From the NCBI GenBank assembly GCA_902762305.1, contig CACWNW010000009.1, positions 1 to 64,000 of the forward strand: a DNA stretch of 64,000 nt, given 5' to 3'. Positions 1 through 64,000 of this stretch are shown in pieces (the first letter of the stretch is position 1; the number at the start of each line of letters is the position of its first letter). The notes under the pieces are model-generated. The model ran no database searches and was not told where the DNA came from. It saw only the letters and a program-made list of their open reading frames with translations. This stretch comes from Fibrobacter succinogenes. Lineage in GTDB: Bacteria > Fibrobacterota > Fibrobacteria > Fibrobacterales > Fibrobacteraceae. The position numbers and the translations under genes are program-made.

Positions 1-99
1 CTTGGGCTTGGACTTATCGGTGCCCGTCTTGAAAGTCTGATGTTCTTCCCAGTAGGCCTGCCACTTGGTTTCGATCTCTTGCGGATTGTACTTTGCCAT
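1..99 (-). CDS. leuS: Leucyl-tRNA synthetase, N-terminal fragment (cut by window edge)
   Basis: The first 33 codons read leftward off the window from ATG at 99-97. The peptide begins [20 protein letters not shown], the typical LeuRS opening (YNP..IE.KWQ.YWE). LeuRS charges tRNA-Leu in the cytoplasm. Only the N-terminus is visible, so the HIGH and KMSKS motifs cannot be checked. An AAGGA-like ribosome site lies about 10 nt upstream. The lipoprotein gene at 156-599 is upstream on the same strand with a 56-nt gap, so the two could be co-transcribed. Confidence 0.9.
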
Positions 100-155
100 G
101 ATTATAGTCCTTTTTTTCGGGCTATAATTTAGAAAATATTTCTCATGGCATTATC

Positions 156-599
156 TTACATTCTCGTCCACTTACCAGAAGAGCATGTAAAACGGCAAGT
201 CATGGTATTAACATCCTGCGTTCTGGATTCCAGCGGCAAAAGTCCCTTCGTAGAATCAATCTTCCCTTCGACACTGTTGGTGCACGCAGCTTCCGGAGCG
301 AGGCAATCGACCCGTTTCCATTCACCATTTTCACATTTGAAATAAGCGTAATCAGAGTCAGAGCCGTCTGAATACAGATACTTTAGGTACTGCCCTTCAA
401 TAATTTTATCACAGGTCATGTATTTTTTGAGACCCTCAGTGCTGGCAGAAGAACCCAAATCACCAGAAGAGGAACTTGCCGAAGCAAAGAGATCATCTTC
501 AGCCGCGAAGCCAAGATTATTATTAGAAGAATGATCGCAGGCCGTCAAGGTCAGCGACAGTCCAAAAGCTGCCACACCAGCAACCTTGAAGAAAACCAT
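156..599 (-). CDS. Small secreted lipoprotein with Cys/Trp repeat modules
   Basis: 147 residues beginning MVFFKVAGVAAFGLSLTLTAC; LTAC is a lipobox, so the mature protein should be lipidated at Cys21. The rest is Ser-rich, then two modules of the form aromatic-x-Lys-Cys-x-x-Gly-x-Trp (YFKCENGEWKRV and FTCSSGKWTRM). The same module recurs in the larger lipoprotein next door, so the two are paralogues of an uncharacterised Fibrobacter surface family. The start is odd: this ATG has no Shine-Dalgarno and only one charged residue before the hydrophobic stretch, while a strong GGGAGG site sits ahead of an out-of-frame ATG at 619, joined through a run of six A. Function unknown. Confidence 0.7.
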   Translation of the reverse strand: MVFFKVAGVAAFGLSLTLTACDHSSNNNLGFAAEDDLFASASSSSGDLGSSASTEGLKKYMTCDKIIEGQYLKYLYSDGSDSDYAYFKCENGEWKRVDCLAPEAACTNSVEGKIDSTKGLLPLESRTQDVNTMTCRFTCSSGKWTRM

Positions 600-636
600 T
601 TTTTAGGAACGTCAAACATAGCTCACCTCCCGATTA

Positions 637-661
637 TAAAGAAAGCCCCGCAATGCGGGGC
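637..661 (-). terminator. Rho-independent terminator of the 695-2152 lipoprotein gene
   Basis: GCCCCGCA/TGCGGGGC hairpin at 645-661. On the minus strand it is followed by a T-rich run (TTTCTTTATAAT). It lies 34 nt past the stop codon of the upstream minus-strand gene. Confidence 0.8.
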
Positions 662-694
662 CAGCTACAAAGGAATCTCGTTTTAAGGCTACTT

Positions 695-2152
695 CTATTC
701 CGTGCGGCCGAAATCGTAACCCACGCGCTCGTCCTCACATTCATAATATGTACTGATATACCCCCCTCTATTTTCTTCATGTAAAGTCACCTTCTTACGT
801 TTGAAGATTCTCCCCGGTTCATACGAATCCGACTTTGATCTCCATTCGGCACCTTCTGATTCAGGCGTACATTCAGGTTTAGGCGGATACTTCTCATATT
901 CTTCTGTTTCCAGCGTCCAAGTACTGTCTTCACCATACAGATAATAATTTTGGCTCAAGCAGAAATACGTTCCATAATAGGAAGCAGAAGGTTCATCATT
1001 GAAACAGTTTTCCAGCAAGCCGCCGACACGGTCTCCCACAGAAGCCTCGGACGGCAAATCCAGCACATCGTATTCCTCGTCGGTCAGCCCCTCTTTACGC
1101 GGGTCCGTATATTGACGCGGGACAAGATGAGCTGGTTTCCACTCTCCATACATACAGGTATAATATTCATCGCCACGTTTTTTATACAGAAACGGTTCAT
1201 AATCCTTACTCGGGCAGTAGCCGAATTCAGGGTCAACCCTAGACGGAATCCAATCGTCTGAGTAATAGTAATAGGTATACACATCCGGTTCCACCAATTC
1301 GCTTATAATCCAAGAGGACCTTTCTATCGCATTTTTATCCGGTTTGAACGAGCAGGTATCACCATCAGACACGTCTCCCGTAGTACAATAGTATTCAAGA
1401 TCGTTTATATGATTCCACTCGCCATTGGAGCACTTGAAATATAGCGTAACCGCATCCGGCTCCGCGCCAAAAACGAATTTTTCCTTCGCCCCTTCATTTT
1501 CGGCGGTACATTCCTTGGGCATCTGGAAACCGGGACCATATTTCCATTTCATCCCTTCTGTAGACATCATGAGGGTCAAGAAGTCTTCCCAAACGCCGTC
1601 AGCCGTATAAATGAGGTAAGCACGAGAAGCAGAGTAAACCGGAATTTCACAAATGGTCCCCACAGTTTTTTCCCTCGCATTACAACGATCCCGAGCGTCA
1701 GCTTCCTTCCAGGCACCGTTGCCTTCATACACATAATACTTCCACACGCCATCGCCAGAGTTCATCCAACTGGACGTTCCGACTTTTACTTTGCAAATAT
1801 CGCCTACCTTGACTCCATCCGTGTTGCAGTTTACGCTTGCGTCCACTTCGTACCAGACGCCCCGCTTGCATTTGTAGTAGTACGTCTCATAGCCGTACTT
1901 GCCATTTCCGCCTTTTAGCGAATCAATGCGGCCTTCATTTCCGGAACCGCATACCGGGAAATTCTCCAGTTTATCTAATTCCTCATCATAAAAACTTAAA
2001 TGTTTTTCATTTACCGGATATTTGTCGAAAACAGCCTTACTGCTGGCTCCGACCACAACGTCGCAAGCGGTCAGAGAAAATGCCAGCCCGAAGGTCGCCG
2101 CACAGGCCGTTCCGAGCGAGAATGAATGTTTTTTTGCCAAGAATCCCGACAT
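695..2152 (-). CDS. Large repeat-containing lipoprotein
   Basis: 485 residues from ATG at 2152, chosen because AGGAGGGG lies 4-5 nt upstream; an in-frame TTG 33 nt earlier has no such site. The signal peptide ends in the lipobox SLTAC, so the mature protein is anchored by lipid. The body is a string of about seven modules of 50-60 residues, each ending in a Tyr/Phe-rich strand with x-Cys-x-x-Gly-x-Trp (YYKCKRGVWYEV, YFKCSNGEWNHI, YYTCMYGEWKPA), some with an extra Cys pair. It resembles the smaller lipoprotein downstream. No enzymatic motif is visible; a cell-surface binding role is only a guess. Confidence 0.75.
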   Translation of the reverse strand: MSGFLAKKHSFSLGTACAATFGLAFSLTACDVVVGASSKAVFDKYPVNEKHLSFYDEELDKLENFPVCGSGNEGRIDSLKGGNGKYGYETYYYKCKRGVWYEVDASVNCNTDGVKVGDICKVKVGTSSWMNSGDGVWKYYVYEGNGAWKEADARDRCNAREKTVGTICEIPVYSASRAYLIYTADGVWEDFLTLMMSTEGMKWKYGPGFQMPKECTAENEGAKEKFVFGAEPDAVTLYFKCSNGEWNHINDLEYYCTTGDVSDGDTCSFKPDKNAIERSSWIISELVEPDVYTYYYYSDDWIPSRVDPEFGYCPSKDYEPFLYKKRGDEYYTCMYGEWKPAHLVPRQYTDPRKEGLTDEEYDVLDLPSEASVGDRVGGLLENCFNDEPSASYYGTYFCLSQNYYLYGEDSTWTLETEEYEKYPPKPECTPESEGAEWRSKSDSYEPGRIFKRKKVTLHEENRGGYISTYYECEDERVGYDFGRTE

Positions 2153-2335
2153 AACGCCCCTCCTACAAACGCGTTTATGCTTCAAGAAACAACTTTCTTA
2201 TGGGTAAAGCCCTCATTTTGGTAATTAAAATACCTAATTCGAATAAAGGAAGGCAACAAAGCTGCATGTTTGTAAGAAAAATATGCGAAAACACGGCCGA
2301 TTTTGCATTTTCCACTTGCTCTTCGCGCTATTTTT

Positions 2336-2341
2336 TATAAA
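2336..2341 (+). promoter_or_regulatory. -10-like element for a leaderless start
   Basis: TATAAA ends 9 nt before the ATG at 2350, and no Shine-Dalgarno is present. A start site about 7 nt after the hexamer would give a leader of 0-2 nt. Confidence 0.5.
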
Positions 2342-2349
2342 TTCAAGAT

Positions 2350-3402
2350 ATGAAACTGCTTAGGGTACTTACCGCCATCATCTTTTCGGGGATAGTCTGC
2401 TCCGCCTTCGCGCAGGACGAATACCCCGCAGAAGTCGACTCCGCATGGATTGCCTCCCAGAACGGGGGCAGCACAGAACTGAACGACGGGAACAACGAAG
2501 AGGCTCCCGCCTGCATCGGCGACGGCTGTAACGGGACAGAAACCGCAACGACCGCCTCTACCGCACCAGAACAGGACACGACCGCCAAGGCCGAGACTGT
2601 CACTGCCGCCAAAGGGAAAAAAGCCGAAGACGACAGCGACGAAGAAGACTGCACCCCGGCAGACTCGCTCCTTCCCGAATGCAAGGACGACCAGCCCGCC
2701 AGCAGGTACGACGACGATGACGACGATACCTACGACCGCTACGCCAACGAAAACGCCGACATCAGCCGTGCAAGCCGCGAAGGCTTCTCCAACGGATTTA
2801 CGCTCGGTTTCCGGTTTGGCGGTGGCTTCAACGCCTTCTTCCTTGGCGAAAGAACGGAAAACTGGAGACTCGGATACGAGGCCTCGGCCGGAATTGTCGC
2901 ACAGACAAAAATCGGGATTCCCGAACTGTCCATCTCCGTCGGGCTCCAGTTCAGCTACTTCCGCTACCGCTACGAGGCCAACGACGACTTTGAATACGAC
3001 GACTACAGCGAGAAGGACGAAGCCCAGCTCAACGTGATCCTTTTCGAAGTCCCCGCCATAGTGAAGTACACTCTCGAAAGCAACGACATCACCGTCGGCG
3101 CCGGGCTCAACCTGGGAATCAAGCTCGCCGGGTCATCCAATTTCGACCAAACTATCAGTACCAGTACGACCACGGAACACATCTCGTCAAAGGACGACCC
3201 GCTCCCCACGGAAGGTGTCGAGCTCAGCGGCATTGTCGAATTTGGCTACCTCGTGAACCGGAATTTCTCCGTAGACCTGCGGCTCCTGCAGCGATTCACG
3301 AACCTCCTGAACAACGACGTGGTTGAAGTCTCCGAAATCGACCTCAAGAAGGCTGCGCTGTACGGTTTCCACGTGACAATCGGCCTCTCGCTGTACCTGT
3401 AG
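2350..3402 (+). CDS. Outer-membrane beta-barrel protein with acidic N-terminal linker
   Basis: 350 residues. The signal peptide MKLLRVLTAIIFSGIVCSAFA is followed by QDEYP, a typical signal peptidase I site. Residues 25-135 are low-complexity, Ala/Glu/Asp-rich with a run of Asp, probably disordered. From about residue 140 the sequence alternates aromatic/hydrophobic and polar residues (FTLGFRFGGGFNAFFLG, YFRYRYEAND) and ends in a strand closing with YL, as expected for an 8-10-strand OmpA/PorT-like barrel. The next gene is a paralogue with matching barrel blocks (GLGLNLGLKLTGSSEFNQ versus GAGLNLGIKLAGSSNFDQ), so this is a tandem duplication. Ligand unknown. Confidence 0.75.
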   Translation: MKLLRVLTAIIFSGIVCSAFAQDEYPAEVDSAWIASQNGGSTELNDGNNEEAPACIGDGCNGTETATTASTAPEQDTTAKAETVTAAKGKKAEDDSDEEDCTPADSLLPECKDDQPASRYDDDDDDTYDRYANENADISRASREGFSNGFTLGFRFGGGFNAFFLGERTENWRLGYEASAGIVAQTKIGIPELSISVGLQFSYFRYRYEANDDFEYDDYSEKDEAQLNVILFEVPAIVKYTLESNDITVGAGLNLGIKLAGSSNFDQTISTSTTTEHISSKDDPLPTEGVELSGIVEFGYLVNRNFSVDLRLLQRFTNLLNNDVVEVSEIDLKKAALYGFHVTIGLSLYL

Positions 3403-3449
3403 TTCAAAAAAGCCGAAAAACGGCATAAAAAGTCCCGCAAATCAGGTAA

Positions 3450-3488
3450 AAATATATTTGCCCCATCCTTTTTGCGGCAAATATATTT
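3450..3488. repeat. Perfect inverted repeat between two barrel genes
   Basis: Arms AAATATATTTGCC (3450-3462) and its exact complement (3476-3488) flank a 13-nt loop. It lies 31 nt upstream of the -10 element of the second barrel gene. There is no T-run after it, so an operator or mRNA 3'-end stabiliser fits better than an intrinsic terminator. Confidence 0.6.
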
Positions 3489-3519
3489 ATAATAAGAAAG
3501 GTGTTTAACTTTCTTTTGT

Positions 3520-3525
3520 TATAAT
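3520..3525 (+). promoter_or_regulatory. Consensus -10 element (TATAAT) for a leaderless start
   Basis: TATAAT ends 7 nt before the ATG at 3532, so transcription would start at or next to the A of the start codon. No ribosome-binding site is visible and no clear -35 hexamer is seen. Confidence 0.6.
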
Positions 3526-3531
3526 TCAAAC

Positions 3532-4359
3532 ATGAACCTGAGAATTGTACCCTTCATGGCCGCGGCCCTGCTCGCCGCATCAGTGCCTTCCCTCGCAGAC
3601 GAGTTTGACGATTTCGACAACGACGAAACGACCTACTCTACCGACAATGGCAATGCGGCGGAGTATGATGGTTCGGCAGCGAGCGAGTTTGCCGACGATG
3701 CGGAGTACGCAGCCGAATACGCCCAGTACAAGAAGGAAAAGACTTCCAAAGCCGAAATCAACAGGCAGCGTACCGAAGGGTTCGCCCGTACTATCCTGCT
3801 CGGCGTACACGGAAGCGCAGGTACCAACACGTTCATCGGGCACGAGACCGGAGGCTGGGGGCTCGGGTACCAGGGTTCTGCGGGCTTGCTGATGCAGCTG
3901 CCGCTCGGGGTCAAGAACCTGAACATCGTTCCCGAGGTGCTGTTTGCCTACCGCCATTACCGCTACGCGACCGACACGGACTTCGGCAAGGACGACGCGA
4001 CCGTCGATATCATGATGTTCGAAATCCCGCTCGTCGTGCGCTACACGTTCGTCGACTATAATATTTTCCTGGGCCTTGGCCTGAACCTCGGCCTCAAACT
4101 TACCGGTTCTTCGGAATTCAACCAGGATGTAGGCGAAACCATCACCCGCAGCAACACCATCCCGACGACAAGCTTCGAAATGGGCGCGGCACTGGATCTC
4201 GGCTACATGGTGACCCGCTGGGTGCAAATGAACATCCGCATCGTGCAGGGCTTCACGAACCTCCTGGACAAGATCCTTATCTCGGGCGGCGAAACCGCGT
4301 TCAGGGAATCGAACTTCCTTACGACCTACGTCACCCTGGGCTTCGCGGTCCTGTTCTAG
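3532..4359 (+). CDS. Outer-membrane beta-barrel protein, paralogue of the preceding gene
   Basis: 275 residues with signal peptide MNLRIVPFMAAALLAASVPSLA and a mature start DEFDDF. A short acidic/Tyr-rich linker (to about residue 80) precedes a beta-barrel of alternating strands (GWGLGYQGSAGLLMQLPLG, YRHYRYATDTDF, VVRYTFVDYNIFLGLGLNL) ending FAVLF. The barrel can be aligned throughout with the upstream gene at 2350-3402; the main difference is a much shorter linker here. It has its own promoter and is followed by a strong terminator. Likely an outer-membrane porin-like or structural protein; substrate unknown. Confidence 0.75.
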   Translation: MNLRIVPFMAAALLAASVPSLADEFDDFDNDETTYSTDNGNAAEYDGSAASEFADDAEYAAEYAQYKKEKTSKAEINRQRTEGFARTILLGVHGSAGTNTFIGHETGGWGLGYQGSAGLLMQLPLGVKNLNIVPEVLFAYRHYRYATDTDFGKDDATVDIMMFEIPLVVRYTFVDYNIFLGLGLNLGLKLTGSSEFNQDVGETITRSNTIPTTSFEMGAALDLGYMVTRWVQMNIRIVQGFTNLLDKILISGGETAFRESNFLTTYVTLGFAVLF

Positions 4360-4386
4360 CTAGTCGCTAGTTATTGATTATTAGAA

Positions 4387-4411
4387 AAAGCGGGTTCAAG
4401 CCCGCTTTTTT
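4387..4411 (+). terminator. Rho-independent terminator after the barrel pair
   Basis: AAAGCGGG-TTCAAG-CCCGCTTTTTTAT forms a hairpin with a T-run 28 nt past the stop codon at 4359. A-runs on the left arm could let it work in both directions. Confidence 0.85.
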
Positions 4412-4419
4412 ATTGCCAG

Positions 4420-4539
4420 TGGACACGCTTGTGCCTGCGGCACCGCGGTGTGACGGAATCGTCATGCCGAAGTCGAGCCGATGGCGAGACAAGGGCATCC
4501 ATGGACACTCTTGTGCCTGTGGCACTGCGGTGTGACGGA
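4420..4539. repeat. Imperfect 38-bp direct repeat in intergenic DNA
   Basis: Copies at 4420-4457 and 4502-4539 share the frame TGGACAC.CTTGTGCCTG.GGCAC.GCGGTGTGACGGA with three differences. They fill most of the gap between the convergent barrel and spermidine-synthase-like genes. No gene is seen here. Confidence 0.7.
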
Positions 4540-4557
4540 GGGTTGTGTGACGCGGGC

Positions 4558-7500
4558 TTATTTCCGGATAGAACCGCGGCGGAGCTTCACGATTTCGCGT
4601 TCGATGAGGAACTTCTCCACTGGGAAGAAGCTTTCGTGGTTCTTGATGGCATCCTGGTAGAGGGCGTTCGCGAGCTCGGGTTCACCCGCAAGGAGCGAGA
4701 CAAGCAGAACGTTCCTAAGGAAGAACTCGTCCATTTCCTTGATTTCGTACTTCTCGTAGAAATCCGCCACGAGGCGCGCCGCCGTCGGGTAGTCCTTGAC
4801 GCGGGCGACTTCGAGGATGTTGAACTCGTCGGTGAACGAGGCCGGGAAGGCGCCCATTTCCACGAGGTCGCGGACGCGATTGTACACCTCGTTGCTATCG
4901 CGCGCCTCCATCGGCACCCCGCGGATCCATTCTATATATTCCATGCGGAACTTGATCCATTCCGGCGAACGTTCCGCCACCATGAAGTGCAGTGCGGGTT
5001 TTGTCGTGTCGACAACCGCAACGCTGTCGGCAGCGGAATCAGCCGGAGCGAGGGCCGCTTCCTGGGCCTGTGCAGCCTGCCTAGCCGCATTCGCGGCAAC
5101 CGCGGAATCGACCTGTGACTGCACCTTGTCGAGGTAGGCCAGCAGGCCGAGCTTCTTGTACGGGTCGATGCCCGCCTGCATCATCTGCTTCACGCGGAAC
5201 GGGCGGCGGAGTTCATTCTCGGCGGAATCGAGGTATTCGGGCCAGCACACTTCGCAGCTGTCGAACACCTGCACGATATGCGCCTGCGAATGCACAAAGC
5301 GCGCCTCTTCGGCCTTGTTGTCCACGATAGGCGTGAAGATGCTGTTCGGGGCCACGCCGTCCAGGAGCGACTTCACCATCTTGGAGGTGAACAGGAAGTT
5401 CTGCTCGCCGAAGAATTCCGGGTCGCGATGGATGCGCTTGAATTCCTTCACGAGAACAGAGTCGGTACTGAATCGCCCGATGCCCTTCTGGTATACGGGT
5501 TCGTCGCTCGCGATGATGATGATGTCCGGTTCCTCGGGCGCCTTGTAGAGGCTCACGTACGGGAACGCGACATCGAGCGCCTTCAAGATGTTGAGGAACA
5601 GCTGGTCGTTGAACTCGTACGTCTGGATCCACTGCACCCAGAGTCCGCCCGGCTTGATGTAGCGGCGCATCTTGGTATAGAACTCGTGGCTGAACAGGCT
5701 CGCCACGCCGGAGACCCACGGGTTAGAAGGCACGCTGATCATCAGGTCGTACTTGCGGCGGTTCGTGAGGAAGAACGTCTGCGCGTCATCGATGTAGATA
5801 TGGATACGCGGGTCGTCGTAACCGCGGGAGTTCCACGGGTAGAAGCCCTTCGCCAGGTCCATCATCTCCTGCTCGATTTCTACGCAGTCGAAATCCTTCA
5901 AAAGCGGGTCGGCGAGCAGGTAATGCGCCCCCATGCCGCTCCCGAATCCGACCATCGCGGCGTCGTAGGGTTCGGTCTTCATGGCCATCGGCATGAACGC
6001 GGTCGCGGCCTGCGTGAGCTCGTCGCCCTCGATGGGGTTCTCGCGGTTCTTGCCCAGGCTGGCATCCGCCTTGCCGTTCGTCTTGATATAGTAATGCACC
6101 TCGGATTCGTGGAAACTGATGGTAGCCGTCTTGCCGTCGCGCACTATGATTTTTTCATCCGGGTGGAGGTTCTTGTAGGCACGGAAGGCGCCCGAGGTAA
6201 TCAGGTGCGGGTCGAAACCTATAAAGATGGAAGGCAAAATCATGAAGGCGCATATCACGTAGAATGGCACGCTGTAGCGGAAGCGCTTGCGATAGATGAC
6301 AAGCAGCGCAAAGCCTATCGCGAAGTCGAGCACAGCAGCCAGCACGAGGGCGCCCTTGAGCTGCAACAGCGGGAGCAGCAGGAGACCGCCACCCGCGGAA
6401 CCGAGAATGGAGCCGACGGTGTTCCAGCCGTAGACCTTCCCGATGGGGGCCTCGCTCTTGAAGGCGCGCGTGAGGATAATCGTAATGAGCGGGAGCGTCA
6501 TGCCCGCAAAGAAGCTCGTGGGCACCATCCACAGCACGGAGAGCGCATACTTGAAGAGGCTCCAGCAGACATACCCGTCGTTCGTGGGGTTGAATATCTG
6601 GTTCGCCTCGTTCATCATGCCCCAGAAGGGCTTGTGGAAGTACAGCGTGCACAGCGCGAAGAACGCCATGAGGATTTGCGCCATCGAAAGAACGACGAGC
6701 GAGTCCTTCTTCAAAAGTTTGCCGCTCACGGCACTGCCTATGGCAAGCCCGAGGATGAACGCCGAAAGCATCTGGTCGAAGCTGTGGCTCGAAGAACCCA
6801 TCAACAGGCTGAGCAGGCGAATCCACACAATCTCGTAGATGAACGAGGTAAGGCCCGTAATGCCAGCAATCCAGAACCAAGTGGACTTCGGAGGCATCGC
6901 AAGTTTGTGTTCGGCCACGTAGTCCTCGTTCAGGGGAGCCTGTTCGGCGCCTTCACCCGCAGACGCCTGTTCCTCGTCGTCTTCGCGGGTGGGCGACGTC
7001 ATGAACCCGATAAAGCCGAACACCATCGCAAGCAAGAAGTTGATGGACGCCGCTACACACAAAGTAATATGATTTCCGAGTTCGGGAATGAGCATGTAGC
7101 TTGTCACCAGGATGCCGATGGCAGACCCGAGACTGTTCGTGAAATAGAGCATCGGGAGCGAAACTTCGGCGCCGCTCTTGCGCATGAGACCGGCGGCAAT
7201 GAAGGGGAACGTCATGCCCACCGCAATCGCAATCGGGAGCGTAGAACCCGTAGCCAGCACGACCTTCGCAACTTCGGCGCCGGTGAACCCGAGGCCCGCC
7301 ACCCAGTCACTATCGAAGAAGAAACCCGTAAGCAGGTTGTAAAGCGGGTGGTATGCCACACCGCCAATGCCGATGGCAAGTTCCACAGCGGCATACCCGA
7401 GCAGCGGCCGCTTGACCTTCTCGACCATCTTGCCCGCAACGAAGCTGCCGATGGCAAGGCCACCCATGTAGATGCAGAGCGTGAGCACCTGGCCGTAGCT

Positions 7501-7602
7501 GGAATGCCCGAGAAAGAGTTTGAGGTAGCGGGCCCACGAGCCTTCGTAAATGAGGCCCGCAAACCCGGAGAGGGCAAACAGGAAGTAGACCAAAGCGTTC
7601 AT
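4558..7602 (-). CDS. Polytopic membrane / spermidine-synthase-like fusion protein
   Basis: About 1014 residues from ATG at 7602 (MNALVYFLFALSGFAGLIYEG). Residues 1 to about 480 are an MFS-like block of roughly 12 membrane helices with two internally similar halves (SGFAGLIYEGSWARYLKLFLG and TSFIYEIVWIRLLSLLMGSSS). Residues about 530-750 are a Rossmann methyltransferase-like spermidine synthase domain: GFGSGMG near 550 for nucleotide binding, then VEIEQEMM, DDAQTF and the family signature PSNPWVSGVASLFS. The last 250 residues are helical with an Ala-rich linker near 820-850. Such fusions are widespread, but their product is generally unproven, so polyamine synthesis should not be assumed. A -10-like TATATT lies 8 nt upstream. 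Confidence 0.8.
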   Translation of the reverse strand: MNALVYFLFALSGFAGLIYEGSWARYLKLFLGHSSYGQVLTLCIYMGGLAIGSFVAGKMVEKVKRPLLGYAAVELAIGIGGVAYHPLYNLLTGFFFDSDWVAGLGFTGAEVAKVVLATGSTLPIAIAVGMTFPFIAAGLMRKSGAEVSLPMLYFTNSLGSAIGILVTSYMLIPELGNHITLCVAASINFLLAMVFGFIGFMTSPTREDDEEQASAGEGAEQAPLNEDYVAEHKLAMPPKSTWFWIAGITGLTSFIYEIVWIRLLSLLMGSSSHSFDQMLSAFILGLAIGSAVSGKLLKKDSLVVLSMAQILMAFFALCTLYFHKPFWGMMNEANQIFNPTNDGYVCWSLFKYALSVLWMVPTSFFAGMTLPLITIILTRAFKSEAPIGKVYGWNTVGSILGSAGGGLLLLPLLQLKGALVLAAVLDFAIGFALLVIYRKRFRYSVPFYVICAFMILPSIFIGFDPHLITSGAFRAYKNLHPDEKIIVRDGKTATISFHESEVHYYIKTNGKADASLGKNRENPIEGDELTQAATAFMPMAMKTEPYDAAMVGFGSGMGAHYLLADPLLKDFDCVEIEQEMMDLAKGFYPWNSRGYDDPRIHIYIDDAQTFFLTNRRKYDLMISVPSNPWVSGVASLFSHEFYTKMRRYIKPGGLWVQWIQTYEFNDQLFLNILKALDVAFPYVSLYKAPEEPDIIIIASDEPVYQKGIGRFSTDSVLVKEFKRIHRDPEFFGEQNFLFTSKMVKSLLDGVAPNSIFTPIVDNKAEEARFVHSQAHIVQVFDSCEVCWPEYLDSAENELRRPFRVKQMMQAGIDPYKKLGLLAYLDKVQSQVDSAVAANAARQAAQAQEAALAPADSAADSVAVVDTTKPALHFMVAERSPEWIKFRMEYIEWIRGVPMEARDSNEVYNRVRDLVEMGAFPASFTDEFNILEVARVKDYPTAARLVADFYEKYEIKEMDEFFLRNVLLVSLLAGEPELANALYQDAIKNHESFFPVEKFLIEREIVKLRRGSIRK

Positions 7603-7610
7603 AAACAAAC

Positions 7611-7616
7611 AATATA
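7611..7616 (-). promoter_or_regulatory. -10-like element for the spermidine-synthase-like fusion
   Basis: TATATT on the minus strand ends 9 nt before the ATG at 7602, with no Shine-Dalgarno; this supports a near-leaderless transcript and the choice of this start. Confidence 0.5.
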
Positions 7617-7691
7617 GCAAACGATTTCGTTTGTTCGCTTTTACATAGTTCCGATGCAATTAATGGCGCAGCAAAAGCCGCGCAGTCCCGC

Positions 7692-8063
7692 CTATTTCGC
7701 TTCGGGCTTCTTGGGGGCCTTATCGGCCTCGAGCTTGTCTTCGGCCTTCCACGGCGTAAGACCCACGACATTCTCCACGGGTACCGAGAACGCAATGCCC
7801 TGCCCCATGGTGTCAAGCCCTGCCTTCTGGTAGAGCGCATGCAGAACGGCATCCTTGATTTTCGCATCCACGAGAATCATCACGATTTCCTTCTCGGGCT
7901 GGATGGCGATATGGAAAAACGATTCCGCCTCCTTGTTCGCCGTACCGCGGGCATTCAGGATGGTACCGCCACGCGCCCCGGCATCCTTCGCCGCTTCCAT
8001 CACGGTCTCCGAAAAGCCGGTGTTCACAATGCAGAATATGACTTCGTGGTTGATAGCGCTCAT
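7692..8063 (-). CDS. PII-like signalling protein (second of a pair)
   Basis: 123 residues with a ferredoxin-like beta-alpha-beta pattern of the PII superfamily: EVIFCIVNTGFSETVMEAAKDAGARGGTIL, a flexible region, then KEIVMILVDAKIKDAVLHALYQK. The canonical T-loop tyrosine segment of GlnB is absent, so regulation by uridylylation is not supported. Its ATG overlaps the stop of the upstream PII-like gene by 4 nt, and both follow a DUF1538 membrane protein. The arrangement suggests the two PII-like proteins gate that membrane protein in response to a nucleotide or metabolite; this is inference from gene order. Confidence 0.75.
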   Translation of the reverse strand: MSAINHEVIFCIVNTGFSETVMEAAKDAGARGGTILNARGTANKEAESFFHIAIQPEKEIVMILVDAKIKDAVLHALYQKAGLDTMGQGIAFSVPVENVVGLTPWKAEDKLEADKAPKKPEAK

Positions 8064-8485
8064 GCCTCGTTCCTCCGTACCGCATCGCGGTTGTCGCTCA
8101 GGAAGTTGAAAATAGACTTGCCGATGATGCTCGCCATCGGGATAGTGTAGGCGATGCCCTTGCCGCCGACGATGGTATTAAACTTTTCCTCGATGCTGTC
8201 GAGGGCGGAACGGAGTTTGTCCTCGCCGATAATGCTGAAAATTACGGCGCGGTCCGAATCCGCGAGGCCCATCGCCGTTGCAATCTCGCGCGGCGCGGTT
8301 CCCTTCCCGAAAACCACCATCTGCATGTTCACGCCGAAGGACTGGATATGATCCATATAGAAATCGGCCTTCGCGCGGTTCACGATGGTCACGAGAATCT
8401 TGAGACGGTTCATGGTGACACGCGAACGCCCGTCCGCCTTCCCGTAAAGCCTTCTCGCAATGCCCGTCTTTTTTACTTCTGCCAT
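8060..8485 (-). CDS. PII-like signalling protein (first of a pair)
   Basis: 141 residues. After a basic N-terminal extension (MAEVKKTGIARRLYGKADG, residues 1-24) comes a PII-like core: LKILVTIVNRAKADFYMDHIQ, a loop with GKGTAPREIATAMGL, DRAVIFSIIGEDKLRSALDSIEEKF and a C-terminal GKGIAYTIPMASIIG. The GKGT..EI segment is typical of PII-like proteins next to DUF1538 and differs from GlnB/GlnK. It starts 8 nt after the DUF1538 gene and overlaps the next PII-like gene by 4 nt, so the three are one operon. Confidence 0.75.
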   Translation of the reverse strand: MAEVKKTGIARRLYGKADGRSRVTMNRLKILVTIVNRAKADFYMDHIQSFGVNMQMVVFGKGTAPREIATAMGLADSDRAVIFSIIGEDKLRSALDSIEEKFNTIVGGKGIAYTIPMASIIGKSIFNFLSDNRDAVRRNEA

Positions 8486-8493
8486 ATTCCAAC

Positions 8494-10026
8494 CTACACA
8501 AAATCTATAATCTGTTCGTCGTCGGCATCCTGGATACGGCGCATCATCAGGCGGTTTTTAATCTTCTTAGACGCAATCGCCTTGAAACCGAGCACCTGGA
8601 TGGTAATGAGGGGCGTCATCGCGACCATCGCGACAATGCCGAACGCATAGCTCAGTATGGAATCGCCGCCGTCGTGGATTACGGAGCACGCCCCGATGGC
8701 AAGCGGCAAAATGAAACTCGATGTCAAAGGCCCGCTCGCGACTCCGCCGGAGTCGAACGCGATTGCGGTATAAAGCTTGGGAACAAAGAACGAAAGCCCG
8801 AGCGAAATGAAATAGCCCGGAATGAGGTAGTAGACCAGCGGGAATCCGTAGAAGATGCGAAGCATCGAAAGCCCGATGGAAATGCCCACGCCCACGCTAA
8901 GCGCGACAAGCATGGAGCGCTTGGTGACAAGCCCGCCGGTGATTTCTTCGACCTGCTTGTTGAGCACGTGCACCGCAGGTTCGGCGAGCACGACCACCAT
9001 GCCGATGACGAAACCCGAAACAACCAGGAGCCGCGGGATTTTCGCGAGGGCGCACCCGAGCTCGAACCCGATGGGCATGAAGCCGACCTTCACCGCCGTG
9101 AGGAAGATGACGAGCCCGACAAACGTATAGCAAATACCGAACGACATCTGGGCGATCTTGGCCCGCGAAATCTTGAGTGCGACAAACTGCAGGGCAAGGA
9201 AGAACACGATGATGAGCCCGAGGGCGACAAGCACTTCCTTAGCGACGCCCGCGACAGTCGGGATGAAGTTTTCTCCGAGGGAAGCGTCGATGGAATAGCT
9301 CGATTCCACAAGGCGGTAAGTAAGGTCGCCCTTCGAAAAGAGCACGAGACCCATGAGCGCGATGATAGGCCCGATGGAGCAGAGCGCAATAAGCCCGAAA
9401 CTGTTCTCGTTCGCGTTCTTGCCGCCGATGGCGCCGGCGACACCGACACCGAGCGCCATGATGAACGGCACCGTGATGGGGCCGGTCGTCACGCCGCCCG
9501 AATCGAAGGCGAGCGGCACGAACGCGTCCTTGCCGAACGTGAGCATGAGCATGCCTATCATGAACAGCGCCATGTAGAAGAATATGATAATCGTGGAGAG
9601 GTCCTTCTTCCAGACAATCTTCACGATGGCAAGGAGCAGGAACAGGCCCACCCCGATACCGACCGTCACGATAAGCAGCATGGGCTCGACGGCGTTCTTC
9701 ACCTGGTCGGCAAGCACCGAGAGGTCCGGTTCGGCCACCGTGATAAGCACGCCCATCATGAAGCAGACCGAAAGGAGCAGCAGCACCTTGCGCGACTTGG
9801 TAAGGCCCGAACCCACATGTTCGCCCATCGGGGTCATGGCAAGGTCGGCGCCCAAATTAAAAAGCCCGATGCCCACCACAAGGAGCACCGCGCTTACGGC
9901 AAATACAACGAGTTCCCTGACCGTAAAATCAACGAGAGGCGTAAACGAGAGTACCAGCACGATGAGTGTCACCGGCAAGACTGAAGCAAACGCCTCCCTC
10001 AGTTTTTCGGCCAGAATCTTGAGCAT
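8494..10026 (-). CDS. DUF1538 family integral membrane protein, probable transporter
   Basis: 510 residues, about 12 membrane helices, made of two homologous halves. Paired motifs show the duplication: TVAEPDLSVLADQV and LAEPAVHVLNKQV; FDSGGVTTGPITVPFIMALG and FDSGGVASGPLTSSFILPLA. Inverted or direct repeats with conserved Gly/Ser/Thr/Pro signatures in the membrane suit a secondary transporter, but the substrate is unknown. Its ATG overlaps the stop of the upstream triple-FKBP gene by 1 nt (TAATG), and two PII-like genes follow, so expression and activity are probably coupled to them. Confidence 0.8.
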   Translation of the reverse strand: MLKILAEKLREAFASVLPVTLIVLVLSFTPLVDFTVRELVVFAVSAVLLVVGIGLFNLGADLAMTPMGEHVGSGLTKSRKVLLLLSVCFMMGVLITVAEPDLSVLADQVKNAVEPMLLIVTVGIGVGLFLLLAIVKIVWKKDLSTIIIFFYMALFMIGMLMLTFGKDAFVPLAFDSGGVTTGPITVPFIMALGVGVAGAIGGKNANENSFGLIALCSIGPIIALMGLVLFSKGDLTYRLVESSYSIDASLGENFIPTVAGVAKEVLVALGLIIVFFLALQFVALKISRAKIAQMSFGICYTFVGLVIFLTAVKVGFMPIGFELGCALAKIPRLLVVSGFVIGMVVVLAEPAVHVLNKQVEEITGGLVTKRSMLVALSVGVGISIGLSMLRIFYGFPLVYYLIPGYFISLGLSFFVPKLYTAIAFDSGGVASGPLTSSFILPLAIGACSVIHDGGDSILSYAFGIVAMVAMTPLITIQVLGFKAIASKKIKNRLMMRRIQDADDEQIIDFV

Positions 10027-11360
10027 TATTCGCCAAGGTACTCCACAGCAAATATGAGAGTCGCACCGCCTGGGATGGGGCCCGCGCCGCGGCTGCCGTA
10101 CCCGAGTCCAGGCGGGATAATCAGGATGCGCTTTTCACCCGGGAGCATGCCCGCCACACCGAGGTCCCAGCCGCGGATAACGCGACCACCGCCCAGAGGG
10201 AACGCAAACGCCTGGTCGCGGTCGCGCGAACTGTCGAACTTGTAGCCGTTCGTAAGCCAGCCGGTGTAGTGCACCTTCACGTTCGCGCCCACGCGGGCCG
10301 GTTCGCCCTCGCCCTGCTGGATAACCGCATAGCGGAGCCCTTCGGAACCGTGCTCGAAGGTAAGCGTCGTCGTATCGGGGAAGAAATCCATCTTGGCGGC
10401 GATTTCGGGATCGACCATCGATTCCACAAGCTCGATGCGGAACACGAGCGTGGAGTTGGGCGGAATCATCGTGAACGCGGTCGCACCGTAACCCATGGAA
10501 GGACTTACGCGCAGCCAGCGCACGCCACCTTCGCGCATGCCGTCGAGGCCCGATTCCCAGCCCTTGATCATCTTGCCCGCGCCGAGCACGACTTCGAACG
10601 GCTTGCCCAGATCCTTGGAGCTGCCGAACTTGCGGCCCGAGACGAGCCAGCCGGTGTAGTGCACCTTGAGGTTCGTTCCCTGGGTAGCGGGCTTGCCCGT
10701 GCCGACCTTCTCGTCGTACACCTTGAGGCCCTTGTCCTTGTCCTGCCATTTTAGTTTATTCACATCGGCGGGAAAAACGTCCGGTTCCATGGGCTTTTCG
10801 GCCGCAACGAGCTCCACTTCGAAATACAGGTCGGAATACGGCGGAATGCCTTCGAGCGAGTTCTCGCCATACGCCATCACATAAGGGATAGTGAGCTTGC
10901 GGACCTCGCCCACCTTCATTCCCACGATGCCCTTGTCCCAGCCCGCAATCACCTGGCCCACGCCAATCGTGAACTCGAGCGGCTCGCCGCTTGCGTAAGT
11001 ATCGGCAAACGGGGTAAGCGTATCGGCGCTGGCCTCGGCAACAGCGGCGCTGTCGACAGTGGCCGTATCCACCGGCACTTCGGCCTTCTTGTCCTTGCTC
11101 TTCGATTTCAGTGCCTTCTTCGCGGTAGCGGCAGCGATGGAATCCTGCTTCGCCTTCTCGGCGGATTCGGCGGCCGCTACGGCCTTCAGGCTATCGAACT
11201 TTACAATGTCTGCATAGAGATAGCCCTTGTAATGCACCTTGATAAGTTGCCCTGAACGGATTTCGTCGCCATTGCCCGTTTTTACCACTTCTACATTGAA
11301 AGGGATGGCCCATACTGCGCAGGAAAACAACAGAACAAGAAAAATCTTCATTTTTAACAT
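10026..11360 (-). CDS. Exported triple-domain FKBP-type peptidyl-prolyl isomerase
   Basis: 444 residues from ATG at 11360, supported by AGGAG 5 nt upstream. The signal peptide MLKMKIFLVLLFSCAVWA is followed by three FKBP domains, roughly residues 20-160, 190-300 and 315-444. Each has the FKBP frame VKVHYTGWL..G..FDSS, GAGKMIKGWE.GL.GM..GG.R and GYG......IPP...L.F.VEL. The first domain carries a Lys/Ala/Asp-rich insertion (about residues 65-115). FKBPs catalyse cis-trans proline isomerisation; with a signal peptide this should act in the periplasm on folding envelope proteins. It heads the operon with DUF1538 and the PII-like pair; a functional link to them is not evident. Confidence 0.9.
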   Translation of the reverse strand: MLKMKIFLVLLFSCAVWAIPFNVEVVKTGNGDEIRSGQLIKVHYKGYLYADIVKFDSLKAVAAAESAEKAKQDSIAAATAKKALKSKSKDKKAEVPVDTATVDSAAVAEASADTLTPFADTYASGEPLEFTIGVGQVIAGWDKGIVGMKVGEVRKLTIPYVMAYGENSLEGIPPYSDLYFEVELVAAEKPMEPDVFPADVNKLKWQDKDKGLKVYDEKVGTGKPATQGTNLKVHYTGWLVSGRKFGSSKDLGKPFEVVLGAGKMIKGWESGLDGMREGGVRWLRVSPSMGYGATAFTMIPPNSTLVFRIELVESMVDPEIAAKMDFFPDTTTLTFEHGSEGLRYAVIQQGEGEPARVGANVKVHYTGWLTNGYKFDSSRDRDQAFAFPLGGGRVIRGWDLGVAGMLPGEKRILIIPPGLGYGSRGAGPIPGGATLIFAVEYLGE

Positions 11361-11436
11361 AAAAACTCCTACCCCACAAGATAGAAAATGCTAGTTTTTG
11401 AGAAAAGAGGAATTCTTTCATAGAACGGAAAAGATT

Positions 11437-12003
11437 ATGCTATCAGTCATCATTGTCATAGTTATCATCATCCTGTCCGTCATCCTCGCAGGAATTGGAG
11501 CCTATGTCGTCATCCATAGTGCCGACGAAAAAGAGGAAGTCAAGCCGGTCATCGACGTGTCCGGCAAGTACGCCGTAGTCGTCCGACCGGCCCGCGAATC
11601 CCTCACAGCCGTAAAACCCTCCGAAAATTCCATCCGCGCCTGGCTCGAAACGCAAGAGCAGCTCACCCCCGAACAGCGGAAGGAATATCTCGACAACTGG
11701 AACGCCGCCATCGAGGAGACCATCAGGACCATCGACGAAGGCGACCAGAACGGCACCGTAACCTACAGGATCGAACTCGGCCCGAAGGGCAAGCAATACG
11801 TGAAGTTCGTCCACGAAGAAAATTTCATCACCCGCGAACAAATCCGGAACCATGCGGAAATTCTCCCTCCATACGTACTCGGCTGCGACTGCAGGCTTCT
11901 GCCCAAGCAGCCCTGGGAGAACCCGAGCAAGTCCGGATGGAAAGCGGTAGTACCCACACACGGAAACACCTACGACGTCCCCGACTGGAGGCAGCTTGCG
12001 TAA
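11437..12003 (+). CDS. Single-pass membrane protein of unknown function
   Basis: 188 residues from ATG at 11437; an upstream in-frame TTG (11398) would only add 13 polar residues. Residues 2-28 are one hydrophobic helix (LSVIIVIVIIILSVILAGIGAYVVI). The remaining ~160 residues are polar and probably periplasmic: a helical part with QEQLTPEQRKEYLDNWNAAI, then a strand-rich part with two Cys in GCDCRL. No known family is recognised. The next gene starts inside its last codons (8-nt overlap, with GGAGG inside this gene), so the two are translationally coupled and may act together at the envelope. Confidence 0.65.
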   Translation: MLSVIIVIVIIILSVILAGIGAYVVIHSADEKEEVKPVIDVSGKYAVVVRPARESLTAVKPSENSIRAWLETQEQLTPEQRKEYLDNWNAAIEETIRTIDEGDQNGTVTYRIELGPKGKQYVKFVHEENFITREQIRNHAEILPPYVLGCDCRLLPKQPWENPSKSGWKAVVPTHGNTYDVPDWRQLA

Positions 12004-14179
12004 GACTCTACTCTCGTTACTTTTTTTACCCGCCATATCGCTTGCCGCAGGTTCGGCAATCATCACCCTCGAAATGCCCGTTGGCGCACGCCAGCTAGGC
12101 ATGGGCGAAGCAGGTGCCGCGCTTGCAGACGATGCATCCGCCATGTACTATAACCCGGCCGGACTCGCATTCGGGCCCCTCGCCGACGAATGGAAGATGT
12201 CGTACCCCGCCGACGGCAAGAAGACGCCGCACTTCACGCAGATGGCGAGCCGCTCCAAGAACGGGTTCTTCTCCAAGAGCGAACTCTGGGCCGGCACCGT
12301 CAACGGCATCCTGAAATACGACAGCGAACAGTGGGTGGACTACCACACCGTGACCCTGCAGGGCAACGCGAAGGTGAAAGACGCCGTGCGCGTATTCGCG
12401 GGCACCGAACGCGGGCTCGACGAATACACCCGCCAGGTCAAGAAGTTCAACGACATCAAGAACGCCGACGACGAATCGCACGTAGTGGAAGTGAAAATCC
12501 CGTGGAACCTCGTGGTGCACGACACCATCACCGCCATCCTCTACGAGGACCGCACCGAAAAGCTCTGGGTGGGCACCCCGAAGGCGCTCTACCGCTTTGA
12601 CGGCAAGGCCTGGAAGAGCTACGAGAGCGAACTCGGCACCCACCGCATCACGGCACTCGCGAACCAGGGCGCATCGCTCTGGATCGGTACCGACAACGGA
12701 CTTTTCCTGTACCGCAACGGCCAGTTCGAACAGAAAGGCAAGGTGCTCCCGAGCCAGAAGATCAACGCGCTCGTATGGTCCGAGGAACGCAGGGAACTCT
12801 ACGTCGCGGTCGACGGCGCGGGCATCGCAAGGCTCGTCCCCAAGAAGAGCGTGAACGACAAGGACCGCTGGAGCCTCTTCACCGAAGAAGACGGCATCAT
12901 GGACCTGCACGCCACCGCACTCGCCGTAGACAGTTCCGCACACGTCTGGGCGGCACACAACGGCGGTCTCAGCCACTTCAACCTGCGCAAATGGGAACAG
13001 GTGAAATTCGAAGGCAACGTGGTGAACGACATCTCGGTAGACCAGAAGGGACACATCTGGATTGCGACCGACAAGGGCGTATGGCGCCACCTCCCCGACT
13101 ACGCCACCGCGAGCGGCCGCAAGGCCGAACTTGAACGCGGAGTCGCCGAACAGGAAGGCAGCGTCAAGAAAGACGACGAATGGCTGCATTTCCATTCGGG
13201 TAACGGGCTTTCCACGAACAAGGTCTGGAAGGTCCTGCCGCAGGGGAACGATGTCTGGTTCAGCACCGCAAGCGGCATGGAACTCTACAAGGACGCCGAC
13301 TACCAGCTCGTCGCGTTCTACGAGAAGCTCCTGCCCATCCTGAACATCCCCGACCTCTACCACCTCTTCGGCGGCATGACTATCCCCGTCGCCGAATGGG
13401 GAACCCTCGGATTCTTCGTGAACTTCGTGAGCTTCGGTTCCACCGTCGTCTCGGGCGACATCGAAGCCGAGGACCTCGTCGCCTACAACAGCTCCGAAAT
13501 CGTGGGCGGCCTCAGCTACGGCACCCGCTTCCCGAACAACTGGGGCCTCGGCCTCTCCATCAAGCTGTTCTATTCCGACCTGAGCTCCGGCGCGGGCGTG
13601 GGCGAAGAAGAAGCGACCACCTTCGGTTACGCATTCGATATCGGCGTCCTCAAGAAGGACCTCTTCATCAAGAAGTTGAACTTCGCTCTCGTGCTCGCGA
13701 ACATCGGCCCGAGCGTGTACTACGTCGACAAGACCATCGAAGACCCGATTCCGCTCACCTGGCGCGTCGGTCTCTCTTACGAAATCCTTTCGCTCGCCGA
13801 CTACAAACTCACCATCGCCGCCGACTACAACCGCGAAGTCGTGTACGACGATGACAAGGGCGACCCGGAACCGTTCTACATCAGCTGCTGGAAATCCATC
13901 GGGCATCCGGAACGCGGCGGCCACGGGTTCACCGCATTCAAGAACTCCCTGCTCCAGGGCGTGTTCAACGTCGGTACGGAATTTATCTATTCGAACACTG
14001 TCGCCATCCGTCTCGGCTACCTCTACGACCAGACCGGCAAGCGCAACGAAGCCGACTTCGGTATCGGGTTCATGATTTCGGACATGCTGCAGTTCGACCT
14101 CGCCACCATCATGGACGTGGGCGACAACGACGGCGTGCGCGACGGCCAGATGCGTTTCGGCGCCCTGTTCAAGTTCTAG
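11996..14179 (+). CDS. PorV/PorQ-like outer-membrane barrel with inserted beta-propeller
   Basis: 727 residues from TTG at 11996, supported by GGAGG 5 nt upstream inside the preceding gene. After a signal peptide ending SLAAG comes the PorV/FadL-like opening LEMPVGARQLGMGEAGAALADDASAMYYNPAGLA. Residues about 65-440 then interrupt the barrel with two-component-regulator-type propeller blades (ITALANQGASLWIGTDNGLFLY, DLHATALAVDSSAHVWAAHNGGL, VNDISVDQKGHIWIATDKGVW). From about residue 445 barrel strands resume (WGTLGFFVNFVSFGS ... MRFGALFKF). PorV-type barrels shuttle surface lipoproteins in type IX secretion, but that role is not shown here. A strong terminator follows. Confidence 0.75.
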   Translation: MRKTLLSLLFLPAISLAAGSAIITLEMPVGARQLGMGEAGAALADDASAMYYNPAGLAFGPLADEWKMSYPADGKKTPHFTQMASRSKNGFFSKSELWAGTVNGILKYDSEQWVDYHTVTLQGNAKVKDAVRVFAGTERGLDEYTRQVKKFNDIKNADDESHVVEVKIPWNLVVHDTITAILYEDRTEKLWVGTPKALYRFDGKAWKSYESELGTHRITALANQGASLWIGTDNGLFLYRNGQFEQKGKVLPSQKINALVWSEERRELYVAVDGAGIARLVPKKSVNDKDRWSLFTEEDGIMDLHATALAVDSSAHVWAAHNGGLSHFNLRKWEQVKFEGNVVNDISVDQKGHIWIATDKGVWRHLPDYATASGRKAELERGVAEQEGSVKKDDEWLHFHSGNGLSTNKVWKVLPQGNDVWFSTASGMELYKDADYQLVAFYEKLLPILNIPDLYHLFGGMTIPVAEWGTLGFFVNFVSFGSTVVSGDIEAEDLVAYNSSEIVGGLSYGTRFPNNWGLGLSIKLFYSDLSSGAGVGEEEATTFGYAFDIGVLKKDLFIKKLNFALVLANIGPSVYYVDKTIEDPIPLTWRVGLSYEILSLADYKLTIAADYNREVVYDDDKGDPEPFYISCWKSIGHPERGGHGFTAFKNSLLQGVFNVGTEFIYSNTVAIRLGYLYDQTGKRNEADFGIGFMISDMLQFDLATIMDVGDNDGVRDGQMRFGALFKF

Positions 14180-14210
14180 GCTAGTCACTGGTCATTAGTT
14201 AATAGTTTAA

Positions 14211-14237
14211 AAGTCGGGTAATCAGCCCGACTTTTTT
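14211..14237 (+). terminator. Rho-independent terminator after the propeller-barrel gene
   Basis: AAGTCGGG-TAATCAG-CCCGACTTTTTT hairpin plus T-run, 32 nt past the stop codon at 14179. An A-run on the left arm could also serve the convergent rsmG. Confidence 0.85.
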
Positions 14238-14264
14238 GCTACCAGCTCAAAGCGTAAGCGCGGA

Positions 14265-15041
14265 TTATTCCACGCGTTCCAGAATTATCAGCGCGCGTTC
14301 CTGCGTGCTGTTCGGAATGGTGTAGAAGTGCTTGCCCACAAACTTGTAGCCGAAATCCTCGGGATGGAACGTCTTGAGTTCGTCGGCCACGGCGGGACCC
14401 TTCATAAAATACACGCGGCCGCCGACCTTCAGGGAGTTCGCGAGGCGCGGGAGAGTCTTTTCCATCAATTCAAATGCGCGGCTGATGACTCCGCCCACCG
14501 GGATGTCCATGCTCCTGCTCGTCACCTTGTGGCCGAACACGTCGATACCCTTGAGGCCCATCTTCTCGATGACCATGTTGAGGAAGTTGATGCGGTTCGG
14601 GCGCGGCTCGCAGAGCGTGAGGCGTATGTGCGGGTTCACGAGCTTCAGCGGGATTCCGGGGAAGCCGGCGCCGCTCCCCACGTCGATCATGCGGGAAGGC
14701 CATTCCAGAACGAACGCGTTGATGAGGGTGCAGTCCGCGTAGTGGCGCTCCACCATCGTCTCGAACGCATTCAGGCGCGTGAGGTCCTGGTCGTCGTTGT
14801 TGGCGCGCAGCAGCTGGTGGAATTCCCAGATCTGCTTGAGGGTCGATTCCTGGAGTTCCACGCCGTAGTAATGCAACAGCTTGTCGAGCCCCGCAAGCGA
14901 GGGCGTCACGCGCTTCCCGTTAAACAGCGGGAATTCGGTGCGCGGATTCTTCAGGTGCGGAACGAACGACTTGCCCAGCGCATCTGCGGCGCGGGCGGGA
15001 GCGTGCCCCGACGGTTTCTTGGACCAGGATGACTTAGCCAT
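14265..15041 (-). CDS. rsmG: 16S rRNA (guanine-527-N7)-methyltransferase
   Basis: 258 residues, slightly longer than the usual 205-240 because of a basic N-terminal extension (residues 1-45). The RsmG/GidB core is clear: LLHYYGVELQESTLKQIWEF, HYADCTLINAF, the SAM-binding loop IDVGSGAGFPGIPLK, then LCEPRPNRINFLN and VISRAFELMEKTLP. The enzyme uses S-adenosylmethionine to methylate G527 in the 530 loop of 16S rRNA; loss usually gives low-level streptomycin resistance. A -10-like TAAATT ends 7 nt before the ATG, with no ribosome site. It converges on the propeller-barrel gene. Confidence 0.92.
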   Translation of the reverse strand: MAKSSWSKKPSGHAPARAADALGKSFVPHLKNPRTEFPLFNGKRVTPSLAGLDKLLHYYGVELQESTLKQIWEFHQLLRANNDDQDLTRLNAFETMVERHYADCTLINAFVLEWPSRMIDVGSGAGFPGIPLKLVNPHIRLTLCEPRPNRINFLNMVIEKMGLKGIDVFGHKVTSRSMDIPVGGVISRAFELMEKTLPRLANSLKVGGRVYFMKGPAVADELKTFHPEDFGYKFVGKHFYTIPNSTQERALIILERVE

Positions 15042-15047
15042 ATCCCA

Positions 15048-15053
15048 AATTTA
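15048..15053 (-). promoter_or_regulatory. -10-like element for leaderless rsmG
   Basis: TAAATT on the minus strand ends 7 nt before the ATG at 15041; no Shine-Dalgarno is visible. Confidence 0.45.
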
Positions 15054-15139
15054 AAAAAGAAAAGAAAAAAAGTCATCAAACGGCATATTTTGCCCGCGAA
15101 ACCGTCTTTATAGGTAGAGGCACCTATCGCGGAGAAAAA

Positions 15140-16639
15140 ATGGGCAGGAGACTTTTGTTGATAGCACTGCTGGCGGCAGTGCAGGCATTGGCTGCGGAAC
15201 TCACCGAGGCCAAGGTATTCGAATGGTGGGACGACGGCATCATCGCCCCGGAAGAGGCGAACGAAATCCTCACGCTGATGGACGAAGGCGACATGCGGGA
15301 GGCGTGTGCCCTGGCAGAGGTCTACGCCGGCGAGGCATGCTGGGGCGCAAGCGGGGCCGCGCTCGATTCCGTGCGGAAGCATTACCGCGGGCACTACGCA
15401 GCGAAACTGCGGTTCGATTCCGCGGGCGCCCTCTCGGTACAGCGCCACGAATTCGAGTTCGAATTCCGCAGGCTCACGCTCCGGCTCGGCACGCAGGAAC
15501 TCCTCACGTACAGGAGCAAGCGGGGCGAGGCGCACCTCGGGCAAATCTCCACGCGGGAGCTGCATTCCGAAATCCCGCTCGACACCCTCTGGGGCACCGC
15601 AATCGCATACACGCTCGGGATGTTCAGGCTCGCCGCGATGCTCGACACCTCGAAGACATCAAGCATCGCTCTCACCGCGAAGCCCTCCCCCAAGTTCACG
15701 GCGCAGGCCGCATTCTGGAGCAGCGCAGGCGCGAAACCCGCGGCAGACTCGGCGAGCCCGGCGCAACCTTTCCCCAGAACAGGAAGCGGGCCCTCCGCAA
15801 GCCTCACGCTCGTCGCGCCCTCGGGCAAGGTCTCCGCATGGTACCAGGCCGGGCAAACCTTCCCGCTGGTGCGTTTCTCGTTCCAGGGCCGGGACACCGC
15901 CTTCTCGTGGAGCAGCACCGGCTATATCCACGGGGATTCCGTCCCGGCCCCCGCACGGCTAAGCCCGAGCATTCTAAAGAACAGTTTCTGGTCCACACAG
16001 AACGTATCTTTCCGGGCGAAGCGGTTCTTCGACACGAAGGCGACAGCCAGCGCGCGGGTCACGAAACCGCTGCATTCCGACAGCATCTCCGGGAGGCTTT
16101 CCCTGGACATCGCCGGCGGGCCCCAAGCTGCGCGCCCCGCCCTGAAATTCACATGCGTCGAGGCTGCAAGCGCATGCGACCAGGCCCTATACCAGGCGAA
16201 CTTCTCCACATCGCACGCCCTGGGGCAGACAACAGCGACGCTCTCCGGCGGGGCGCGCACCCGACACGAGCGCTCCGGGCATTCCTGGCAGGCGCCGCGT
16301 CTCGAAATCGCCATCGCAATCGACGAGAAGCCCGCGCAGTCTTCTACAGGCAACCGCACGCTGTCTTCTACAGGCAACCGCACGCAGTCTTTTACAGGCA
16401 ATCGAGCGCTGTATTCTGCAAGCAACCGCGCGCAGGCCCACGCAGGCAACCGCAAGAACACCTTCCGCATATCGCTTGTCGCCCCGGAGGCCAGACCCGA
16501 CAAAAAACTGCAAATCCGTACCGAGACCCGCATCTACGGGAAGTTCATGGAATTTGCGCTCACGGCCGCCTTCCAGCGCTCCGAAAATGCGAATTTTCAC
16601 CCCACCCATGCGCAAGTAACCACCGGATTTTTCTTCTAA
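15140..16639 (+). CDS. Exported, strand-rich protein of unknown function with octapeptide repeats
   Basis: 499 residues from ATG at 15140, preceded by GGAG 6 nt upstream. The signal peptide MGRRLLLIALLAAVQALAA leads into a short helical module with three Cys-containing turns (EWWDDGIIAPEEANEILTLMDEGDMREAC ... GEACW; quoted here in parts: EWWDDGIIAPEEANEIL, LMDEGDMREAC). The remainder alternates in a beta-barrel-like way and ends in aromatic residues (VTTGFFF), typical of an outer-membrane C-terminus. Near residues 400-440 five tandem octapeptides of the type SSTGNRTL occur. I recognise no family. An outer-membrane location is inference. Confidence 0.6.
   Translation: MGRRLLLIALLAAVQALAAELTEAKVFEWWDDGIIAPEEANEILTLMDEGDMREACALAEVYAGEACWGASGAALDSVRKHYRGHYAAKLRFDSAGALSVQRHEFEFEFRRLTLRLGTQELLTYRSKRGEAHLGQISTRELHSEIPLDTLWGTAIAYTLGMFRLAAMLDTSKTSSIALTAKPSPKFTAQAAFWSSAGAKPAADSASPAQPFPRTGSGPSASLTLVAPSGKVSAWYQAGQTFPLVRFSFQGRDTAFSWSSTGYIHGDSVPAPARLSPSILKNSFWSTQNVSFRAKRFFDTKATASARVTKPLHSDSISGRLSLDIAGGPQAARPALKFTCVEAASACDQALYQANFSTSHALGQTTATLSGGARTRHERSGHSWQAPRLEIAIAIDEKPAQSSTGNRTLSSTGNRTQSFTGNRALYSASNRAQAHAGNRKNTFRISLVAPEARPDKKLQIRTETRIYGKFMEFALTAAFQRSENANFHPTHAQVTTGFFF
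16339..16458 (+). repeat. Five tandem 24-bp repeats encoding octapeptides
   Basis: Period 24 bp, consensus around CTTCTACAGGCAACCGCACG. The first two units are nearly identical and the later ones diverge. The frame is kept, giving SSTGNRT-type octapeptides, so unit number can change by slippage without breaking the gene. Confidence 0.8.
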
Positions 16640-16779
16640 AACCGCCAAAATTGCCATTTTTGAGCGAAAAACGCCATTTCCTGTATACAGCATTGTTCAC
16701 GGGTGTAAACAAGAAAAACACGTTTTTTTCCGACTGGCCCCCTTCAAATAGGTATCTTATAGGTACCCAAACACTCCCA

Positions 16780-16820
16780 AACCCCTTTAGGTTGCCTCCT
16801 TTACCTAAAGGGGTTATTTT
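16780..16820 (+). terminator. Strong terminator with 13-bp stem
   Basis: AACCCCTTTAGGT (16780-16792) pairs perfectly with 16803-16815, followed by ATTTTTATT. It ends about 40 nt before the next gene. A TATCTTATAGG promoter-like stretch lies only ~20 nt upstream of the stem. Confidence 0.85.
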
Positions 16821-16845
16821 TATTGTCATCCCCGCGCTTTAATTC

Positions 16846-16851
16846 TAGATT
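16846..16851 (+). promoter_or_regulatory. -10-like element for the 16860 gene
   Basis: TAGATT ends 9 nt before the ATG at 16860 and no ribosome-binding site is seen, as at several other genes in this window. Confidence 0.4.
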
Positions 16852-16859
16852 TGCGCTAT

Positions 16860-17252
16860 ATGATTATCGCGACCATCATCGGAGCCGTCTTCTTTTTCCC
16901 GTCCATCGCCCTGAACGTGGCCCTCGCATGTGGCGCCCCGCTCGGCATGTACGCCATGAACGGCCGCAACAAGGTGGTGCCCAAGGAAGTGCGCAAGGCC
17001 TTCATCGTCCCCATCTGCATGCAGTTTGTCGCGATGTTCGTGCTGCTCAGCGCCGGCCGCATCATCCCCGAAATCATCCCGTTCGAAATCACGCGCATAC
17101 TCGCATTCTTCTTTTCGCTCTACCTCACGTTCTATACCGCCACGGTGCTTTTCAGCACGAGCCGCAAGGAACGCATGGTGATGGGATCGTTCGCGATTGT
17201 CTCGACGGTCTGCTTCTGGATAACCGCGTTCGCAACGCTCAACTGGGACTAG
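16860..17252 (+). CDS. Small polytopic membrane protein, function unknown
   Basis: 130 residues from ATG at 16860 (MIIATIIGAVFFFPSIALN). Four predicted membrane helices: residues ~2-22, ~50-68, ~78-98 and ~108-128. A short basic loop (MNGRNKVVPKEVRKAF) lies between the first two. No family recognised. queH begins 15 nt downstream, so they probably share a transcript. The adjacent gene gives no clue to its role. Confidence 0.65.
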   Translation: MIIATIIGAVFFFPSIALNVALACGAPLGMYAMNGRNKVVPKEVRKAFIVPICMQFVAMFVLLSAGRIIPEIIPFEITRILAFFFSLYLTFYTATVLFSTSRKERMVMGSFAIVSTVCFWITAFATLNWD

Positions 17253-17267
17253 CAAGAGGCCCGCAGA

Positions 17268-17927
17268 ATGCCCGAAGCTTATCACAATTACCAGCGCGAC
17301 CTGGGTTACATCATCCGATGGAACCAGCGCAAGGGAATAGTCCCCACGCTCCTGATGCACGCCTGCTGCGGGCCCTGCAGCACCTACTGCATCGAATACC
17401 TCTCGCAGTTTTTCAAGATAACGATTTTCTACTACAACCCGAATATCGCGCCTTCCGAGGAATATGCCCACCGCGTCGCCGAAATCAGGCGGTTCGTAAG
17501 CGAATTCAAGACAAAGTACCCGGTAGAATTCATCGAGGGCGAATACGACCCCAAGAAATTCTATGATATTGCCCGCGGGCTCGAAGACGAGAAAGAAGGC
17601 GGCAAGCGCTGCCGCAAGTGTTTCGAACTGCGGCTCGGCGAAACCGCCCGGCTCGCCAAGGAAATGGGATTCGACTACTTCACCACGACGCTCACCATCA
17701 GCCCCAAGAAGGACGAACAGGTACTGAACGTGGTGGCCAAGGAACAGGGCGAAATCTACGGCGTCAAAGCGCTCCCCAGCGACTTCAAGCGCAAGGGCGG
17801 CAACAAGCGTTCCATCGAGCTCTCTGCCGAATACAACCTCTACCGCCAAAACTACTGCGGCTGCGCGTATTCAAAGCGCGAAGCCGAAGAGCGGGAAGCC
17901 AAGAAAAACGAAGGCGATACGCCCTAG
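17268..17927 (+). CDS. queH: Epoxyqueuosine reductase QueH
   Basis: 219 residues of the DUF208/QueH family. All signature Cys are present: HACCGPCS (Cys33, Cys34, Cys37), GKRCRKCFELRL in the middle and NYCGCAYS near the C-terminus. The fixed FKRKGGNKRSIELSAEYNLY segment is also intact. QueH reduces epoxyqueuosine to queuosine in tRNA anticodons, replacing the unrelated cobalamin-dependent QueG, and binds an iron-sulfur cluster through these Cys. It overlaps the convergent barrel gene by 4 nt: the shared CTAG supplies stop codons on both strands. Confidence 0.92.
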   Translation: MPEAYHNYQRDLGYIIRWNQRKGIVPTLLMHACCGPCSTYCIEYLSQFFKITIFYYNPNIAPSEEYAHRVAEIRRFVSEFKTKYPVEFIEGEYDPKKFYDIARGLEDEKEGGKRCRKCFELRLGETARLAKEMGFDYFTTTLTISPKKDEQVLNVVAKEQGEIYGVKALPSDFKRKGGNKRSIELSAEYNLYRQNYCGCAYSKREAEEREAKKNEGDTP

Positions 17928-18694
17928 AACCAGTACCCGATACCAATCTGGTATTTAAGCAGCTTGTAGTAGGATCCGCCCATGTACTCGTCGGTTTCCC
18001 AGATTTTCGCGACCGTGGTATCTCCCGTCTCTACGTCCACCCGTAATTCAGATTCCTCGGAATGCGCCGTGAGGCATTTTTTGTCGCCAGACACCACATC
18101 CGTAAACTGGAACGACACGCGCGCATCTATCGAAAGGCCGAAATCGAACACATGGCCGACTCCCGCGACGACACCCGCACCGAACCGCTTGTCTTCGTAA
18201 CAGGCATCACTCTGGCTGCGGAACCTCTCGGGCAAGATATGGTCTTCGTCTGAATAAAGCATCACGTCAATGACCGGCCCCGCCTCGACAAACACCACCG
18301 ACGTGCGCCACTGCGCCATCACCGGGACTTCCAGGTAGAGCAAAGTCTTCCTGTCGTAGCCTTCCCAGGAGCCGCCGCACGGTTCCTCGCCTTCAAGAGG
18401 TGCGCAGGGAATGCCAATCTCGCCATAAACGAAGAAGGTTCGGTAGTCCAGCCCGAGCGCCGTATGCAGGTAAAAGTTATCCGTGAACCCGTGCGAAAAA
18501 TCGACTGAAAACATTCCGCCCGGCCCCGAGATATCGGGATACGGCCCCCAATGCGCATCGGTAATGAGGTTCGATACCTGCGCCCCTAGGCGAACGCCGA
18601 CATCAAGCGGCTTGCCATCCGACTTTCCGGCCGCGCCAGCCAGCAATGGCAGACAAACTAACAATAACAGACTCAGTTTTCCCAAGTTTCTCAT
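17924..18694 (-). CDS. Outer-membrane beta-barrel protein
   Basis: 256 residues from ATG at 18694, with AGGAG 7-8 nt upstream. Signal peptide MRNLGKLSLLLLVCLPLLAGAAG, then alternating strands (LDVGVRLGAQVSNLITDAHWG, FYLHTALGLDYRTFFVYGEIG, LLYLEVPVMAQWRTSVVFVEAG) with acidic loops containing several Cys. It ends LKYQIGIGYWF with the C-terminal aromatic needed for barrel assembly. This fits an 8-10-strand OmpA-like or porin-family barrel. It lies downstream of a regulator-lipoprotein pair on the same strand, with a 32-nt gap, so it may be the third gene of that operon. Confidence 0.75.
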   Translation of the reverse strand: MRNLGKLSLLLLVCLPLLAGAAGKSDGKPLDVGVRLGAQVSNLITDAHWGPYPDISGPGGMFSVDFSHGFTDNFYLHTALGLDYRTFFVYGEIGIPCAPLEGEEPCGGSWEGYDRKTLLYLEVPVMAQWRTSVVFVEAGPVIDVMLYSDEDHILPERFRSQSDACYEDKRFGAGVVAGVGHVFDFGLSIDARVSFQFTDVVSGDKKCLTAHSEESELRVDVETGDTTVAKIWETDEYMGGSYYKLLKYQIGIGYWF

Positions 18695-18726
18695 ATATTT
18701 TCTCCTTTTTTGAATTAGCCCAAAAC

Positions 18727-19722
18727 TTAATCGTCGGGACCGCGGCCGAGGATGCCGTCGATACAGGCCTCGAATTCGCGAGAATTCTTTCGTTCATATG
18801 AGAACGCGCCCGAACTCGACTTGTACAAGTAATCCGCATTGTCGTCAGAGCACACCTCTGGCGAGGCATCGTCCATTTCACGGACCGTTCCTACGCAGAT
18901 CACGCCACCCGACTCGAGCATTACATGCAGACTGTCACCATAGCGGGCGTAATCCACACTCAAGTCGAACATCAAGTCGGCATAGGTAAACTTCATCGTA
19001 GTACCCGTCTTTGAGAGAATACTGATACCGGAACTTTCCTGCCCAAACTTTGTACTCGAGTAGTAATAGGGCGTTTCCAACTGGATGGAGCCTCCGTTCC
19101 CGAGGTAATCGAACAACTGGTCCACAAAGACCGTCCGCATGTAGTTGTAATCCTCGCGGTCCGTGATACGGTATTCCACCTTGTCGCCATCGAACTTGAA
19201 ATACTGATTGTAACCGTCATTCGAGCAGAACATCCTTTCTTCACGGTAACGGCACTGCGTATTTTTCCAAACTCCATCGAGTTTACCCGACTTGCCACCC
19301 ACAAAGATAAGCGATTCATCGTATCTCGTCTGGTCTGCTTCGTACGGGTCCGGTTCATAAATTCTCGAAAGCAAGAGCGAATCGCCACGGAAACTGTAAG
19401 CAAACGTCTTCGAATCCGCAAAGTAGAAGTCCGTGTCATAGACGAACGATTCGCCATCCTTGACACACCCGCCAATTGTTTCAAGAGTTATCGTGACAGA
19501 ATCGTGTTTCTTGTCCACATCTATTTTGCCAAGCCGTACTAAGCGGGCCACACTGAAATCATCGGCCGAGCCAGGCGCAACAGCTTCGGCCGCATCACTG
19601 GCGTCTCCAAAAATTTTGAGCATGTCCTCGGTAAAACCGACGCAACCCGAAAGCACCAGGCACAGGGCGGCCAGGGCACCAGTCAACGCATTCTTATTCT
19701 GAACAAAATTCATTCTATGCAT
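18727..19722 (-). CDS. Lipoprotein in operon with TIGR02147 regulator
   Basis: 331 residues from ATG at 19722, chosen over an in-frame TTG at 19734 because GGAG lies 6 nt before this ATG. Signal sequence MHRMNFVQNKNALTGALAALCLVLSGCVG with lipobox LSGC. The mature part is a strand-rich domain with SVTITLETIGG, DTDFYFADSKTF, a Cys-containing loop KNTQCRYREERMFCSND and a C-terminal Cys pair. I recognise no named family. It overlaps the regulator gene upstream by 8 nt, which means coupled translation; regulator-lipoprotein pairs of this kind are characteristic of Fibrobacter. Function unknown. Confidence 0.7.
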   Translation of the reverse strand: MHRMNFVQNKNALTGALAALCLVLSGCVGFTEDMLKIFGDASDAAEAVAPGSADDFSVARLVRLGKIDVDKKHDSVTITLETIGGCVKDGESFVYDTDFYFADSKTFAYSFRGDSLLLSRIYEPDPYEADQTRYDESLIFVGGKSGKLDGVWKNTQCRYREERMFCSNDGYNQYFKFDGDKVEYRITDREDYNYMRTVFVDQLFDYLGNGGSIQLETPYYYSSTKFGQESSGISILSKTGTTMKFTYADLMFDLSVDYARYGDSLHVMLESGGVICVGTVREMDDASPEVCSDDNADYLYKSSSGAFSYERKNSREFEACIDGILGRGPDD

Positions 19723-20545
19723 CTTTTTCTCCAAGGGGCCTGCTAAGCGGGAATAGATGTAAATTTAAACGATATACGCGGTCGTAATACTGAACATCCG
19801 AAACAATGGCGGCGATTTTCCGGCGGAAGGCATCCAGTTCCACGGCAATGCGGTTGTACGCCTGCTCGTCGATACCTACGGTCAAGCCCGAAATGCGCCG
19901 TTCTTCGAGCGCAAACGAATCGACCGCATCGGCGGCAAGGTAGGCATACTGCTTCTGCATGGTACGGACTGCCGAAGGGATTGCCGCGGAATTCCCCGAA
20001 ACACCCTTGTCCGTCTGCACGTAACTGCCGTCGGGCCTGCGGGCGAGCAGACCCATGCGTACCAGGAGTTCAAGCGAATTGCGCACATCTCCGGCCGAAA
20101 CTTCGGGCACGCACACCTTCCCTATCTCCGAGGGTTTCGCCCCCTTCATAATCGGGGCGAGTTCGCGTACCACCGAGTTCGCCCACGAACAAAAATAGCT
20201 GAAAGCCTCAGTTCCCAGAATGCGGACCCCGTTCTCCTTCGCCAGGGCCCGCATCTGAGAATAAGCGTTCATGCGGACTGTATCATCCGGCGCATCGCAA
20301 AATTCCACCATCAGACAGAAGTAGTCCGCCTGGAACCCCGCGAGCCCCATCGCCGGAGCGACCTTGACCGCCCCAATCTTGGAGAGCCTGGTCTTGCCGT
20401 CACAAACGAGCTTAAGGTATCCCGACGACGAAAAACCAGCGAGTTTGGCGAACTCGCGCCACGAGAAAGCGGACGTCCTTTTCCGTTCCTCGTAGAAGTC
20501 CCGCAGATAAAGGCGGTAATCTTCGTATTCCGTTATCGGTTTCAT
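19715..20545 (-). CDS. TIGR02147 (DUF4423) family transcriptional regulator
   Basis: 276 residues, the normal length for this Fibrobacter-typical family. The N-terminus has the hallmark TEYEDYRLYLRDFYEERKRTSAFSWREFAKLAGFSSSGYLKLVCDGK, written here in parts: DYRLYLRDFYEERK, then FSWREFAKLAGFSSSGYLKL, an HTH-like segment. The C-terminal half holds a second winged-helix-like part (SLELLVRMGLLARRPDGSYV) and ends in a strand-rich tail near DRVYRLNLHLFPLS. It likely controls its own operon (lipoprotein, barrel). TTCATGAA palindromes lie in its upstream region and are candidate operators. Confidence 0.85.
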   Translation of the reverse strand: MKPITEYEDYRLYLRDFYEERKRTSAFSWREFAKLAGFSSSGYLKLVCDGKTRLSKIGAVKVAPAMGLAGFQADYFCLMVEFCDAPDDTVRMNAYSQMRALAKENGVRILGTEAFSYFCSWANSVVRELAPIMKGAKPSEIGKVCVPEVSAGDVRNSLELLVRMGLLARRPDGSYVQTDKGVSGNSAAIPSAVRTMQKQYAYLAADAVDSFALEERRISGLTVGIDEQAYNRIAVELDAFRRKIAAIVSDVQYYDRVYRLNLHLFPLSRPLGEKDA

Positions 20546-20567
20546 TTACATGGATAAATATACCTCC

Positions 20568-20662
20568 TTCATGAAACAAAAACAGCTTATTTTTTATGAT
20601 TTTTCACGCTTTTTTAATCAAATTCACGTTTTTGAGTGGTTTCATGAAACACCTCGTTTCAT
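20568..20662. promoter_or_regulatory. Palindromic sites upstream of the TIGR02147 regulator
   Basis: A perfect 12-bp palindrome GTTTCATGAAAC is at 20639-20650, a second TTCATGAA core at 20568-20575 and a half site GTTTCAT at 20656-20662. They lie in the divergent region between the regulator (start 20545) and the YgiQ-type gene (start 20750). Confidence 0.5.
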
Positions 20663-20736
20663 ATAGGGACACAGCCAGCCCGCCGGAGGACCGAGACGGC
20701 ACTTCCGTGCGGGCACCCCATCCGCCCTCCATTTTC

Positions 20737-20742
20737 TATCTT
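20737..20742 (+). promoter_or_regulatory. -10-like element for the YgiQ-type gene
   Basis: TATCTT ends 8 nt before the ATG at 20750, with no Shine-Dalgarno, again pointing to a leaderless transcript. Confidence 0.5.
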
Positions 20743-20749
20743 TCGCCTT

Positions 20750-22834
20750 ATGTACGATCCGCGATTTCTCCCCATATGCAAGGAAGACCTAGACGAACTC
20801 GGCTGGGATTACGTGGACGTAATCATCATCAGCGCCGACGCCTATGTGGACCACCCGTGCTTCGGGCACGCCGTGGTAGCAAGGCTCTTTGAACACGAAG
20901 GTTTACGGGTCGCTATTCTGCCGCAGCCCAACTGGCGCGACGACCTGCGCGACTTCAAGAAACTCGGCAGGCCCCGCATGTTCTTCGCGATTTCGAGCGG
21001 CATGGACAGCATGGTGAACCACTACACCGCCGCAAAGCGCCTGCGCAGCGACGATGCATTCACGCCCGGCAACAAGGCGGGATTCCGCCCCGACTACGCG
21101 ACGTACACTTACGCGAAGATTTTAAAGCAGCTCTATCCCGATGTTCCGCTGATGATTGGCGGGCTGGAATCGAGCCTGCGCCGCGTGACGCATTACGACT
21201 ACTGGAGCGACAGATTAAAGCCGAGCATTTTATTTGATACGCAGGCCGACCTCCTTATCTACGGCATGGGCGAAAAACCGCTGAAAGAGATGGTGCGCCT
21301 TTTGAAGAAGGGCGTCCCGTTCTCGAGCCTGCATTCCATACCGCAAACCGCATACCTAGCGCCCAAAGGGAACGTCCCGAAGAACAACCACTGGGAAGAC
21401 CTGCGCCTCGCAAGCTACGAGGAATGCCTCAAAAGCAAGCGCACCCAGATGGAAAACTGCCGCAAGGTGGACATCGAATGCAACAAGTGGTTCCAGCGCC
21501 GCATATTGCAGGATGTCGCGGAACAGACCGTCGTAATCAACCCTGCGTACCCGCCGCTCGAATACGGCGAGCTCGACGAAAGTTTTGAATACCCGTACGC
21601 ACGCGAGCCGCACCCGCGTTACAAGAAGCGCGGCAACGTGCCCGCGTTCGACATGATCAAGTTCAGCATCAATACGCACCGCGGGTGTTTCGGCGGGTGC
21701 AGTTTCTGCGCCATCAACGCACACCAGGGCAAGTTCATCGCGAGCCGCAGCCGCGAAAGCATCTTGCGCGAAGTGGATTTGATTACCAAGATGGACGGCT
21801 TTGCCGGCACCATCACCGACTTGGGCGGCCCGAGCGCCAATATGTACAACATGCGCGGCCGTGACCCGAGCCGCTGCCAGAAATGCGCCCGAGCAAGTTG
21901 CCTGACCCCGAAAGTCTGCGACAACATGGACACGCACCACCACGAGCTTCTGGAGCTCTACCGCGAAGTGCGCAACCACCCGAAGGTGAAGCACCTGTTC
22001 ATCGGGAGCGGCGTGCGCTACGACATGCTGCTGCAAGAGACCAACGACGAAGAACTGCGCAAGGACCACGAGGAATACGCCCGCGAACTCATCGACTACC
22101 ACGTGAGCGGACGCCTGAAGGTCGCACCGGAACATACGAGCGACGAAGTCCTGAAGCTCATGCGCAAGCCGAGCTTCACGCTGTTCCACAAGTTCAAGGA
22201 ATTCTTCGACGACGAATGCAAGCGCATCGGCAAGCGCCAGCAGATAATACCTTACTTTATCAGTAGCCACCCCGGGTGTACCGAGGCCGACATGGCGGAA
22301 CTCGCCCTCGAGACAAAGCAGCTCGGGTTCCAGCTGGAGCAGGTACAGGACTTTACCCCCACGCCGATGACGATTGCGACCGAAATGTTCTATTCCGAAC
22401 TCACGCCCGACGGAAAGCCGCTTTACGTGGCAAAGACACCCGAGCAGAAGCGGAGCCAGCGGCAGTTCTTCTTCTGGTACATTCCGGAGAACCGCCCGCA
22501 AATCCGCGCGACCTTGGAACGCCTGAAACTCGGGAAAATCGGCAGGCTATTGCTGAGCCGCAGCGCGAAGGCCGAAGGCAAGGAATTCTTCCCGAGCAAG
22601 GAGCGCGAAAACAATTCGGAATACCGCGAGCGCGAACAGCACATGCGCAGCGAGCGTGCCAACGCACTCATCCCGAAAAAGGAAAAGCCCCGCTGGACAG
22701 AAGAGGAACGCGAAAAGTTCCGCAGGGAGCGCGAAGAACGCGCCGAACGCCAGCGCAGGGCAAAGGACCCCGCGTTCAATTACGGGCCCAAGAAGAAAGT
22801 CCGCTTCGGCAAGAAGAGCCCCTGGGGAAAATAG
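20750..22834 (+). CDS. YgiQ family radical SAM protein
   Basis: 694 residues, close to the family's usual 650-740. The N-terminal UPF0313/YgiQ region is clear (DVIIISADAYVDHPCFGHAVVARL, in parts: DVIIISADAYVDHP, GMDSMVNHYTA, GGLESSLRRVTHYDYW). The radical SAM motif CX3CX2C is at Cys313, Cys317 and Cys320 within RGCFGGCSFC. The C-terminal 100 residues are very basic and Glu/Arg-rich (TEEEREKFRREREERAERQ), likely a nucleic-acid-binding tail. The family binds a 4Fe-4S cluster and SAM; its reaction is not established. The gene has its own leaderless-type promoter. Confidence 0.9.
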   Translation: MYDPRFLPICKEDLDELGWDYVDVIIISADAYVDHPCFGHAVVARLFEHEGLRVAILPQPNWRDDLRDFKKLGRPRMFFAISSGMDSMVNHYTAAKRLRSDDAFTPGNKAGFRPDYATYTYAKILKQLYPDVPLMIGGLESSLRRVTHYDYWSDRLKPSILFDTQADLLIYGMGEKPLKEMVRLLKKGVPFSSLHSIPQTAYLAPKGNVPKNNHWEDLRLASYEECLKSKRTQMENCRKVDIECNKWFQRRILQDVAEQTVVINPAYPPLEYGELDESFEYPYAREPHPRYKKRGNVPAFDMIKFSINTHRGCFGGCSFCAINAHQGKFIASRSRESILREVDLITKMDGFAGTITDLGGPSANMYNMRGRDPSRCQKCARASCLTPKVCDNMDTHHHELLELYREVRNHPKVKHLFIGSGVRYDMLLQETNDEELRKDHEEYARELIDYHVSGRLKVAPEHTSDEVLKLMRKPSFTLFHKFKEFFDDECKRIGKRQQIIPYFISSHPGCTEADMAELALETKQLGFQLEQVQDFTPTPMTIATEMFYSELTPDGKPLYVAKTPEQKRSQRQFFFWYIPENRPQIRATLERLKLGKIGRLLLSRSAKAEGKEFFPSKERENNSEYREREQHMRSERANALIPKKEKPRWTEEEREKFRREREERAERQRRAKDPAFNYGPKKKVRFGKKSPWGK

Positions 22835-22851
22835 GGCTTATAAATGCAAAA

Positions 22852-22888
22852 GGGCCGCCGCACGACTGCGACGACCCGAATTTTTTTT
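22852..22888. terminator. Terminator between convergent YgiQ-type and glycogen synthase genes
   Basis: An 11-bp stem (22852-22862 with 22867-22877) is followed by eight T on the plus strand. The two C-A mismatches of the plus strand become G-U pairs in minus-strand RNA, so it may serve both directions. Confidence 0.65.
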
Positions 22889-22898
22889 GCAGACTGGG

Positions 22899-24128
22899 TT
22901 ACCGCTTGCCTTCGCGCTTGTAGCGTTCGATGCATTCCTGGTAAAAGTCGTACGTCTGCTTGGCAATGGACTTCCAGCTGAACACGTCGATAGCGCGCTT
23001 GCGGCTCACCTCGCCCATCTTCTTCGCCAGTTCCGGGTCACCGAGGACCTTGTTGAGCTTGTTCGCAAAATCCGTCTGGAAGGCACCAGGATCGGCGGGT
23101 TCGAAATCCGTCTCGGATTTCGCCTTGAGTGGCACCAGGAATCCGGTCTCGCCGTCCACGATAATCTCGGGAATGCCACCCACCGCAGAACCCACCACCG
23201 GGGTACCGCAGCTCATCGCCTCGAGGTTGATGATACCGAACGGCTCGTAGAGCGAGGGCGTCGCGAAAACGGTCGCATGGCTGTAGAGCACGCGCAGTTC
23301 CTCGTGCGGGATGGCTTCCTGGATCCACACCACGCCATCGCGGGTCGCCTGTACGCCTTCGATAAGCGACTTGCATTCATCGGCAAGCTCGATGGTATCG
23401 GGAGCGCCCGCGCAGAGCACCACCTGGGCGCCCTTGTCAATCTGCGGAATCGCCTGGATAAGCTGGCTGATTCCCTTCTGGCGCGTAATGCGGCCAACGA
23501 ACAGCACATAGGGGCGCTTCGGGTCCACGCCCCACTTGGTCAAAATACCTTCGTCGAATGTCGGCGCATAAAAGTCCGGGTCGATGCCGTTGTAGATAAC
23601 CTTCACGCGGTCTTCGGGCACGCCGTAAAGCTTCATCACATCGCGCTTCATGCCCTGGCTTACCGCAATCACGCCGTCGGCAGCCTCGTAGGCAGTGCGT
23701 TCAATCCAGCAGCTCATGGCATAGCCGCCGTTGCCCAGCTGTTCCGCCTTCCACGGGCGGTGCGGTTCCAGCGAGTGCGTGGTGAGGATAAGCGGACACT
23801 GCAGAAGCCTGCTCGCGAGCACGCCGCCAAAGTGGCTGTACCAGGTATGGCAATGAATGACGTCGATGTCGTCGAGTTCGGCAGCCCACTGGAGGTTGAT
23901 ATCGAGCGGCTTGAAAATCTTCTGGAAGCGGTCGTCCTTAGGGTCCAGGCCCAGCTTGCGCGAAAAACCGAGAGCGCGGATATTGTCCTCGTCGACATCC
24001 TGGTCACCGAAGCAGCGAGCCTCAATATGGCAGAGTTTCGCGAGTTCCTGCGTCAGGAACTTCACGTGAATGCCAGCGCCGCCGTAAATTTCCGGCGGAA
24101 ACTCATTGGTAAGAATAGCAGCGTTCAT
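22899..24128 (-). CDS. glgA: Glycogen synthase (ADP-glucose type, actinobacterial-like GlgA)
   Basis: 409 residues, a GT-B glycosyltransferase of the family 4-like glycogen synthase type rather than the longer GT5 enzyme. The N-terminus MNAAILTNEFPPEIYGGAGIH carries the donor-binding G-G-A-G loop; VIHCHTWYSHFGG and YNGIDPDFY follow; the catalytic E-X7-E is in EPFGIINLEAMSCGTPVV near residues 298-315. Such enzymes extend alpha-1,4-glucan from ADP-glucose, or make maltose-1-phosphate. Fibrobacter stores large amounts of glycogen, which fits. folE lies 29 nt upstream on the same strand. Confidence 0.85.
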   Translation of the reverse strand: MNAAILTNEFPPEIYGGAGIHVKFLTQELAKLCHIEARCFGDQDVDEDNIRALGFSRKLGLDPKDDRFQKIFKPLDINLQWAAELDDIDVIHCHTWYSHFGGVLASRLLQCPLILTTHSLEPHRPWKAEQLGNGGYAMSCWIERTAYEAADGVIAVSQGMKRDVMKLYGVPEDRVKVIYNGIDPDFYAPTFDEGILTKWGVDPKRPYVLFVGRITRQKGISQLIQAIPQIDKGAQVVLCAGAPDTIELADECKSLIEGVQATRDGVVWIQEAIPHEELRVLYSHATVFATPSLYEPFGIINLEAMSCGTPVVGSAVGGIPEIIVDGETGFLVPLKAKSETDFEPADPGAFQTDFANKLNKVLGDPELAKKMGEVSRKRAIDVFSWKSIAKQTYDFYQECIERYKREGKR

Positions 24129-24157
24129 ACAACAAATCTCCGGTTACACCATTAAAT

Positions 24158-24730
24158 TTACTTTTTCGAGGAATTGATGGTCGCCATGAATTCCGCGCGG
24201 GTCTTCTCGTCGGTCTTGAAGCGGCCCAGAAGCTGGGTCGTGACCATCGTAGCACCCGGTTTTTTCACGCCGCGCATCGTCATGCACATGTGCGACGCCT
24301 CGAGCACCACGGCGACACCCCTCGGGTTCAGTTCCTTCTGGATGAGTTCCGCAATCTGGCGGGTCATGCGTTCCTGGATTTGCGGGAAGCGGGCATAGAA
24401 CTCCACGACACGCGGAATCTTGGAAAGCCCGACAACGCAATCGCCGGGAATGTACGCCACGTGGGCGCGACCCGTAAACGGCAAGAAGTGGTGTTCGCAC
24501 ATGCTCGCAAATTCGATATTCGGGACGACAATCATCTCGTCGTACTTCTCGTGGAAGCGTGTCTTGAGAATATCTTCGGCGCGGGTTTCGCCCGAAAGTC
24601 CCGTCATGAGTTCAGCATACATTTTCGCGACGCGCTTCGGCGTATCGATAAGCCCTTCGCGGTCCGGGTTTTCGCCCATGCCTTCCAGAATCATCCGGAA
24701 GCCGGCAGCCATCTTTTGCATATCCATCAT
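24158..24730 (-). CDS. folE: GTP cyclohydrolase I
   Basis: 190 residues from ATG at 24730 ([20 protein letters not shown]), chosen because a TATCTT element ends 8 nt upstream; a longer frame to 24772 would include that promoter. The family signatures are intact: [33 protein letters not shown] (in parts: [10 protein letters not shown] with the zinc Cys and His), [25 protein letters not shown] and [11 protein letters not shown]. The enzyme makes dihydroneopterin triphosphate from GTP, feeding folate and also the queuosine pathway served by QueH. The divergent acetyltransferase begins 36 nt away. Confidence 0.93.
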
Positions 24731-24737
24731 GTGCACA

Positions 24738-24743
24738 AAGATA
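24738..24743 (-). promoter_or_regulatory. -10-like element for leaderless folE
   Basis: TATCTT on the minus strand ends 8 nt before the ATG at 24730; no ribosome-binding site is present. Confidence 0.5.
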
Positions 24744-24753
24744 GAAATAAATG

Positions 24754-24759
24754 TATTTT
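24754..24759 (+). promoter_or_regulatory. -10-like element for the acetyltransferase gene
   Basis: TATTTT ends 7 nt before the ATG at 24766 and lies inside the alternative longer frame beginning at 24751, which favours the shorter start. Confidence 0.4.
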
Positions 24760-24765
24760 GATACC

Positions 24766-25416
24766 ATGACAACGCCGCAAAACATTCCCGACCCGATGGC
24801 AGTGCACCCGATTGCGGGCTACGACAAGGAAATCTACGTGAAGCCGACGCTCAAGAACCCGAATATCATCGTGGGCGACTTCACCTACATCGCCGACAGC
24901 GAATTCGAAAGCCACGTGACGCACCTATATCCGTGGAACAACGACAAGCTGGTTATCGGCAAGTTCTGCCAGATTGCGGCGGGAGTGGAGTTCGTGATGA
25001 ACGGAGCGAACCACCAGATGAACGCGGTATCGACTTTTCCGTTCTACACGCTTGCAGGCTGGGACATGAAGGCGCCCGCCCCTGCGGACATGCCGCTCAA
25101 AGGCGACACGATTATCGGGAACGACGTGTGGATTGGCCAGAATGCGACGATACTCCCCGGAGTGCATATCGGCGACGGCGCGATTATCGGCGCAAGCAGC
25201 GTCGTGGGCAGCGATGTGGAGCCTTACACGATTGTCGCAGGCAACCCGGCGCAGTTTATACGCAAGCGGTTCGACGAGGAACTTACAAACCTGATGCTCG
25301 AATGGCGCTGGTGGGACAAGCCCATCGAAGAAATAAATGCGCTCATCCCGTTACTCACGAGCAGCGACTTGACAGAAGTCAAGAAGAAAATTAAAGGGTT
25401 GCTCGGGAAAGGGTGA
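24766..25416 (+). CDS. Hexapeptide-repeat acetyltransferase (Vat/CatB-like)
   Basis: 216 residues from ATG at 24766. It has left-handed beta-helix repeats ([25 protein letters not shown], in parts: [51 protein letters not shown]) and the conserved His of GANHQMN. The loop [25 protein letters not shown] is typical of the xenobiotic acetyltransferase group that includes streptogramin and chloramphenicol acetyltransferases. These trimers move acetyl from acetyl-CoA to a hydroxyl. The family resemblance does not prove drug resistance; a housekeeping sugar or small-molecule substrate is equally possible. Confidence 0.85.
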
Positions 25417-25430
25417 CCTTTCGCACAAAA

Positions 25431-26363
25431 TCACAGACTGCGAATAGTCTCTTCAGAGAGATGGGTGTACCGAGAAATTTTGTCAATCGGTTCATTATCC
25501 GCAAGCATTTGCCTTGCCATTTCGAGTTCACGTTCGGAGACACCTTCAGCTACCTTCGCGTTGATTTCATCCGCGAATTCCTCAAAGAAACTTGCCCTCA
25601 GGACATTGTGATCCCATTTTTCGTGGAACATCTTCTGGTATGCCTCGAATTCTTCCTTACTAAACTTAGACACTTTGGAGCTTTCTGTCAAGGATTCGAA
25701 CTTGCGTTCGTCTAGCTCAGCGGGCAGTTCCTTGAGCTTGTCCAGATAGCGAAAGAAAAAAAGCCACTTGCGAATGCTGGATGACCCAGCCTCAATGAAG
25801 AAGGGCACCTTCGAAAGTTCAACCGCCGTAAAATTGTACGAATCTACAAATTGCTCTCCTGTTTCAAGATCCGTGACCGTAGCACGATGAATGATACGAT
25901 CGTCATCAAACATTCTCTGTCGAGTAAAGGCAATGACATAAGTCGGCTTGACATCATAATTCCAATCATCGCCCGGATCAGCTTGGTTGGCAACCATCTC
26001 GCCAGCATAAAAAGCAAGCCGCTTCAAAAAATTGTCCTGCTTACGAATCTGCACCTCAATCTCAATCAGATTATCCATGTCATCCTTGCAATGCAAGTCG
26101 AAAATCGCCGTGCGCGACACCTTACTCCCGCTCATATTGTGCGCTACGTTGCGCGTCTTCACTGTCACGATTGGCCGCTTAAGCTGCGGTTCCAGCAGGT
26201 CGTTTAACAGGTTCACGAGATTCTGCCGGCTGACGGGCTTGTCAGGGTCAAATGCCTTCTTGAAGGCGAAATCCACGAGAAGGTTTGCAAAAGGGCTCTT
26301 TTCGCCCGGCTTCACGATGCAATCCTTGAGAGGCTTGCGCTTAATCTTTTTATGGTTTTCCAT
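25431..26363 (-). CDS. Rpn family recombination-promoting nuclease (PD-(D/E)XK)
   Basis: 310 residues, the usual length for the PDDEXK_2/Rpn family. Start ATG at 26363 has GGAG 6 nt upstream. The nuclease core is visible: FANLLVDFAFKKAF, then AIFDLHCKDDMDNLIEIEVQ (Asp and the E-x-Q of the active site), RLAFYAGEMVANQ and YVIAFTRQ. The helical C-terminus ends in MARQMLADNEPIDKISRYTHLS, the intracellular-localisation-like tail common in the family. Rpn proteins are DNA endonucleases linked to RecA-independent recombination and often called transposases, though no transposon ends are seen here. A structured repeat lies directly upstream. Confidence 0.85.
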   Translation of the reverse strand: MENHKKIKRKPLKDCIVKPGEKSPFANLLVDFAFKKAFDPDKPVSRQNLVNLLNDLLEPQLKRPIVTVKTRNVAHNMSGSKVSRTAIFDLHCKDDMDNLIEIEVQIRKQDNFLKRLAFYAGEMVANQADPGDDWNYDVKPTYVIAFTRQRMFDDDRIIHRATVTDLETGEQFVDSYNFTAVELSKVPFFIEAGSSSIRKWLFFFRYLDKLKELPAELDERKFESLTESSKVSKFSKEEFEAYQKMFHEKWDHNVLRASFFEEFADEINAKVAEGVSERELEMARQMLADNEPIDKISRYTHLSEETIRSL

Positions 26364-26392
26364 ATTATCTCCATTGTATTAAAAACAAAAAT

Positions 26393-26472
26393 GGACCACT
26401 CCGCAAAGCGGAAAATGATCCATAATACCACCTTTTCTGGTGTTTGGAGTAATATACAAAAATTACACGAAC
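26393..26472 (-). repeat. Structured dispersed repeat, copy A
   Basis: This ~80-bp element is shared with 45240-45322. On the minus strand it encodes three consecutive hairpins: GTAAT/ATTAC, CACC-AGAAAA-GGTG, and a long outer hairpin beginning GGATCAT and ending GTGGTCC. Its 5' end overlaps the nitroreductase stop codon, and the Rpn nuclease gene starts 30 nt beyond it. The outer hairpin shows compensatory changes between the copies. Confidence 0.75.
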
Positions 26473-27053
26473 ACGACTTCGTTGCCGACGCGCGGAGATT
26501 CCGCGCGGTTCGGGAGGCCACTCTCCGTATCGGCGTAGCCGATGGCAACGGAGGCGTACACGCGCTCGTCTTCGCGCAAGCCAAGGCCACGCAGGTATTC
26601 CAAAAGCGTCGGGTCTTCGTTCAGCCACTTGAGCTGATTGATGTAGCAACTGCCAAGATCGAGCTCGTTCGCGGCAAGCATCATGTTCTCCACGGCACAG
26701 GCGACATCGGCCATATTGTTGCCGTATTCCTTCTTGTTCGCGACCACGATCAGCACAGGCGCCGTGTAGCAGAACGAGTAGTTGCCTTTACGGGCGAGCG
26801 TAATGGAATTCTTGAGACTCTTGTAAAGGTCTTCGCGAAGTTCCATCGCGGCAAAGGCGGACTGCACGAGTTCCTTGAGCTTCGCAATCACCGAAGCATC
26901 CGAAATCACGAAGAAGTGGTTGCTCTGCGCGTTGCCGCCGGTAGGCCCGAACTGGCCCGCCTCGACAATCTGCTTCAACTTCTCGAGTTCAACAGGCTGA
27001 GCCTTGAACCTGCGGGTACTGCGACGCGTCTTGATGGCTTCGAGTGTGTTCAT
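26463..27053 (-). CDS. Nitroreductase family protein
   Basis: 196 residues, start ATG at 27053 with AAAGGT upstream. The FMN-binding signatures are present: RRSTRRFKAQPVE at the N-terminus, AGQFGPTGGNAQ, and the C-terminal GLREDERVYASVAIGYAD. The family are homodimeric NAD(P)H-dependent flavoproteins reducing nitro compounds, quinones or enones; the natural substrate here is unknown. argA lies 67 nt upstream on the same strand, separated by a dispersed repeat. The C-terminal codons fall in the dispersed structured element described at 26393-26472. Confidence 0.88.
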   Translation of the reverse strand: MNTLEAIKTRRSTRRFKAQPVELEKLKQIVEAGQFGPTGGNAQSNHFFVISDASVIAKLKELVQSAFAAMELREDLYKSLKNSITLARKGNYSFCYTAPVLIVVANKKEYGNNMADVACAVENMMLAANELDLGSCYINQLKWLNEDPTLLEYLRGLGLREDERVYASVAIGYADTESGLPNRAESPRVGNEVVFV

Positions 27054-27068
27054 AATATTTACCTTTTA

Positions 27069-27110
27069 CTGGATCCTTCGACTTCGTGCTTCGCACTCCG
27101 CTCAGGATGA
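27069..27110. repeat. Dispersed intergenic repeat (CATCCTGAGC/GGATCC type)
   Basis: The stretch carries GGATCCTTCGACTTCG at one end and CTCAGGATGAC at the other, with GTGCTTCGCAC as an inner palindrome. Related GGATCC/CATCCTGA sequence recurs at 30936-31026. It fills most of the gap between argA and the nitroreductase. Confidence 0.6.
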
Positions 27111-27120
27111 CACTTGCGTG

Positions 27121-28479
27121 TCACTTCTCCAACGGCAGAACGAGAATACGCGAGTTGCGCTTCTGGTTGTAGTTGTCCCGCTTGCTCTTGGGCAAGTCCT
27201 CGACCGTCCCGTCTTCGAATCCGAACGGGTAGAACCAATCGAGCGCCTGTGTCGTGAGCAGGAACAATTTCTTGTAGCCCTTCATCTGGCCAATCGAAAT
27301 CAGGTGCCGCACGATGGCATCGCCAATTCCCGACTTGCGGTAGTTCGCACCCACGGCAATGCCCGCAATTTCGGCCATGCCGTCTTCGAACTCGTGCAAC
27401 GCACCGCAACCGTGAATGCTGTTGTCGATGCTGTACACCACGTAGTCCTTGAGCTTTTCGGAAATGCTTTCCTGCGTGCGCGGCACCAGGTAGCCCTTCG
27501 CGATGTAGTCCTGCATAATCCGGAGGATATCCGGAATATCTTCGATGTTCGCGGGCCGGATACTGGAGTACTGGTTTGCATACACCATGGTACCGTCACC
27601 CCGCGCGCTGAAGACTTCTTGCAGCACGCTGCCCTGGAATTCACCGCTCAGCAAGTGGACACGGTTCGCGCCCGCCTCGCAAGCATGGATGGCGTTCATC
27701 AGGTAATCCATCTGCGCAAAATTCAACACGTCGGAATTGAGTTCCAACAGTTCCTTGGCCTGGTCCACGTCCAAAGCCGAAATCACGCCCGACTCGGTGG
27801 GTTCCAGGTACTTGGTGTTCTTGCCGGTCACAAGCCCCTTGAGCTTGATACCGTTCTCGTTACCGATGAAGAACAACTTGCCCACCTTCATGTACTTGCA
27901 AATCTCGGTCGCAAGTTCGGTGGAGCTGATGTTGTAGGCATGCCCGAGCTTGTTCCAGCCAATCGGCGGAATAATAGGCACAAACTTCTCGTTCAAAAGC
28001 TGGTCGAGGATATCGCGCTGGATACGTTCGATCCGGCCTGTCCTCATGTAGTCCACGCCGTCTATGACGCCGAGGCTCCGCGCCAGCACCCAGTTGCCCT
28101 GGATACCGCTCAGGCCGCTCGCCGTGAGGTGGCTCATGATGCGCTGGGCAACGCCCAAAGACGCCTGCTCGATAAGGGGCAGGGCCTCTTCGCTGGTAAG
28201 CCGCACGCCGTCGTGGAACTTGGACTCGATTTCCCAAGCCTTGAGCTGCGCGTCGATACTCTTGCGCGTACCCGGCACGATAATGATGCGGATACCCGCC
28301 TTGTGCAACAGGGCGATATCTCGCATGAGCACCGGAAACAGGGGGTGGTCCATAAGGCTGTCGTCAATCTTCAAGATGAAGAGCTGGCCCTTGAACCGGT
28401 CCATGTAACCGAAGACTTCCCGGATGAACCCGGCGACTTCGAAGTGCTGAGAGTAAAAATCAGACGCAGACTTGTTCAT
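27121..28479 (-). CDS. argA: N-acetylglutamate synthase (amino-acid N-acetyltransferase)
   Basis: 452 residues from ATG at 28479 (MNKSASDFYSQHFEVAGFIR). The N-terminal two thirds is an amino-acid-kinase fold (FILKIDDSLMDHPLFPVLMRD, in parts: FILKIDDSLMDHPLF; HKAGIRIIIVPGTRKSID; SGIQGNWVLARSLGV). The C-terminal 150 residues are a GNAT domain with EIAGIAVGANYRKSGIGDAIV for acetyl-CoA binding. This order is that of bacterial ArgA, which makes N-acetylglutamate as the first step of arginine synthesis and is feedback-inhibited through the kinase-like domain. The upstream terminator of the FKBP gene runs into its -10 region. Confidence 0.9.
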   Translation of the reverse strand: MNKSASDFYSQHFEVAGFIREVFGYMDRFKGQLFILKIDDSLMDHPLFPVLMRDIALLHKAGIRIIIVPGTRKSIDAQLKAWEIESKFHDGVRLTSEEALPLIEQASLGVAQRIMSHLTASGLSGIQGNWVLARSLGVIDGVDYMRTGRIERIQRDILDQLLNEKFVPIIPPIGWNKLGHAYNISSTELATEICKYMKVGKLFFIGNENGIKLKGLVTGKNTKYLEPTESGVISALDVDQAKELLELNSDVLNFAQMDYLMNAIHACEAGANRVHLLSGEFQGSVLQEVFSARGDGTMVYANQYSSIRPANIEDIPDILRIMQDYIAKGYLVPRTQESISEKLKDYVVYSIDNSIHGCGALHEFEDGMAEIAGIAVGANYRKSGIGDAIVRHLISIGQMKGYKKLFLLTTQALDWFYPFGFEDGTVEDLPKSKRDNYNQKRNSRILVLPLEK

Positions 28480-28486
28480 AGTACAA

Positions 28487-28492
28487 AACTTA
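28487..28492 (-). promoter_or_regulatory. -10-like element for leaderless argA
   Basis: TAAGTT on the minus strand ends 8 nt before the ATG at 28479 and lies directly after the T-run of the preceding terminator. Confidence 0.45.
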
Positions 28493-28521
28493 ATAAAAAA
28501 CGGCACCCCTGGGGCGCCGTT
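28493..28521 (-). terminator. Terminator of the Mip-like FKBP gene
   Basis: AACGGCGCCCC-A-GGGGTGCCGTT on the minus strand (28499-28521) followed by TTTTAT. It sits 32 nt past the FKBP stop codon at 28553 and abuts the argA promoter. Confidence 0.88.
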
Positions 28522-28552
28522 CTGCAAAAAACTAGTCCTTACTATTCAGGGA

Positions 28553-29482
28553 TTACTTCTTTTTACCCTTCGCAGGCTTCTTGGCATCCTTCGCGGGCTT
28601 GGCGGGTTCGGGAGCCTTCGGGGCTTCCGTGGCGGCCTCGGCCTTCGTGGGTTCGGCAGCTGCGGTCGCAGCGGCTTCTGCCGGAGCAGCAGGCGCCACA
28701 GCGGTGGTGTCCACTGCCGGAGTCTCGGTAAACACCTTCAGGAGCTCGACTTCGAACACGAGGAGCGCATTCGCCGGAATCATCGGCGGCACGCCGGCCT
28801 CGCCGTAGGCAAGGGCGCTCGGGATCCAGGCCTTGACCTTCATGCCTTCCTTCATCACCTGGAGCAGGTCCTGCCAGCCCTCGATGACCGCGCTCACCGG
28901 GAATTCCAGCGGTTCGCCGCGTTTGACGCTGTTGTCGAATTCAGTACCGTCCAGGAGGGCGCCCACGTAGTGGACCTGCACCTTGTCGCCCACCTTGGGG
29001 ATGATGCCGAGACCTTCCTTGAGAATCTTGTACTGCACGCCCTTCGGGGTGACCTTCACCGTGGAATCCACGATGTTCTTGGCGAGGAACACGGCCTGCT
29101 CGTCAAGCGCCTTCTTCGCGGCAGCCCTCTCGTCGGCTTCCTTCTTCTGCTGCATCTTCAGGAGCAGGTCCTGCAGGGCAGCTTCCGCAGCGGAATCCGC
29201 AAGGAGCACCTGGCGGCTCGAATCCACCTCGTCCTTGATGGCCTCGATGATGACATCGAGCTTGAGGGGCACGCTGATATTCGCGATGGCCTTGCCCAGG
29301 TCCATGCCGAGCGCGTAGCTGTAGCGGTCGACAGCGCTGTCCAGGTTGACCGTCTTCTCGGGGGTCACGACCGGGGCAGGAGCGGGGGCCGGTTCCGTCT
29401 CGGGGACAGCGTTCTTGTTTCCACCGCAGGCAACGACAGCGGCGCAGGAGACGGCGGCAAGGGCAAAATAGCTAAACTTCAT
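28553..29482 (-). CDS. Mip-like FKBP-type peptidyl-prolyl isomerase, lipoprotein
   Basis: 309 residues from ATG at 29482, with GAGGT 6 nt upstream. The signal MKFSYFALAAVSCAAVVACGG has a lipobox-like VVAC, so it is probably a lipoprotein. Residues ~45-150 are the helical FKBP_N dimerisation region (DRYSYALGMDLGKAIA, AALQDLLLKMQQKK); residues ~160-255 are the FKBP domain (GDKVQVHYVGALLDGTEFDNS, in parts: VQVHYVGALLDGTEFDNS; AVIEGWQDLLQVMKEGMK; PANALLVFEVELL). The last 55 residues are a Pro/Ala/Lys-rich tail. Such proteins fold periplasmic and outer-membrane proteins. Confidence 0.9.
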   Translation of the reverse strand: MKFSYFALAAVSCAAVVACGGNKNAVPETEPAPAPAPVVTPEKTVNLDSAVDRYSYALGMDLGKAIANISVPLKLDVIIEAIKDEVDSSRQVLLADSAAEAALQDLLLKMQQKKEADERAAAKKALDEQAVFLAKNIVDSTVKVTPKGVQYKILKEGLGIIPKVGDKVQVHYVGALLDGTEFDNSVKRGEPLEFPVSAVIEGWQDLLQVMKEGMKVKAWIPSALAYGEAGVPPMIPANALLVFEVELLKVFTETPAVDTTAVAPAAPAEAAATAAAEPTKAEAATEAPKAPEPAKPAKDAKKPAKGKKK

Positions 29483-29737
29483 AAAAAACCTCGTTTTTCG
29501 TATGGCCAGGGGCACTTCTACAAAAATAGGATTTTCGGGAAAAAAATACCACTTTCGCAGGCCGTATTCGCGATTTTCGTACAAATTATGCAAAAAACGC
29601 CATTTTTCGGCCAAAAAAGCACACTTTGGAATCGCGTGACGCAATTCACGGAAAAACCGCATTGTAAATTCATGGATACAAACGGCTTGCAAAGAAGGCC
29701 GAAGGTTTCTATTTTTATACGCAGGAAGAGAATCGCT

Positions 29738-29980
29738 ATGAATAAGAGCTTCATGGACATAGTATCGAAGGCGTCGGCCAACAAGAGCCTGTTCGATTCC
29801 TCTGTCGAGGAGATCGCGGGCGCTCTCGATATCTCCGTCAAGGCAGCCTCGCGCAACGCATGGGCAGCCCCGGCCCGCCGTACGCAGCTGCAGACGACCG
29901 GATGGCTCCGCGGCTCCCTCTCCTACCCCTGGGCCATCATCTGCATCGTCATCCCGGCGGTGCTCGACACGCTCATGTAA
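29738..29980 (+). CDS. Small membrane-associated protein, function unknown
   Basis: 80 residues from ATG at 29738, with AGGAAGAG about 8 nt upstream. The N-terminal 50 residues are polar and helical ([38 protein letters not shown], the latter resembling a short HTH), and residues ~60-80 form one hydrophobic helix ([21 protein letters not shown]). A terminator hairpin follows. The 255-nt gap before it shows no gene on either strand. No family recognised. Confidence 0.6.
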
Positions 29981-30023
29981 CCGCCCGCCAGGGCCGTTTC
30001 CGCCAAGACACTCCAAGACGCAA

Positions 30024-30046
30024 CCCCGCCATCACGCGGGGCTTTT
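30024..30046 (+). terminator. Terminator upstream of folD
   Basis: CCCCGC-CATCAC-GCGGGG hairpin followed by CTTTT, 43 nt after the small membrane protein gene. A TATCTT promoter-like hexamer (30048-30053) for folD follows at once. Confidence 0.8.
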
Positions 30047-30047
30047 C

Positions 30048-30053
30048 TATCTT
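30048..30053 (+). promoter_or_regulatory. -10-like element for folD
   Basis: TATCTT about 40 nt before the folD ATG. Unlike the leaderless genes, this one leaves a normal leader that includes a GGAG ribosome-binding site. Confidence 0.4.
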
Positions 30054-30093
30054 TGGGGGCGAACATTCGCGCAACCCGCGCACCGGAGACATT

Positions 30094-30933
30094 ATGGCAG
30101 CACTCATCCTCGACGGCAAGGCACTCGCCAAGACCACAGAAGAAGAACTCAGCGCCCGCGTGGCGAAACTCAAGGAAAAGACGGGCAAGACCCCGATCCT
30201 CGCGACCATCCTGGTGGGCGACGACCCGGCCAGCGCCACCTACGTGAAGATGAAGGGCAACGCCTGCGCCCGCGTGGGCATGGAAAGCATCCGCGTGGTG
30301 CTCCCCAAGAACACCACCACCGAGGAACTCCTCAACAAGATCCAGGAACTCAACGACAACAACGACGTGCACGGCATATTGCTGCAGCACCCGGTCCCGC
30401 GCCATATCGACGAGCGCGCCGCATTCGAAGCCATCGACGCCCGCAAGGACGTGGACGGCGTGACCTGCCTCGGTTTCGGCCGCATGGCGATGGGCGAACC
30501 CGCCTACGGATGCGCGACCCCCGCCGGCATCATGCGCCTGTTGAAGGCATACAACATCCCGCTCGCGGGCAAGCACGCCGTGGTCGTGGGCCGCAGCGCC
30601 ATCCTCGGCAAGCCGATGGCGATGATGCTTTTGAACGCCGACTGCACCGTGACCATCTGCCACAGCAAGACGCAGAACCTCCCCGAATTCGTGAAGCAGG
30701 CCGACATCCTCGTGGGTGCCGTGGGCAAGCCCGAGTTCATCAAGAAGGAATGGATCAAGCAGGGCGCCGTCGTCGTGGACGCCGGTTACCACCCGGGCGG
30801 AGTCGGCGACATCGAGAAGGGCCTCGACGACGTGGCATCTGCCTACACCCCGGTCCCCGGCGGAGTGGGCCCCATGACCATCAACACGCTCATCTACCAG
30901 AGCGTGGAATCCGGCGAAAAGTATTTAGGCTAA
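30094..30933 (+). CDS. folD: Bifunctional methylenetetrahydrofolate dehydrogenase / cyclohydrolase
   Basis: 279 residues from ATG at 30094, with CCGGAGACATT upstream. All FolD blocks are present: [20 protein letters not shown] (catalytic Lys in the YVKMK segment), [37 protein letters not shown], the NADP-binding [16 protein letters not shown], and the closing [16 protein letters not shown]. It converts methylene-THF to formyl-THF through methenyl-THF, supplying one-carbon units for purines and initiator tRNA. The gene stands alone between a terminator and a dispersed repeat. Confidence 0.95.
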
Positions 30934-30935
30934 TT

Positions 30936-31026
30936 CGTCATCCTGAATGAAGCATCGCAGATGCGGGGAGAAGGATCCAGTCCATATGTTTGGGCCTGGA
31001 TTCCTCGACTTCGCCTCGGAATGACG
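30936..31026. repeat. Long inverted dispersed repeat
   Basis: CGTCATCCTGAA at one end faces CGGAATGACG at the other, with AGGATCCAGTCC opposite GGCCTGGATTCC inside, so the 90 bp can fold as one hairpin. It occupies the gap between the convergent folD and 31031-31360 genes and is related to the repeat near 27069. Confidence 0.7.
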
Positions 31027-31030
31027 TAGG

Positions 31031-31360
31031 TTACCGCTTCTGCCACTCGCGTTCAACGGCATCCGCTTCGGCGGAGTTCGGAGAGAGCATGTTCTTCATG
31101 GTCTCGCCCACGAACTTCGCGCCAATCCCGATAACCGTCCCCATCGTGGAATCGTTGGAATACTCGCGACTGTCCATCGTGGATGTCGCTCCGCTCGCGG
31201 CCCTGTCGTTGCGCAGCGAGGCGCTGTCCGAATAAACTAGAGGGCGGTTCTTCGTCCCGCCGGAAAGGTCAACCGAATCAGCCGCAGACGGCTTTTTCTG
31301 CACCAGCTGTGCGCTTGCCGAAACGGCAGCAATAAACAATAACGTCAATACAAGTCTCAT
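31031..31360 (-). CDS. Small exported protein, function unknown
   Basis: 109 residues. Signal peptide MRLVLTLLFIAAVSASA with cleavage before QLVQ. The mature 90 residues are Ser/Asp/Arg-rich and polar (SASLRNDRAASGATSTMDSREYS) followed by a helical segment GTVIGIGAKFVGETMKNML that could be amphipathic. No family recognised. Its ATG overlaps by 4 nt the stop of a possible short membrane-peptide frame upstream. Probably periplasmic or surface. Confidence 0.6.
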   Translation of the reverse strand: MRLVLTLLFIAAVSASAQLVQKKPSAADSVDLSGGTKNRPLVYSDSASLRNDRAASGATSTMDSREYSNDSTMGTVIGIGAKFVGETMKNMLSPNSAEADAVEREWQKR

Positions 31361-31476
31361 ATCCGCTGCTCAATATAGCTCTTGTGAGCAGGGCGGGCAA
31401 GCCTATTGACTACAAAGTTGTAGCCTACGACGGCTATTGCGCCTAAAAAAAGGACCCGTTTCTGCACATTTTTCAA
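31357..31476 (-). CDS. Possible small membrane peptide upstream of the exported protein
   Basis: A short frame from TTG at 31476 (or GTG at 31467) encodes about 39 residues: KNVQKRVLFLGAIAVVGYN and then FVVNRLARPAHKSYIEQRI. It has a basic start, one hydrophobic helix and a basic tail. TAGGA lies about 8 nt before the TTG, and it ends in a 4-nt ATGA overlap with the next gene, the pattern of coupled genes. There is no homology evidence, so this is a weak call. Confidence 0.3.
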   Translation of the reverse strand: MKNVQKRVLFLGAIAVVGYNFVVNRLARPAHKSYIEQRI

Positions 31477-31552
31477 AAAAATTTTCCTAATGACATTATT
31501 TGTCGCACGGAGAGTGTATATTAAATGGGTATGCGATACGGAAATGCACATA

Positions 31553-31643
31553 TACAAAACGAGGGTCCCCTTGCGGGAACCCTATTTAGTGCTAGTTTTT
31601 CAGCTTATTACTGGCGAAAAACCTCATTTCCTAAGTCACTAAT
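31553..31643 (-). ncRNA. tracrRNA of the type II-C CRISPR system
   Basis: The minus strand at 31636-31611 reads ACTTAGGAAATGAGG then TTTTTCGCCAG, matching the CRISPR repeat core over 24 bp with two extra U; it is therefore the anti-repeat that pairs with the crRNA repeat. A short GCU/AGC nexus-like stem follows near 31605-31592. The 3' end is a terminator: a 9-bp stem AGGGTTCCC/GGGGACCCT with a GCAA tetraloop (31562-31583), then TCGTTTTGTAT. A promoter (TTGACT, 17 nt, TATAAT) lies just upstream. The predicted RNA is about 90 nt and is divergent from cas9. Confidence 0.88.
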
Positions 31644-31647
31644 GACC

Positions 31648-31678
31648 ATATTATAATATTTTTATTTGGGAAAGTCAA
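31648..31678. promoter_or_regulatory. Divergent promoter of tracrRNA and possibly cas9
   Basis: On the minus strand TTGACT (31678-31673) is 17 nt from TATAAT (31655-31650), a near-consensus sigma-70 promoter for tracrRNA. The -10 lies in a perfect 12-bp palindrome ATATTATAATAT (31648-31659), so the plus strand also has TATAAT (31652-31657) facing cas9. Confidence 0.75.
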
Positions 31679-31694
31679 TAGAAGGAATAAAAAA

Positions 31695-34600
31695 ATGGAA
31701 AAAAAGCGCTATCGCCTCGGAATAGACCTCGGAACGGCAAGCATCGGTACCGCACTTGTTGAATTGGATGGTCCTGCAAATCGTCCTTATCCCACAAATA
31801 TCCTTCACATGGGCGTGCGCATATTTGATGATGGACGTGACCCCAAAACAAAAGTTCCGCTCGGCGTTGCACGCAGAATGGCAAAGCAGAATAGAAAAAT
31901 GCTCGACCGTTACCTTAGGCGCCGCAAGCGCCTTATTGACGCTCTCATTGAATTTAAGATTTGGCCAACAGACGAAGCCCAAAGGAAGGCTCTTTGCCTT
32001 TTGAATCCCTATGATATCAGAACCCGTGCTCTAGACGAGAAGGTTTCTCTGCACGAACTCGGGAGAGCTATTTTCCACCTCAACCAGCGCCGCGGATTCA
32101 AGAGCAACAGAAAGACGGATGGCGGAGAAGACGGCAAAATCAGGCAGGCTGTCGCCAAACTTGAAGAAACATTCCAAAAAGAAGGCTGCCGGACTTTAGG
32201 CGAGTTCTATCAAAAGTGCATTGAAAGAGGTCTATCCGTTCGTGCAAGGTTAGAAGGTGCCGGTGCGAAAGCGGAATATCCATTCTACCCGTCTCGTCAA
32301 ATGATAGAATGCGAATTTGACAAGATTTGGAACAAACAGGCCGAATTCTATCCAGACATTTTAACAAAACAGGCAAAGAAAAAAATCAAAGAAACGCTTC
32401 TCTATCAGCGTCCGTTGAAACCTGTAAAGCCCGGTAAATGTTTCCTAGAACCTAATGAAGACCGCGCTCCAATTGCAAGCCCGTATTTCCAACGCTTTAG
32501 GATTTTACAAACAATCAATGAGTTAAGAATTATCAGCCGTTACGGCGACCAAAGATCACTCACCTTAGAAGAGCGTAATATTCTTCTAGATGATCTTTCG
32601 CAGAAAAAGGAACTGAAATTTTCTGCAGCAAAAAAACTCCTTTCTTTGTCCGTTTACGACAGATTCAGTATCCAAGATGAGCGTCGCGACAAATTCCAGG
32701 GCGACCAGATTGCGGTTTTACTCGGCAACAAGAAATATTTCGGCAAAAATTGGAAATCATTGCCATTAGAAAATCAAAACGCAATCGTTGCTGAACTAAT
32801 CAATCAAGATGATACGGAAAACCTAATTAAGACATTATGCGCATTCGGCCTTTCCAAAGAGGCTGCGGCCCAACTATCCGAAGAAACTCTCCCCACTGGT
32901 TACGGGCGTCTTTCTCTTGTGGCATTGAAGAAAATTATACCCTTCCTTGAAGAAGCTGTCATTACATATTCCGAAGCTGCTGCCAAGGCGGGCTACAACC
33001 ACAGCGATAATTACACCGGAGAAATTTTCCACTATCTACCCTACTACGGGAAAGTCCTTGAAAACAGGGTCATGCGCGGAAGCGGTAACGAAGCCGATAA
33101 TGATGAAGACCGCTATGGTAAAGTCGGTAACCCAACCGTCCACATTGCATTGAATCAACTTCGACGTGTCGTGAACTGCGTCATAAAGCATTTTGGCGCC
33201 CCAGAACAAATCGTTATTGAAGTCGCCCGCGACCTCAAGATGACGCAGGACGAATTAAAAGATTACAAGAAGAAGCAAGCAGACAATGAAAAGCGTAATG
33301 AACGCATTGATGAAGAATTAAGGAAACTGGGTCAATCTGTTAATCGTGAAAATCGCGAACGTTTCAAGTTATGGGAAGAACTTGCCGATGACCCCAAAGA
33401 ACGTTGCTGCCCCTATACAGGCGAATGTATAAGCATGACAAGGCTGTTCTCCGACGAAGTTGAAATAGAACACATTCTTCCGTTCGCGCAAACATACGAA
33501 GATTCATTGGCAAACAAAACGCTTTCCATGCGATACGCCAATAGACTCAAACAAAACCGCTCCCCTTACGAGGCTTTTGCAGAGCATTCCTATAAAGGAA
33601 TCCTCCCTTATCAAAAAATGCTTGACAACCTTCAAAAAAAAGGCAAGGCTTGGGAAAACAAACGTTGGCGTTTTGAAAAAGGGGCGATGGACAGATATAA
33701 CGCAAATGGAGATTTCCAAGCAAGGCAGTTGACTGATACCGCATATGCTTCCCGCTTGGCACTTGAATATCTCAAATTCGTATGTCCCAAGGACTCTATT
33801 TGGGCGATTCCAGGAAAAATGACCTCTATACTTAGGCGTCAATGGGGGCTGAATAGCATTCTTGGCAGGGAAATGCCTGACGGTTCATTTAAAAAAAGCC
33901 GCGACCATCACGGACACCACGCCATTGATGGACTTGTAATTGCCATGACTGATAGAGCGCTACTAAAAAAAGTGTCCAAAATAACCCAACTTAATTGGGA
34001 ACGTCAAGAAAGAATCCTTTCCCATATTGAGCCGCCGATTATTGACATTTTTGACCAAGCAAAAGAACGGCTTTCTCATTTGGTTGTTTCTCATCGCAAA
34101 GATCATGGATTGGGTGGAGCGCTTCATAACGATACCGCCTACGGGATTGTTGGTGAATTTAAAGAAGGCGAGGTTTCTACAGTACGGCATAAAGTTCCGA
34201 TAACATCCATTACAGGTTCAAATTTCAACCAAATTCAAGACGAGTCCATCCGTTATGGCATTCAAAACCTAATAGCGGAATCTTCTTCTGACGCAGCTCT
34301 AAAAGATGCTATCAACGAATACGCAAGCAGGACAGGTATAAGAAGGGTTTCCCTTATAGAAAAATTGTCGGTTGTTCCTATTAAGGATAAATCTGGCCAT
34401 ATCTACAAGGCTTTTAAACCTGATGGTAATTACTGTTATGACATCTGGGCGAATGGTGACAAATGGGAGGGAAAAATCGTCAGCAGATTTGAAGCGAATA
34501 CGCAAGGAGCCAATAAGTCCAAGAACGTATTAATGCGATTAATTGTCGGAGACACAGTTTGCCGCGAAATAAACGGCAAAAAAGATTACCTTCGATTAGT

Positions 34601-34793
34601 AAAAATGTCTTTAGGACGAATTACATTTGCCCCAATTTTTGAAGCGGGAGCATTAAAAACACGTGATAGCGATCCCAAAGACCCATTTAAGTATATCACA
34701 ATATCGCCAAACCTATTAAAACAAAATAAAACTCGACTTATTCACGTAGACGAATGCGGTTTTGTATACGATCCCGGATTTAAGGAGAAATGA
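31695..34793 (+). CDS. cas9: CRISPR-associated endonuclease Cas9, type II-C
   Basis: 1032 residues, in the size range of compact II-C Cas9. Start ATG at 31695 follows AAGGA. RuvC-I is YRLGIDLGTASIG (Asp11); the Arg-rich bridge helix is RKMLDRYLRRRKRLIDAL; RuvC-II is QIVIEVARDLK (Glu509); the HNH domain has a CPYTGE lead-in and EVEIEHILPFAQ with His593; RuvC-III is HGHHAIDGLVIA (His742, Asp745). All nuclease residues are intact, so it should cut both strands of target DNA guided by crRNA:tracrRNA. The gene overlaps cas1 by 4 nt. The PAM-interacting C-terminal domain (about 850-1032) gives no PAM prediction by eye. Confidence 0.96.
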   Translation: MEKKRYRLGIDLGTASIGTALVELDGPANRPYPTNILHMGVRIFDDGRDPKTKVPLGVARRMAKQNRKMLDRYLRRRKRLIDALIEFKIWPTDEAQRKALCLLNPYDIRTRALDEKVSLHELGRAIFHLNQRRGFKSNRKTDGGEDGKIRQAVAKLEETFQKEGCRTLGEFYQKCIERGLSVRARLEGAGAKAEYPFYPSRQMIECEFDKIWNKQAEFYPDILTKQAKKKIKETLLYQRPLKPVKPGKCFLEPNEDRAPIASPYFQRFRILQTINELRIISRYGDQRSLTLEERNILLDDLSQKKELKFSAAKKLLSLSVYDRFSIQDERRDKFQGDQIAVLLGNKKYFGKNWKSLPLENQNAIVAELINQDDTENLIKTLCAFGLSKEAAAQLSEETLPTGYGRLSLVALKKIIPFLEEAVITYSEAAAKAGYNHSDNYTGEIFHYLPYYGKVLENRVMRGSGNEADNDEDRYGKVGNPTVHIALNQLRRVVNCVIKHFGAPEQIVIEVARDLKMTQDELKDYKKKQADNEKRNERIDEELRKLGQSVNRENRERFKLWEELADDPKERCCPYTGECISMTRLFSDEVEIEHILPFAQTYEDSLANKTLSMRYANRLKQNRSPYEAFAEHSYKGILPYQKMLDNLQKKGKAWENKRWRFEKGAMDRYNANGDFQARQLTDTAYASRLALEYLKFVCPKDSIWAIPGKMTSILRRQWGLNSILGREMPDGSFKKSRDHHGHHAIDGLVIAMTDRALLKKVSKITQLNWERQERILSHIEPPIIDIFDQAKERLSHLVVSHRKDHGLGGALHNDTAYGIVGEFKEGEVSTVRHKVPITSITGSNFNQIQDESIRYGIQNLIAESSSDAALKDAINEYASRTGIRRVSLIEKLSVVPIKDKSGHIYKAFKPDGNYCYDIWANGDKWEGKIVSRFEANTQGANKSKNVLMRLIVGDTVCREINGKKDYLRLVKMSLGRITFAPIFEAGALKTRDSDPKDPFKYITISPNLLKQNKTRLIHVDECGFVYDPGFKEK

Positions 34794-35710
34794 TAGGTAG
34801 AATTCTAGAAATAGGAACTCCCGGAAAGTTTTTAAAACTTTTCCGTGGGTTCTGCATTATAGAAGAAAAAGGTTCCGAGTTGGGAAGAATTGCCCTTGAT
34901 GACTTGGAATCTGTCATCCTACATTCTCCCGATGGAATCATATCGTACCAACTGTTAGCAGAATTCGCAGACCGGAATATTCCGGTCATTTTTTGCAACG
35001 AAAAGCACATGCCCATAGGCATATATTGGGGGCTCAACGGGCATTACCAAGGATCCAAACGCATCAATCTACAAGCTCAACTGAGTTTACCCAAAAGAAA
35101 GCAAATATGGCAGCAAATCGTTATTGAAAAAATCAAAAACCAAGCTACCGTATTAAAAGCAGCAAAATTAGACTATCTAGACCTTGAGTATTTTGCAAAT
35201 AACGTAAAATCAGGAGATTCAGACAACCGCGAGGGAATCGCTGCTCAGGCCTACTGGTCTCGACTTTTTGGTTCTGAATTTCGAAGGAATCCCGACTTAG
35301 ATGGGATAAACGCATTTCTAAATTACGGCTATGCCATTTTACGAGCAAGCGTGACTAGAGCAATCGTTGCAGTGGGTTTGCACCCAGCTTTCTCTTTGTT
35401 CCACCACAATTCAGAAGACCCCACCCCTTTGGCAAATGATTTAATGGAGCCATGGCGTCCTATTGTCGATATCGCCGTCTACAAATTGTATCTAGCCGAA
35501 AAATCGGAACTTACCTCAAAAGAAAAAGGGACTCTAACCCAAGTATTAGAATGGGATCTAGAGCTAAACAATCAGCGTTCTCCTCTCCGAATTTGCCTCC
35601 AACGCCTATGCAATAGTTTTGTGGATATCTGTGAAGGGAATTCGTCAAATCTTCTATTTGCCAAAATTCCTTCTATTGAAGAGATTCAAGAAGAATGGTC
35701 TGAAGTTTGA
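34790..35710 (+). CDS. cas1: CRISPR integrase Cas1 (type II)
   Basis: 306 residues, starting in an ATGA overlap with cas9 and supported by AGGAG. Metal-binding residues are visible: Glu in DNREGIAAQAYW, His in AVGLHPAFSLFH and Asp in DLMEPWRPIVD. The N-terminal beta-domain (ILEIGTPGKFLKLFRGF) and the II-type GFDP-equivalent region are normal. With Cas2 it integrates new spacers at the leader end of the array. There is no csn2 or cas4, as expected for subtype II-C. Confidence 0.95.
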   Translation: MIGRILEIGTPGKFLKLFRGFCIIEEKGSELGRIALDDLESVILHSPDGIISYQLLAEFADRNIPVIFCNEKHMPIGIYWGLNGHYQGSKRINLQAQLSLPKRKQIWQQIVIEKIKNQATVLKAAKLDYLDLEYFANNVKSGDSDNREGIAAQAYWSRLFGSEFRRNPDLDGINAFLNYGYAILRASVTRAIVAVGLHPAFSLFHHNSEDPTPLANDLMEPWRPIVDIAVYKLYLAEKSELTSKEKGTLTQVLEWDLELNNQRSPLRICLQRLCNSFVDICEGNSSNLLFAKIPSIEEIQEEWSEV

Positions 35711-36039
35711 AAAGACTTAGTGGATATAGAATTTTGTGGCTGATGGTCCTTTTTGATTTACCTGTTGTTGAAGAGCCCGATAGAAAGGCCGCAACGGCTT
35801 TTCGGCAATTTCTGCTAGACGAAGGATTTGAAATGGCCCAATTTTCAGTTTATATGCGGCACTGTTCCGGCAAGGAACATGCAGAAAAATACTACCGCCA
35901 TATAGAAATGAACCTTCCTCCTGGAGGCAAGGTTCACATCATCACAATAACAGACAAACAATTTGAAAACATCGTGCGTTTTCAAAACAGTTTTCAAGAG
36001 CCTCGCAAAAAAAATCCAGACCAGTTATGCCTGTTCTAG
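35707..36039 (+). CDS. cas2: CRISPR-associated protein Cas2
   Basis: 110 residues from TTG at 35707, overlapping the cas1 stop by 4 nt. The opening RLSGYRILWLMVLFDLPV and the middle FEMAQFSVYMRHC match type II-C Cas2 along its full length, which favours the TTG over the internal ATG at 35743. The C-terminus GGKVHIITITDKQFENIVRF is also typical. It forms the structural core of the Cas1-Cas2 integrase. A T-run follows the stop codon and may end the cas transcript just before the array. Confidence 0.93.
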   Translation: MKRLSGYRILWLMVLFDLPVVEEPDRKAATAFRQFLLDEGFEMAQFSVYMRHCSGKEHAEKYYRHIEMNLPPGGKVHIITITDKQFENIVRFQNSFQEPRKKNPDQLCLF

Positions 36040-36110
36040 CTTTTTTTTGCCCGTTTTTCTGGCGGATTAGTCGGCTAACCTGCTGTTTTACAACACTTTA
36101 GCGCGAAACT
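36040..36110. other. Putative spacer-insertion leader between cas2 and the array
   Basis: 71 bp between the cas2 stop and the first intact repeat, with a T8 run at 36042-36049 and TTTACAACACTTTAGCGCG next to the repeat. The array decays at its opposite end, so new spacers most likely enter here. Confidence 0.5.
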
Positions 36111-38057
36111 AATATAGAAACTTAGGAAATGAGGTTTCGCCAGAACGAAAAATTCTGATGCGGGAATGTAGTCTTCAATATAGAAACTTAGGAAATGAGG
36201 TTTCGCCAGAACTCGCCAGAGCAAGCGTCTCGCTATTTTTTAAATATAGAAACTTAGGAAATGAGGTTTCGCCAGAACTGAGATAGTTAACGGGGAGCAG
36301 AAATTTTAAATATAGAAACTTAGGAAATGAGGTTTCGCCAGAACAGAATTGATTGATGTTTATGTTGATTGAAAAATATAGAAACTTAGGAAATGAGGTT
36401 TCGCCAGAACGACCCACAACTCACGCAACAGCAACAAGAAATATAGAAACTTAGGAAATGAGGTTTCGCCAGAACACTTTCATCTTCGACATAAAACCAA
36501 GGTCTAATATAGAAACTTAGGAAATGAGGTTTCGCCAGAACCCGCCGGGCGTCCCGGACCTCGCCCGAGTGAATATAGAAACTTAGGAAATGAGGTTTCG
36601 CCAGAACCACCTGTCGCAAATTAACGTAATGTTCATAAATATAGAAACTTAGGAAATGAGGTTTCGCCAGAACTTGGCGATGGGCTTGTTCAGGTTCCCA
36701 AGAAATATAGAAACTTAGGAAATGAGGTTTCGCCAGAACTCGGACTATTCTGAGGAAGAGCGTCTACTTAATATAGAAACTTAGGAAATGAGGTTTCGCC
36801 AGAACCATATTAAGCTTAAGTATTTGAGCGCGCTTAATATAGAAACTTAGGAAATGAGGTTTCGCCAGAACCAGCGTGATTCTGTTAAGCTCGAAACGGC
36901 TAATATAGAAACTTAGGAAATGAGGTTTCGCCAGAACAAGTCAATTGTCTGTTCCGACAGGTCGTGGAATATAGAAACTTAGGAAATGAGGTTTCGCCAG
37001 AACGATTACATCGATGTAACGTATGACAGTTTGAATATAGAAACTTAGGAAATGAGGTTTCGCCAGAACTCACCGACACCCTTTCCGACATACTCACCAA
37101 TATAGAAACTTAGGAAATGAGGTTTCGCCAGAACCTGAAAGCAAATCACAACATATTACCGGACAATATAGAAACTTAGGAAATGAGGTTTCGCCAGAAC
37201 TCCGTGAGTGGCTTTGGCGTGAATATGATTAATATAGAAACTTAGGAAATGAGGTTTCGCCAGAACTGGATAGGATGTGTCGGCCTCGCGACGATGAATA
37301 TAGAAACTTAGGAAATGAGGTTTCGCCAGAACTTCGACTGCCGCCCTGCCCATCTAAAGTTTAATATAGAAACTTAGGAAATGAGGTTTCGCCAGAACAT
37401 GCTCGCTATCGAGGATTCGTTCGAGACTAATATAGAAACTTAGGAAATGAGGTTTCGCCAGAACTCGCACGTTAAACAAGTAAGAGTGCACGCCAAATAT
37501 AGAAACTTAGGAAATGAGGTTTCGCCAGAACAATACAATGCGATGTGGCGCAAGAAGAACAAATATAGAAACTTAGGAAATGAGGTTTCGCCAGAACTCA
37601 CGGGAACCATGATGCGCAACAAACCCGAATATAGAAACTTAGGAAATGAGGTTTCGCCAGAACTCCCTGCGTAGTTCTGAATTAGGCATATTGAATATAG
37701 AAACTTAGGAAATGAGGTTTCGCCAGAACAAGGGATCCGGCTTATAGTTCTTAATGCTAAATATAGAAACTTAGGAAATGAGGTTTCGCCAGAACAGTTC
37801 AAGCATTCTCCGCATGCGGACAAAGAATATAGAAACTTAGGAAATGAGGTTTCGCCAGAACTGTTGAACTTGGCACCAAAATTTTTGATTTAATATAGAA
37901 ACTTAGGAAATGAGGTTTCGCCAGAACAGACCCATGTATTCCACGTCCGGCTCGTGAATATAGAAACTTAGGAAACAAGGTCTCGTTAGAACCTTCTATG
38001 TCACAATGTTCGCTAATATTAAATATAGAAATTTATGAAACAAAATTTCGCCAAAGC
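36111..38057 (-). CRISPR. Type II-C CRISPR array, 30 repeats and 29 spacers
   Basis: Repeat length is 36 bp; on the plus strand it begins AATATAGAAACTTAGG and ends GAGGTTTCGCCAGAAC. Twenty-eight copies appear identical (starts 36111, 36177 ... 37892). Copies 29 (37957-37992) and 30 (38022-38057) are degenerate, the last with about nine changes. Spacers are 29-31 nt, mostly 30. The tracrRNA anti-repeat is on the minus strand, so crRNAs read right to left with the repeat as GTTCTGGCGAAACC...TTTCTATATT. In that direction each repeat ends in TATATT, a -10-like hexamer. No spacer source could be searched. Confidence 0.98.
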
Positions 38058-38228
38058 AAAATTTTACTGTCGTCGACATGGTTGGCAAATATGCCATGTA
38101 TTTTTGTGGCAGTCCAAATACTTGAAAAGCCGTTATTTTCAGCGATCAACAACCCACCATTCCTCCCCCATTTTCACACAAAAATCCTATAAAACTATTT
38201 TACGTCATTTTATGACACACCCTAAATC

Positions 38229-38234
38229 TATATT
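38229..38234 (+). promoter_or_regulatory. -10-like element for the 38266 gene
   Basis: TATATT 32 nt before the ATG, with an AGGAGG ribosome-binding site between. The 208-nt gap from the array to the gene is AT-rich and otherwise shows only a short TGGCA-AATA-TGCCA inverted repeat. Confidence 0.4.
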
Positions 38235-38265
38235 TTCATTGTAACCTTCAACAAGGAGGCCTACA

Positions 38266-39279
38266 ATGGCAAAGGATATCTTCTACGTCAAGGTCGAGAC
38301 GGCCAAGGCGGCAACCGTCTACGCCTTCACCCGGAGCGAAACCGGCATCATGGACTACGCGGGCACGGCAACGCCATCCGCCGATGAACTCTCGCAGATG
38401 CAGTGCGTCGAGGGGAGCGCCTACTTCACGCCTTCGTGGTACACCTACCTGCCCAAGGAGCTGCAGGCGGAAATCACGGTATTCATACCGGCCGCCATCA
38501 AGGACCTGGATGCGAACCAGTATTCCTTCTTGCTGCACGTGGGCGCCCTGCTGCTCGCCGTACAGGAACGCGACAGCCTCCTCACCGCCGAACTCCTGCA
38601 CCGGCGTTCGATGGTCTTCGCGAGCTTCACGCCGATCCTGCTGCACATCCTGAAGCCCGTCGCGGCCGAGGCACTTTTCGCATGGGTCTACGGGAACTTC
38701 AGCGGCAACGGCAACTTCAAGAACATCTACGCGGTCGACGCGCCCATCTCCACCGGCGAGACCGACACGGCGGCAATCCTCTTCGCGGCCGCGCGCGACG
38801 CGCTCGAGCCCGTACCGCACAAGGAATCGCCCGAAGAAATGTTCATCCGTTACTTCGGCGAGGGCACTAGGCGTTTCGATTTCACCATCGGGATAGTCGG
38901 TACCGCGAACCACCCGTGGGTCGACGGTGTCGAGAAATTCGGGGTCATCTCCGATGCCGCGGTCAGCTTCCATTTCGGCGACGACCCCGCGGCCGCCGGC
39001 AAAAAACACCAGGAAATCTTCGCATCGCTCAAGACGAAGGTGCAGGCGGAACCGTACAACCCGCACGACCACAACGCCATCAGCGTGGGCATCGACGACC
39101 TGGAAGCCGTCCTCAAGGGCGTCCCGAGCAAGAGCAAGGCGGGCTACCTGCGGGCGACAGGCGCCGCCATCCTCCGCAAGGCGCGACCGAACCTGTACTG
39201 CTACGATTCCTCGCTCTGGCGCATCGGCGGCAATCCCGACTACTTCGAGAACGCCATCGTGGTGCGGATACGGTTCTAA
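38266..39279 (+). CDS. Protein of unknown function next to the CRISPR array
   Basis: 337 residues from ATG at 38266, with a full AGGAGG 8 nt upstream. No signal peptide or membrane helix. The N-terminal half has a long helical stretch (FLLHVGALLLAVQERDSLLTAELLHRR); the C-terminal half is mixed (FDFTIGIVGTANHPWVDGV, HFGDDPAAAGKKHQEIF) and ends NAIVVRIRF. It is GC-rich, unlike the AT-rich array edge. I recognise no domain. A second unrecognised GC-rich gene follows after a palindrome. Soluble cytoplasmic protein is the only safe statement. Confidence 0.65.
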   Translation: MAKDIFYVKVETAKAATVYAFTRSETGIMDYAGTATPSADELSQMQCVEGSAYFTPSWYTYLPKELQAEITVFIPAAIKDLDANQYSFLLHVGALLLAVQERDSLLTAELLHRRSMVFASFTPILLHILKPVAAEALFAWVYGNFSGNGNFKNIYAVDAPISTGETDTAAILFAAARDALEPVPHKESPEEMFIRYFGEGTRRFDFTIGIVGTANHPWVDGVEKFGVISDAAVSFHFGDDPAAAGKKHQEIFASLKTKVQAEPYNPHDHNAISVGIDDLEAVLKGVPSKSKAGYLRATGAAILRKARPNLYCYDSSLWRIGGNPDYFENAIVVRIRF

Positions 39280-39338
39280 TAGTTTGGGCATGGCGAAAAA
39301 ATGACTTTCGTTTTACAAAACTCCCTTGTTTTTCGATA

Positions 39339-39374
39339 CTATTTATGCGTATATTGATATATATGCATAAATAG
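39339..39374. promoter_or_regulatory. Inverted repeat upstream of the 39421 gene
   Basis: CTATTTATGC (39339-39348) and GCATAAATAG (39365-39374) are exact complements around an AT-rich centre with further partial pairing. It lies 47 nt before the start codon and could be a regulator binding site. Confidence 0.45.
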
Positions 39375-39420
39375 AAACGACAGTAATCACCGTTTTCCAT
39401 CAAAAAACAAAGGAGTCCCC

Positions 39421-40155
39421 ATGCCCGAAACCATCCAAGAAACCTACGCCGACTTCTGCAGGCGCCAAAAGGCCGGCCTGCTCATCGTCGGCGAACAGCA
39501 GCAAAAAGAAGAGGAAGACCAGGAGGCGCTCCGCGACATCCACGAAAAACGCTACGAGCGCAAGTACGACCTGTTCTTCGACAACCTCGACCTGATTCTC
39601 CGACACAGGGAAGAGATTCTCGCGACGCCCCGTTACGCGAACATCGACGCGCACTACGCGCTGGGAGGTGGCGGGCTGTATGTCGGCGAGCTCCGCACGG
39701 CAAGGCAGTTCAATATCGCCGGGACGCTCGTCACGTTCAACCTCAAGCTCGGAACCGTACTCAAGATCTGGGATACCGACCAGTTCCGCGCCCGGTGCGA
39801 ATGCGGGGAGACGGCCGTCATCAGGCATTTTGTCGGGTCGCCGCTCTCGGGCGGGTCCAACGCGACCGCGGTATGCCCCAAGTGCAAGAAGAAGACCCAT
39901 GTCGCGAACAGGAGCTTCGGCATGTACTACTTCTACGTGAAGGGGATGCTCGACGACGATATCGAAATGGTCGTGAAGAACCTTATCGTCAAGTGGACCG
40001 TCGCCGAGGTGGAGCACCAGAAGAAGGTCGCCGAAGGCAAATGCCGCGACCCCAAAATCGCGCAGGACTTCAAAGGCGACAAGGAAACCTGCAGCCTCGA
40101 AACCATGCTGCAGGAACTACGCCTGAAGGAGTTCAAGGAATCGGGAAACTTTTGA
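39421..40155 (+). CDS. Zinc-ribbon-like protein of unknown function, possibly truncated
   Basis: 244 residues from ATG at 39421, with AGGAG 6 nt upstream. The N-terminus is a charged coiled-coil-like helix (EQQQKEEEDQEALRDIHEKR). Residues ~120-165 hold two Cys pairs, CEC and CPKC, within RARCECGETAV and TAVCPKCKKKTHV, a probable zinc ribbon. The C-terminus is helical and charged. The frame stays open past the TGA at 40153-40155 for 23 more codons (EKEHPDLDEQWSKEAEGIG...) with similar composition, so the stop may be a recent mutation. No family recognised. Confidence 0.65.
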   Translation: MPETIQETYADFCRRQKAGLLIVGEQQQKEEEDQEALRDIHEKRYERKYDLFFDNLDLILRHREEILATPRYANIDAHYALGGGGLYVGELRTARQFNIAGTLVTFNLKLGTVLKIWDTDQFRARCECGETAVIRHFVGSPLSGGSNATAVCPKCKKKTHVANRSFGMYYFYVKGMLDDDIEMVVKNLIVKWTVAEVEHQKKVAEGKCRDPKIAQDFKGDKETCSLETMLQELRLKEFKESGNF

Positions 40156-40279
40156 GAAAAGGAACACCCCGACCTGGACGAGCAATGGTCCAAAGAGGCC
40201 GAAGGCATAGGCCCGAGAGACGAGTAGCACCGCATTTCAGTCGCATAAACGCCTATTTATGGCCGCGGGAAAGTCGCCA

Positions 40280-40302
40280 AATTTAACTTAATAAGTTAAA
40301 TT
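40280..40302. promoter_or_regulatory. 23-bp palindrome upstream of the AAA ATPase gene
   Basis: AATTTAACTTA and its exact complement TAAGTTAAATT surround a single A. It ends 17 nt before the start codon, overlapping any likely transcription start, so it is a good repressor-site candidate. Another TTAAGTTA follows at 40301. Confidence 0.55.
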
Positions 40303-40319
40303 AAGTTAGAGAGGTGGAT

Positions 40320-42050
40320 ATGAGCATCGGCGGCATTACATACAAGAAGATTAACGGCAAGCGGTACGCCTATTACCAGTGGTGCGAAAATGGCAAGCAG
40401 CGGAGCCGTCGCGTCAAGGACGACGAGTTGGAATCGCTCGTAGCGCAAATCGAGTTGGCCAAGAGCCAGGCAGCACTCGGGCGCTCCATGGAATTGTCCG
40501 ATGTCCGGGCGGTTTATCCGGCGCAATCGGCGTTCAAGACCGATGTAAAGACCGGTGTGCTGCTCGAAAATTTTGCCGCCCCCGTGAAGGGGTTCAAGAA
40601 GCGAGAGTGTTTCGCGGCTTTGCACGAATATGTTTATGGAGCGAATAACGACCGAGTTCTGGTGCTGTATGGGTTGCGTCGTACCGGCAAAACGACGCTC
40701 GTGCGTCAGCTGATTGGAGAAATGGATGCGGCGCACCGCGCTAAGACTGCCTTTGTCCAGGTGAATGCGCGACATACCCTTGCCGATGTCAATCACGATT
40801 TGAAATTGTTGGAATCGCAGGGCTTCAAGTACGTGTTTGTCGATGAAGTGACTCAGCTCGGTGATTTTATCGAGGGAGCGGCGCTCTTTTCGGATGTATT
40901 TGCCGTGGGCGGCATGAAGGTCATCCTTTCGGGAACAGATTCGCTCGGGTTCGTATTTTCTGAAGACGAGCAACTTTATGACCGCTGCATTCTACTGCAT
41001 ACTACATTTATTCCGTACCGTGAATTTGAGCGCGTGCTGGGCGTCGCGGGTATAGACGAGTTCATTCGTTACGGCGGCACCATGAGCATGGGCGGCACCA
41101 ATTACAACAAGGATGCGTTTACCTTTGCGACCAAGAAGGGCGCCGACGATTATGTGGATTCCGCCATTGCAAGGAACATTCAGCATTCTCTTAAGTGCTA
41201 CCAGTATGGCGGCCATTTCCGCTCGCTCCATCAGCTGTATGAACGCGGTGAGTTGACGAATGCCATTAACCGCATTGTAGAAGATATAAACAATCGTTTT
41301 ACGCTCGATGTATTGACTCGCGACTTCGCATCGAATAACTTGAAAATTTCGGCATCGAATTTGCGCCGCGACAGGATGCACCCGACAGATGTTCTGGATA
41401 AAGTCGATGCGGCGGCAGTCGCACAAAAAATGAAACGCCTGCTCGAAATCAGGAACCGCAACGAATGTTCGGTGAATATTGAAGACGCCCATCGGGTAGA
41501 AATCCGCGAATACCTGCAGATGCTCGATATGATTTGCCCGATTGACGTGGTGAACATGGCGTCGCTCAACCAGACTGCTTTCAGAACGGTTTTGGCGCAG
41601 CCAGGCTTGCGTTATGCGCAATCCGAGGCGCTTGTCCGTAGCCTTATGATGGACGAGGCGTTCAAGAAAATTTCGATTGAAGAGCGCAACCGCATTATCG
41701 CGAGAATCCTGGATGAAATCAGGGGCCGCATGATGGAAGAAATTGTGCTGCTCGAAACCAAGATGGCACGGCCGGACAGGCAGATTTTTACGCTGCAGTT
41801 CCCTGTGGGCGAATTCGACATGGTCGTGTTTGATTCTGAAAATGCCTGCTGCGAAGTTTACGAAATCAAGCATAGCGACAAGGCCGTGCCTGCGCAGTGC
41901 CGCCACCTGCTCGACAAAAAGAAATGCCACGAGACGGAATTCCGCTATGGCAAAATCAAGGGCCAATACGTAATTTACCGTGGCAGGTCTTGCCGCTTGG
42001 GCGATATCGAGTACATGAATGTAGAAGAGTATTTGAAAGGCCTTGGCTAA
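40320..42050 (+). CDS. AAA ATPase with C-terminal nuclease-like region
   Basis: 576 residues from ATG at 40320, with GAGGTGG just upstream. Residues 1-60 are a small basic domain (YKKINGKRYAYYQWCENGKQ, RSRRVKDDELESL) resembling a DNA-associated module. The AAA core has Walker A GLRRTGKTTLV near residue 118, Walker B KYVFVDEVTQL and a sensor ILSGTDSLGF. The C-terminal ~100 residues look like a PD-(D/E)XK fold (GEFDMVVFDSENACCEVYEIKHS), as in AAA_14/DUF4143 proteins. These are widespread accessory ATPases, often called superfamily I/STAND-like ATP-binding proteins, and their role is mostly unknown. The gene is a single transcription unit behind a palindrome. Confidence 0.75.
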   Translation: MSIGGITYKKINGKRYAYYQWCENGKQRSRRVKDDELESLVAQIELAKSQAALGRSMELSDVRAVYPAQSAFKTDVKTGVLLENFAAPVKGFKKRECFAALHEYVYGANNDRVLVLYGLRRTGKTTLVRQLIGEMDAAHRAKTAFVQVNARHTLADVNHDLKLLESQGFKYVFVDEVTQLGDFIEGAALFSDVFAVGGMKVILSGTDSLGFVFSEDEQLYDRCILLHTTFIPYREFERVLGVAGIDEFIRYGGTMSMGGTNYNKDAFTFATKKGADDYVDSAIARNIQHSLKCYQYGGHFRSLHQLYERGELTNAINRIVEDINNRFTLDVLTRDFASNNLKISASNLRRDRMHPTDVLDKVDAAAVAQKMKRLLEIRNRNECSVNIEDAHRVEIREYLQMLDMICPIDVVNMASLNQTAFRTVLAQPGLRYAQSEALVRSLMMDEAFKKISIEERNRIIARILDEIRGRMMEEIVLLETKMARPDRQIFTLQFPVGEFDMVVFDSENACCEVYEIKHSDKAVPAQCRHLLDKKKCHETEFRYGKIKGQYVIYRGRSCRLGDIEYMNVEEYLKGLG

Positions 42051-42098
42051 AATGCGTAAATGGGAAGAGTGGTAAATTGTTATCTATGGCGATAGAAA

Positions 42099-42734
42099 AT
42101 GAGCGAGATTTCGTACAGCAAAAAGAACGACCATATTGAATGCGTGCGTTACAAGGATTGGCGCAAGTCGTACCCGCCGCACACGCATACCGGGCACATG
42201 ACCGTGGGCTATATCGAAGAAGGCCGCGTTTGCATTGTGCTGAACGGCGATGCAAAAATTTATGGCGCCGGGGAACAGTTCCAGATTCCGCCGAATACGT
42301 TGCACGAAATCAAGACCGTAGATGATGAATGCTATTCAATGGTGGTGCTGTGTATCGCCTTGGAGTCCGACGAGATTGTTGCCGAGGGCTGCGCGCGAGA
42401 TTATGAAAGCACCGTCGCGCGGTTAGATGAACTGCAAAAAAGCATTCTCGAAAATCCCGAGAACATTTATTTGATAGAGCAGATGGCGCATGACGCGTGC
42501 ATCAGCCCGTTCCACATGATACGCGAATTCAAGAAGGCCTTCGGACTCACGCCGCATCAGTTCCAGATGCAGTGCAAAGTCCGCAAGGCGCAAAAGCTGC
42601 TCGAAGAAAGGCCCGCGGCCGAGGTGACGTATGACGCCGGTTTTTACGACCAAAGTCACATGGACCGCTGCTTTAAAAAAGTTGTCGGCCTTTCTCCGAA
42701 GGAATATAAACGCGCCGTGAAGACGGATGACTAA
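42099..42734 (+). CDS. AraC family transcriptional regulator
   Basis: 211 residues, shorter than the usual ~290. The N-terminus is a cupin-like sensing domain with YPPHTHTGHMTVGYIEEGRV and FQIPPNTLHEI. The C-terminus (about 105-205) is the two-helix-turn-helix AraC domain (IYLIEQMAHDACISPFHMIREFKKAFGLTPHQF, in parts: LIEQMAHDACISPFHMIREF; FGLTPHQFQMQCKVRKAQ; AGFYDQSHMDRCFKKVVGLSPKEY). It probably binds a small effector and activates nearby genes; the convergent cupin and the acetyltransferase beyond it are candidates. Confidence 0.88.
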   Translation: MSEISYSKKNDHIECVRYKDWRKSYPPHTHTGHMTVGYIEEGRVCIVLNGDAKIYGAGEQFQIPPNTLHEIKTVDDECYSMVVLCIALESDEIVAEGCARDYESTVARLDELQKSILENPENIYLIEQMAHDACISPFHMIREFKKAFGLTPHQFQMQCKVRKAQKLLEERPAAEVTYDAGFYDQSHMDRCFKKVVGLSPKEYKRAVKTDD

Positions 42735-42770
42735 TACGTCATTGCGAGACCGTAAGGGCGACGCAATCTC

Positions 42771-43175
42771 CTAGCACAGGGCCGGCATGAACTTCGCGAA
42801 CAGATAAAGCCCTTGATTGCCCGCATCAACCTGGTGCGGGACCTTCGCCGGCATAATCGAGATGACTCCCGGAGTGTATTCGAGCTTGGCGCCGTCATTG
42901 ATGCAAACCCCGCTCCCCGCGATGACTTCGTGCGTTTCGAGCTGGGTTTCGTGAATGTGCGTTTTGATGCTCTTGTTCGGCGCGATTCTCACCAAATGAT
43001 AGCTGAACGTGCCGCCGGTTTCTTTCGAGGTGATGATATGCTTGAGTTCTACGCCCTCGAAAGTCGGGTGCTTGGACCAGGCGATGTCCTTAAAAGCGAT
43101 TGTTTTGCCCGGGAGCCTGAGCTCGCCCTCGTTGAATTTTTCGAAAATATCGTTGCCGAGAATTGCCTTTTCCAT
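42771..43175 (-). CDS. Cupin domain protein
   Basis: 134 residues, start ATG at 43175 with AAAGGAG 6-7 nt upstream. A single cupin barrel: IITSKETGGTFSYHLVRIAP, metal-site motif KTHIHETQLETHEVIAGSG (HxH...E...H arrangement) and the second motif with PGVISIMPAKVPHQVDAG. It could bind a metal and a small ligand; enzymatic function is unknown. Its promoter region is shared with the divergent, frameshifted acetyltransferase gene. Confidence 0.8.
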   Translation of the reverse strand: MEKAILGNDIFEKFNEGELRLPGKTIAFKDIAWSKHPTFEGVELKHIITSKETGGTFSYHLVRIAPNKSIKTHIHETQLETHEVIAGSGVCINDGAKLEYTPGVISIMPAKVPHQVDAGNQGLYLFAKFMPALC

Positions 43176-43231
43176 GATTTTACTCCTTTGTTTGAGATTC
43201 CTTCGCGACGTTGGCTAAGTGCGTCGCAGTG

Positions 43232-43836
43232 ATGCCCGAAATCTATACGAAGGGGTATGTGGAAAAATTGGACAAAATTGCGGAAAAGTATTTATATTTA
43301 TCCTGTACTACCGAGCATTACGTGCTGCACCGCTACAGGAGCGAGCCGGACTTTGTGCCGGAACTCTCGCTCGTGCTGGAAGTGGACGGCGAAATCATCG
43401 GGCACGTGATGTACGCGTGGTCGCACATCGACGCCGAGATGGGCGCAAAATCCGCATGATGACCTTCGGGCCCATCAGCATCCGCCCCGACTACAAACGC
43501 AAGGGATACGGGAAAACATTGCTCGACCATTCCATGCGAATTGCCGCCGAGATGGGCGCGGGCTGCCTCCTGATTTGCGGGAACATCGCGTTCTACGGCA
43601 AGAGCGGCTTTGTGGTCGCGAGCACCAGGGGAATTCGCTATGCCGACGACCCCGAAAGCGACGCGCCCTACTTCCTCTGCAAAGAACTGCAGGAAGGGTT
43701 CCTCGACGGAATCACCGGCAGTTACCGCGACCCCGAACCGTACTTTGTTGCCATGCGCAATCCCGAAGCGTTCGAGAAGTACGACGCGGAATTCCCGCCG
43801 AAGGAAAAGCTCGTGCTGCCCGGGCAACTAGGCTAA
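43232..43836 (+). pseudogene. GNAT acetyltransferase interrupted by a -1 frameshift
   Basis: The first part (43232-43459) encodes a GNAT N-terminal half: TEHYVLHRYRSEPDFVPELSLVLEVDGEIIGHVMYAW (given in parts: TEHYVLHRYRSEPDFVPEL; VLEVDGEIIGHVMYAW), then stops after DAEMGAKSA. The other frame continues directly with RMMTFGPISIRPDYKRKGYGKTLL, the acetyl-CoA loop, through to 43836. Restoring one A in the AAAA run at about 43447-43450 gives a single frame DAEMGAKIRMMTFGP. The product would be an N-acetyltransferase of unknown substrate. A sequencing error or slippage could also explain the break. The usual first strand of the fold is poorly conserved. Confidence 0.8.
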
Positions 43837-43858
43837 AACGAACCTGCGTAGGGGAGGG

Positions 43859-43979
43859 CCCTCCCCTCGCTCCTGCCACATGTCATCCCCGCTATACGAT
43901 ACTTGGCAACTTGTTGCCATAGTAGAGTTATCCTCTTTGGGGAGAAGGCGGGAATCTCCATGCGTCATCCGCTACCCCT
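43859..43979. repeat. Dispersed intergenic repeat, copy 1 (with insertion)
   Basis: Two blocks, CCTCGCTCCTGCCACATGTC with ATCCCCGC and ATCTCCATGCGTCATCCGCT with ACCCCT, match 45936-46007. Here they are separated by about 60 extra bases including TTGGCAAC-TT-GTTGCCAT, a hairpin. The gap 43837-44125 holds no gene. Confidence 0.65.
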
Positions 43980-44125
43980 CCTCCTAGGGGCGTGGCCCCT
44001 AAAACCCCTGAAGGCGAGTGTTACAGGGTTTCTGCAATGCCCTCGTCTGAAAAACTGCATAGTATAGAGTAGTTGTCAAGGAATACTTGACAACTACTTT
44101 AGTGGTTGGTTCCTTGAAAAATCCC

Positions 44126-45214
44126 CTATTCCCCCTCTTCCTGTAGCCTCTCAAACAGTGTGTGATACCCCGCGATATCTTCCAGCTGCATGATGGTCGT
44201 AATCTTGTTCCCCGCGTCCTTACTTGACGCCCCGCAGTGGAAAAGTTTCTCGCTGTCGGTCCCGAAATCCAGATAGATGTACCTGTCGTGGAACATGTTC
44301 CCCGTGGTGCGAACATCGTCAAGTTCAACGTCCGGGCGGGCAGCCCTGAAATCCGCCAGCATGCTCTCGGTCAGGCGGGTACGCCCGTGCTGCTCGCTGA
44401 AAATCTTGACAGAAACGTTCTTCTCCACGCACCGCAACAAATCGAGCGTCTTTGCATCCAGGTAATCGTCAACAATCAGCACCGACTTTTTCGCCATGCC
44501 GTAGATTTGCGTGTAGGCGACGTCGGCCTCCAGGCGTTGCCCGTTCAGAATCAAGAAGTGCTTGAAGGTGCTCGGGTCAATGAAATTTGCCATGACTTTC
44601 TGGAGGAAATTCTCGTTTCGCTCCACTTTGTTCGAAAGCGCGCGGACATCCGTGGCAATCTCGGCGATATCCCGCGTGTTCTGGCTCGTCTGCGTCGCCA
44701 AGGCGACCATCCCCGCAGAAATATCCGGCGCATTCTCCGCCGCAATGTAGTCCTTCATCTGCTTGAAAAGACGGATAAGGGCTTTGCTCTGTGCAGTCGC
44801 CTGTTCGCCCTTAAGAACCGTCATGAGCATGTAGATGCCCTGCTCCGTGAAGGCATAAGGAGCGTACCTAACACCGCCCCAACTTGAGGCCGATTTTTTC
44901 GACCTCAAGTTATCATTTTGGCTAAATTCATCTGTTTTCGAAGTTTTTTCTGTGGTCAAGGACGAAAATTTCGACCTCGATAATAACGATATCTCGGCTT
45001 CATTCAATTGAAACCGAAAATCCTCATCAAATTTGGCGATATTATTCTTGACCTGTTCATTAAATCTCTTCGTACTATACCCGTAAATCTCCGCCAAATC
45101 GGCATCGAGCATGACCTTTACCCCGCGGATAGTGTATATCCGCGACTTGAGCAAATCCTCGTCTATCAGGCTAAATTCGGGCTTTTTCGGCGAGAGGGTC
45201 ACGTTTTTCTTCAT
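44126..45214 (-). CDS. ORF6N/KilA-N domain protein
   Basis: 362 residues from ATG at 45214, chosen because AAGGAG lies 7 nt upstream. Residues ~15-105 are an ORF6N domain (SRIYTIRGVKVMLDADLAEIYGYSTKRFNEQVKNN, in parts: IRGVKVMLDADLAEIYG; STKRFNEQVKNNIAKF; GGVRYAPYAFTEQGIYML). The rest is helical, then an alpha/beta part (YGMAKKSVLIVDDYLDAKTLDLL, MFHDRYIYLDFG) with an HD-R-like phospholipase-D-style strand. ORF6N proteins are DNA-binding proteins common in phages and mobile islands. Copy B of the structured repeat lies just upstream. Confidence 0.8.
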   Translation of the reverse strand: MKKNVTLSPKKPEFSLIDEDLLKSRIYTIRGVKVMLDADLAEIYGYSTKRFNEQVKNNIAKFDEDFRFQLNEAEISLLSRSKFSSLTTEKTSKTDEFSQNDNLRSKKSASSWGGVRYAPYAFTEQGIYMLMTVLKGEQATAQSKALIRLFKQMKDYIAAENAPDISAGMVALATQTSQNTRDIAEIATDVRALSNKVERNENFLQKVMANFIDPSTFKHFLILNGQRLEADVAYTQIYGMAKKSVLIVDDYLDAKTLDLLRCVEKNVSVKIFSEQHGRTRLTESMLADFRAARPDVELDDVRTTGNMFHDRYIYLDFGTDSEKLFHCGASSKDAGNKITTIMQLEDIAGYHTLFERLQEEGE

Positions 45215-45239
45215 TTTTGGCTCCTTTTGCATAAAAAAA

Positions 45240-45322
45240 GGACCGTCCCGCCTTTACGCGGAAAACGATCCATAATACCACCTTTTCTGGTGCAGGGAGT
45301 AATATACAAAAATTACACGAAC
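45240..45322 (-). repeat. Structured dispersed repeat, copy B
   Basis: The match to 26393-26472 includes CATAATACCACC with TTTTCTGGTG and GAGTAATATACAAAAATTAC. The outer hairpin has GGATCGT paired with ACGGTCC, versus GGATCAT with GTGGTCC in copy A, so pairing is kept while bases differ. As in copy A, it starts at the stop codon of one minus-strand gene and precedes the start of the next. Confidence 0.75.
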
Positions 45323-45732
45323 TCGACTATGAGTTGTTTGCCGAGGGCGTGTGCCAGCTTGTAGAGCGTTTCGACGGAAGGCGAGCCCTTCGGAGTCTCG
45401 AAACGCTGGTACGCTTGCGGGGTGATGTTTGCGCGACGCGCCACCTCGCTCTTCTTTTGTCCCCTGCGCGCTTCGAATAGTTTGTACGCAATCTCGATTC
45501 GCGGGGAAAGCTCGACCGGGTAGAGCCCCTTGTCGGAATCGGGCTCCGTCTTGGGGAGGATCATCGTATTGCCGAGATCCAGGTCGCATTCCATCGCACC
45601 GTCGAGCGCATCCTTCGCCTGCCTGAGGGCCTCTTCCTGCGTGTCGCCGAACGCGTTCACGTTGGGTAGGTCAGGGAACGAAACCACGAAGCCCATGTCC
45701 TTGTCTTTCTCAATTTTTGCTGCGTAATTCAT
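45313..45732 (-). CDS. HicB-like antitoxin with XRE helix-turn-helix
   Basis: 139 residues from ATG at 45732 (MNYAAKIEKDKDMGFVVSFP). The N-terminal half is a HicB RNase-H-like fold (GFVVSFPDLPNVNAFGDTQEEALRQAKDALDGAM, in parts: GFVVSFPDLPNVNAFGDTQ; EEALRQAKDALDGAM). The C-terminal half is an XRE-type HTH (KKSEVARRANITPQAYQRFE). HicB proteins neutralise the HicA mRNase toxin, but no HicA-like small frame is seen on either side, so this is a solitary antitoxin or a repurposed regulator. Its last codons lie in the structured repeat. Confidence 0.8.
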   Translation of the reverse strand: MNYAAKIEKDKDMGFVVSFPDLPNVNAFGDTQEEALRQAKDALDGAMECDLDLGNTMILPKTEPDSDKGLYPVELSPRIEIAYKLFEARRGQKKSEVARRANITPQAYQRFETPKGSPSVETLYKLAHALGKQLIVEFV

Positions 45733-45935
45733 GGTTGATGCCCTTGGTTGAGTTATAGGGGAAAAATACAATATATTTGTTTATTTATCAATAGATTGAT
45801 TTATAAAATAGACCATTTTCGATGGTTTTATGCCTGAAACGGCTTGATTGGCAGAAAAAGCTGCGACCAAATGCAAAATCGATATAAAAAATACCGAAAA
45901 AAGATTTGGTGGGGCGAAAATTGGAGGGGAACGCC

Positions 45936-46007
45936 TTCCCCTCGCTCCTGCCACATGTCATCCCCGCCTCCGAGCGGGGATCTCCATGCGTCATCCGCTA
46001 CCCCTTC
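45936..46007. repeat. Dispersed intergenic repeat, copy 2 (compact)
   Basis: Compact version of the 43859-43979 element, with GAGCGGGGATCTCCATGCG and TCATCCGCTACCCC, plus two GC-rich hairpins (CCCCGCCTCCGAGCGGGG and CCCCTTCTAGCGGGG). The wider gap 45733-46152 shows no gene; besides this repeat it is AT-rich near 45780-45900. Confidence 0.65.
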
Positions 46008-46123
46008 TAGCGGGGACACCCCGCAACGCCCCGAAGCATTTGAAAAATACAATGCGAATTTTCCCACTCTTTTCGTAAATTCAAATTAGCACATATCCCC
46101 ATAATAGTTTATATTCCTTTATG

Positions 46124-46140
46124 CACCGCACAATGCGGTG
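46124..46140. promoter_or_regulatory. Palindrome upstream of the helicase gene
   Basis: CACCGCA-CAA-TGCGGTG, perfect 7-bp arms, ends 12 nt before the helicase start codon and follows TTATATTCC by about 10 nt. It may be an operator or a 5' hairpin controlling the defence operon. Confidence 0.5.
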
Positions 46141-46152
46141 TTTGATTTTTAT

Positions 46153-49100
46153 ATGGAACAGTGCTTTTTTAATAATATGTCCGAGAAGGTCGTGGATGAC
46201 CTTCGTAAAACGGTCGTTCCTGGTTCCCGCTTGTCTATTGCCGCAGCAAGCTTTTCTCTATATGCTTTCGAGACTTTGAAGGATGAACTTTGGAAGATTG
46301 ATTCCTTGCGGTTCATTTTTACGTCCAAGACTTTCGTAAAAAAGCAGGCGTCCAAGGAAAGTCGCGAATTTGATATTTCGCACAACCTGCGGGAACAGGC
46401 GCTTGAGGCGGAACAGTCTGCCCGCGAGCGTTCACTGTTCGGTAGCGAATTTGAATTGAAGTTGCGCAACCAGCTGAACCAGAAAGCGATTGCGGTGGAG
46501 TGTGCGGAATGGATTCGCCAGAAGGTAAAATTTCGGACGAACATAACCGACTTGAACTATCAGACGTTTATGCATGTAAAGCAGCCCGATGACGACGCGC
46601 TTTATACGCCGTTCAACGAGTTTTCGGCGGTGGGCCTTGGTGTAGAAAAAGGCAACAACATTTCCAATTTTAGCATGAGGGTTTCGGCCCCGCTTTCTAA
46701 CGATTACATCAACAAGTTTAACGAATGTTGGTTTGACGAATCGCAGTTTGAAGAAGTGACCCAGGCGGTCATGGACAGCATCGCTACCGTCTATAAGGAA
46801 AATTCTCCTGACTTTATTTACTTTGTAACGCTCTACAATATTTTCCATGAATTCTTGAATGACATCAGCGAAGATGTTTTGCCGAATTCGGCGACGGGTT
46901 TTAAGGAAAGTGCCATTTGGAAAAAGCTTTACAACTTCCAGAAAGATGCAGCCCTTGCCATCATCAACAAATTGGAAAAATACAACGGTTGCATTCTCGC
47001 CGATAGCGTGGGTCTTGGCAAGACTTTCACGGCGCTTGCGGTGGTCAAGTATTACGAAAACCGCAACAAGAACGTGTTGGTGCTTTGCCCCAAGAAGTTG
47101 AACAACAACTGGATGACCTTCAAGAACAACCAGACGAACAATCCGCTTGTTACGGACCGTTTTCGTTATGACGTGCTGTACCATTCGGATTTGTCGCGTG
47201 ATTCAGGGAGCACGAATGGCCTTGACTTGAGCCGCATTATTTGGAGCAATTACGACCTTGTGGTGATTGACGAATCGCATAATTTCCGTAATGGTGGCAC
47301 GGCTACGGGCGAAGATTTTTCTGCCGATGAATTTGACGATGATATCGACCGCAAGGAAAACCGCTACCAGCGCTTATTGAATCAGGTCATTCGCAAGGGC
47401 GTGAAGACGAAGGTGCTGATGCTTTCGGCAACGCCGGTGAATAATCGCTTCAACGATTTGAAGAATCAGTTGCGCTTGGCTTACGAAGATGATTCGGAAA
47501 AGATGGATTCTTTGCTGAACTTGAACAACGGCATTGATTCCATTTTCAAGCAGGCGCAGAGTGCCTACAATGCGTGGGTAAAACTCCCGGCCTCTCAGCG
47601 AACTACGCAGGCGTTGCTTGAAACGTTGGATTTTGACTTTTTTGAATTGCTTGATTCGGTAACGATTGCGCGTTCCCGCAAGCATATCGAAAAATTTTAC
47701 GACATCAATGAGGTGGGCAAGTTCCCGGAACGGTTGCCACCCATTTCGGAATCTCCCGACTTGACCGACGTGGCGGGGATTTCGTTCGATAGCATTTATC
47801 TGCTTTTGAGCCAGTTGCAAATGAGTGTGTATAGCCCGGCGCGATTTGTGCACCCGAGCCGTATCGAGGGATATATCGACAGTTCCGAAGAAAAGGATTT
47901 GTTGCTTGGCCGCGAAATGGGCATTCGGAAACTCATGAGCATCAATATGCTCAAGCGCCTGGAAAGTTCTGTCTATTCGTTCAAGCTGACATTGGACCGT
48001 TATCACGAACTGGTTCAAAAAACAGTTGACAAGATTGAGAAGTACAAGAAGAGTATTGATGCGGGCAACGCGACTGCGGATGCAGATATTATTTATGATA
48101 TCGATAGCGCGGCCCTGGAAGATGACGAATTTACCGTCGGCAAGGATGTTCACTTCAATTTGGCCGATATGGATTACATTGGCTGGCTGAACGAACTCCG
48201 CCAAGAATTGGGCGTACTTGCGCAGTTGCAAAAGATAGCCGGGCAACTTTCGCCTGAACACGATTCCAAGTTGCAGACCCTGTTTGCAAGAATCTGCAAC
48301 AAGATTGAAAACCCGATTAATCTTGGGAATAAGAAGATAATCCTGTTCACGGCATTTGCTGACACTGCGAAATACCTTTATGAACAGCTTGCCGAAAAGC
48401 TGAACAAAAAATACGGCGTCTTTACGGCGCTTGTGACGGGCGATATGGATGGCCGTACGAATCTACCGAAATTGCGTGCCGATTACGATACGATGCTGAC
48501 GTATTTTTCGCCGCAGTCCAAGGAACGCCATTTGCTCAGAAACATTGTTCCGGGTGATATTGATTTGCTGATTGCGACGGACTGCATTAGCGAAGGTCAG
48601 AACTTGCAGGATTGCGATTACCTGATCAATTACGATATCCATTGGAACCCGGTGCGCATTATCCAGCGCTTTGGCCGTATAGACCGTATCGGTAGCAAGA
48701 ATGCTCGAATCCAGTTGGTAAATTTCTGGCCCAACGTAAGCCTTGATGAATACATCAACTTGAAATCGCGTGTTGTTGCCCGCATGAAGATTTCGGTGAT
48801 GACCGCCACTGGCGACGACAACCCCATCAGTGCCGAAGAGAAAGGCGACTTGGAGTACCGCAAGGAACAATTGCGCAAGTTGAAGGAAGACGTGGTTGAC
48901 CTTGAAGACATGAAGGGCGGCGTGAACATCGTGGATTTGGGCTTGAACGATTTCCGCATGGACTTGCTGCAATATCGTGAAACCCATCAAGAAGTTGAAA
49001 ATGCACCCACGGGAATTTATGCGCTCGTGCATGCCGACGAAACAGGCGAATTGCCGCCCGGCGTGATTTACATTTTGCGCAACCGCAACAACGCCGTGAA

Positions 49101-49455
49101 TATCCGCAGCAAGAATCGTCTGCACCCCTTCTACATGGTTTATCTGAAACAGGATGGAAGTGTCGTTTGCAACCATCTTTCGCCGAAAAAGATTCTTGAC
49201 CTGATGCGCCACGCCTGCCGTGGTCTCGCAGAACCTGATGCCGCTCTTTGCCGTGCTTTCAATAAAGAAACTGCGGACGGGCGCAAGATGGGCGAGTATA
49301 GCGACCTTTTGCAGCAGGCGATTGCCTCGATTATCGAAGTCAAGGAAGAATCCGATATCGACAGCCTTTTTGGCGAAGGCGAGACCACCGCACTCACCGG
49401 CGAAATCCGCGGCCTGGACGATTTTGAACTCGTGACATTCCTGGTGGTAAAATGA
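46153..49455 (+). CDS. SNF2-like helicase with N-terminal phospholipase-D-like domain
   Basis: About 1100 residues from ATG at 46153; a GTG at 46138 would add five residues. The N-terminal ~230 residues resemble the PLD-like region of SNF2-type defence helicases (RLSIAAASFSLYAFETLKDEL). Motor motifs: Walker A DSVGLGKTFTAL near residue 285, DEAD-box equivalent VVIDESHNFRN near 372, LMLSATPVNN, and in the second lobe LIATDCISEGQNLQDC and QRFGRIDRIGS. It should be an ATP-driven DNA translocase. Its stop overlaps the DUF4391 gene, and Mod and Res genes lie downstream, matching a recurrent helicase-DUF4391-Mod-Res restriction cluster. Confidence 0.85.
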   Translation: MEQCFFNNMSEKVVDDLRKTVVPGSRLSIAAASFSLYAFETLKDELWKIDSLRFIFTSKTFVKKQASKESREFDISHNLREQALEAEQSARERSLFGSEFELKLRNQLNQKAIAVECAEWIRQKVKFRTNITDLNYQTFMHVKQPDDDALYTPFNEFSAVGLGVEKGNNISNFSMRVSAPLSNDYINKFNECWFDESQFEEVTQAVMDSIATVYKENSPDFIYFVTLYNIFHEFLNDISEDVLPNSATGFKESAIWKKLYNFQKDAALAIINKLEKYNGCILADSVGLGKTFTALAVVKYYENRNKNVLVLCPKKLNNNWMTFKNNQTNNPLVTDRFRYDVLYHSDLSRDSGSTNGLDLSRIIWSNYDLVVIDESHNFRNGGTATGEDFSADEFDDDIDRKENRYQRLLNQVIRKGVKTKVLMLSATPVNNRFNDLKNQLRLAYEDDSEKMDSLLNLNNGIDSIFKQAQSAYNAWVKLPASQRTTQALLETLDFDFFELLDSVTIARSRKHIEKFYDINEVGKFPERLPPISESPDLTDVAGISFDSIYLLLSQLQMSVYSPARFVHPSRIEGYIDSSEEKDLLLGREMGIRKLMSINMLKRLESSVYSFKLTLDRYHELVQKTVDKIEKYKKSIDAGNATADADIIYDIDSAALEDDEFTVGKDVHFNLADMDYIGWLNELRQELGVLAQLQKIAGQLSPEHDSKLQTLFARICNKIENPINLGNKKIILFTAFADTAKYLYEQLAEKLNKKYGVFTALVTGDMDGRTNLPKLRADYDTMLTYFSPQSKERHLLRNIVPGDIDLLIATDCISEGQNLQDCDYLINYDIHWNPVRIIQRFGRIDRIGSKNARIQLVNFWPNVSLDEYINLKSRVVARMKISVMTATGDDNPISAEEKGDLEYRKEQLRKLKEDVVDLEDMKGGVNIVDLGLNDFRMDLLQYRETHQEVENAPTGIYALVHADETGELPPGVIYILRNRNNAVNIRSKNRLHPFYMVYLKQDGSVVCNHLSPKKILDLMRHACRGLAEPDAALCRAFNKETADGRKMGEYSDLLQQAIASIIEVKEESDIDSLFGEGETTALTGEIRGLDDFELVTFLVVK

Positions 49456-50117
49456 TAAACCTGCCCTCTTCGACATTCGTGGGCAAGGTGGTGCCCAAGG
49501 AAAAATTCTACAGCAAATGCGCCGTGAATACGGTGACAAAGAACCTTTTTGTCAAGTACGTGGAGCAGATTGTATGGCAAAATAAGCTGACCGCGCAGAC
49601 CATGGCCGCAGAGAAGGGCTTGCTGGTGAATGAAATTGACGTCTTTGAAGTCAAAATGAAATCGTTTGATTGCCCGCGCAAGTTGTTTGAATTCATTGAC
49701 CAGAATTTGCACCACCACAACGTATTTGTCTTGACTTATGACGGCAAGGCAAAACTCTTCGTGAACTTCAAAGAAAAAGAGAAGGACGAAACCTTCTTGG
49801 ATGCCTTCGAAACTCCATGGAAACCTGCCGACGAGTCCGTATTTAATTTGTTCGGCAGTAACATGGACGAAATCTACGAATCCATCGTCCGCAGTGCAGG
49901 TTCCTCAAATGCCGTTGCGAGTTTAAGCTCCCTGAGCCTGCCGAAGGGAGAAGCGGAACAACCCAAGCCGTCTCTAAAAGACTATATTATACAAAGTAAA
50001 CAAAACGCCAAAATCCAAGCCCAAATCGAAAAGCTGGAAAAGAAACTCGCCAACGAAAAGCAGTTTAACAGACAGGTGGAAATAAGGGCTGAGATAAAGA
50101 AGTTAGCAGAAAAATGA
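49452..50117 (+). CDS. DUF4391 domain protein of a type III-like restriction cluster
   Basis: 221 residues, ATG overlapping the helicase stop by 4 nt. Family features: LPSSTFVGKVVPKEKFYSK, TKNLFVKYVEQIVWQNKL, VNEIDVFEVKMKSFDCPRKL and the central HHHNVFVLTYDGKAKLFVNF. The C-terminus is a coiled coil (IQAQIEKLEKKLANEKQFNR). The domain is uncharacterised but recurs between such helicases and Mod/Res genes, so it is probably a subunit or adaptor of that system. It ends the first GC-richer block; AT-rich cargo begins 130 nt later. Confidence 0.8.
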   Translation: MINLPSSTFVGKVVPKEKFYSKCAVNTVTKNLFVKYVEQIVWQNKLTAQTMAAEKGLLVNEIDVFEVKMKSFDCPRKLFEFIDQNLHHHNVFVLTYDGKAKLFVNFKEKEKDETFLDAFETPWKPADESVFNLFGSNMDEIYESIVRSAGSSNAVASLSSLSLPKGEAEQPKPSLKDYIIQSKQNAKIQAQIEKLEKKLANEKQFNRQVEIRAEIKKLAEK

Positions 50118-50196
50118 AAAAAAATGAAATTTTGATTGGATTTTAACGATATTTTTGCAAAAATTGCATAAAAAATGCAAATTTAACGAAAATAAC

Positions 50197-50226
50197 TTGA
50201 TTTTTAATCTTCTTTTTAGCTATATT
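50197..50226 (+). promoter_or_regulatory. Promoter of the AAA/RloB pair
   Basis: TTGATT (50197-50202), an 18-nt spacer and TATATT (50221-50226) precede the GTG start by 23 nt, with GGAG in between. A TTGCA/TGCAA inverted repeat lies upstream. The pair can thus be expressed independently of the helicase. Confidence 0.55.
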
Positions 50227-50249
50227 AGTAAAAAAACGGAGATGATATT

Positions 50250-51533
50250 GTGATTAAATATTTAAAAATTAAAAATTTCTATTCAATCAAAGATGAAGTT
50301 ACTTTGAGTTTCGAGGCAAAAGGAGAGACCCTTGCAGAAGAGTCTCAAGTTGTCAAGGTTAACAAAAATACTAGATTGTTGCGATTTGCTATAATATACG
50401 GATATAATGCATCTGGAAAAACAAATGTGCTTAAAGCGTTTAATTTTCTAGGAGATTTTTGGCGCAAGGTTCCGAAAAATGATGATTCAAATACAAAAGC
50501 AGTCCCTTTCAAGCTGGATAGGGATTCTCAAAAATCACCATCGTCATTTGAATTAGTTTTTTTTGTAAATGGAATCAAATATCGTTATGATCTTCAACTT
50601 GATGAAAAAACAGTCCGCCTAGAACGCCTCTCTTATTATAAAACAGTAAAACCTGTAGAATTATTTAGTCGCCATTTTGAAAATGGGGTTTCGGAGATTA
50701 GTTACAACGCGACCGAAATAAAGCTTAGCAAAACAGCCAAAGAGAATATTGCTTTAAAATGTCTAAGAAACATGTCTTTTTTTGCGGCAATACGTAATTT
50801 AAACATAAATCTTCCGTTAATAAATGAAGCAAAAAATTGGTTGTTGACACACTTTGCGATGGGGATAGACCCCCATACTGAAATTTTGTCTGCAGCAAAA
50901 AAAGATATTGCTGAAGATTCCGTTGTAACTGAATATTTGTTGGATTTCCTGAAAAAAGCAGATTTCAATATTACAGACTTAAAAATAAATTCTGTCAAAA
51001 AAGATGTTCCCGATGGATTCGTTAAAGCCATCATGAATGACAAAGAATTGACGGAATCAGAAAAAACAACATTAATTAACAATTTTTCCAATGAAACTAA
51101 ATTATTGTTCACCCATACTGTAGAATCTGACAAACGAAAAGATTCGTTTGTAATGCAAGAAGAAGAGGAATCGCTTGGAACTTTGCGAACTCTTGAAATA
51201 GAAACAGCATTGTATCATGCTATAAAAAATAATTACGTTATGGCAATTGATGAAATAGAAACATCATTACATTCAATGTTGTTAGAAACGATTCTTTTTA
51301 ACTATTTGAGCAGGAAATCAGAATCCCAAATCATTGTTGCCACGCACAACGATGGACTTCTTGACTTGGTTGACGATTTAATAAGAAAAGATTCGGTTTG
51401 GTTTGTTGAAAAACAAAAAAACGGATCGTCAGATTTGTATAACTTGACTGATTTTAGGGGCATCAACCGATTATCTTCCATTAGAGCGGCTTATCGTCAA
51501 AAACGTTTAGGGGCAACACAGCATAGCGTATGA
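50250..51533 (+). CDS. AAA ATPase of an RloA/AbiLi-like defence pair
   Basis: 427 residues from GTG at 50250. An ABC-type/OLD-like ATPase: IKNFYSIKDEVTLSFEAKG, Walker A GYNASGKTNVLKAF (residues ~51-64), signature-like ESLGTLRTLEIE, Walker B YVMAIDEIETSLHSMLLE near 330 and an H-loop VATHND. The gene is AT-rich against the flanking helicase and Mod genes. It overlaps the RloB-family gene by 4 nt. Paired AAA_15-type ATPase plus RloB proteins act as abortive-infection systems such as AbiL; the ATPase is likely the sensor holding its partner in check. Confidence 0.82.
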   Translation: MIKYLKIKNFYSIKDEVTLSFEAKGETLAEESQVVKVNKNTRLLRFAIIYGYNASGKTNVLKAFNFLGDFWRKVPKNDDSNTKAVPFKLDRDSQKSPSSFELVFFVNGIKYRYDLQLDEKTVRLERLSYYKTVKPVELFSRHFENGVSEISYNATEIKLSKTAKENIALKCLRNMSFFAAIRNLNINLPLINEAKNWLLTHFAMGIDPHTEILSAAKKDIAEDSVVTEYLLDFLKKADFNITDLKINSVKKDVPDGFVKAIMNDKELTESEKTTLINNFSNETKLLFTHTVESDKRKDSFVMQEEEESLGTLRTLEIETALYHAIKNNYVMAIDEIETSLHSMLLETILFNYLSRKSESQIIVATHNDGLLDLVDDLIRKDSVWFVEKQKNGSSDLYNLTDFRGINRLSSIRAAYRQKRLGATQHSV

Positions 51534-52336
51534 GAAACCTTAAAGAAGAAGTCCCTCAAAAAAAATATTTCGAAAAAACGGTAAGCGCAGCCGTTCAGAG
51601 GAAAAAAATGGAATCCCCCAAAGCAAGGGATTTGGGACCCTTATATCCTTTTATTATAAGTGGTGGAAAAGTAACGGAGTTGATCTATTTCAGAGAAATA
51701 GAAAATTTTACTCAATATAAATTTAATATTGAACCTCGTTATTTTGGAGATGAATCCAATTATGTTGACAAATTTCAGAAACATATAGACGAAATATTGA
51801 AAGGATCTCCCGAGGCGAAAATTTATTGTGTTTTTGATTGGGACACCATTTATGGGAAAATAAATGGGCAGAGAAAACATAGAAGTTTCGTTTTAGAAAA
51901 TGCACCACTCATAAAAAATAAAACATTGTTTATTTGTAGGAGTATGCCATGCATAGAATATTGGTTCCTACTTCATTTTACCAATGAAATGAAGTTATTT
52001 CCTACTTGTGGGAAAATCACAAAAGCATTATCTTCATATATGCAAAGCTATTTTACCTATAAACAGCCCCAAAGTGAAGCCGCTCGATTGAAAATGGAAC
52101 AAGCTCCAACAAAAAGTACAATTAATTTCAAGAATATACTAAAGGATAAAAATTATCTAGATGATGGCATTTGGGTAAAAAAACTTTGTGAAGACGGGAA
52201 ATTGGAGAATGCTATAAAAAATGCTGAAGAAAATATCACTCAATTACGCAAAATCCATTCTCTAGAAGTGGATCATTCCTTTTCATTTGTTTATTTACCT
52301 TTTAAGAATTATAATGATGATATAAAGCAAAAATAA
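51530..52336 (+). CDS. RloB-like (AbiLii-type) protein
   Basis: 268 residues, ATG overlapping the ATPase stop. RloB family blocks: the first strand FIISGGKVTELIYFREIENF (a variant of the usual GE.TE), the acidic KIYCVFDWDTI and MPCIEYWFLLHFTN, near-equivalent of NPCFELWLLLHF. RloB proteins are thought to have a TOPRIM-like metal-dependent nuclease fold; the Glu and Asp needed are present in TELIYF and FDWDT. It is probably the toxic effector of the pair. Strongly AT-rich. A 388-nt intergenic region follows. Confidence 0.78.
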   Translation: MRNLKEEVPQKKYFEKTVSAAVQRKKMESPKARDLGPLYPFIISGGKVTELIYFREIENFTQYKFNIEPRYFGDESNYVDKFQKHIDEILKGSPEAKIYCVFDWDTIYGKINGQRKHRSFVLENAPLIKNKTLFICRSMPCIEYWFLLHFTNEMKLFPTCGKITKALSSYMQSYFTYKQPQSEAARLKMEQAPTKSTINFKNILKDKNYLDDGIWVKKLCEDGKLENAIKNAEENITQLRKIHSLEVDHSFSFVYLPFKNYNDDIKQK

Positions 52337-52724
52337 AGTAAGGATCCAGAGCATCCCATAAGCAAGATAATGTTTAAGATTCCAGATATGGCTTAGATAA
52401 ATGTCTAAAAAAACAACAAAAGGCCGTTTTATCGTTAGGTGGAAATTAGGGTTGAGATAAGGATATTGGGAAAAATTATAGATATTTCAACATAAAATCT
52501 GTTAAAAATTATAGATTTTTCAATGAAAATAGCGGCAAATCGCGAAAGTTGACGAAATTTCGCTAAAAACGCCGCTTTTCCGTTCGTATTCTGAATATCT
52601 CGATAAAAGTGTATTTTTCCAACACTTTTATCAAGATATTTTTGTATTTGCGCATCATTTTTATCAACAAATTCTCTCCCTTTCCCCATTTTTAATATCT
52701 TTTTGATAAAATAGGACCTTCCCC
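52337..52724. other. AT-rich spacer with a large inverted repeat
   Basis: No convincing gene. Its main feature is an inverted repeat with 19-bp arms (52594-52612 and 52622-52640; one mismatch) around ATTTTTCCA; the arms contain GATAAAAGTGT. TATAGATTTTTCAA-like sequence repeats near 52474 and 52510. A minus-strand frame at 52435-52689 has no recognisable product. Confidence 0.55.
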
Positions 52725-54707
52725 ATGGACAAGATGAAGTTTGAAACTCCCGATATGGCGCAGATGAACGTCGAGAAGATTGCCGCGCTGTTCCCGAATT
52801 GCGTGACCGAAAGCAAGGCCAAGGATGGCAAGCTGAAGAAGGCGGTGAATTTCGATGCGCTCAAGCAGATGCTCGGCGAGAGTGTCGCGGAAGGCGACGA
52901 GTCCTACGAATTTACCTGGGTCGGCAAGCGCGACGCCATGGTAGAAGCCGCGAAACCCATCCGCAAGACGCTGCGCCCCTGCGTGGAAGAATCCAAGAAC
53001 TTCGACACCACCGAGAACCTCTACATTGAAGGCGACAACCTCGAAGCCCTGAAACTCCTGCAAGAAGGCTACCTGGGCAAGGTCAAGATGATATACATCG
53101 ACCCGCCCTACAATACCGGCAACGACTTTATCTACAAAGACGACTTCCGCATGGACAGCGCCAAGTACGCCGAAGAAAGCGGCGCCGTGGACGACGAAGG
53201 AAATCGCATGGTGCAGAATTCCGACAGCAACGGCCGTTTCCATTCCGACTGGTGTTCCATGATTTACAGCCGCCTGCTGCTCGCCCGCAACCTGCTCACC
53301 GACGATGGCGTGATATTCATCAGCATCGACGATAACGAACAAGCGAACCTGAAAAAGATTTGCGATGAAGTTTTTGGAGCATCAAATTATATTGCAAATA
53401 TTGCGGTTATTAACAACTTAAAGGGGCGTAGTGATGACAAATACATTGCAACGGCTCATGAATCTCTTCTGATATTTCATAAAGGAAATTTTATTACAAA
53501 TGGAGTAGCACTCCCTGAAGAATATGATCAAGAGTATAAATTAACTGATAATAATGGGCGTTATCGTCTTCAAGGCTTAAGAAAAAGAGGTGATAGTGCT
53601 AGGCGTGAAGATCGTCCTAACATGTATTATCCTTTTTATTATGATCAAGCTCTTGATACGCTATATTTAGATCCCCATGAGGGAACTATAGAAGTGACGC
53701 CTCATCTTTCAGATGGTTCTGACGGACGTTGGAGATGGGGTGTTGATACGGCTAGAGAACGTTTAAATGAATTAGTTGCTCTGAAAGTTAAGGGGCGAGA
53801 TGAATACGATATTTTCCAAAAAGATTATTTGCCGCAAGAAGGTGTAAAGCGGATAAAACCTAAATCATTTTGGATGGGCTCGGAATTTTCTGCTGAAACA
53901 GGCACATTGGAAGTAAAATCAATTCTTGAAAAGAGAATCTTTGATACACCAAAACCTATTGGTTTGTTGAAATACATCTTAGAGCAAGCTTCAAATGAGG
54001 AATCGGTAATTCTTGATTTCTTCTCTGGCTCAGCAACAACTGCACATGCTGTTATGCAAATGAATGTTGAAGATGGAGGCCATCGCAAATTCATTTTGGT
54101 TCAGCTTCCAGAAAAATGCGATGAAAATTCTGAAGCCGCAAAGGCTGGCTACAAGACCATCTGCGAAATTGGCAAGGAACGCATCCGCCGCGCAGGCGAC
54201 AAAATCCTCGCAGAACAACAAGCCAAAGAAAAATCGGCCGCCGACAAAACGGATCTGTTCGATAGCACAAGCGACAAGCCCGCAACCGCAAAACCGTTGG
54301 ATATTGGTTTCCGCGTCCTGAAAATCGACGACTCCAACATGAAGGACGTCTATTATTCCGCCGGCGAAATCTCCCAGCAAGACCTCGTCGAACAAATCAG
54401 CAACATCAAGGACGGCCGCACCGACATGGACCTCCTCTTCGGCTGCCTCGTCGATTGGGGCGTGCCGCTCTCGCTCCCCATCAAAACCGAAACCATCGAA
54501 AACCTCCAAGTCTATAACGTTAACGACGGCGACCTCGTCGCCTGCTTCGCAAACGACATCCCCGAAGCCGCCATCCGCCAAATCGCAGCTGCCAAGCCCC
54601 TCCGCGCCGTCTTCCGCGATTCCAGCTTCGCCAGCGACTCCGCCAAAATCAACGTTACCGAAATCTTTAAAACAATCAGCCCCAATACAACCGTGAAGGT
54701 GGTGTAA
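52725..54707 (+). CDS. mod: Type III restriction-modification DNA methyltransferase (Mod)
   Basis: 660 residues. Beta-class N6-adenine methyltransferase order: catalytic IYIDPPYNTGND (DPPY at residues 126-129) first, then SAM-binding LDFFSGSATTAHAV near 430. Between them, about residues 205-465, lies the target-recognition region. The C-terminal 200 residues are a Mod-specific tail. It methylates one strand of its site and guides Res cleavage. The DNA from ~53350 to ~54130 is AT-rich while both flanks are GC-rich, so the recognition region was probably exchanged by recombination. The Thoeris-like operon begins 3 nt after the stop, with no promoter of its own visible. Confidence 0.92.
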   Translation: MDKMKFETPDMAQMNVEKIAALFPNCVTESKAKDGKLKKAVNFDALKQMLGESVAEGDESYEFTWVGKRDAMVEAAKPIRKTLRPCVEESKNFDTTENLYIEGDNLEALKLLQEGYLGKVKMIYIDPPYNTGNDFIYKDDFRMDSAKYAEESGAVDDEGNRMVQNSDSNGRFHSDWCSMIYSRLLLARNLLTDDGVIFISIDDNEQANLKKICDEVFGASNYIANIAVINNLKGRSDDKYIATAHESLLIFHKGNFITNGVALPEEYDQEYKLTDNNGRYRLQGLRKRGDSARREDRPNMYYPFYYDQALDTLYLDPHEGTIEVTPHLSDGSDGRWRWGVDTARERLNELVALKVKGRDEYDIFQKDYLPQEGVKRIKPKSFWMGSEFSAETGTLEVKSILEKRIFDTPKPIGLLKYILEQASNEESVILDFFSGSATTAHAVMQMNVEDGGHRKFILVQLPEKCDENSEAAKAGYKTICEIGKERIRRAGDKILAEQQAKEKSAADKTDLFDSTSDKPATAKPLDIGFRVLKIDDSNMKDVYYSAGEISQQDLVEQISNIKDGRTDMDLLFGCLVDWGVPLSLPIKTETIENLQVYNVNDGDLVACFANDIPEAAIRQIAAAKPLRAVFRDSSFASDSAKINVTEIFKTISPNTTVKVV

Positions 54708-54710
54708 ATT

Positions 54711-55670
54711 ATGATTGAATTTCTTAAAGAATGTGGAAGAAAAATTGAAAGAATAAAAATAAATATAGTCGCTATATGTAAAAAGAAGAAAATTGCTTAT
54801 TTCAAATGTCTTTTTGCAACATTAGCTACTGCGTGGTCGGCATTTTGTGCAACGGAATCTATTTATGATTATTTATGGAAATACTTGTCAATAGATTCAT
54901 ATATCAAAATAGAGTCTATTGAATGGTCTGGTTTTTTGCGTTGCTCACTCATTGTAATTGCAGCGTGTGCAATCGCTTGTTTTAGACATCTATACGAACC
55001 TTTTTCGGTTGAATTTCCTATTGTAAATGGGAAAACTATGGTAAGAATTGAATTTGGGGATATTTTTCAAAAGAAAAATGTTGTTGCTATAGGCGTAAAT
55101 AATTTTTTTGATAGTTGTGTAAAACATGATGTAATAAAACCTCCTACATTGCATTGGCAATTGATTACTAATATTTTAAAGGGCGATGCATCAATATTTG
55201 ACAAAGCAGTTGATCCTATTCGAAAACAAGGTGTATGGACGCCAGGGCGGCTTGATACTCCCGATAAGGATTTGAAAAATAAGAAACATAAGTGTGAAAT
55301 TGGCGCTACAGCAATTCTCAATTATGAAGACGTAAAATACGCATGTACAGTTATTTCTGAAATGCCCGATGATTCATTTGTTGCGGAAAGTTCTAATTCT
55401 AAAATTATAGAGGCCACAAGGGAAATGTTGAACGCAGTTCGTGGCATATGCGGTGATAAGGAAATTGCAATTCCAGTATGGGGGACTGGCTTATCAAGGT
55501 GTGTTCTGAATGAAAAACAAATGATTGAGTTGTTGCTGGCTACAATACTTGAAGTTTCAAGTGAAAAAAAGGTATCAGAAGAAATAACAATCGTTGTATA
55601 TAAAGACAAATATGGCGAGATTGATTTGGAATCTCTAAAGAATAAATGGAGCGAACATGGCGTATCGTAA
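54711..55670 (+). CDS. Two-TM macro-like effector, probable type II Thoeris ThsA
   Basis: 319 residues. Two membrane helices (about 30-55, CLFATLATAWSAFCATES; about 78-98, FLRCSLIVIAACAIACF) precede a macro-like domain (DUF6430): VNGKTMVRIEFGDIFQKKNV, VVAIGVNNFFDSC, CEIGATAILNYEDVKYAC, then IAIPVWGTGLSRCVL. This TM-TM-macro layout followed by ThsB-type TIR genes is that of type II Thoeris, where a TIR-made ADP-ribose signal binds the macro domain and the membrane part kills or arrests the cell. The assignment rests on architecture and context. It overlaps the first TIR gene by 14 nt and starts 3 nt after Mod. Confidence 0.75.
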   Translation: MIEFLKECGRKIERIKINIVAICKKKKIAYFKCLFATLATAWSAFCATESIYDYLWKYLSIDSYIKIESIEWSGFLRCSLIVIAACAIACFRHLYEPFSVEFPIVNGKTMVRIEFGDIFQKKNVVAIGVNNFFDSCVKHDVIKPPTLHWQLITNILKGDASIFDKAVDPIRKQGVWTPGRLDTPDKDLKNKKHKCEIGATAILNYEDVKYACTVISEMPDDSFVAESSNSKIIEATREMLNAVRGICGDKEIAIPVWGTGLSRCVLNEKQMIELLLATILEVSSEKKVSEEITIVVYKDKYGEIDLESLKNKWSEHGVS

Positions 55671-56202
55671 TGGAGTGTATGTTGCTTTTAATGGCTGTGG
55701 AACGACGGATCCTGCAGAAAGTGATATTAAATATTTTAATTTAATGAAAGCTTGGGCCGAAAATGAAGATATTGATTTCTCTTTCAGCAACAGTCATGAT
55801 AAAACATATGCTGTAATGGATGACAGTCTAAAAGCAACCTTAAAAGCACGTTTGTTAGAACGAATGCGCAATTCCAAAAGTATGTTGCTTATTGCGACAG
55901 AGAATAGCGCAACGAATCGAGGAATGCTGAATTGGGAAATTGAGCAGGCTGTAGAAACATATGGTTTGCCAATAATTGTTGCTTATGCAGAGTATAAAAA
56001 AATCATGCAACCTCATGAATTGAGTAATCGCTGGCCTAGAAAACTTGCTGAATATATTGCAAATAGCGAGGTGAAAACAATCCATATTGGATTTAAAATG
56101 GATTTGATAAAAAAAGCAATCAACGATTTTTCTTTTGCTAATCAACCCAAATATGTTGTAACTACATACACGAATGAAGTGTATCGTCAATATGGATTAT
56201 AG
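55657..56202 (+). CDS. ThsB-like TIR protein 1
   Basis: 181 residues from ATG at 55657, with GGAG 5 nt upstream inside the preceding gene. ThsB TIR-like features: VYVAFNGCGTTDPAESDIKY, FNLMKAWAENEDIDFSF, SNSHDKTYAVMDDSLKATLK and RMRNSKSMLLIATENSA, with the conserved Glu in NWEIEQAVETYGLPIIVAY (a typical TIR NADase position). It should sense infection and convert NAD into a signal for the macro-like effector. AT-rich. Confidence 0.82.
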   Translation: MAYRNGVYVAFNGCGTTDPAESDIKYFNLMKAWAENEDIDFSFSNSHDKTYAVMDDSLKATLKARLLERMRNSKSMLLIATENSATNRGMLNWEIEQAVETYGLPIIVAYAEYKKIMQPHELSNRWPRKLAEYIANSEVKTIHIGFKMDLIKKAINDFSFANQPKYVVTTYTNEVYRQYGL

Positions 56203-56210
56203 GAGATGGT

Positions 56211-57101
56211 ATGTATAGAGGATATAAAATAAGTATTGATGGATCTTTATTTATTGAACAAGAAAAGACGGGAATGTATTTTCCGCAAATGGTTGATGTT
56301 GATAAATCTGAATATTACGAAGATTTAGGAAGATCGCTTTTTGCAGATGTTGTTAATCAAGCTAATGATTCACTACTTGAATACATTTCGGAAGATGGTT
56401 TTTTAGAAGGTGATGCTATTCAAGATGCTTGGTTTCCCAAGCTAAAAGGCAAATTTGATGTATTTATATCGCATTCTCACAATGATGAGGACTTGGCATT
56501 TGCTTTTGCTGGATGGTTAAATAAAAAATTTAAATTAAGATGTTTTCTAGACAAATATGTTTGGAATAGTGCAGACGGTCTAATAAGGAAACTAGATGAC
56601 TTATGCCGCAGACCTGAAAAAAAAGGCTATGATTATAAAGATCGGAATATGACAACAAGCCAAGTTCATGCAATGCTTACAGCTGCTATAATGCAAGAAA
56701 TTGATGATTGCGACGCTTTGTTCCTTTTAAACACTCCTGAGGCGGTTAATGTAATTGATGAAGTTCATGAATACACGTTGTCCCCTTGGATTTTTTTGGA
56801 AATCGGTTTTAGTAAACTAGTTGAAAAGAAATGGAATAATAAAACACGCCAAAAACTTGCAACGTATTCCGTTACTGCAGAAGCCACTGAAATGCTAATG
56901 GAACTAGATACTTCACATCTGACAGATTTAAACGATGACGAACTGCAAGATTGGCTTGATGTTTGGTTAGAGCAAATAAATGAGATGAAATATGAAGAGA
57001 CTCATAGGTGGGGTAGAAAACCAAAAGAATTAGACCCATTGATTATTCTAGATGGTCAACATAAATTGCCTTCGAAAGGCCCTGAAGCACTATATGATTG
57101 A
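56211..57101 (+). CDS. TIR-domain protein 2 (longer form)
   Basis: 296 residues, AGGAG 7 nt before the ATG. The N-terminal 80 residues are an extra domain without recognised match (YKISIDGSLFIEQEKTGMYF). Residues ~82-220 are a classical TIR-like fold: KFDVFISHSHNDEDLAFAFA, CFLDKYVWNSADGL, DDCDALFLLN and the Glu in SPWIFLEIGFSKL. It differs from the two ThsB-type neighbours, so it may be a second sensor with another trigger rather than a duplicate. The gap to the previous gene is only 8 nt. Confidence 0.78.
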   Translation: MYRGYKISIDGSLFIEQEKTGMYFPQMVDVDKSEYYEDLGRSLFADVVNQANDSLLEYISEDGFLEGDAIQDAWFPKLKGKFDVFISHSHNDEDLAFAFAGWLNKKFKLRCFLDKYVWNSADGLIRKLDDLCRRPEKKGYDYKDRNMTTSQVHAMLTAAIMQEIDDCDALFLLNTPEAVNVIDEVHEYTLSPWIFLEIGFSKLVEKKWNNKTRQKLATYSVTAEATEMLMELDTSHLTDLNDDELQDWLDVWLEQINEMKYEETHRWGRKPKELDPLIILDGQHKLPSKGPEALYD

Positions 57102-57114
57102 TTTGGAATGAAAA

Positions 57115-57678
57115 ATGAATTATCGAACCGGAAATTACGTGGCGTTTTATGTAGATGAACCTTTCTATGAAGGAAATTTAGGCGCTTATGCTTCTTACGA
57201 TTTTTGTTTCTATCAAATGATTAAGACATGGAAAGCGGCTGATCCTGATTTTCATTTTATAAATTCCCATGATAAAACTTATAATGTTAGAGATGGAAGT
57301 TCATGGGAATTGACTTTAAAGCCGAGATTGCATGATCGCTTATTACGTTCAAAAAACATCATTCTGATTTTAAGCAGTCATACTAAATATAGCCGAGCAC
57401 TGCGGGAAGAAATAGACTATGGTATAAATGCATGTGGTCTTCCTGTAATCGTAATATATCCGGATTTCTCTCAAAAAACTGATATTGTAGATTCAAGAGG
57501 AAATTTCTTACCACAAATTACAAATTTATGGAATAAACTCCCAATATTTAGAGATAGTATGGATGATGTCGCGACCGTTCATATTCCATTTCAAAAACAG
57601 CTGTTGAAAAAAGTTTTAAATGACCCGAAATTTACTGTCCAGCATATGGGTGATGGACAATACTTCTTTTCTGTTTAA
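57115..57678 (+). CDS. ThsB-like TIR protein 3
   Basis: 187 residues, the same layout as the first TIR gene: GNYVAFYVDEP, FCFYQMIKTWKAADPDFHF, INSHDKTYNVRDGSSWELT, RLLRSKNIILILSSHT and REEIDYGINACGLPVIVIY. Both share NSHDKTY and the LKxRLxxR segment, yet differ elsewhere, so they are diverged paralogues. Several ThsB genes per locus are normal in Thoeris and widen the range of phages detected. The operon seems to end here, with McrB starting 49 nt later. Confidence 0.82.
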   Translation: MNYRTGNYVAFYVDEPFYEGNLGAYASYDFCFYQMIKTWKAADPDFHFINSHDKTYNVRDGSSWELTLKPRLHDRLLRSKNIILILSSHTKYSRALREEIDYGINACGLPVIVIYPDFSQKTDIVDSRGNFLPQITNLWNKLPIFRDSMDDVATVHIPFQKQLLKKVLNDPKFTVQHMGDGQYFFSV

Positions 57679-57727
57679 GAAGGGAACAATAAAAGGGCCA
57701 AGAACAAATTGAATAAGGATAAAAAAG

Positions 57728-60109
57728 ATGGACGTGTACAAGTCTCAACAACTTTCTGATTTCTTAATGGTCTTCCCTTATGAGAAGGCTTTAGCGATGA
57801 CTTTAGAAGATTATTCCGGCTTGGCAACGGAAAATGACGATTTCTTTTGTCGATGGGTTGAGTTTAAAACAAATAAACTCGGTGGAATTCGTGGTGGCAG
57901 CGCTTACAAATATGGTATTTACCGAATTGGCGGCGAAGTCAAGACGTTGAAATATGGTTTTGTAGATAATGGATATGCTTGGCTTAAAGAGGTTGGGACA
58001 ACATTTGAAGAAGCTTCTAATTATGTATTAACCAATATCAAAAAAGTTATCCAGGCGGCACATGAAGGGCGTTTTGAAGATATAGATGGCATTGAAGGAT
58101 TTTTTGACGTATTTAAATGGAAAGTTGCCTTTTTGTATTCAGAAAAAAAACTAGTTCCTATTTACAAGATAGAATCGTTGAGGTATTTAGCTGCACAGTA
58201 TGGTCTTGAGAATGCTAATGTAGCACCAATATCTGCCCTGCAACGTTTTCTTATAAAACAAAAGCAAGATGAAGAATCTATTTGGGATTTTGGTGACCGA
58301 CTGTGGAAACAATGGGTGAAGTATGATGAAAGAACTCGCTATTACATCGCTCGTCTTTCTTATGATGACAAAATAGAAAGAGCTGTGTCTGAAAAACATT
58401 GGATTACGCAACAACGGTATGGTGTACAAGATAATGCTACCGTAACCAAACTGTTGAAAACGATTAAGAAAATTAAAGAGAACGATATTCTTCTTTTAAC
58501 AAATGGGAAAAAAATTGTCGCGGCGGGTCGAACAAAAGCATTTATAAAAGAAAATGCTGCACACGAAGCGAAATTATCCAAATTTATAGAGAATAGAAAA
58601 CACGAATTCTTTGATTTTAATGGCAATGTATTTTTTGGGGATTGTCCTTGCTACTATGAATCATTAAGTCCAAATAGTGCAACGCAGGATACTTGGGAAC
58701 AGTTCATCAATGTTGAGCAGTGGGATTATTATAATCCCGACTCTGAAGTGACAACGTCAGGACTCAAGCACAAAGTTCGCAATGCTACCGTGCAAAACAC
58801 TATTTTCGAAGTTGATACCGAATGGGGTAAACAAAAATACGAAGAACTCGAAAATAAGGATCCGGAACCAATAGAAGACATTCCAGAGGTTGAGTATATG
58901 GATGAATTGACATCTCTTCTAAAGAAGAAAAAGAATATAATTCTTCAGGGTGCTCCTGGGACAGGTAAAACATACGAAACAGCCGAATTAGCCTTGTCGG
59001 TGATGGATGAACCTATGGCGAAGTCGGATAATCGCGAAGATTTGATGAAGCGCTATCGCGAATTGATTAACGAAAAACGAATTGCTTTTGTCACTTTCCA
59101 TCAAACAATGGATTATGAATCTTTTGTTGAAGGGTTGAAAGCTGTTCCTGTTAAAGATGAAAATGAGAAGGTTATAGGCGGCGTTTCCTATGAACCTAAG
59201 CCAGGAATCTTTAAAATCATATGTGAAAACGCAAGAACTAAGAAAGACGAAGATTTTGATTCTAACTTCGATAAGTATCTACAATCTATAAAGGGATTTG
59301 AAAATAAAAAGACAATTCCCTCATTTTCTGGAAAATTCCAAATAGATGTTTGGTATGATGGTGGTGCTACAATTCAGGTTCGTAGTACAAGATCAACAAT
59401 TCAGGATCCGACGAAATCGCCATCTCCCGTAAATATTGAAAAAATAAAGAATCAAGCAAATGGCGATATTGAACACGGCGAAAACAACTGGCCTCATTAT
59501 GCCAATGCGATTATTGCGGCGGTTCAAAAAGAATATGCTCCTAAAACAGATTCTGATAAGCAACCATATGTGTTGATAATTGATGAAATAAATCGCGGCA
59601 ATGTATCAAAGATTTTTGGCGAATTAATAACGCTTCTTGAACCGGATAAACGAGAAGGTGAGGTAAATGAGGTAAAGGCTAAATTGACATATTCACAATT
59701 GGATTTTACTGTTCCTTCTAATCTATACATTATCGGAACAATGAATACGACAGATCGAAGCGTTGGAACCATTGATTACGCTATTCGTCGCAGATTTGCA
59801 TTCAAAACTTTGGAATCTGATAGAAGTGTTATTCAGGAATGGGATGGATTCGAAGACGAAAATGTTCGCGAAAAATCATTAAAGTTGTTCGATTCTGTCA
59901 AGAAATTCCTTGAAGACAATAAAGTTGATATGGATATCAAGGATATGATGGTCGGCCATAGCTACTTCCTTGCCGAGAATCTGGTTGATTTGGATATGAA
60001 ATGGCAGTATGAAATTCTTCCGTTAATCCAAGAATATTTTAAGGATGGGATTATCAAAACTGAGCCCAAACAGGTTTCTATTCAGGAATTTGTTGATCCA
60101 GTAGAGTGA
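57728..60109 (+). CDS. mcrB: McrB-type GTPase subunit of a type IV restriction system
   Basis: 793 residues, longer than E. coli McrB (459) because of a bigger N-terminus. Residues ~1-210 are an unassigned specificity region; ~215-340 (RAVSEKHWITQQRYGVQDNA, ENDILLLTNGKKIVAAGRTK) look like an EVE/PUA-type modified-base reader; the AAA motor has Walker A GAPGTGKT (408-415), Walker B VLIIDEINRGN near 617 and the McrB signature GTMNTTDRSVGTID near 670. It should bind modified DNA and drive McrC by GTP hydrolysis. Start ATG follows AAGGA. It overlaps mcrC by 1 nt. Confidence 0.9.
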   Translation: MDVYKSQQLSDFLMVFPYEKALAMTLEDYSGLATENDDFFCRWVEFKTNKLGGIRGGSAYKYGIYRIGGEVKTLKYGFVDNGYAWLKEVGTTFEEASNYVLTNIKKVIQAAHEGRFEDIDGIEGFFDVFKWKVAFLYSEKKLVPIYKIESLRYLAAQYGLENANVAPISALQRFLIKQKQDEESIWDFGDRLWKQWVKYDERTRYYIARLSYDDKIERAVSEKHWITQQRYGVQDNATVTKLLKTIKKIKENDILLLTNGKKIVAAGRTKAFIKENAAHEAKLSKFIENRKHEFFDFNGNVFFGDCPCYYESLSPNSATQDTWEQFINVEQWDYYNPDSEVTTSGLKHKVRNATVQNTIFEVDTEWGKQKYEELENKDPEPIEDIPEVEYMDELTSLLKKKKNIILQGAPGTGKTYETAELALSVMDEPMAKSDNREDLMKRYRELINEKRIAFVTFHQTMDYESFVEGLKAVPVKDENEKVIGGVSYEPKPGIFKIICENARTKKDEDFDSNFDKYLQSIKGFENKKTIPSFSGKFQIDVWYDGGATIQVRSTRSTIQDPTKSPSPVNIEKIKNQANGDIEHGENNWPHYANAIIAAVQKEYAPKTDSDKQPYVLIIDEINRGNVSKIFGELITLLEPDKREGEVNEVKAKLTYSQLDFTVPSNLYIIGTMNTTDRSVGTIDYAIRRRFAFKTLESDRSVIQEWDGFEDENVREKSLKLFDSVKKFLEDNKVDMDIKDMMVGHSYFLAENLVDLDMKWQYEILPLIQEYFKDGIIKTEPKQVSIQEFVDPVE

Positions 60110-61401
60110 TGGAACCCCTTAAATTAAAAGAGCACGATAAAGTATCGCTTGAATCCTTGAGTGAGAACTTAAAGGGTTTTCTTTCTACGTGTCGACTGCT
60201 AAAAAATGGCTACATGGAGCCCCCCAAGTATTTGGGACTTGGCTGGAAAAATGATACTATTTTGCAAGCCAGCTACTATATAGGAGCTTCTTGGCTGGTC
60301 GAGAATGAATCTGCTATTGTAGTGACGCCTAAAATGGGAAATATTGACTTTGTAGAGATGTTTATAACTGCACTTGCGGTTGATTCGGATCCAGAAGTTA
60401 ACTATTTCAGCAGATGCTATGGAATAGAATTTGATGCCCCTAAAATTATAGTAGAAAAAAACTTGTGTCAAGTTACACCGCTGATTTTGTTACACTATGT
60501 AACTCTTCTTGAAAAACTTGTAAAAAGAGGCCTAAAGAAAGGATATGTGAATCAGGAAGATAATCTCAATTCTAAGATTCGAGGGCGAATTTATGTTCCT
60601 GCACATGTGCAACAAAATGTGTGTACGCAACGCGAGAATAGGGCGTATTGTCGTTTTCAAGAATATACCGAAGATATTCCAGAAAACCGTTTGCTAAAGA
60701 AGGCTTTGTATTTTGCGTATCGTGGAATTTGCAGTTATAAAAGTTTTGACAAATATCGTGTTGAATTGCAAAGTCGTTTGAATAGGCTTTTCGCTGCGTT
60801 TATTAATGTTTCTAGTGATATTGAAATTTACCAGGTTGCAAGAGTTTCTCATAATAAATTATTCCGCCATTATAGCGAGGCTATTCACGTAGCCAAGATG
60901 CTTTTGCGGCATTTTGATAATTCTATTCGTAATGTGGACCGTGAAGAGTCCTATGAAACGGCTCCCTTCTGGATTGATATGGCTAGGCTTTTTGAGCTGT
61001 ACACATATAGCAAATTAAATGAGAAATATCCTGACCAAATTGAATTCCAGAAAAAAGGCCGCACTGGCACTTGTGACTACTTGAAAATTGCAAAAGGGAA
61101 TTCGGCAGAGCGTTTGATTTTAGATGCTAAATATAAGCCTTATTACGAAAATGACGAAATTGGTTGGGAGGACATCCAGGAAATCAGTGGCTATGCTCGT
61201 GACAAGAAAATATTGGCTGAATTGGGCTGGTTTAAGAACGGCGAATTGAACGTTCAGGACGTTCCTCCATGTGTTGTGATTTACCCGGAATATGGTGAAG
61301 TAAACGACACCTTTGGAGAAAATCTTCTCGATAATGCCGAAGTTGTTTCTGACTATACCAATTTCTATAAAATCGCAGTAAAAGTGCCGAGATTGCAGTA
61401 A
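60109..61401 (+). CDS. mcrC: McrC nuclease subunit
   Basis: 430 residues from ATG at 60109, sharing the A of the mcrB TGA; a GTG at 60106 is the alternative. The N-terminal part contains the usual McrC beta-rich region (LGLGWKNDTILQASYYIGAS, WLVENESAIVVTPKMGNIDF). The C-terminal PD-(D/E)XK nuclease is seen as TCDYLKIAKGNSAERLILDAKYKPY (in parts: TGTCDYLKIA; ERLILDAKYKPY, with the Asp and D-x-K). It cuts DNA once activated by the McrB ring. Context with mcrB makes the identification firm. Confidence 0.9.
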   Translation: MEPLKLKEHDKVSLESLSENLKGFLSTCRLLKNGYMEPPKYLGLGWKNDTILQASYYIGASWLVENESAIVVTPKMGNIDFVEMFITALAVDSDPEVNYFSRCYGIEFDAPKIIVEKNLCQVTPLILLHYVTLLEKLVKRGLKKGYVNQEDNLNSKIRGRIYVPAHVQQNVCTQRENRAYCRFQEYTEDIPENRLLKKALYFAYRGICSYKSFDKYRVELQSRLNRLFAAFINVSSDIEIYQVARVSHNKLFRHYSEAIHVAKMLLRHFDNSIRNVDREESYETAPFWIDMARLFELYTYSKLNEKYPDQIEFQKKGRTGTCDYLKIAKGNSAERLILDAKYKPYYENDEIGWEDIQEISGYARDKKILAELGWFKNGELNVQDVPPCVVIYPEYGEVNDTFGENLLDNAEVVSDYTNFYKIAVKVPRLQ

Positions 61402-61458
61402 TGATAAAGGAATATATTCCCCATAGTGGAAAATAAATTGAACATCGCTTAATATCCT

Positions 61459-63015
61459 ATGATTACCTACCAATATGCTCAAAGTGATGATGGGTCCGCG
61501 ATAAACATCGCAGATGTTACGGATGAATATCGGAAACAGCATCAGTTCATATGCTTTGGCTGCGGAAACCGGATGAGCGCCGTTTTAGGCAAAAAAAGAA
61601 ATGTCCATTTTAGACACTTCCATGATTGTGACTGCTCAAAAGAAACGTATCTTCACCATCTTGGGAAAAAGATGTTTGTTGAATTGTACGCAAATAATAG
61701 GCAAAAGGGCTTGCCCTTATATGTTGACTATTTGCAAAATAAAAAGTGCAAAGAAAGTAAATGCCCTTATGGCAGGAACATAATATGTACTCGTACGTTT
61801 AAGTATCATGAGTTTGAATTGCTTCCAAGATATAACAATTACAAGTTCGAAGAATTTGATGCGGATGCGGGGCTTCGCCCAGATATTTTGCTTATCGATG
61901 ATGCTGGAAATAAGATTTACATCGAAATTGTTGTTACGCATAAATCTACGGAAAAAAAGATAAATTCAGGAATTCCTATTGTGGAGTTCAATTTTTCTGA
62001 CGAAAGGGACCTTGATTTATTTCGTTTCAATGAAAATAAACCCAAAATAAGTCTGGGTCATGAGTTATCAAATTGTATAAATTTTGATGATTTTTCCATA
62101 GAAAGCGAGCCTTTTTGCTACGACGATATAAAATGTGCTAAAGCAAACTTTAAGCAGTTCTATTATACGTACTTGAATTTTGATATGTATCATGGTCCGT
62201 ATCTGCGCCTCCCTTGCACGATCGTTTGTGAAAAAGAATGCCGTTTCTTGGAAAAGGGAAAATGTCTTTGTGATAGGGATTTTGTTGAATATGATTTAAC
62301 GAAATATTTTAAGAATTATGTCGATGAGGATGAGCAGTCTCCAAATTTGTATCTTATTAGTGAAAAGGGCGCTCGTATTAGAGTGAATTTCTCCATTTGG
62401 TTGTCTGATGATGGAGCTTTTCCTGAAAATGAACGTGTAATTCAGTTTGCTCTTGGCGTAGATGGTAATTATTATGCATGGGAACAAAGTGATGGAATCG
62501 CAGAAAATGAAAGTGTGAAGTTTTTTAATTTCAAAAAAATCACTGGACCAAATTGTGAAGAACAGTGGTATGAGGGCGCAGTTCTTTACAAGAACGGTCG
62601 CTGCGTTCCTCTAATTGGAAAAAATATAAAACAGGTTTCAGAAATGTATGCGGAAAGAAAGGATTCCGTTTCTGATTATGTGATTTTTCCGTCTGATATC
62701 ATACATCCTGATGCATGGCTTGGTGCTCCCGCTACTTGGACTAGCAAAGAGGCATATAAAGCGATTGCGGCTATGTTTTTGAAAAATGGTATGTGGGTTA
62801 AGAATTGTAATCTCTGTACTTTCTGTAAAGAAAATTGGAAACGAAATGATGAAAAATCCATATATTGTTATCGTCTTAGAAAGACTTGTAGAGCCGGTGA
62901 CGCAGTGAATTGTAATGTTTATCAAATTTCCGATGAAAACGTAAAAGGCCTTACCAGTGATGAACGCCTGATAGAAGTTCTTGAAGAGGCTTGGAAAAAT
63001 TATCGGTTAAAATAA
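61459..63015 (+). CDS. CoiA-like nuclease-domain protein
   Basis: 518 residues. The N-terminal ~90 residues match the CoiA-like zinc-finger/helical lead (QHQFICFGCGNRMSAVLGKK, NVHFRHFHDCDC, YLHHLGKKMF). Residues ~130-165 form a PD-(D/E)XK-like site: FDADAGLRPDILLIDDAGN then KIYIEIVVTHKST. The C-terminal half has two more Cys-rich clusters (CEKECRFLEKGKCLC and CNLCTFCKENW...CRAGDAVNC), likely zinc-binding. CoiA-type proteins take part in DNA uptake and recombination, but this one sits in a defence island between McrC and Res, so restriction of incoming DNA is plausible. It has 57 nt before it and lacks a clear partner. Confidence 0.75.
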   Translation: MITYQYAQSDDGSAINIADVTDEYRKQHQFICFGCGNRMSAVLGKKRNVHFRHFHDCDCSKETYLHHLGKKMFVELYANNRQKGLPLYVDYLQNKKCKESKCPYGRNIICTRTFKYHEFELLPRYNNYKFEEFDADAGLRPDILLIDDAGNKIYIEIVVTHKSTEKKINSGIPIVEFNFSDERDLDLFRFNENKPKISLGHELSNCINFDDFSIESEPFCYDDIKCAKANFKQFYYTYLNFDMYHGPYLRLPCTIVCEKECRFLEKGKCLCDRDFVEYDLTKYFKNYVDEDEQSPNLYLISEKGARIRVNFSIWLSDDGAFPENERVIQFALGVDGNYYAWEQSDGIAENESVKFFNFKKITGPNCEEQWYEGAVLYKNGRCVPLIGKNIKQVSEMYAERKDSVSDYVIFPSDIIHPDAWLGAPATWTSKEAYKAIAAMFLKNGMWVKNCNLCTFCKENWKRNDEKSIYCYRLRKTCRAGDAVNCNVYQISDENVKGLTSDERLIEVLEEAWKNYRLK

Positions 63016-63110
63016 GATTGGATTGTATGTAAATGTCAAAAACTTGTAGAACTTTTGGGAAATATGACGGATCATTTCTAGTTTATTGCACCCTGACGGA
63101 ATAAAAAACT

Positions 63111-63116
63111 TAATTT
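63111..63116 (+). promoter_or_regulatory. -10-like element for the Res gene
   Basis: TAATTT ends 8 nt before the ATG at 63124 with no ribosome-binding site, matching the leaderless pattern of core genes in this window. Confidence 0.4.
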
Positions 63117-63123
63117 TTACACT

Positions 63124-64000
63124 ATGAAAATCCAGTTCAAGTACCAGCAGTTCCAGGCAGATGCCGCGAAGGCCGTTTGCGATGTTTTTGCGGGACAACC
63201 CTACCTGGAATCGAGCTACTTGATGGATTCGGGTACGACCAAGCTCTTTGGCGGCAGTGTGCCTGCGCAGAGGGGCGTGACCGGTTTTTGCAACCAGCGT
63301 CTGGTGCCTGAATTGAGTGATTCCAAGGTGCTTGCGAACTTGCAGGCGGTGCAGTCGGCGAATCTTTTGCCGCAGTCCGACAAGCTGGAAGGCCGCTACA
63401 ACCTGACCATCGAAATGGAAACGGGTACGGGCAAGACCTATACCTACATCAAGACGATGTACGAACTGAACCGTGCCTACGGCTGGACCAAGTTTATCGT
63501 GGTGGTGCCGAGCATCGCCATTCGCGAGGGTGTCTATAAGTCGTTCCAGATTATGCAGGAACATTTTCTGGAAGAATACGGCAAGTCCATCCGGTTCTTT
63601 ATCTACAATTCGCAGAACCTGACCGAGATTGACCACTTTGCGTCGGACAGTCACATCAACGTGATGATTATTAACTCGCAGGCGTTCAACGCTACGGGCA
63701 AGGACGCGCGCCGTATCCGCATGAAGCTGGACGAGTTTCGCAGCCGCCGCCCGATAGACGTTATCGCGAGTACGAACCCGATTCTGATTATCGACGAGCC
63801 GCAGAGTGTTGAGGGCAAGAAGACAAAAGAGGGCCTGGCGGAATTCCAGCCGCTGTTGACGTTGCGCTATTCGGCGACTCACCGCAAGGACGCCATCTAC
63901 AACATGGTTTACCGCCTCGATGCGATGGATGCCTACAACAAACACCTGGTCAAGAAGATTAGCGTCAAGGGCATTACGGTGAACGGTTCTACGGCGACCG
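63124..64000 (+). CDS. res: Type III restriction enzyme Res subunit, N-terminal part
   Basis: 292 codons to the window edge, from ATG at 63124 (MKIQFKYQQFQADAAKAVCDV). Superfamily 2 helicase motifs: Q-like start, Walker A IEMETGTGKTYTYIKTMYEL (near residue 100), VVVPSIAIREGVYKS, FIYNSQNLTEID, MIINSQAFN, then Walker B ILIIDEPQSVEG and RYSATHR. The GTGKT/DEPQ set is typical of type III Res. It translocates and cuts together with Mod, which lies about 8.4 kb upstream beyond other defence genes. The endonuclease domain is off the window. GC-rich like Mod and the helicase. Confidence 0.9.
   Translation, partial: MKIQFKYQQFQADAAKAVCDVFAGQPYLESSYLMDSGTTKLFGGSVPAQRGVTGFCNQRLVPELSDSKVLANLQAVQSANLLPQSDKLEGRYNLTIEMETGTGKTYTYIKTMYELNRAYGWTKFIVVVPSIAIREGVYKSFQIMQEHFLEEYGKSIRFFIYNSQNLTEIDHFASDSHINVMIINSQAFNATGKDARRIRMKLDEFRSRRPIDVIASTNPILIIDEPQSVEGKKTKEGLAEFQPLLTLRYSATHRKDAIYNMVYRLDAMDAYNKHLVKKISVKGITVNGSTAT

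Follow-up and report, generated by a model that had tools for sequence, protein, structure and literature searches.

A structured leader, probably a transcription attenuator, precedes unrelated accessory genes in Fibrobacter

Introduction

What role could two short structured elements play in a stretch of Fibrobacter succinogenes DNA where one stands before an Rpn nuclease gene and the other before a gene for an ORF6N-domain protein? A preliminary description of this stretch (64,000 nucleotides, called the window below and meaning all of the DNA analysed) took each element to consist of three hairpins, and offered three readings of them: a regulatory RNA, a mobile cassette boundary or a REP-like sequence. 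The analysis reported here partly supports that interpretation. The regulatory RNA reading is backed by covariation, by a constant order of promoter, hairpin, terminator and gene, and by spread through the genus, and we consider the element to be probably a promoter-proximal transcription attenuator which keeps the expression of defence-type genes low, with read-through possibly raised via its first hairpin.

Results

The two window copies share one promoter-hairpin-terminator anatomy

A covariance model recovered both copies at about the places first described and found no further copy in the window. Copy 1 spans 26386-26456 (81.7 bits, E 6.9e-19) and copy 2 spans 45233-45306 (87.3 bits, E 2.2e-20), both on the minus strand, which is the functional one. 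Read along that strand, the parts are TTTTTG-TATATT, a spacer (usually 9 nt), hairpin 1, a linker, a GC-rich stem, a U-run, a ribosome site and the start codon, with a near-invariant 5' hairpin, CACCAGAAANGGTG, and the linker NTATT(A) as the consensus.

In copy 1 (all features on the minus strand), TTTTTG (26457-26462) lies immediately 5' of the -10-like box TATATT (26451-26456) and abuts the stop codon of the upstream nitroreductase gene (26463-27053), a conserved locus. Hairpin 1, CACCAGAAAAGGTG, occupies 26429-26442, is near-invariant across 61 distinct leaders, and is expected to lie among the first nucleotides of the RNA. It is followed by the linker GTATTA (26423-26428), which is shared with sister leaders that have another hairpin 1, and by hairpin 2 (26391-26423), a GC-rich terminator stem with covarying pairs whose outermost base overlaps the linker and inside which a terminator-like site was reported at 26396-26411. 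The U-run TTTTGTTTTT (26381-26390) comes next, and downstream of it is a gene for an Rpn/PD-(D/E)XK nuclease (25431-26363; PDDEXK_2, Pfam E 5.9e-37).

Copy 2, also on the minus strand, has its -10 box at 45301-45306, hairpin 1 at 45279-45292, the linker at 45273-45278, the terminator stem at 45240-45271 and the U-run at 45233-45239. It lies between an upstream gene for a HicB-like/HTH protein (45313-45771) and the downstream ORF6N-domain gene (44126-45214, Pfam E 1.1e-28), whose start with a ribosome site is at 45214, the longest open reading frame running from 45232; both genes are on the minus strand as well.

Each copy thus has two hairpins rather than three, the inner and outer stems of the preliminary description being a single long hairpin with a U-run behind it, and the interval first assigned to copy 1 took in the last nitroreductase bases and omitted the U-run. 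The reported stem change from CAT/GTG to CGT/ACG was confirmed in the two window copies, as was the inner length change, which falls in the inner loop. Both leader RNAs fold far more stably than their dinucleotide shuffles (z -4.8 for copy 1 and -3.8 for copy 2), with none of 200 shuffles equal to them.

As a separate observation, the DNA between the two copies holds a Type II CRISPR-Cas locus (31695-38063; Cas9 of 1032 aa, Cas1, Cas2) with an array of ~30 repeats spaced 66 bp, and on the minus strand each repeat has TTTCTATATT, a possible promoter within every repeat.

The leader is widespread in the genus and its pairing is conserved

The first copies in the genus were gathered by DNA similarity, and a covariance model was built from 24 copies, a strong match being one with E below 1e-9, although these E-values are rough owing to the construction of the tool. 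Strong matches numbered 66, spread over 40 of the 80 genomes examined from Fibrobacter; the window's own genome contributes four, and the 24 genomes taken from elsewhere in the phylum, outside the genus, contribute none. When 84,980 species were scanned with a sequence pattern, 30 stretches came up, all titled Fibrobacter except one from an unclassified rumen bin, and a leader search of 2.9 million viral contigs gave no match. Since the assemblies are mostly metagenome bins, absence from any one genome is weak evidence. Weak matches (E 1e-4 to 1e-2) were left out of the counts; some are ordinary intergenic terminators (L103) and others are sister leaders.

The preliminary description had named two outcomes that would tell against it, namely that only its two copies exist or that extra copies break the pairing. 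The 66 copies instead pair in 95.2% of cells, hairpin 1 alone in 99%, and the proposed covariance-model check revealed further compensatory changes: six pairs change on both sides, every one of them in stem 2. The covariation score is 0.208, compared with 0.151 +/- 0.007 for shuffled alignments, and none of 500 shuffles or of the slid controls came up to it. The alignment is model-fitted and so leans towards the structure, but a MAFFT alignment of 24 copies, independent of the model, already has four both-sides pairs. Stem 2 averages -17.0 kcal/mol over the 66 copies, all of which have 6-8 T among the first 8 tail bases. The -10 box and its spacing were recognised in 64 of 66, and TTTTTG at -6..-1 is conserved at 70-94% per position.

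Hairpin 1 is conserved letter by letter

Because hairpin 1 hardly varies, it lacks covariation. Entropy per column is ~0 at CACC, AGAAA and GGTG, with one loop position and one linker position varying freely. Invariant letters interspersed with variable positions favour site-specific recognition over mere recent copying, and this pattern in the aligned leaders suggests a factor that reads hairpin 1. Sister leaders, which were reached via another gene family, have hairpin 1 replaced by GCCGG..CCGGC (with one both-sides change) and retain the position, -10 box, linker and terminator; they number 11 strong copies, one of them in the window's own genome at G000:C6:74518. Their different hairpin implies that the types share hairpin 1 as a shape, and that copies of the main type share its sequence.

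Several regulatory devices were considered and rejected. No conserved alternative pairing (antiterminator) was seen among the leaders, the candidates AAAAGG/CCTTTT tail and GTATTA/TAATAC occurring, by eye, in single copies or subsets only. A leader peptide (ATGGATCAT... MDHFPLC) or an in-frame gene fusion fails because neither the ATG nor the frame is conserved. In T-box leaders a conserved UGGN bulge pairs with the tRNA end; for such a reading of AAAGGGTGGTA, the second G of UGGU varies (A, C, G, T) and there is no room for stem I. Nor was a trans factor for hairpin 1 found. As to a dedicated NusG paralog, near-complete genomes with the element carry one NusG (e.g. G014, G026, G029, G030, G033, G063, G064) and second copies occur only in G022, G032 and G084, so extra paralogs do not accompany the element and an antiterminator of the LoaP/RfaH type is unlikely.

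The failure to find a trans factor or an alternative pairing fits an unregulated throttle, in which promoter and terminator fix a low expression of potentially toxic genes and hairpin 1 merely stabilises the 5' end. The toxin- or defence-like products also agree with it. However, hairpin 1 keeps loop letters besides its pairing, and neither a plain throttle nor a stabilising stem needs such letters, so we regard this account as unlikely.

The leader is placed before accessory genes of unrelated families

The preliminary description had each element begin at a minus-strand stop codon and end just before the next gene start. The stop codon proved incidental, the upstream flank being arbitrary in other copies, whereas the downstream edge keeps its place: the distance from it to a start codon is 13-28 nt in 54 of 66 copies. 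The predicted preference for 3' ends of genes fails, since copies prefer 5' ends. REP/BIME elements are palindromes between genes, typically at 3' ends and in either orientation; the leader copies have a fixed orientation, a place at gene starts and a -10 box, and the REP-like reading was dropped.

The same constancy bears on whether the element could be a gene for a trans-acting small RNA that adjoins other genes by linkage. It does make up a small transcription unit in itself, complete with promoter, terminator and a strongly conserved 5' sequence, but orientation and distance to the next start hold across those 54 copies, and the gene would otherwise be left without promoter space. We consider a free-standing small RNA highly improbable.

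Downstream genes were sorted by keyword classification, with families assigned by Pfam. ORF6N genes follow 20 of the 66 copies, a GVFASR-marked family of 163 residues 14, RhuM 13, RelB-type genes 5, YhcG 4, Rpn 2, Schlafen/AlbA_2 1 and an AAA ATPase 1, the other 6 being broken or other genes. Two of the five RelB-type genes begin ~100 nt downstream, and in one of these cases an apparent RhuM remnant intervenes. PADLOC lists RhuM and ORF6N (PDC-S05) and YhcG (PDC-S02) as candidates with a predicted defence role, and in the PADLOC comparison the AAA ATPase resembles AbiL/AriA, giving it a candidate defence function. By these predictions, the downstream genes are unrelated accessory families, mostly of toxin or defence type. 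The 163-residue family (L095 4496-4984 and relatives; G000:C6:74651-75112 in the window's own genome), often found behind an attenuator-type leader, matches no Pfam family; DprA is a match for the model predicted for it (mean pLDDT 77), with the defence proteins ShosA and ThsA-SLOG lower in the list, which makes this DprA/SLOG-fold family a candidate defence or DNA-uptake gene.

A terminator-like stem lies 14-60 nt before the start of 35 of 43 leader genes versus 5 of 404 other genes, these controls being neighbours at loci fetched for the element or for these families and not a random sample. Among ORF6N, RhuM and 163-residue-family genes that have no leader, 10 of 43 have such a stem near the start. 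The leader is present on only part of the ORF6N/RhuM genes, which counts against an attenuator.

Other leader types were observed at related genes. One, 5' of ORF6N/RhuM genes (L136, L143, L144, L145, L146, L148, L151, L159, L170, L174), has a TTGACA-TATATT-like promoter in several cases, ACAAGTGTGTA, and a hairpin with the loop TTTTTGCTTGT abutting the ribosome site, and its ACAAGT could pair with GCTTGT in a possible pseudoknot over the translation start. Two more promoter-structure-terminator types precede ORF6N/RhuM genes (CACCGGTAGCGG...GCCGACTTTTTTT and CCGTATTTCTATATCCCATAGC...GGGCTATGGAAATACGGCTTTTTT; L135, L139, L160, L161, L181). At L342 (1501-1841) and L344, a truncated ToxN-like gene follows a leader whose structure includes a GTATTTA linker and a terminator, apparently a type III toxin-antitoxin remnant.

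Leaders travel with genes and are swapped between them

On the leader tree, which is poorly resolved because it rests on few columns, ORF6N needs 13 changes and RhuM 11, with well-supported branches forcing at least 5 and at least 7, respectively; the 163-residue family forms a single group. The nitroreductase locus carries the leader and an Rpn gene in the window's own genome, the leader and an ORF6N gene in other genomes, and no leader in others. Similarity between two Rpn copies found at separate sites begins 6 nt 5' of the -10 box and extends across most of the gene. Taken together, the tree, the variation at the nitroreductase site and the alignable Rpn unit indicate that the module travels with genes and has been swapped between gene families.

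At two loci, L198 (G070:C26:308120) and L224 (G087:C3:22842), a deletion at the short shared sequence TCGCGG has joined the leader into an ORF6N gene, and each fusion is a decayed cassette; the L198 copy stands 5' of an intact one.

Movement of this kind would fit a conserved object at the DNA level, either an operator around the point where transcription begins or a terminus at which a mobile leader-gene cassette recombines: leader and Rpn gene form an alignable unit at two sites, the nitroreductase site may be vacant or hold an ORF6N or an Rpn gene depending on the genome, and leaders pass between families. The cassette boundary of the preliminary description holds to that extent, but the boundaries vary, no recombinase or far-end repeat was noticed at the loci compared, and a stem that has six covarying pairs and leads into a U-run is in keeping with RNA. 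A DNA-level element thus seems very remote.

Discussion

The leader has the architecture of an attenuator, with a stable GC-rich stem and a U-run between promoter and start codon. Expression of the gene must pass the terminator because the usual gap of 13-28 nt between U-run and start is too small for another promoter; this lack of room, together with the order of the parts, argues for premature termination. From these features we infer a transcription start, genuine termination, regulation and a signal. RNA polymerase would start at the TATATT promoter and make a short RNA of ~60 nt that begins near hairpin 1, most rounds would stop at the U-run past hairpin 2, and the accessory gene would be reached by read-through alone. 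The site at which a trans factor or condition is recognised, so as to increase read-through, would probably be hairpin 1, whose AGAAA loop bases are invariant, together with the linker. A broader version, which we hold to be quite unlikely, would be a genus-wide immunity RNA regulon in which a swappable leader places many unrelated phage-defence and toxin genes behind a common terminator, to be overridden once phage infection or stress changes transcription termination, antitermination being the infection signal.

The window has no Rfam 15 family at gathering score, nor do eight loci under permissive settings, and a description of the motif is absent from the literature searched. The leader is thus an undescribed structured RNA common to at least eight unrelated accessory families, mostly toxin- or defence-type; to our knowledge, known leaders of such a kind serve one system each. 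If attenuation is correct, it would offer a simple handle on how toxin and defence genes stay silent and when they are released, and the leader would mark its less familiar neighbours, such as the DprA/SLOG-fold family, as candidate immunity genes.

Among known systems, lambda boxB has a short stem with an A-rich loop that includes GAAA, and a terminator follows it; the Fibrobacter leader is similar, although the stem and closing pairs differ and sister leaders drop the GAAA loop. The LoaP-controlled dfn and mln leaders combine a UNCG hairpin with a NusG paralog (PMC12691694). They too place a small recognition hairpin and then an intrinsic terminator in the 5' leader, but near-complete Fibrobacter genomes with the element have one NusG only.

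RNA and terminator also precede the toxin gene in type III toxin-antitoxin systems (ToxIN). In Clostridioides difficile, the RNA RCd22 stands before abiF; it shows strong termination, bears the abiF motifs of Rfam and binds the toxin of its own system, and expression of abiF rose 17-fold when the RNA including its terminator was deleted (PMC12373285). The Fibrobacter RNA could likewise be an antitoxin, a short terminated RNA that binds and silences the protein encoded downstream: the gene order is that of RCd22-abiF (PMC12373285) and of type III systems, and one distant sister-type leader stands before the truncated ToxN-like gene. We judge this very unlikely. The leader, unlike ToxIN, has no tandem repeats and is not bound to a ToxN-like protein, it has no Rfam match, and a single leader type stands before the genes of eight or more unrelated protein families, between which it has moved, whereas type III and AbiF RNAs have one RNA type per cognate toxin family. 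Toxin binding is therefore unlikely as the main role in Fibrobacter. With its promoter, short structured RNA, intrinsic terminator, ribosome site and anti-phage-type gene, and no second promoter, the RCd22/AbiF leader is nonetheless the nearest studied case.

Follow-up and report, generated by a model that had tools for sequence, protein, structure and literature searches.

Predicted promoters within the repeats of a type II-C CRISPR array from Fibrobacter succinogenes

A 64,000-nt stretch of Fibrobacter succinogenes DNA (positions 1 to 64,000 of contig CACWNW010000009.1, assembly GCA_902762305.1; hereafter the window) carries a type II-C CRISPR-Cas locus (cas9-cas1-cas2), and every repeat of its array very probably ends in a promoter of its own, from which each spacer would be expressed separately. 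The anatomy and direction of the array, the conservation of the repeat end, the host's preference for the hexamer found there and the sparing of that hexamer from decay were all read directly from the sequence. An earlier sequence-only reading had likened the arrangement to one known in type II-C, and the literature agrees, describing repeat-embedded promoters as characteristic of the subtype (PMC3656092; PMC12080349), with Campylobacter and Neisseria as known cases. The present analysis adds a predicted case from Fibrobacterota and draws part of its evidence from promoters of the host itself.

The locus, its tracrRNA and the direction of transcription

The cas genes and the predicted tracrRNA gene are arranged as follows.

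31562..31643, minus strand: predicted tracrRNA, from 7 nt past its -10 element to the terminator (promoter and terminator recognised, ends inferred)
31562..31583, minus strand: tracrRNA terminator hairpin, a 9-pair stem then CGTTTT (from sequence)
31611..31641, minus strand: anti-repeat, resembling repeat positions 4-32 (score 45; best of 20 shuffled repeats, 31)
31650..31678, minus strand: tracrRNA promoter TTGACT-17-TATAAT (11/12)
31695..34793, plus strand: cas9, 1032 aa (TIGR01865, E 1.3e-192)
34790..35710, plus strand: cas1, 306 aa (TIGR03639 cas1_NMENI, E 4.7e-76)
35707..36039, plus strand: cas2, 110 aa (TIGR01573, E 9.3e-16)
36040..36110, no strand: stretch from cas2 to the newest repeat, on the leader side (decay at the opposite end; leader role inferred)

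The genes cas9, cas1 and cas2, named by NCBIfam, were adjacent and followed by the array, with no further long open reading frame between them. Both csn2 and cas4 were absent, as in type II-C. The compact Cas9 was 37-39% identical over nearly its full length to those of Novosphingobium, Limnohabitans and Nitrobacter; its nearest relatives were thus of type II-C, and its solved relatives included 6jdq/6jdv, presumably Neisseria Cas9. The marks of type II-A, csn2 and a leader promoter that reads the newest spacer first, were not found at the locus, because no csn2 stood among the three genes and because repeat decay and tracrRNA direction placed the newest spacers downstream. In a close relative of the same genus (G063), Cas9 was 83% identical and the repeat was identical to that of the window. 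G063 also encodes a TIGR02147 (Fsuc_second) protein, which supports describing the host as Fibrobacter-type and its phylum as Fibrobacterota. The array of the G063 locus (L033, G063:C1:859000-872000) lay directly after cas9, with no space between for cas1 and cas2. Viral contigs searched with the Cas9 held no relative.

The predicted tracrRNA gene lay on the minus strand between cas9 and the gene upstream of cas9. None of 500 shuffled versions of the intergenic strand reached its promoter score, and the predicted 86-nt RNA (31558-31643) folded with a z of -3.6; an Rfam search of 31000-39000 returned no family, tracrRNA included. The match of the anti-repeat to repeat positions 4-32 makes the GTT end of the repeat the pairing end, which sets transcription of the array on the minus strand, in the direction of cas2. 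The minus-strand direction that the sequence-only reading had taken from the tracrRNA was borne out by the promoter, the terminator and the anti-repeat together. Judged by sequence, the array is transcribed opposite to the cas genes and towards the leader, as in type II-C. An outside match to the repeat, clearly above shuffled repeats, was present for 87 of 97 arrays and, with a single exception among those 87, began within repeat positions 1-8, although some of these matches were second arrays rather than tracrRNAs (anti-repeat scores equal to a full-length match).

The array itself comprises the following features.

36111..38057, minus strand: CRISPR array, 30 repeats and 29 spacers, transcribed towards cas2 (from sequence)
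36111..36116, minus strand: TATATT, putative -10 element of the cas2-proximal repeat (from sequence)
37957..37992, minus strand: second-oldest repeat, 5 changes, all at repeat positions 6-17, last 19 nt intact (from sequence)
38022..38057, minus strand: oldest repeat, at the transcription-upstream end of the array, with 8 changes within positions 2-26 and an unchanged final 10 nt, TTTCTATATT (from sequence)

The repeats were 36 nt long and were separated by spacers of 30 nt (24 spacers), 29 nt (4) or 31 nt (1). The minus-strand repeat was GTTCTGGCGAAACCTCATTTCCTAAGTTTCTATATT; 28 of the 30 copies were perfect and all lay on the same strand, and no sequence within 3 mismatches of the repeat occurred outside the array in the host assembly (G000; 3.6 Mb, 57 contigs, 95% complete). 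The claim that every repeat carries a -10-like hexamer stood: TATATT was present in 30 of 30 repeats, which end TTTCTATATT on the minus strand, and it formed the lowest-coordinate six nucleotides of each (36177, 36243, ... 37957, 38022). All five changes at 37957-37992 fell in the tracrRNA-pairing part, yet this repeat is the pairing arm of the oldest spacer, and the oldest guide may be poorly used given that changed arm. A small inverted repeat (TGGCAAATATGCCA, 38083-38096) followed by a T-rich stretch on the plus strand adjoins the transcription-upstream end of the array.

From this layout a route to separate crRNAs can be proposed. RNA polymerase with its primary sigma factor would bind each repeat at the host-favoured -10 hexamer TATATT, the last six nucleotides, and would initiate about 5-8 nt inside the following spacer. 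Each spacer would then give its own short crRNA, transcribed in the direction of cas2 and made up of a guide of probably ~24 nt followed by the next repeat. About 25 nt at the start of that repeat would pair with the divergently transcribed tracrRNA and be held by Cas9, and the 3' end would presumably be trimmed. The geometry fits, as ~24 nt of a 30-nt spacer would remain downstream of a start predicted ~7 nt beyond the hexamer. Because new spacers would be added beside cas2, where transcription of the array ends, embedded promoters would let new and old spacers be expressed alike.

The repeat-end hexamer and the promoters of the host

TATATT agrees with TATAAT at 5 of 6 positions, and 45% of shuffled repeats also reach 5/6; what exceeds chance is the fixed position of the hexamer across lineages, not its match in a single repeat. 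Promoter usage was assessed in 1.18 Mb of host DNA plus the window without the locus, with long open reading frames, not curated annotation, serving as genes. TATATT was found at 115 of 112,060 positions in promoter-facing intergenic DNA and at 23 of 54,416 in convergent gaps (p 1.7e-5), or 10.3 against 4.2 per 10 kb. In co-directional gaps, copies up to 150 nt from a start were mostly oriented towards the gene (sense:antisense 45:19, p 0.0016). TATAAT in the same DNA was neither enriched (41 vs 14, p 0.16) nor oriented towards genes (11:22). The preference for TATATT had been conceived on a discovery part of the host DNA and was repeated on a second, replication part, which on its own gave p 0.018 for enrichment and 15:4 for direction (p 0.019). 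The hexamer that ends 30 of 30 repeats at their 3' end is thus one that the host prefers. We do not claim TATATT as the top-ranked hexamer, since by Markov-4 over-representation it was 2nd of 4095 in the discovery part and 500th of 4056 in the replication part. A sense-versus-antisense ranking of all hexamers was uninformative, as the set was small and divergent gaps count both ways.

TAnnnT elements following TTGACA-like boxes in the host peaked at a spacing of 17 nt (26/490), which indicated that the host uses ordinary box spacing. A -35-like element, which the sequence-only reading had asked to be sought in the repeat, did not materialise; the best match was 3/6, at 18, 20 or 21 nt. Nor did the window's repeat carry the TG of an extended -10, TTC preceding the hexamer instead. 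TG was present in 15 of 47 distinct repeats, and its occurrence in only part of the other repeats suggests that there is no strict requirement for it. No purine excess was seen at the predicted start in the 33 spacers of the window and G063; in 1158 other spacers purine was slightly raised at positions 7 and 8 (0.516 and 0.521 vs 0.497). We found this purine signal unconvincing and set it aside.

Other biases in spacer composition lay far from both ends. In 1147 distinct 30-nt II-C spacers read on the transcript strand (loci L035-L122), A was enriched at position 17 (z 8.2), C was depleted at position 14 (z -7.7) and C was enriched at position 13 (z 5.7); A was also enriched at position 30 (z 10.3). 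Loci with alpha-type and with beta-type repeats alike showed the A17 enrichment and the C14 depletion; of the 28 loci with at least 15 spacers, 24 had the former and 24 the latter.

The absence of a -35 element beside the repeat hexamer is a point in favour of a different reading, in which a single conventional promoter upstream of the array drives a long precursor that RNase III and tracrRNA cut as in type II-A, TATATT in the repeats being incidental. One candidate was found.

38061..38088, minus strand: candidate upstream promoter TTGCCA-16-TAAAAT (10/12; P = 0.088 for a 208-nt region)

This candidate would start transcription inside the oldest repeat, and RNase III was encoded in 155 of 167 Fibrobacterota assemblies, that of G063 included. 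Its score is weakened by the shuffles of the 208-nt region, a counterpart upstream of the G063 array was not recognised by eye (unscored), and transcription from it would put the newest spacers, on the cas2 side, last in the precursor. It also leaves unexplained the hexamer spared in decayed upstream repeats and the cross-phylum pattern described below. We therefore regard a single upstream promoter as very improbable.

An RNase III gene was not found in the host assembly G000, where FabD and the fabG ortholog were missing as well; in G063 all three genes lie in one cluster. A genuine loss of RNase III from the host was rejected because these neighbours are missing too, and the absence is probably an assembly gap. 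Repeat promoters do not imply independence from RNase III, since in C. jejuni the enzyme still trims the 3' end (PMC3656092).

Promoters in individual repeats, the reading that we prefer, have close parallels. Campylobacter jejuni is the nearest in form. Each repeat of its II-C array ends in a -10 element (GGTAAAAT), as predicted here, and its crRNA pairs with tracrRNA, as the predicted anti-repeat indicates here; its starts were mapped at spacer nucleotide 5, from a crRNA promoter in the upstream repeat, whereas those of the window are predicted, and its -10 is described as extended, whereas TTTCTATATT lacks TG (PMC3656092). In Clostridium cellulolyticum the last nine nucleotides of the repeat resemble an extended -10, the array is transcribed opposite to the cas genes, as in the window, and the crRNA holds 23-26 nt of spacer; that RNA was measured in E. 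coli, whereas ours is a prediction (PMC7038990). The II-C locus of Neisseria meningitidis has a promoter in every repeat, as predicted here, and RNase III is dispensable there (PMC5006608, PMC7038990).

Repeat ends and terminal decay across lineages

Genome contigs were scanned and yielded 80 loci, to which 8 plasmid loci were added. Loci were kept if they had an array of at least 4 copies and a consensus of 33-38 nt, which left 58 arrays with 53 distinct repeats, window included. L040, L048 and L033 were dropped from this set for too short a consensus, and L033 was restored with its full repeat for the anti-repeat, terminal-decay, array-count and short-remnant analyses. T was found at position 31 in 52 of the 53 distinct repeats, A at position 32 in all 53 and T at position 36 in 49, and positions 33-35 were much freer (0.05-0.75 bits). 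A -10 element has the same profile, with T and A at its start, T at its end and a loose middle. N. meningitidis, with 36-nt repeats, 30-nt spacers and ~24-nt guides, has a repeat whose extended -10 ends TACAAT. With Fibrobacter and Bacteroidota excluded, TAnnnT stood at the last offset in 45 of 49 distinct repeats and 27 of 30 clusters, and at any other offset, on either strand, in at most 3 of 30 clusters.

Conservation of this kind might instead reflect recognition by Cas1-Cas2 during leader-adjacent spacer insertion. Insertion does begin at the end of the repeat nearer the leader, where the hexamer lies, and GTT at the opposite end is equally conserved. Against this, positions 33-35, which vary, are those least constrained in -10 elements, and the hexamer persists in the oldest repeats, where insertion no longer takes place. 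In Bacteroidota, as described in the next section, the motif follows the local sigma consensus and sits 3-17 nt inside the repeat. Insertion as the sole cause appears very unlikely, a shade more so than the single upstream promoter.

Decay separates promoter from pairing function, because the upstream-most repeat is the oldest and no spacer uses it as a pairing arm, so that only its promoter would still be needed. Among 54 arrays with a complete upstream end, the terminal repeat was changed in 30, with 160 changes (one of them an N), whereas the cas2-side repeat was changed in 2. Only 2 of the 160 lay in the last 6 nt, against 26.7 expected if changes were even, and 2 lay in the last 10 nt; with 36-nt repeats, losses beyond about 20 nt would escape detection, which limits the loss that can be seen. 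Shorter remnants, with 8-9 nt left exactly 30 nt beyond the array end, were found in 2 of 52 arrays (control rate 0.64%) and end GGCTATGAT and GCTAAGCT. The terminal repeats of the window and G063 decayed independently and both kept TTTCTATATT, the G063 repeat keeping its last 19 nt; in the window, both decayed repeats (37957-37992 and 38022-38057) retain it.

Repeats of 44-48 nt behaved similarly. Thirteen of 24 were decayed, and 101 of 107 changes fell at positions 1-20, with 6 beyond; the motif, where seen, starts at 23-31, and detection would have allowed losses into it. In one long repeat (L123) the motif itself was changed at two positions. Decay of the outer half can also arise from neutral truncation. 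According to a published survey of 364 arrays, mutations of the oldest repeat are concentrated in its first 15 nt, and this repeat may need to retain its promoter (PMC12080349).

A putative promoter form in Bacteroidota repeats

Promoters of Bacteroidota carry TAnnTTTG at -7 and TTTG near -33 (PMC7366714). In a first sample of 22 Bacteroidota clusters, exact TAnnTTTG was present in 5 in the sense direction and in 0 antisense, against 1.2 in shuffles (P 0.010). A second sample was fetched as a test, and 17 of its 20 loci, drawn from a longer match list, gave arrays. Among its 14 clusters not within 85% of the first sample, the motif was found in 7 and in 0 antisense; shuffles expect 0.85, and 0 of 500 reached 7. 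It lay 3-17 nt inside the repeat rather than at the end, and in 7 of the 12 motif-bearing clusters of both samples the TTG of the GTTG start lay 18-19 nt upstream of it. TAnnTT ended 6 of 18 distinct 36-nt Bacteroidota repeats, all with T at the fifth place, and 0 of 49 repeats elsewhere. In Fibrobacterota repeats TAnnTTTG was not above shuffles, long repeats holding TAnnTT-like stretches, and it was discarded there.

Not all Bacteroidota arrays conformed. Three clusters had only GATCTTTG, and neither promoter form was present in L183, L184, L185 and L193. The last three, whose repeats we take to be F. columnare-like and in which TAnnTTTG was absent, end CGATATT and have a repeat direction relative to cas9 opposite to that of other arrays. 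In Flavobacterium columnare and F. psychrophilum the repeats have been proposed to drive transcription towards the leader, and a TTG ~33-35 nt upstream of the spacer has been noted (PMC8092290, PMC10309648). Those papers point to the TTG only, whereas the -7 element TAnnTTTG was found here in other Bacteroidota repeats. No report of TAnnTTTG inside II-C repeats was met in the literature searched, a body to which subscription papers mostly did not belong.

The proposal that each crRNA has its own promoter thus draws support from the host's -10 preference, the invariant position of the hexamer, the spared terminal repeats and the change of form in Bacteroidota, all of which favour it as a prediction. 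Beyond the single locus, it seems fairly likely that the II-C repeat promoter is written for the primary sigma factor of the host, lineage by lineage: a terminal TAnnnT hexamer in proteobacterial-type hosts, TATATT in the Fibrobacter-type host, and an internal TAnnTTTG in the longer Bacteroidota repeats, with the GTTG start ~18-19 nt upstream as a possible -33 box.

This tracking of sigma factors is the part worth following. It offers a possible reason why no promoter was reported in the 47-nt repeats of Riemerella (PMC5006608), where the Bacteroidota consensus must be sought. If the pattern is true, sigma specificity shapes the sequence and length of the repeat, and an array moved between phyla would need rewritten repeats for its expression; a direct prediction is that sigma specificity limits where a II-C array works.
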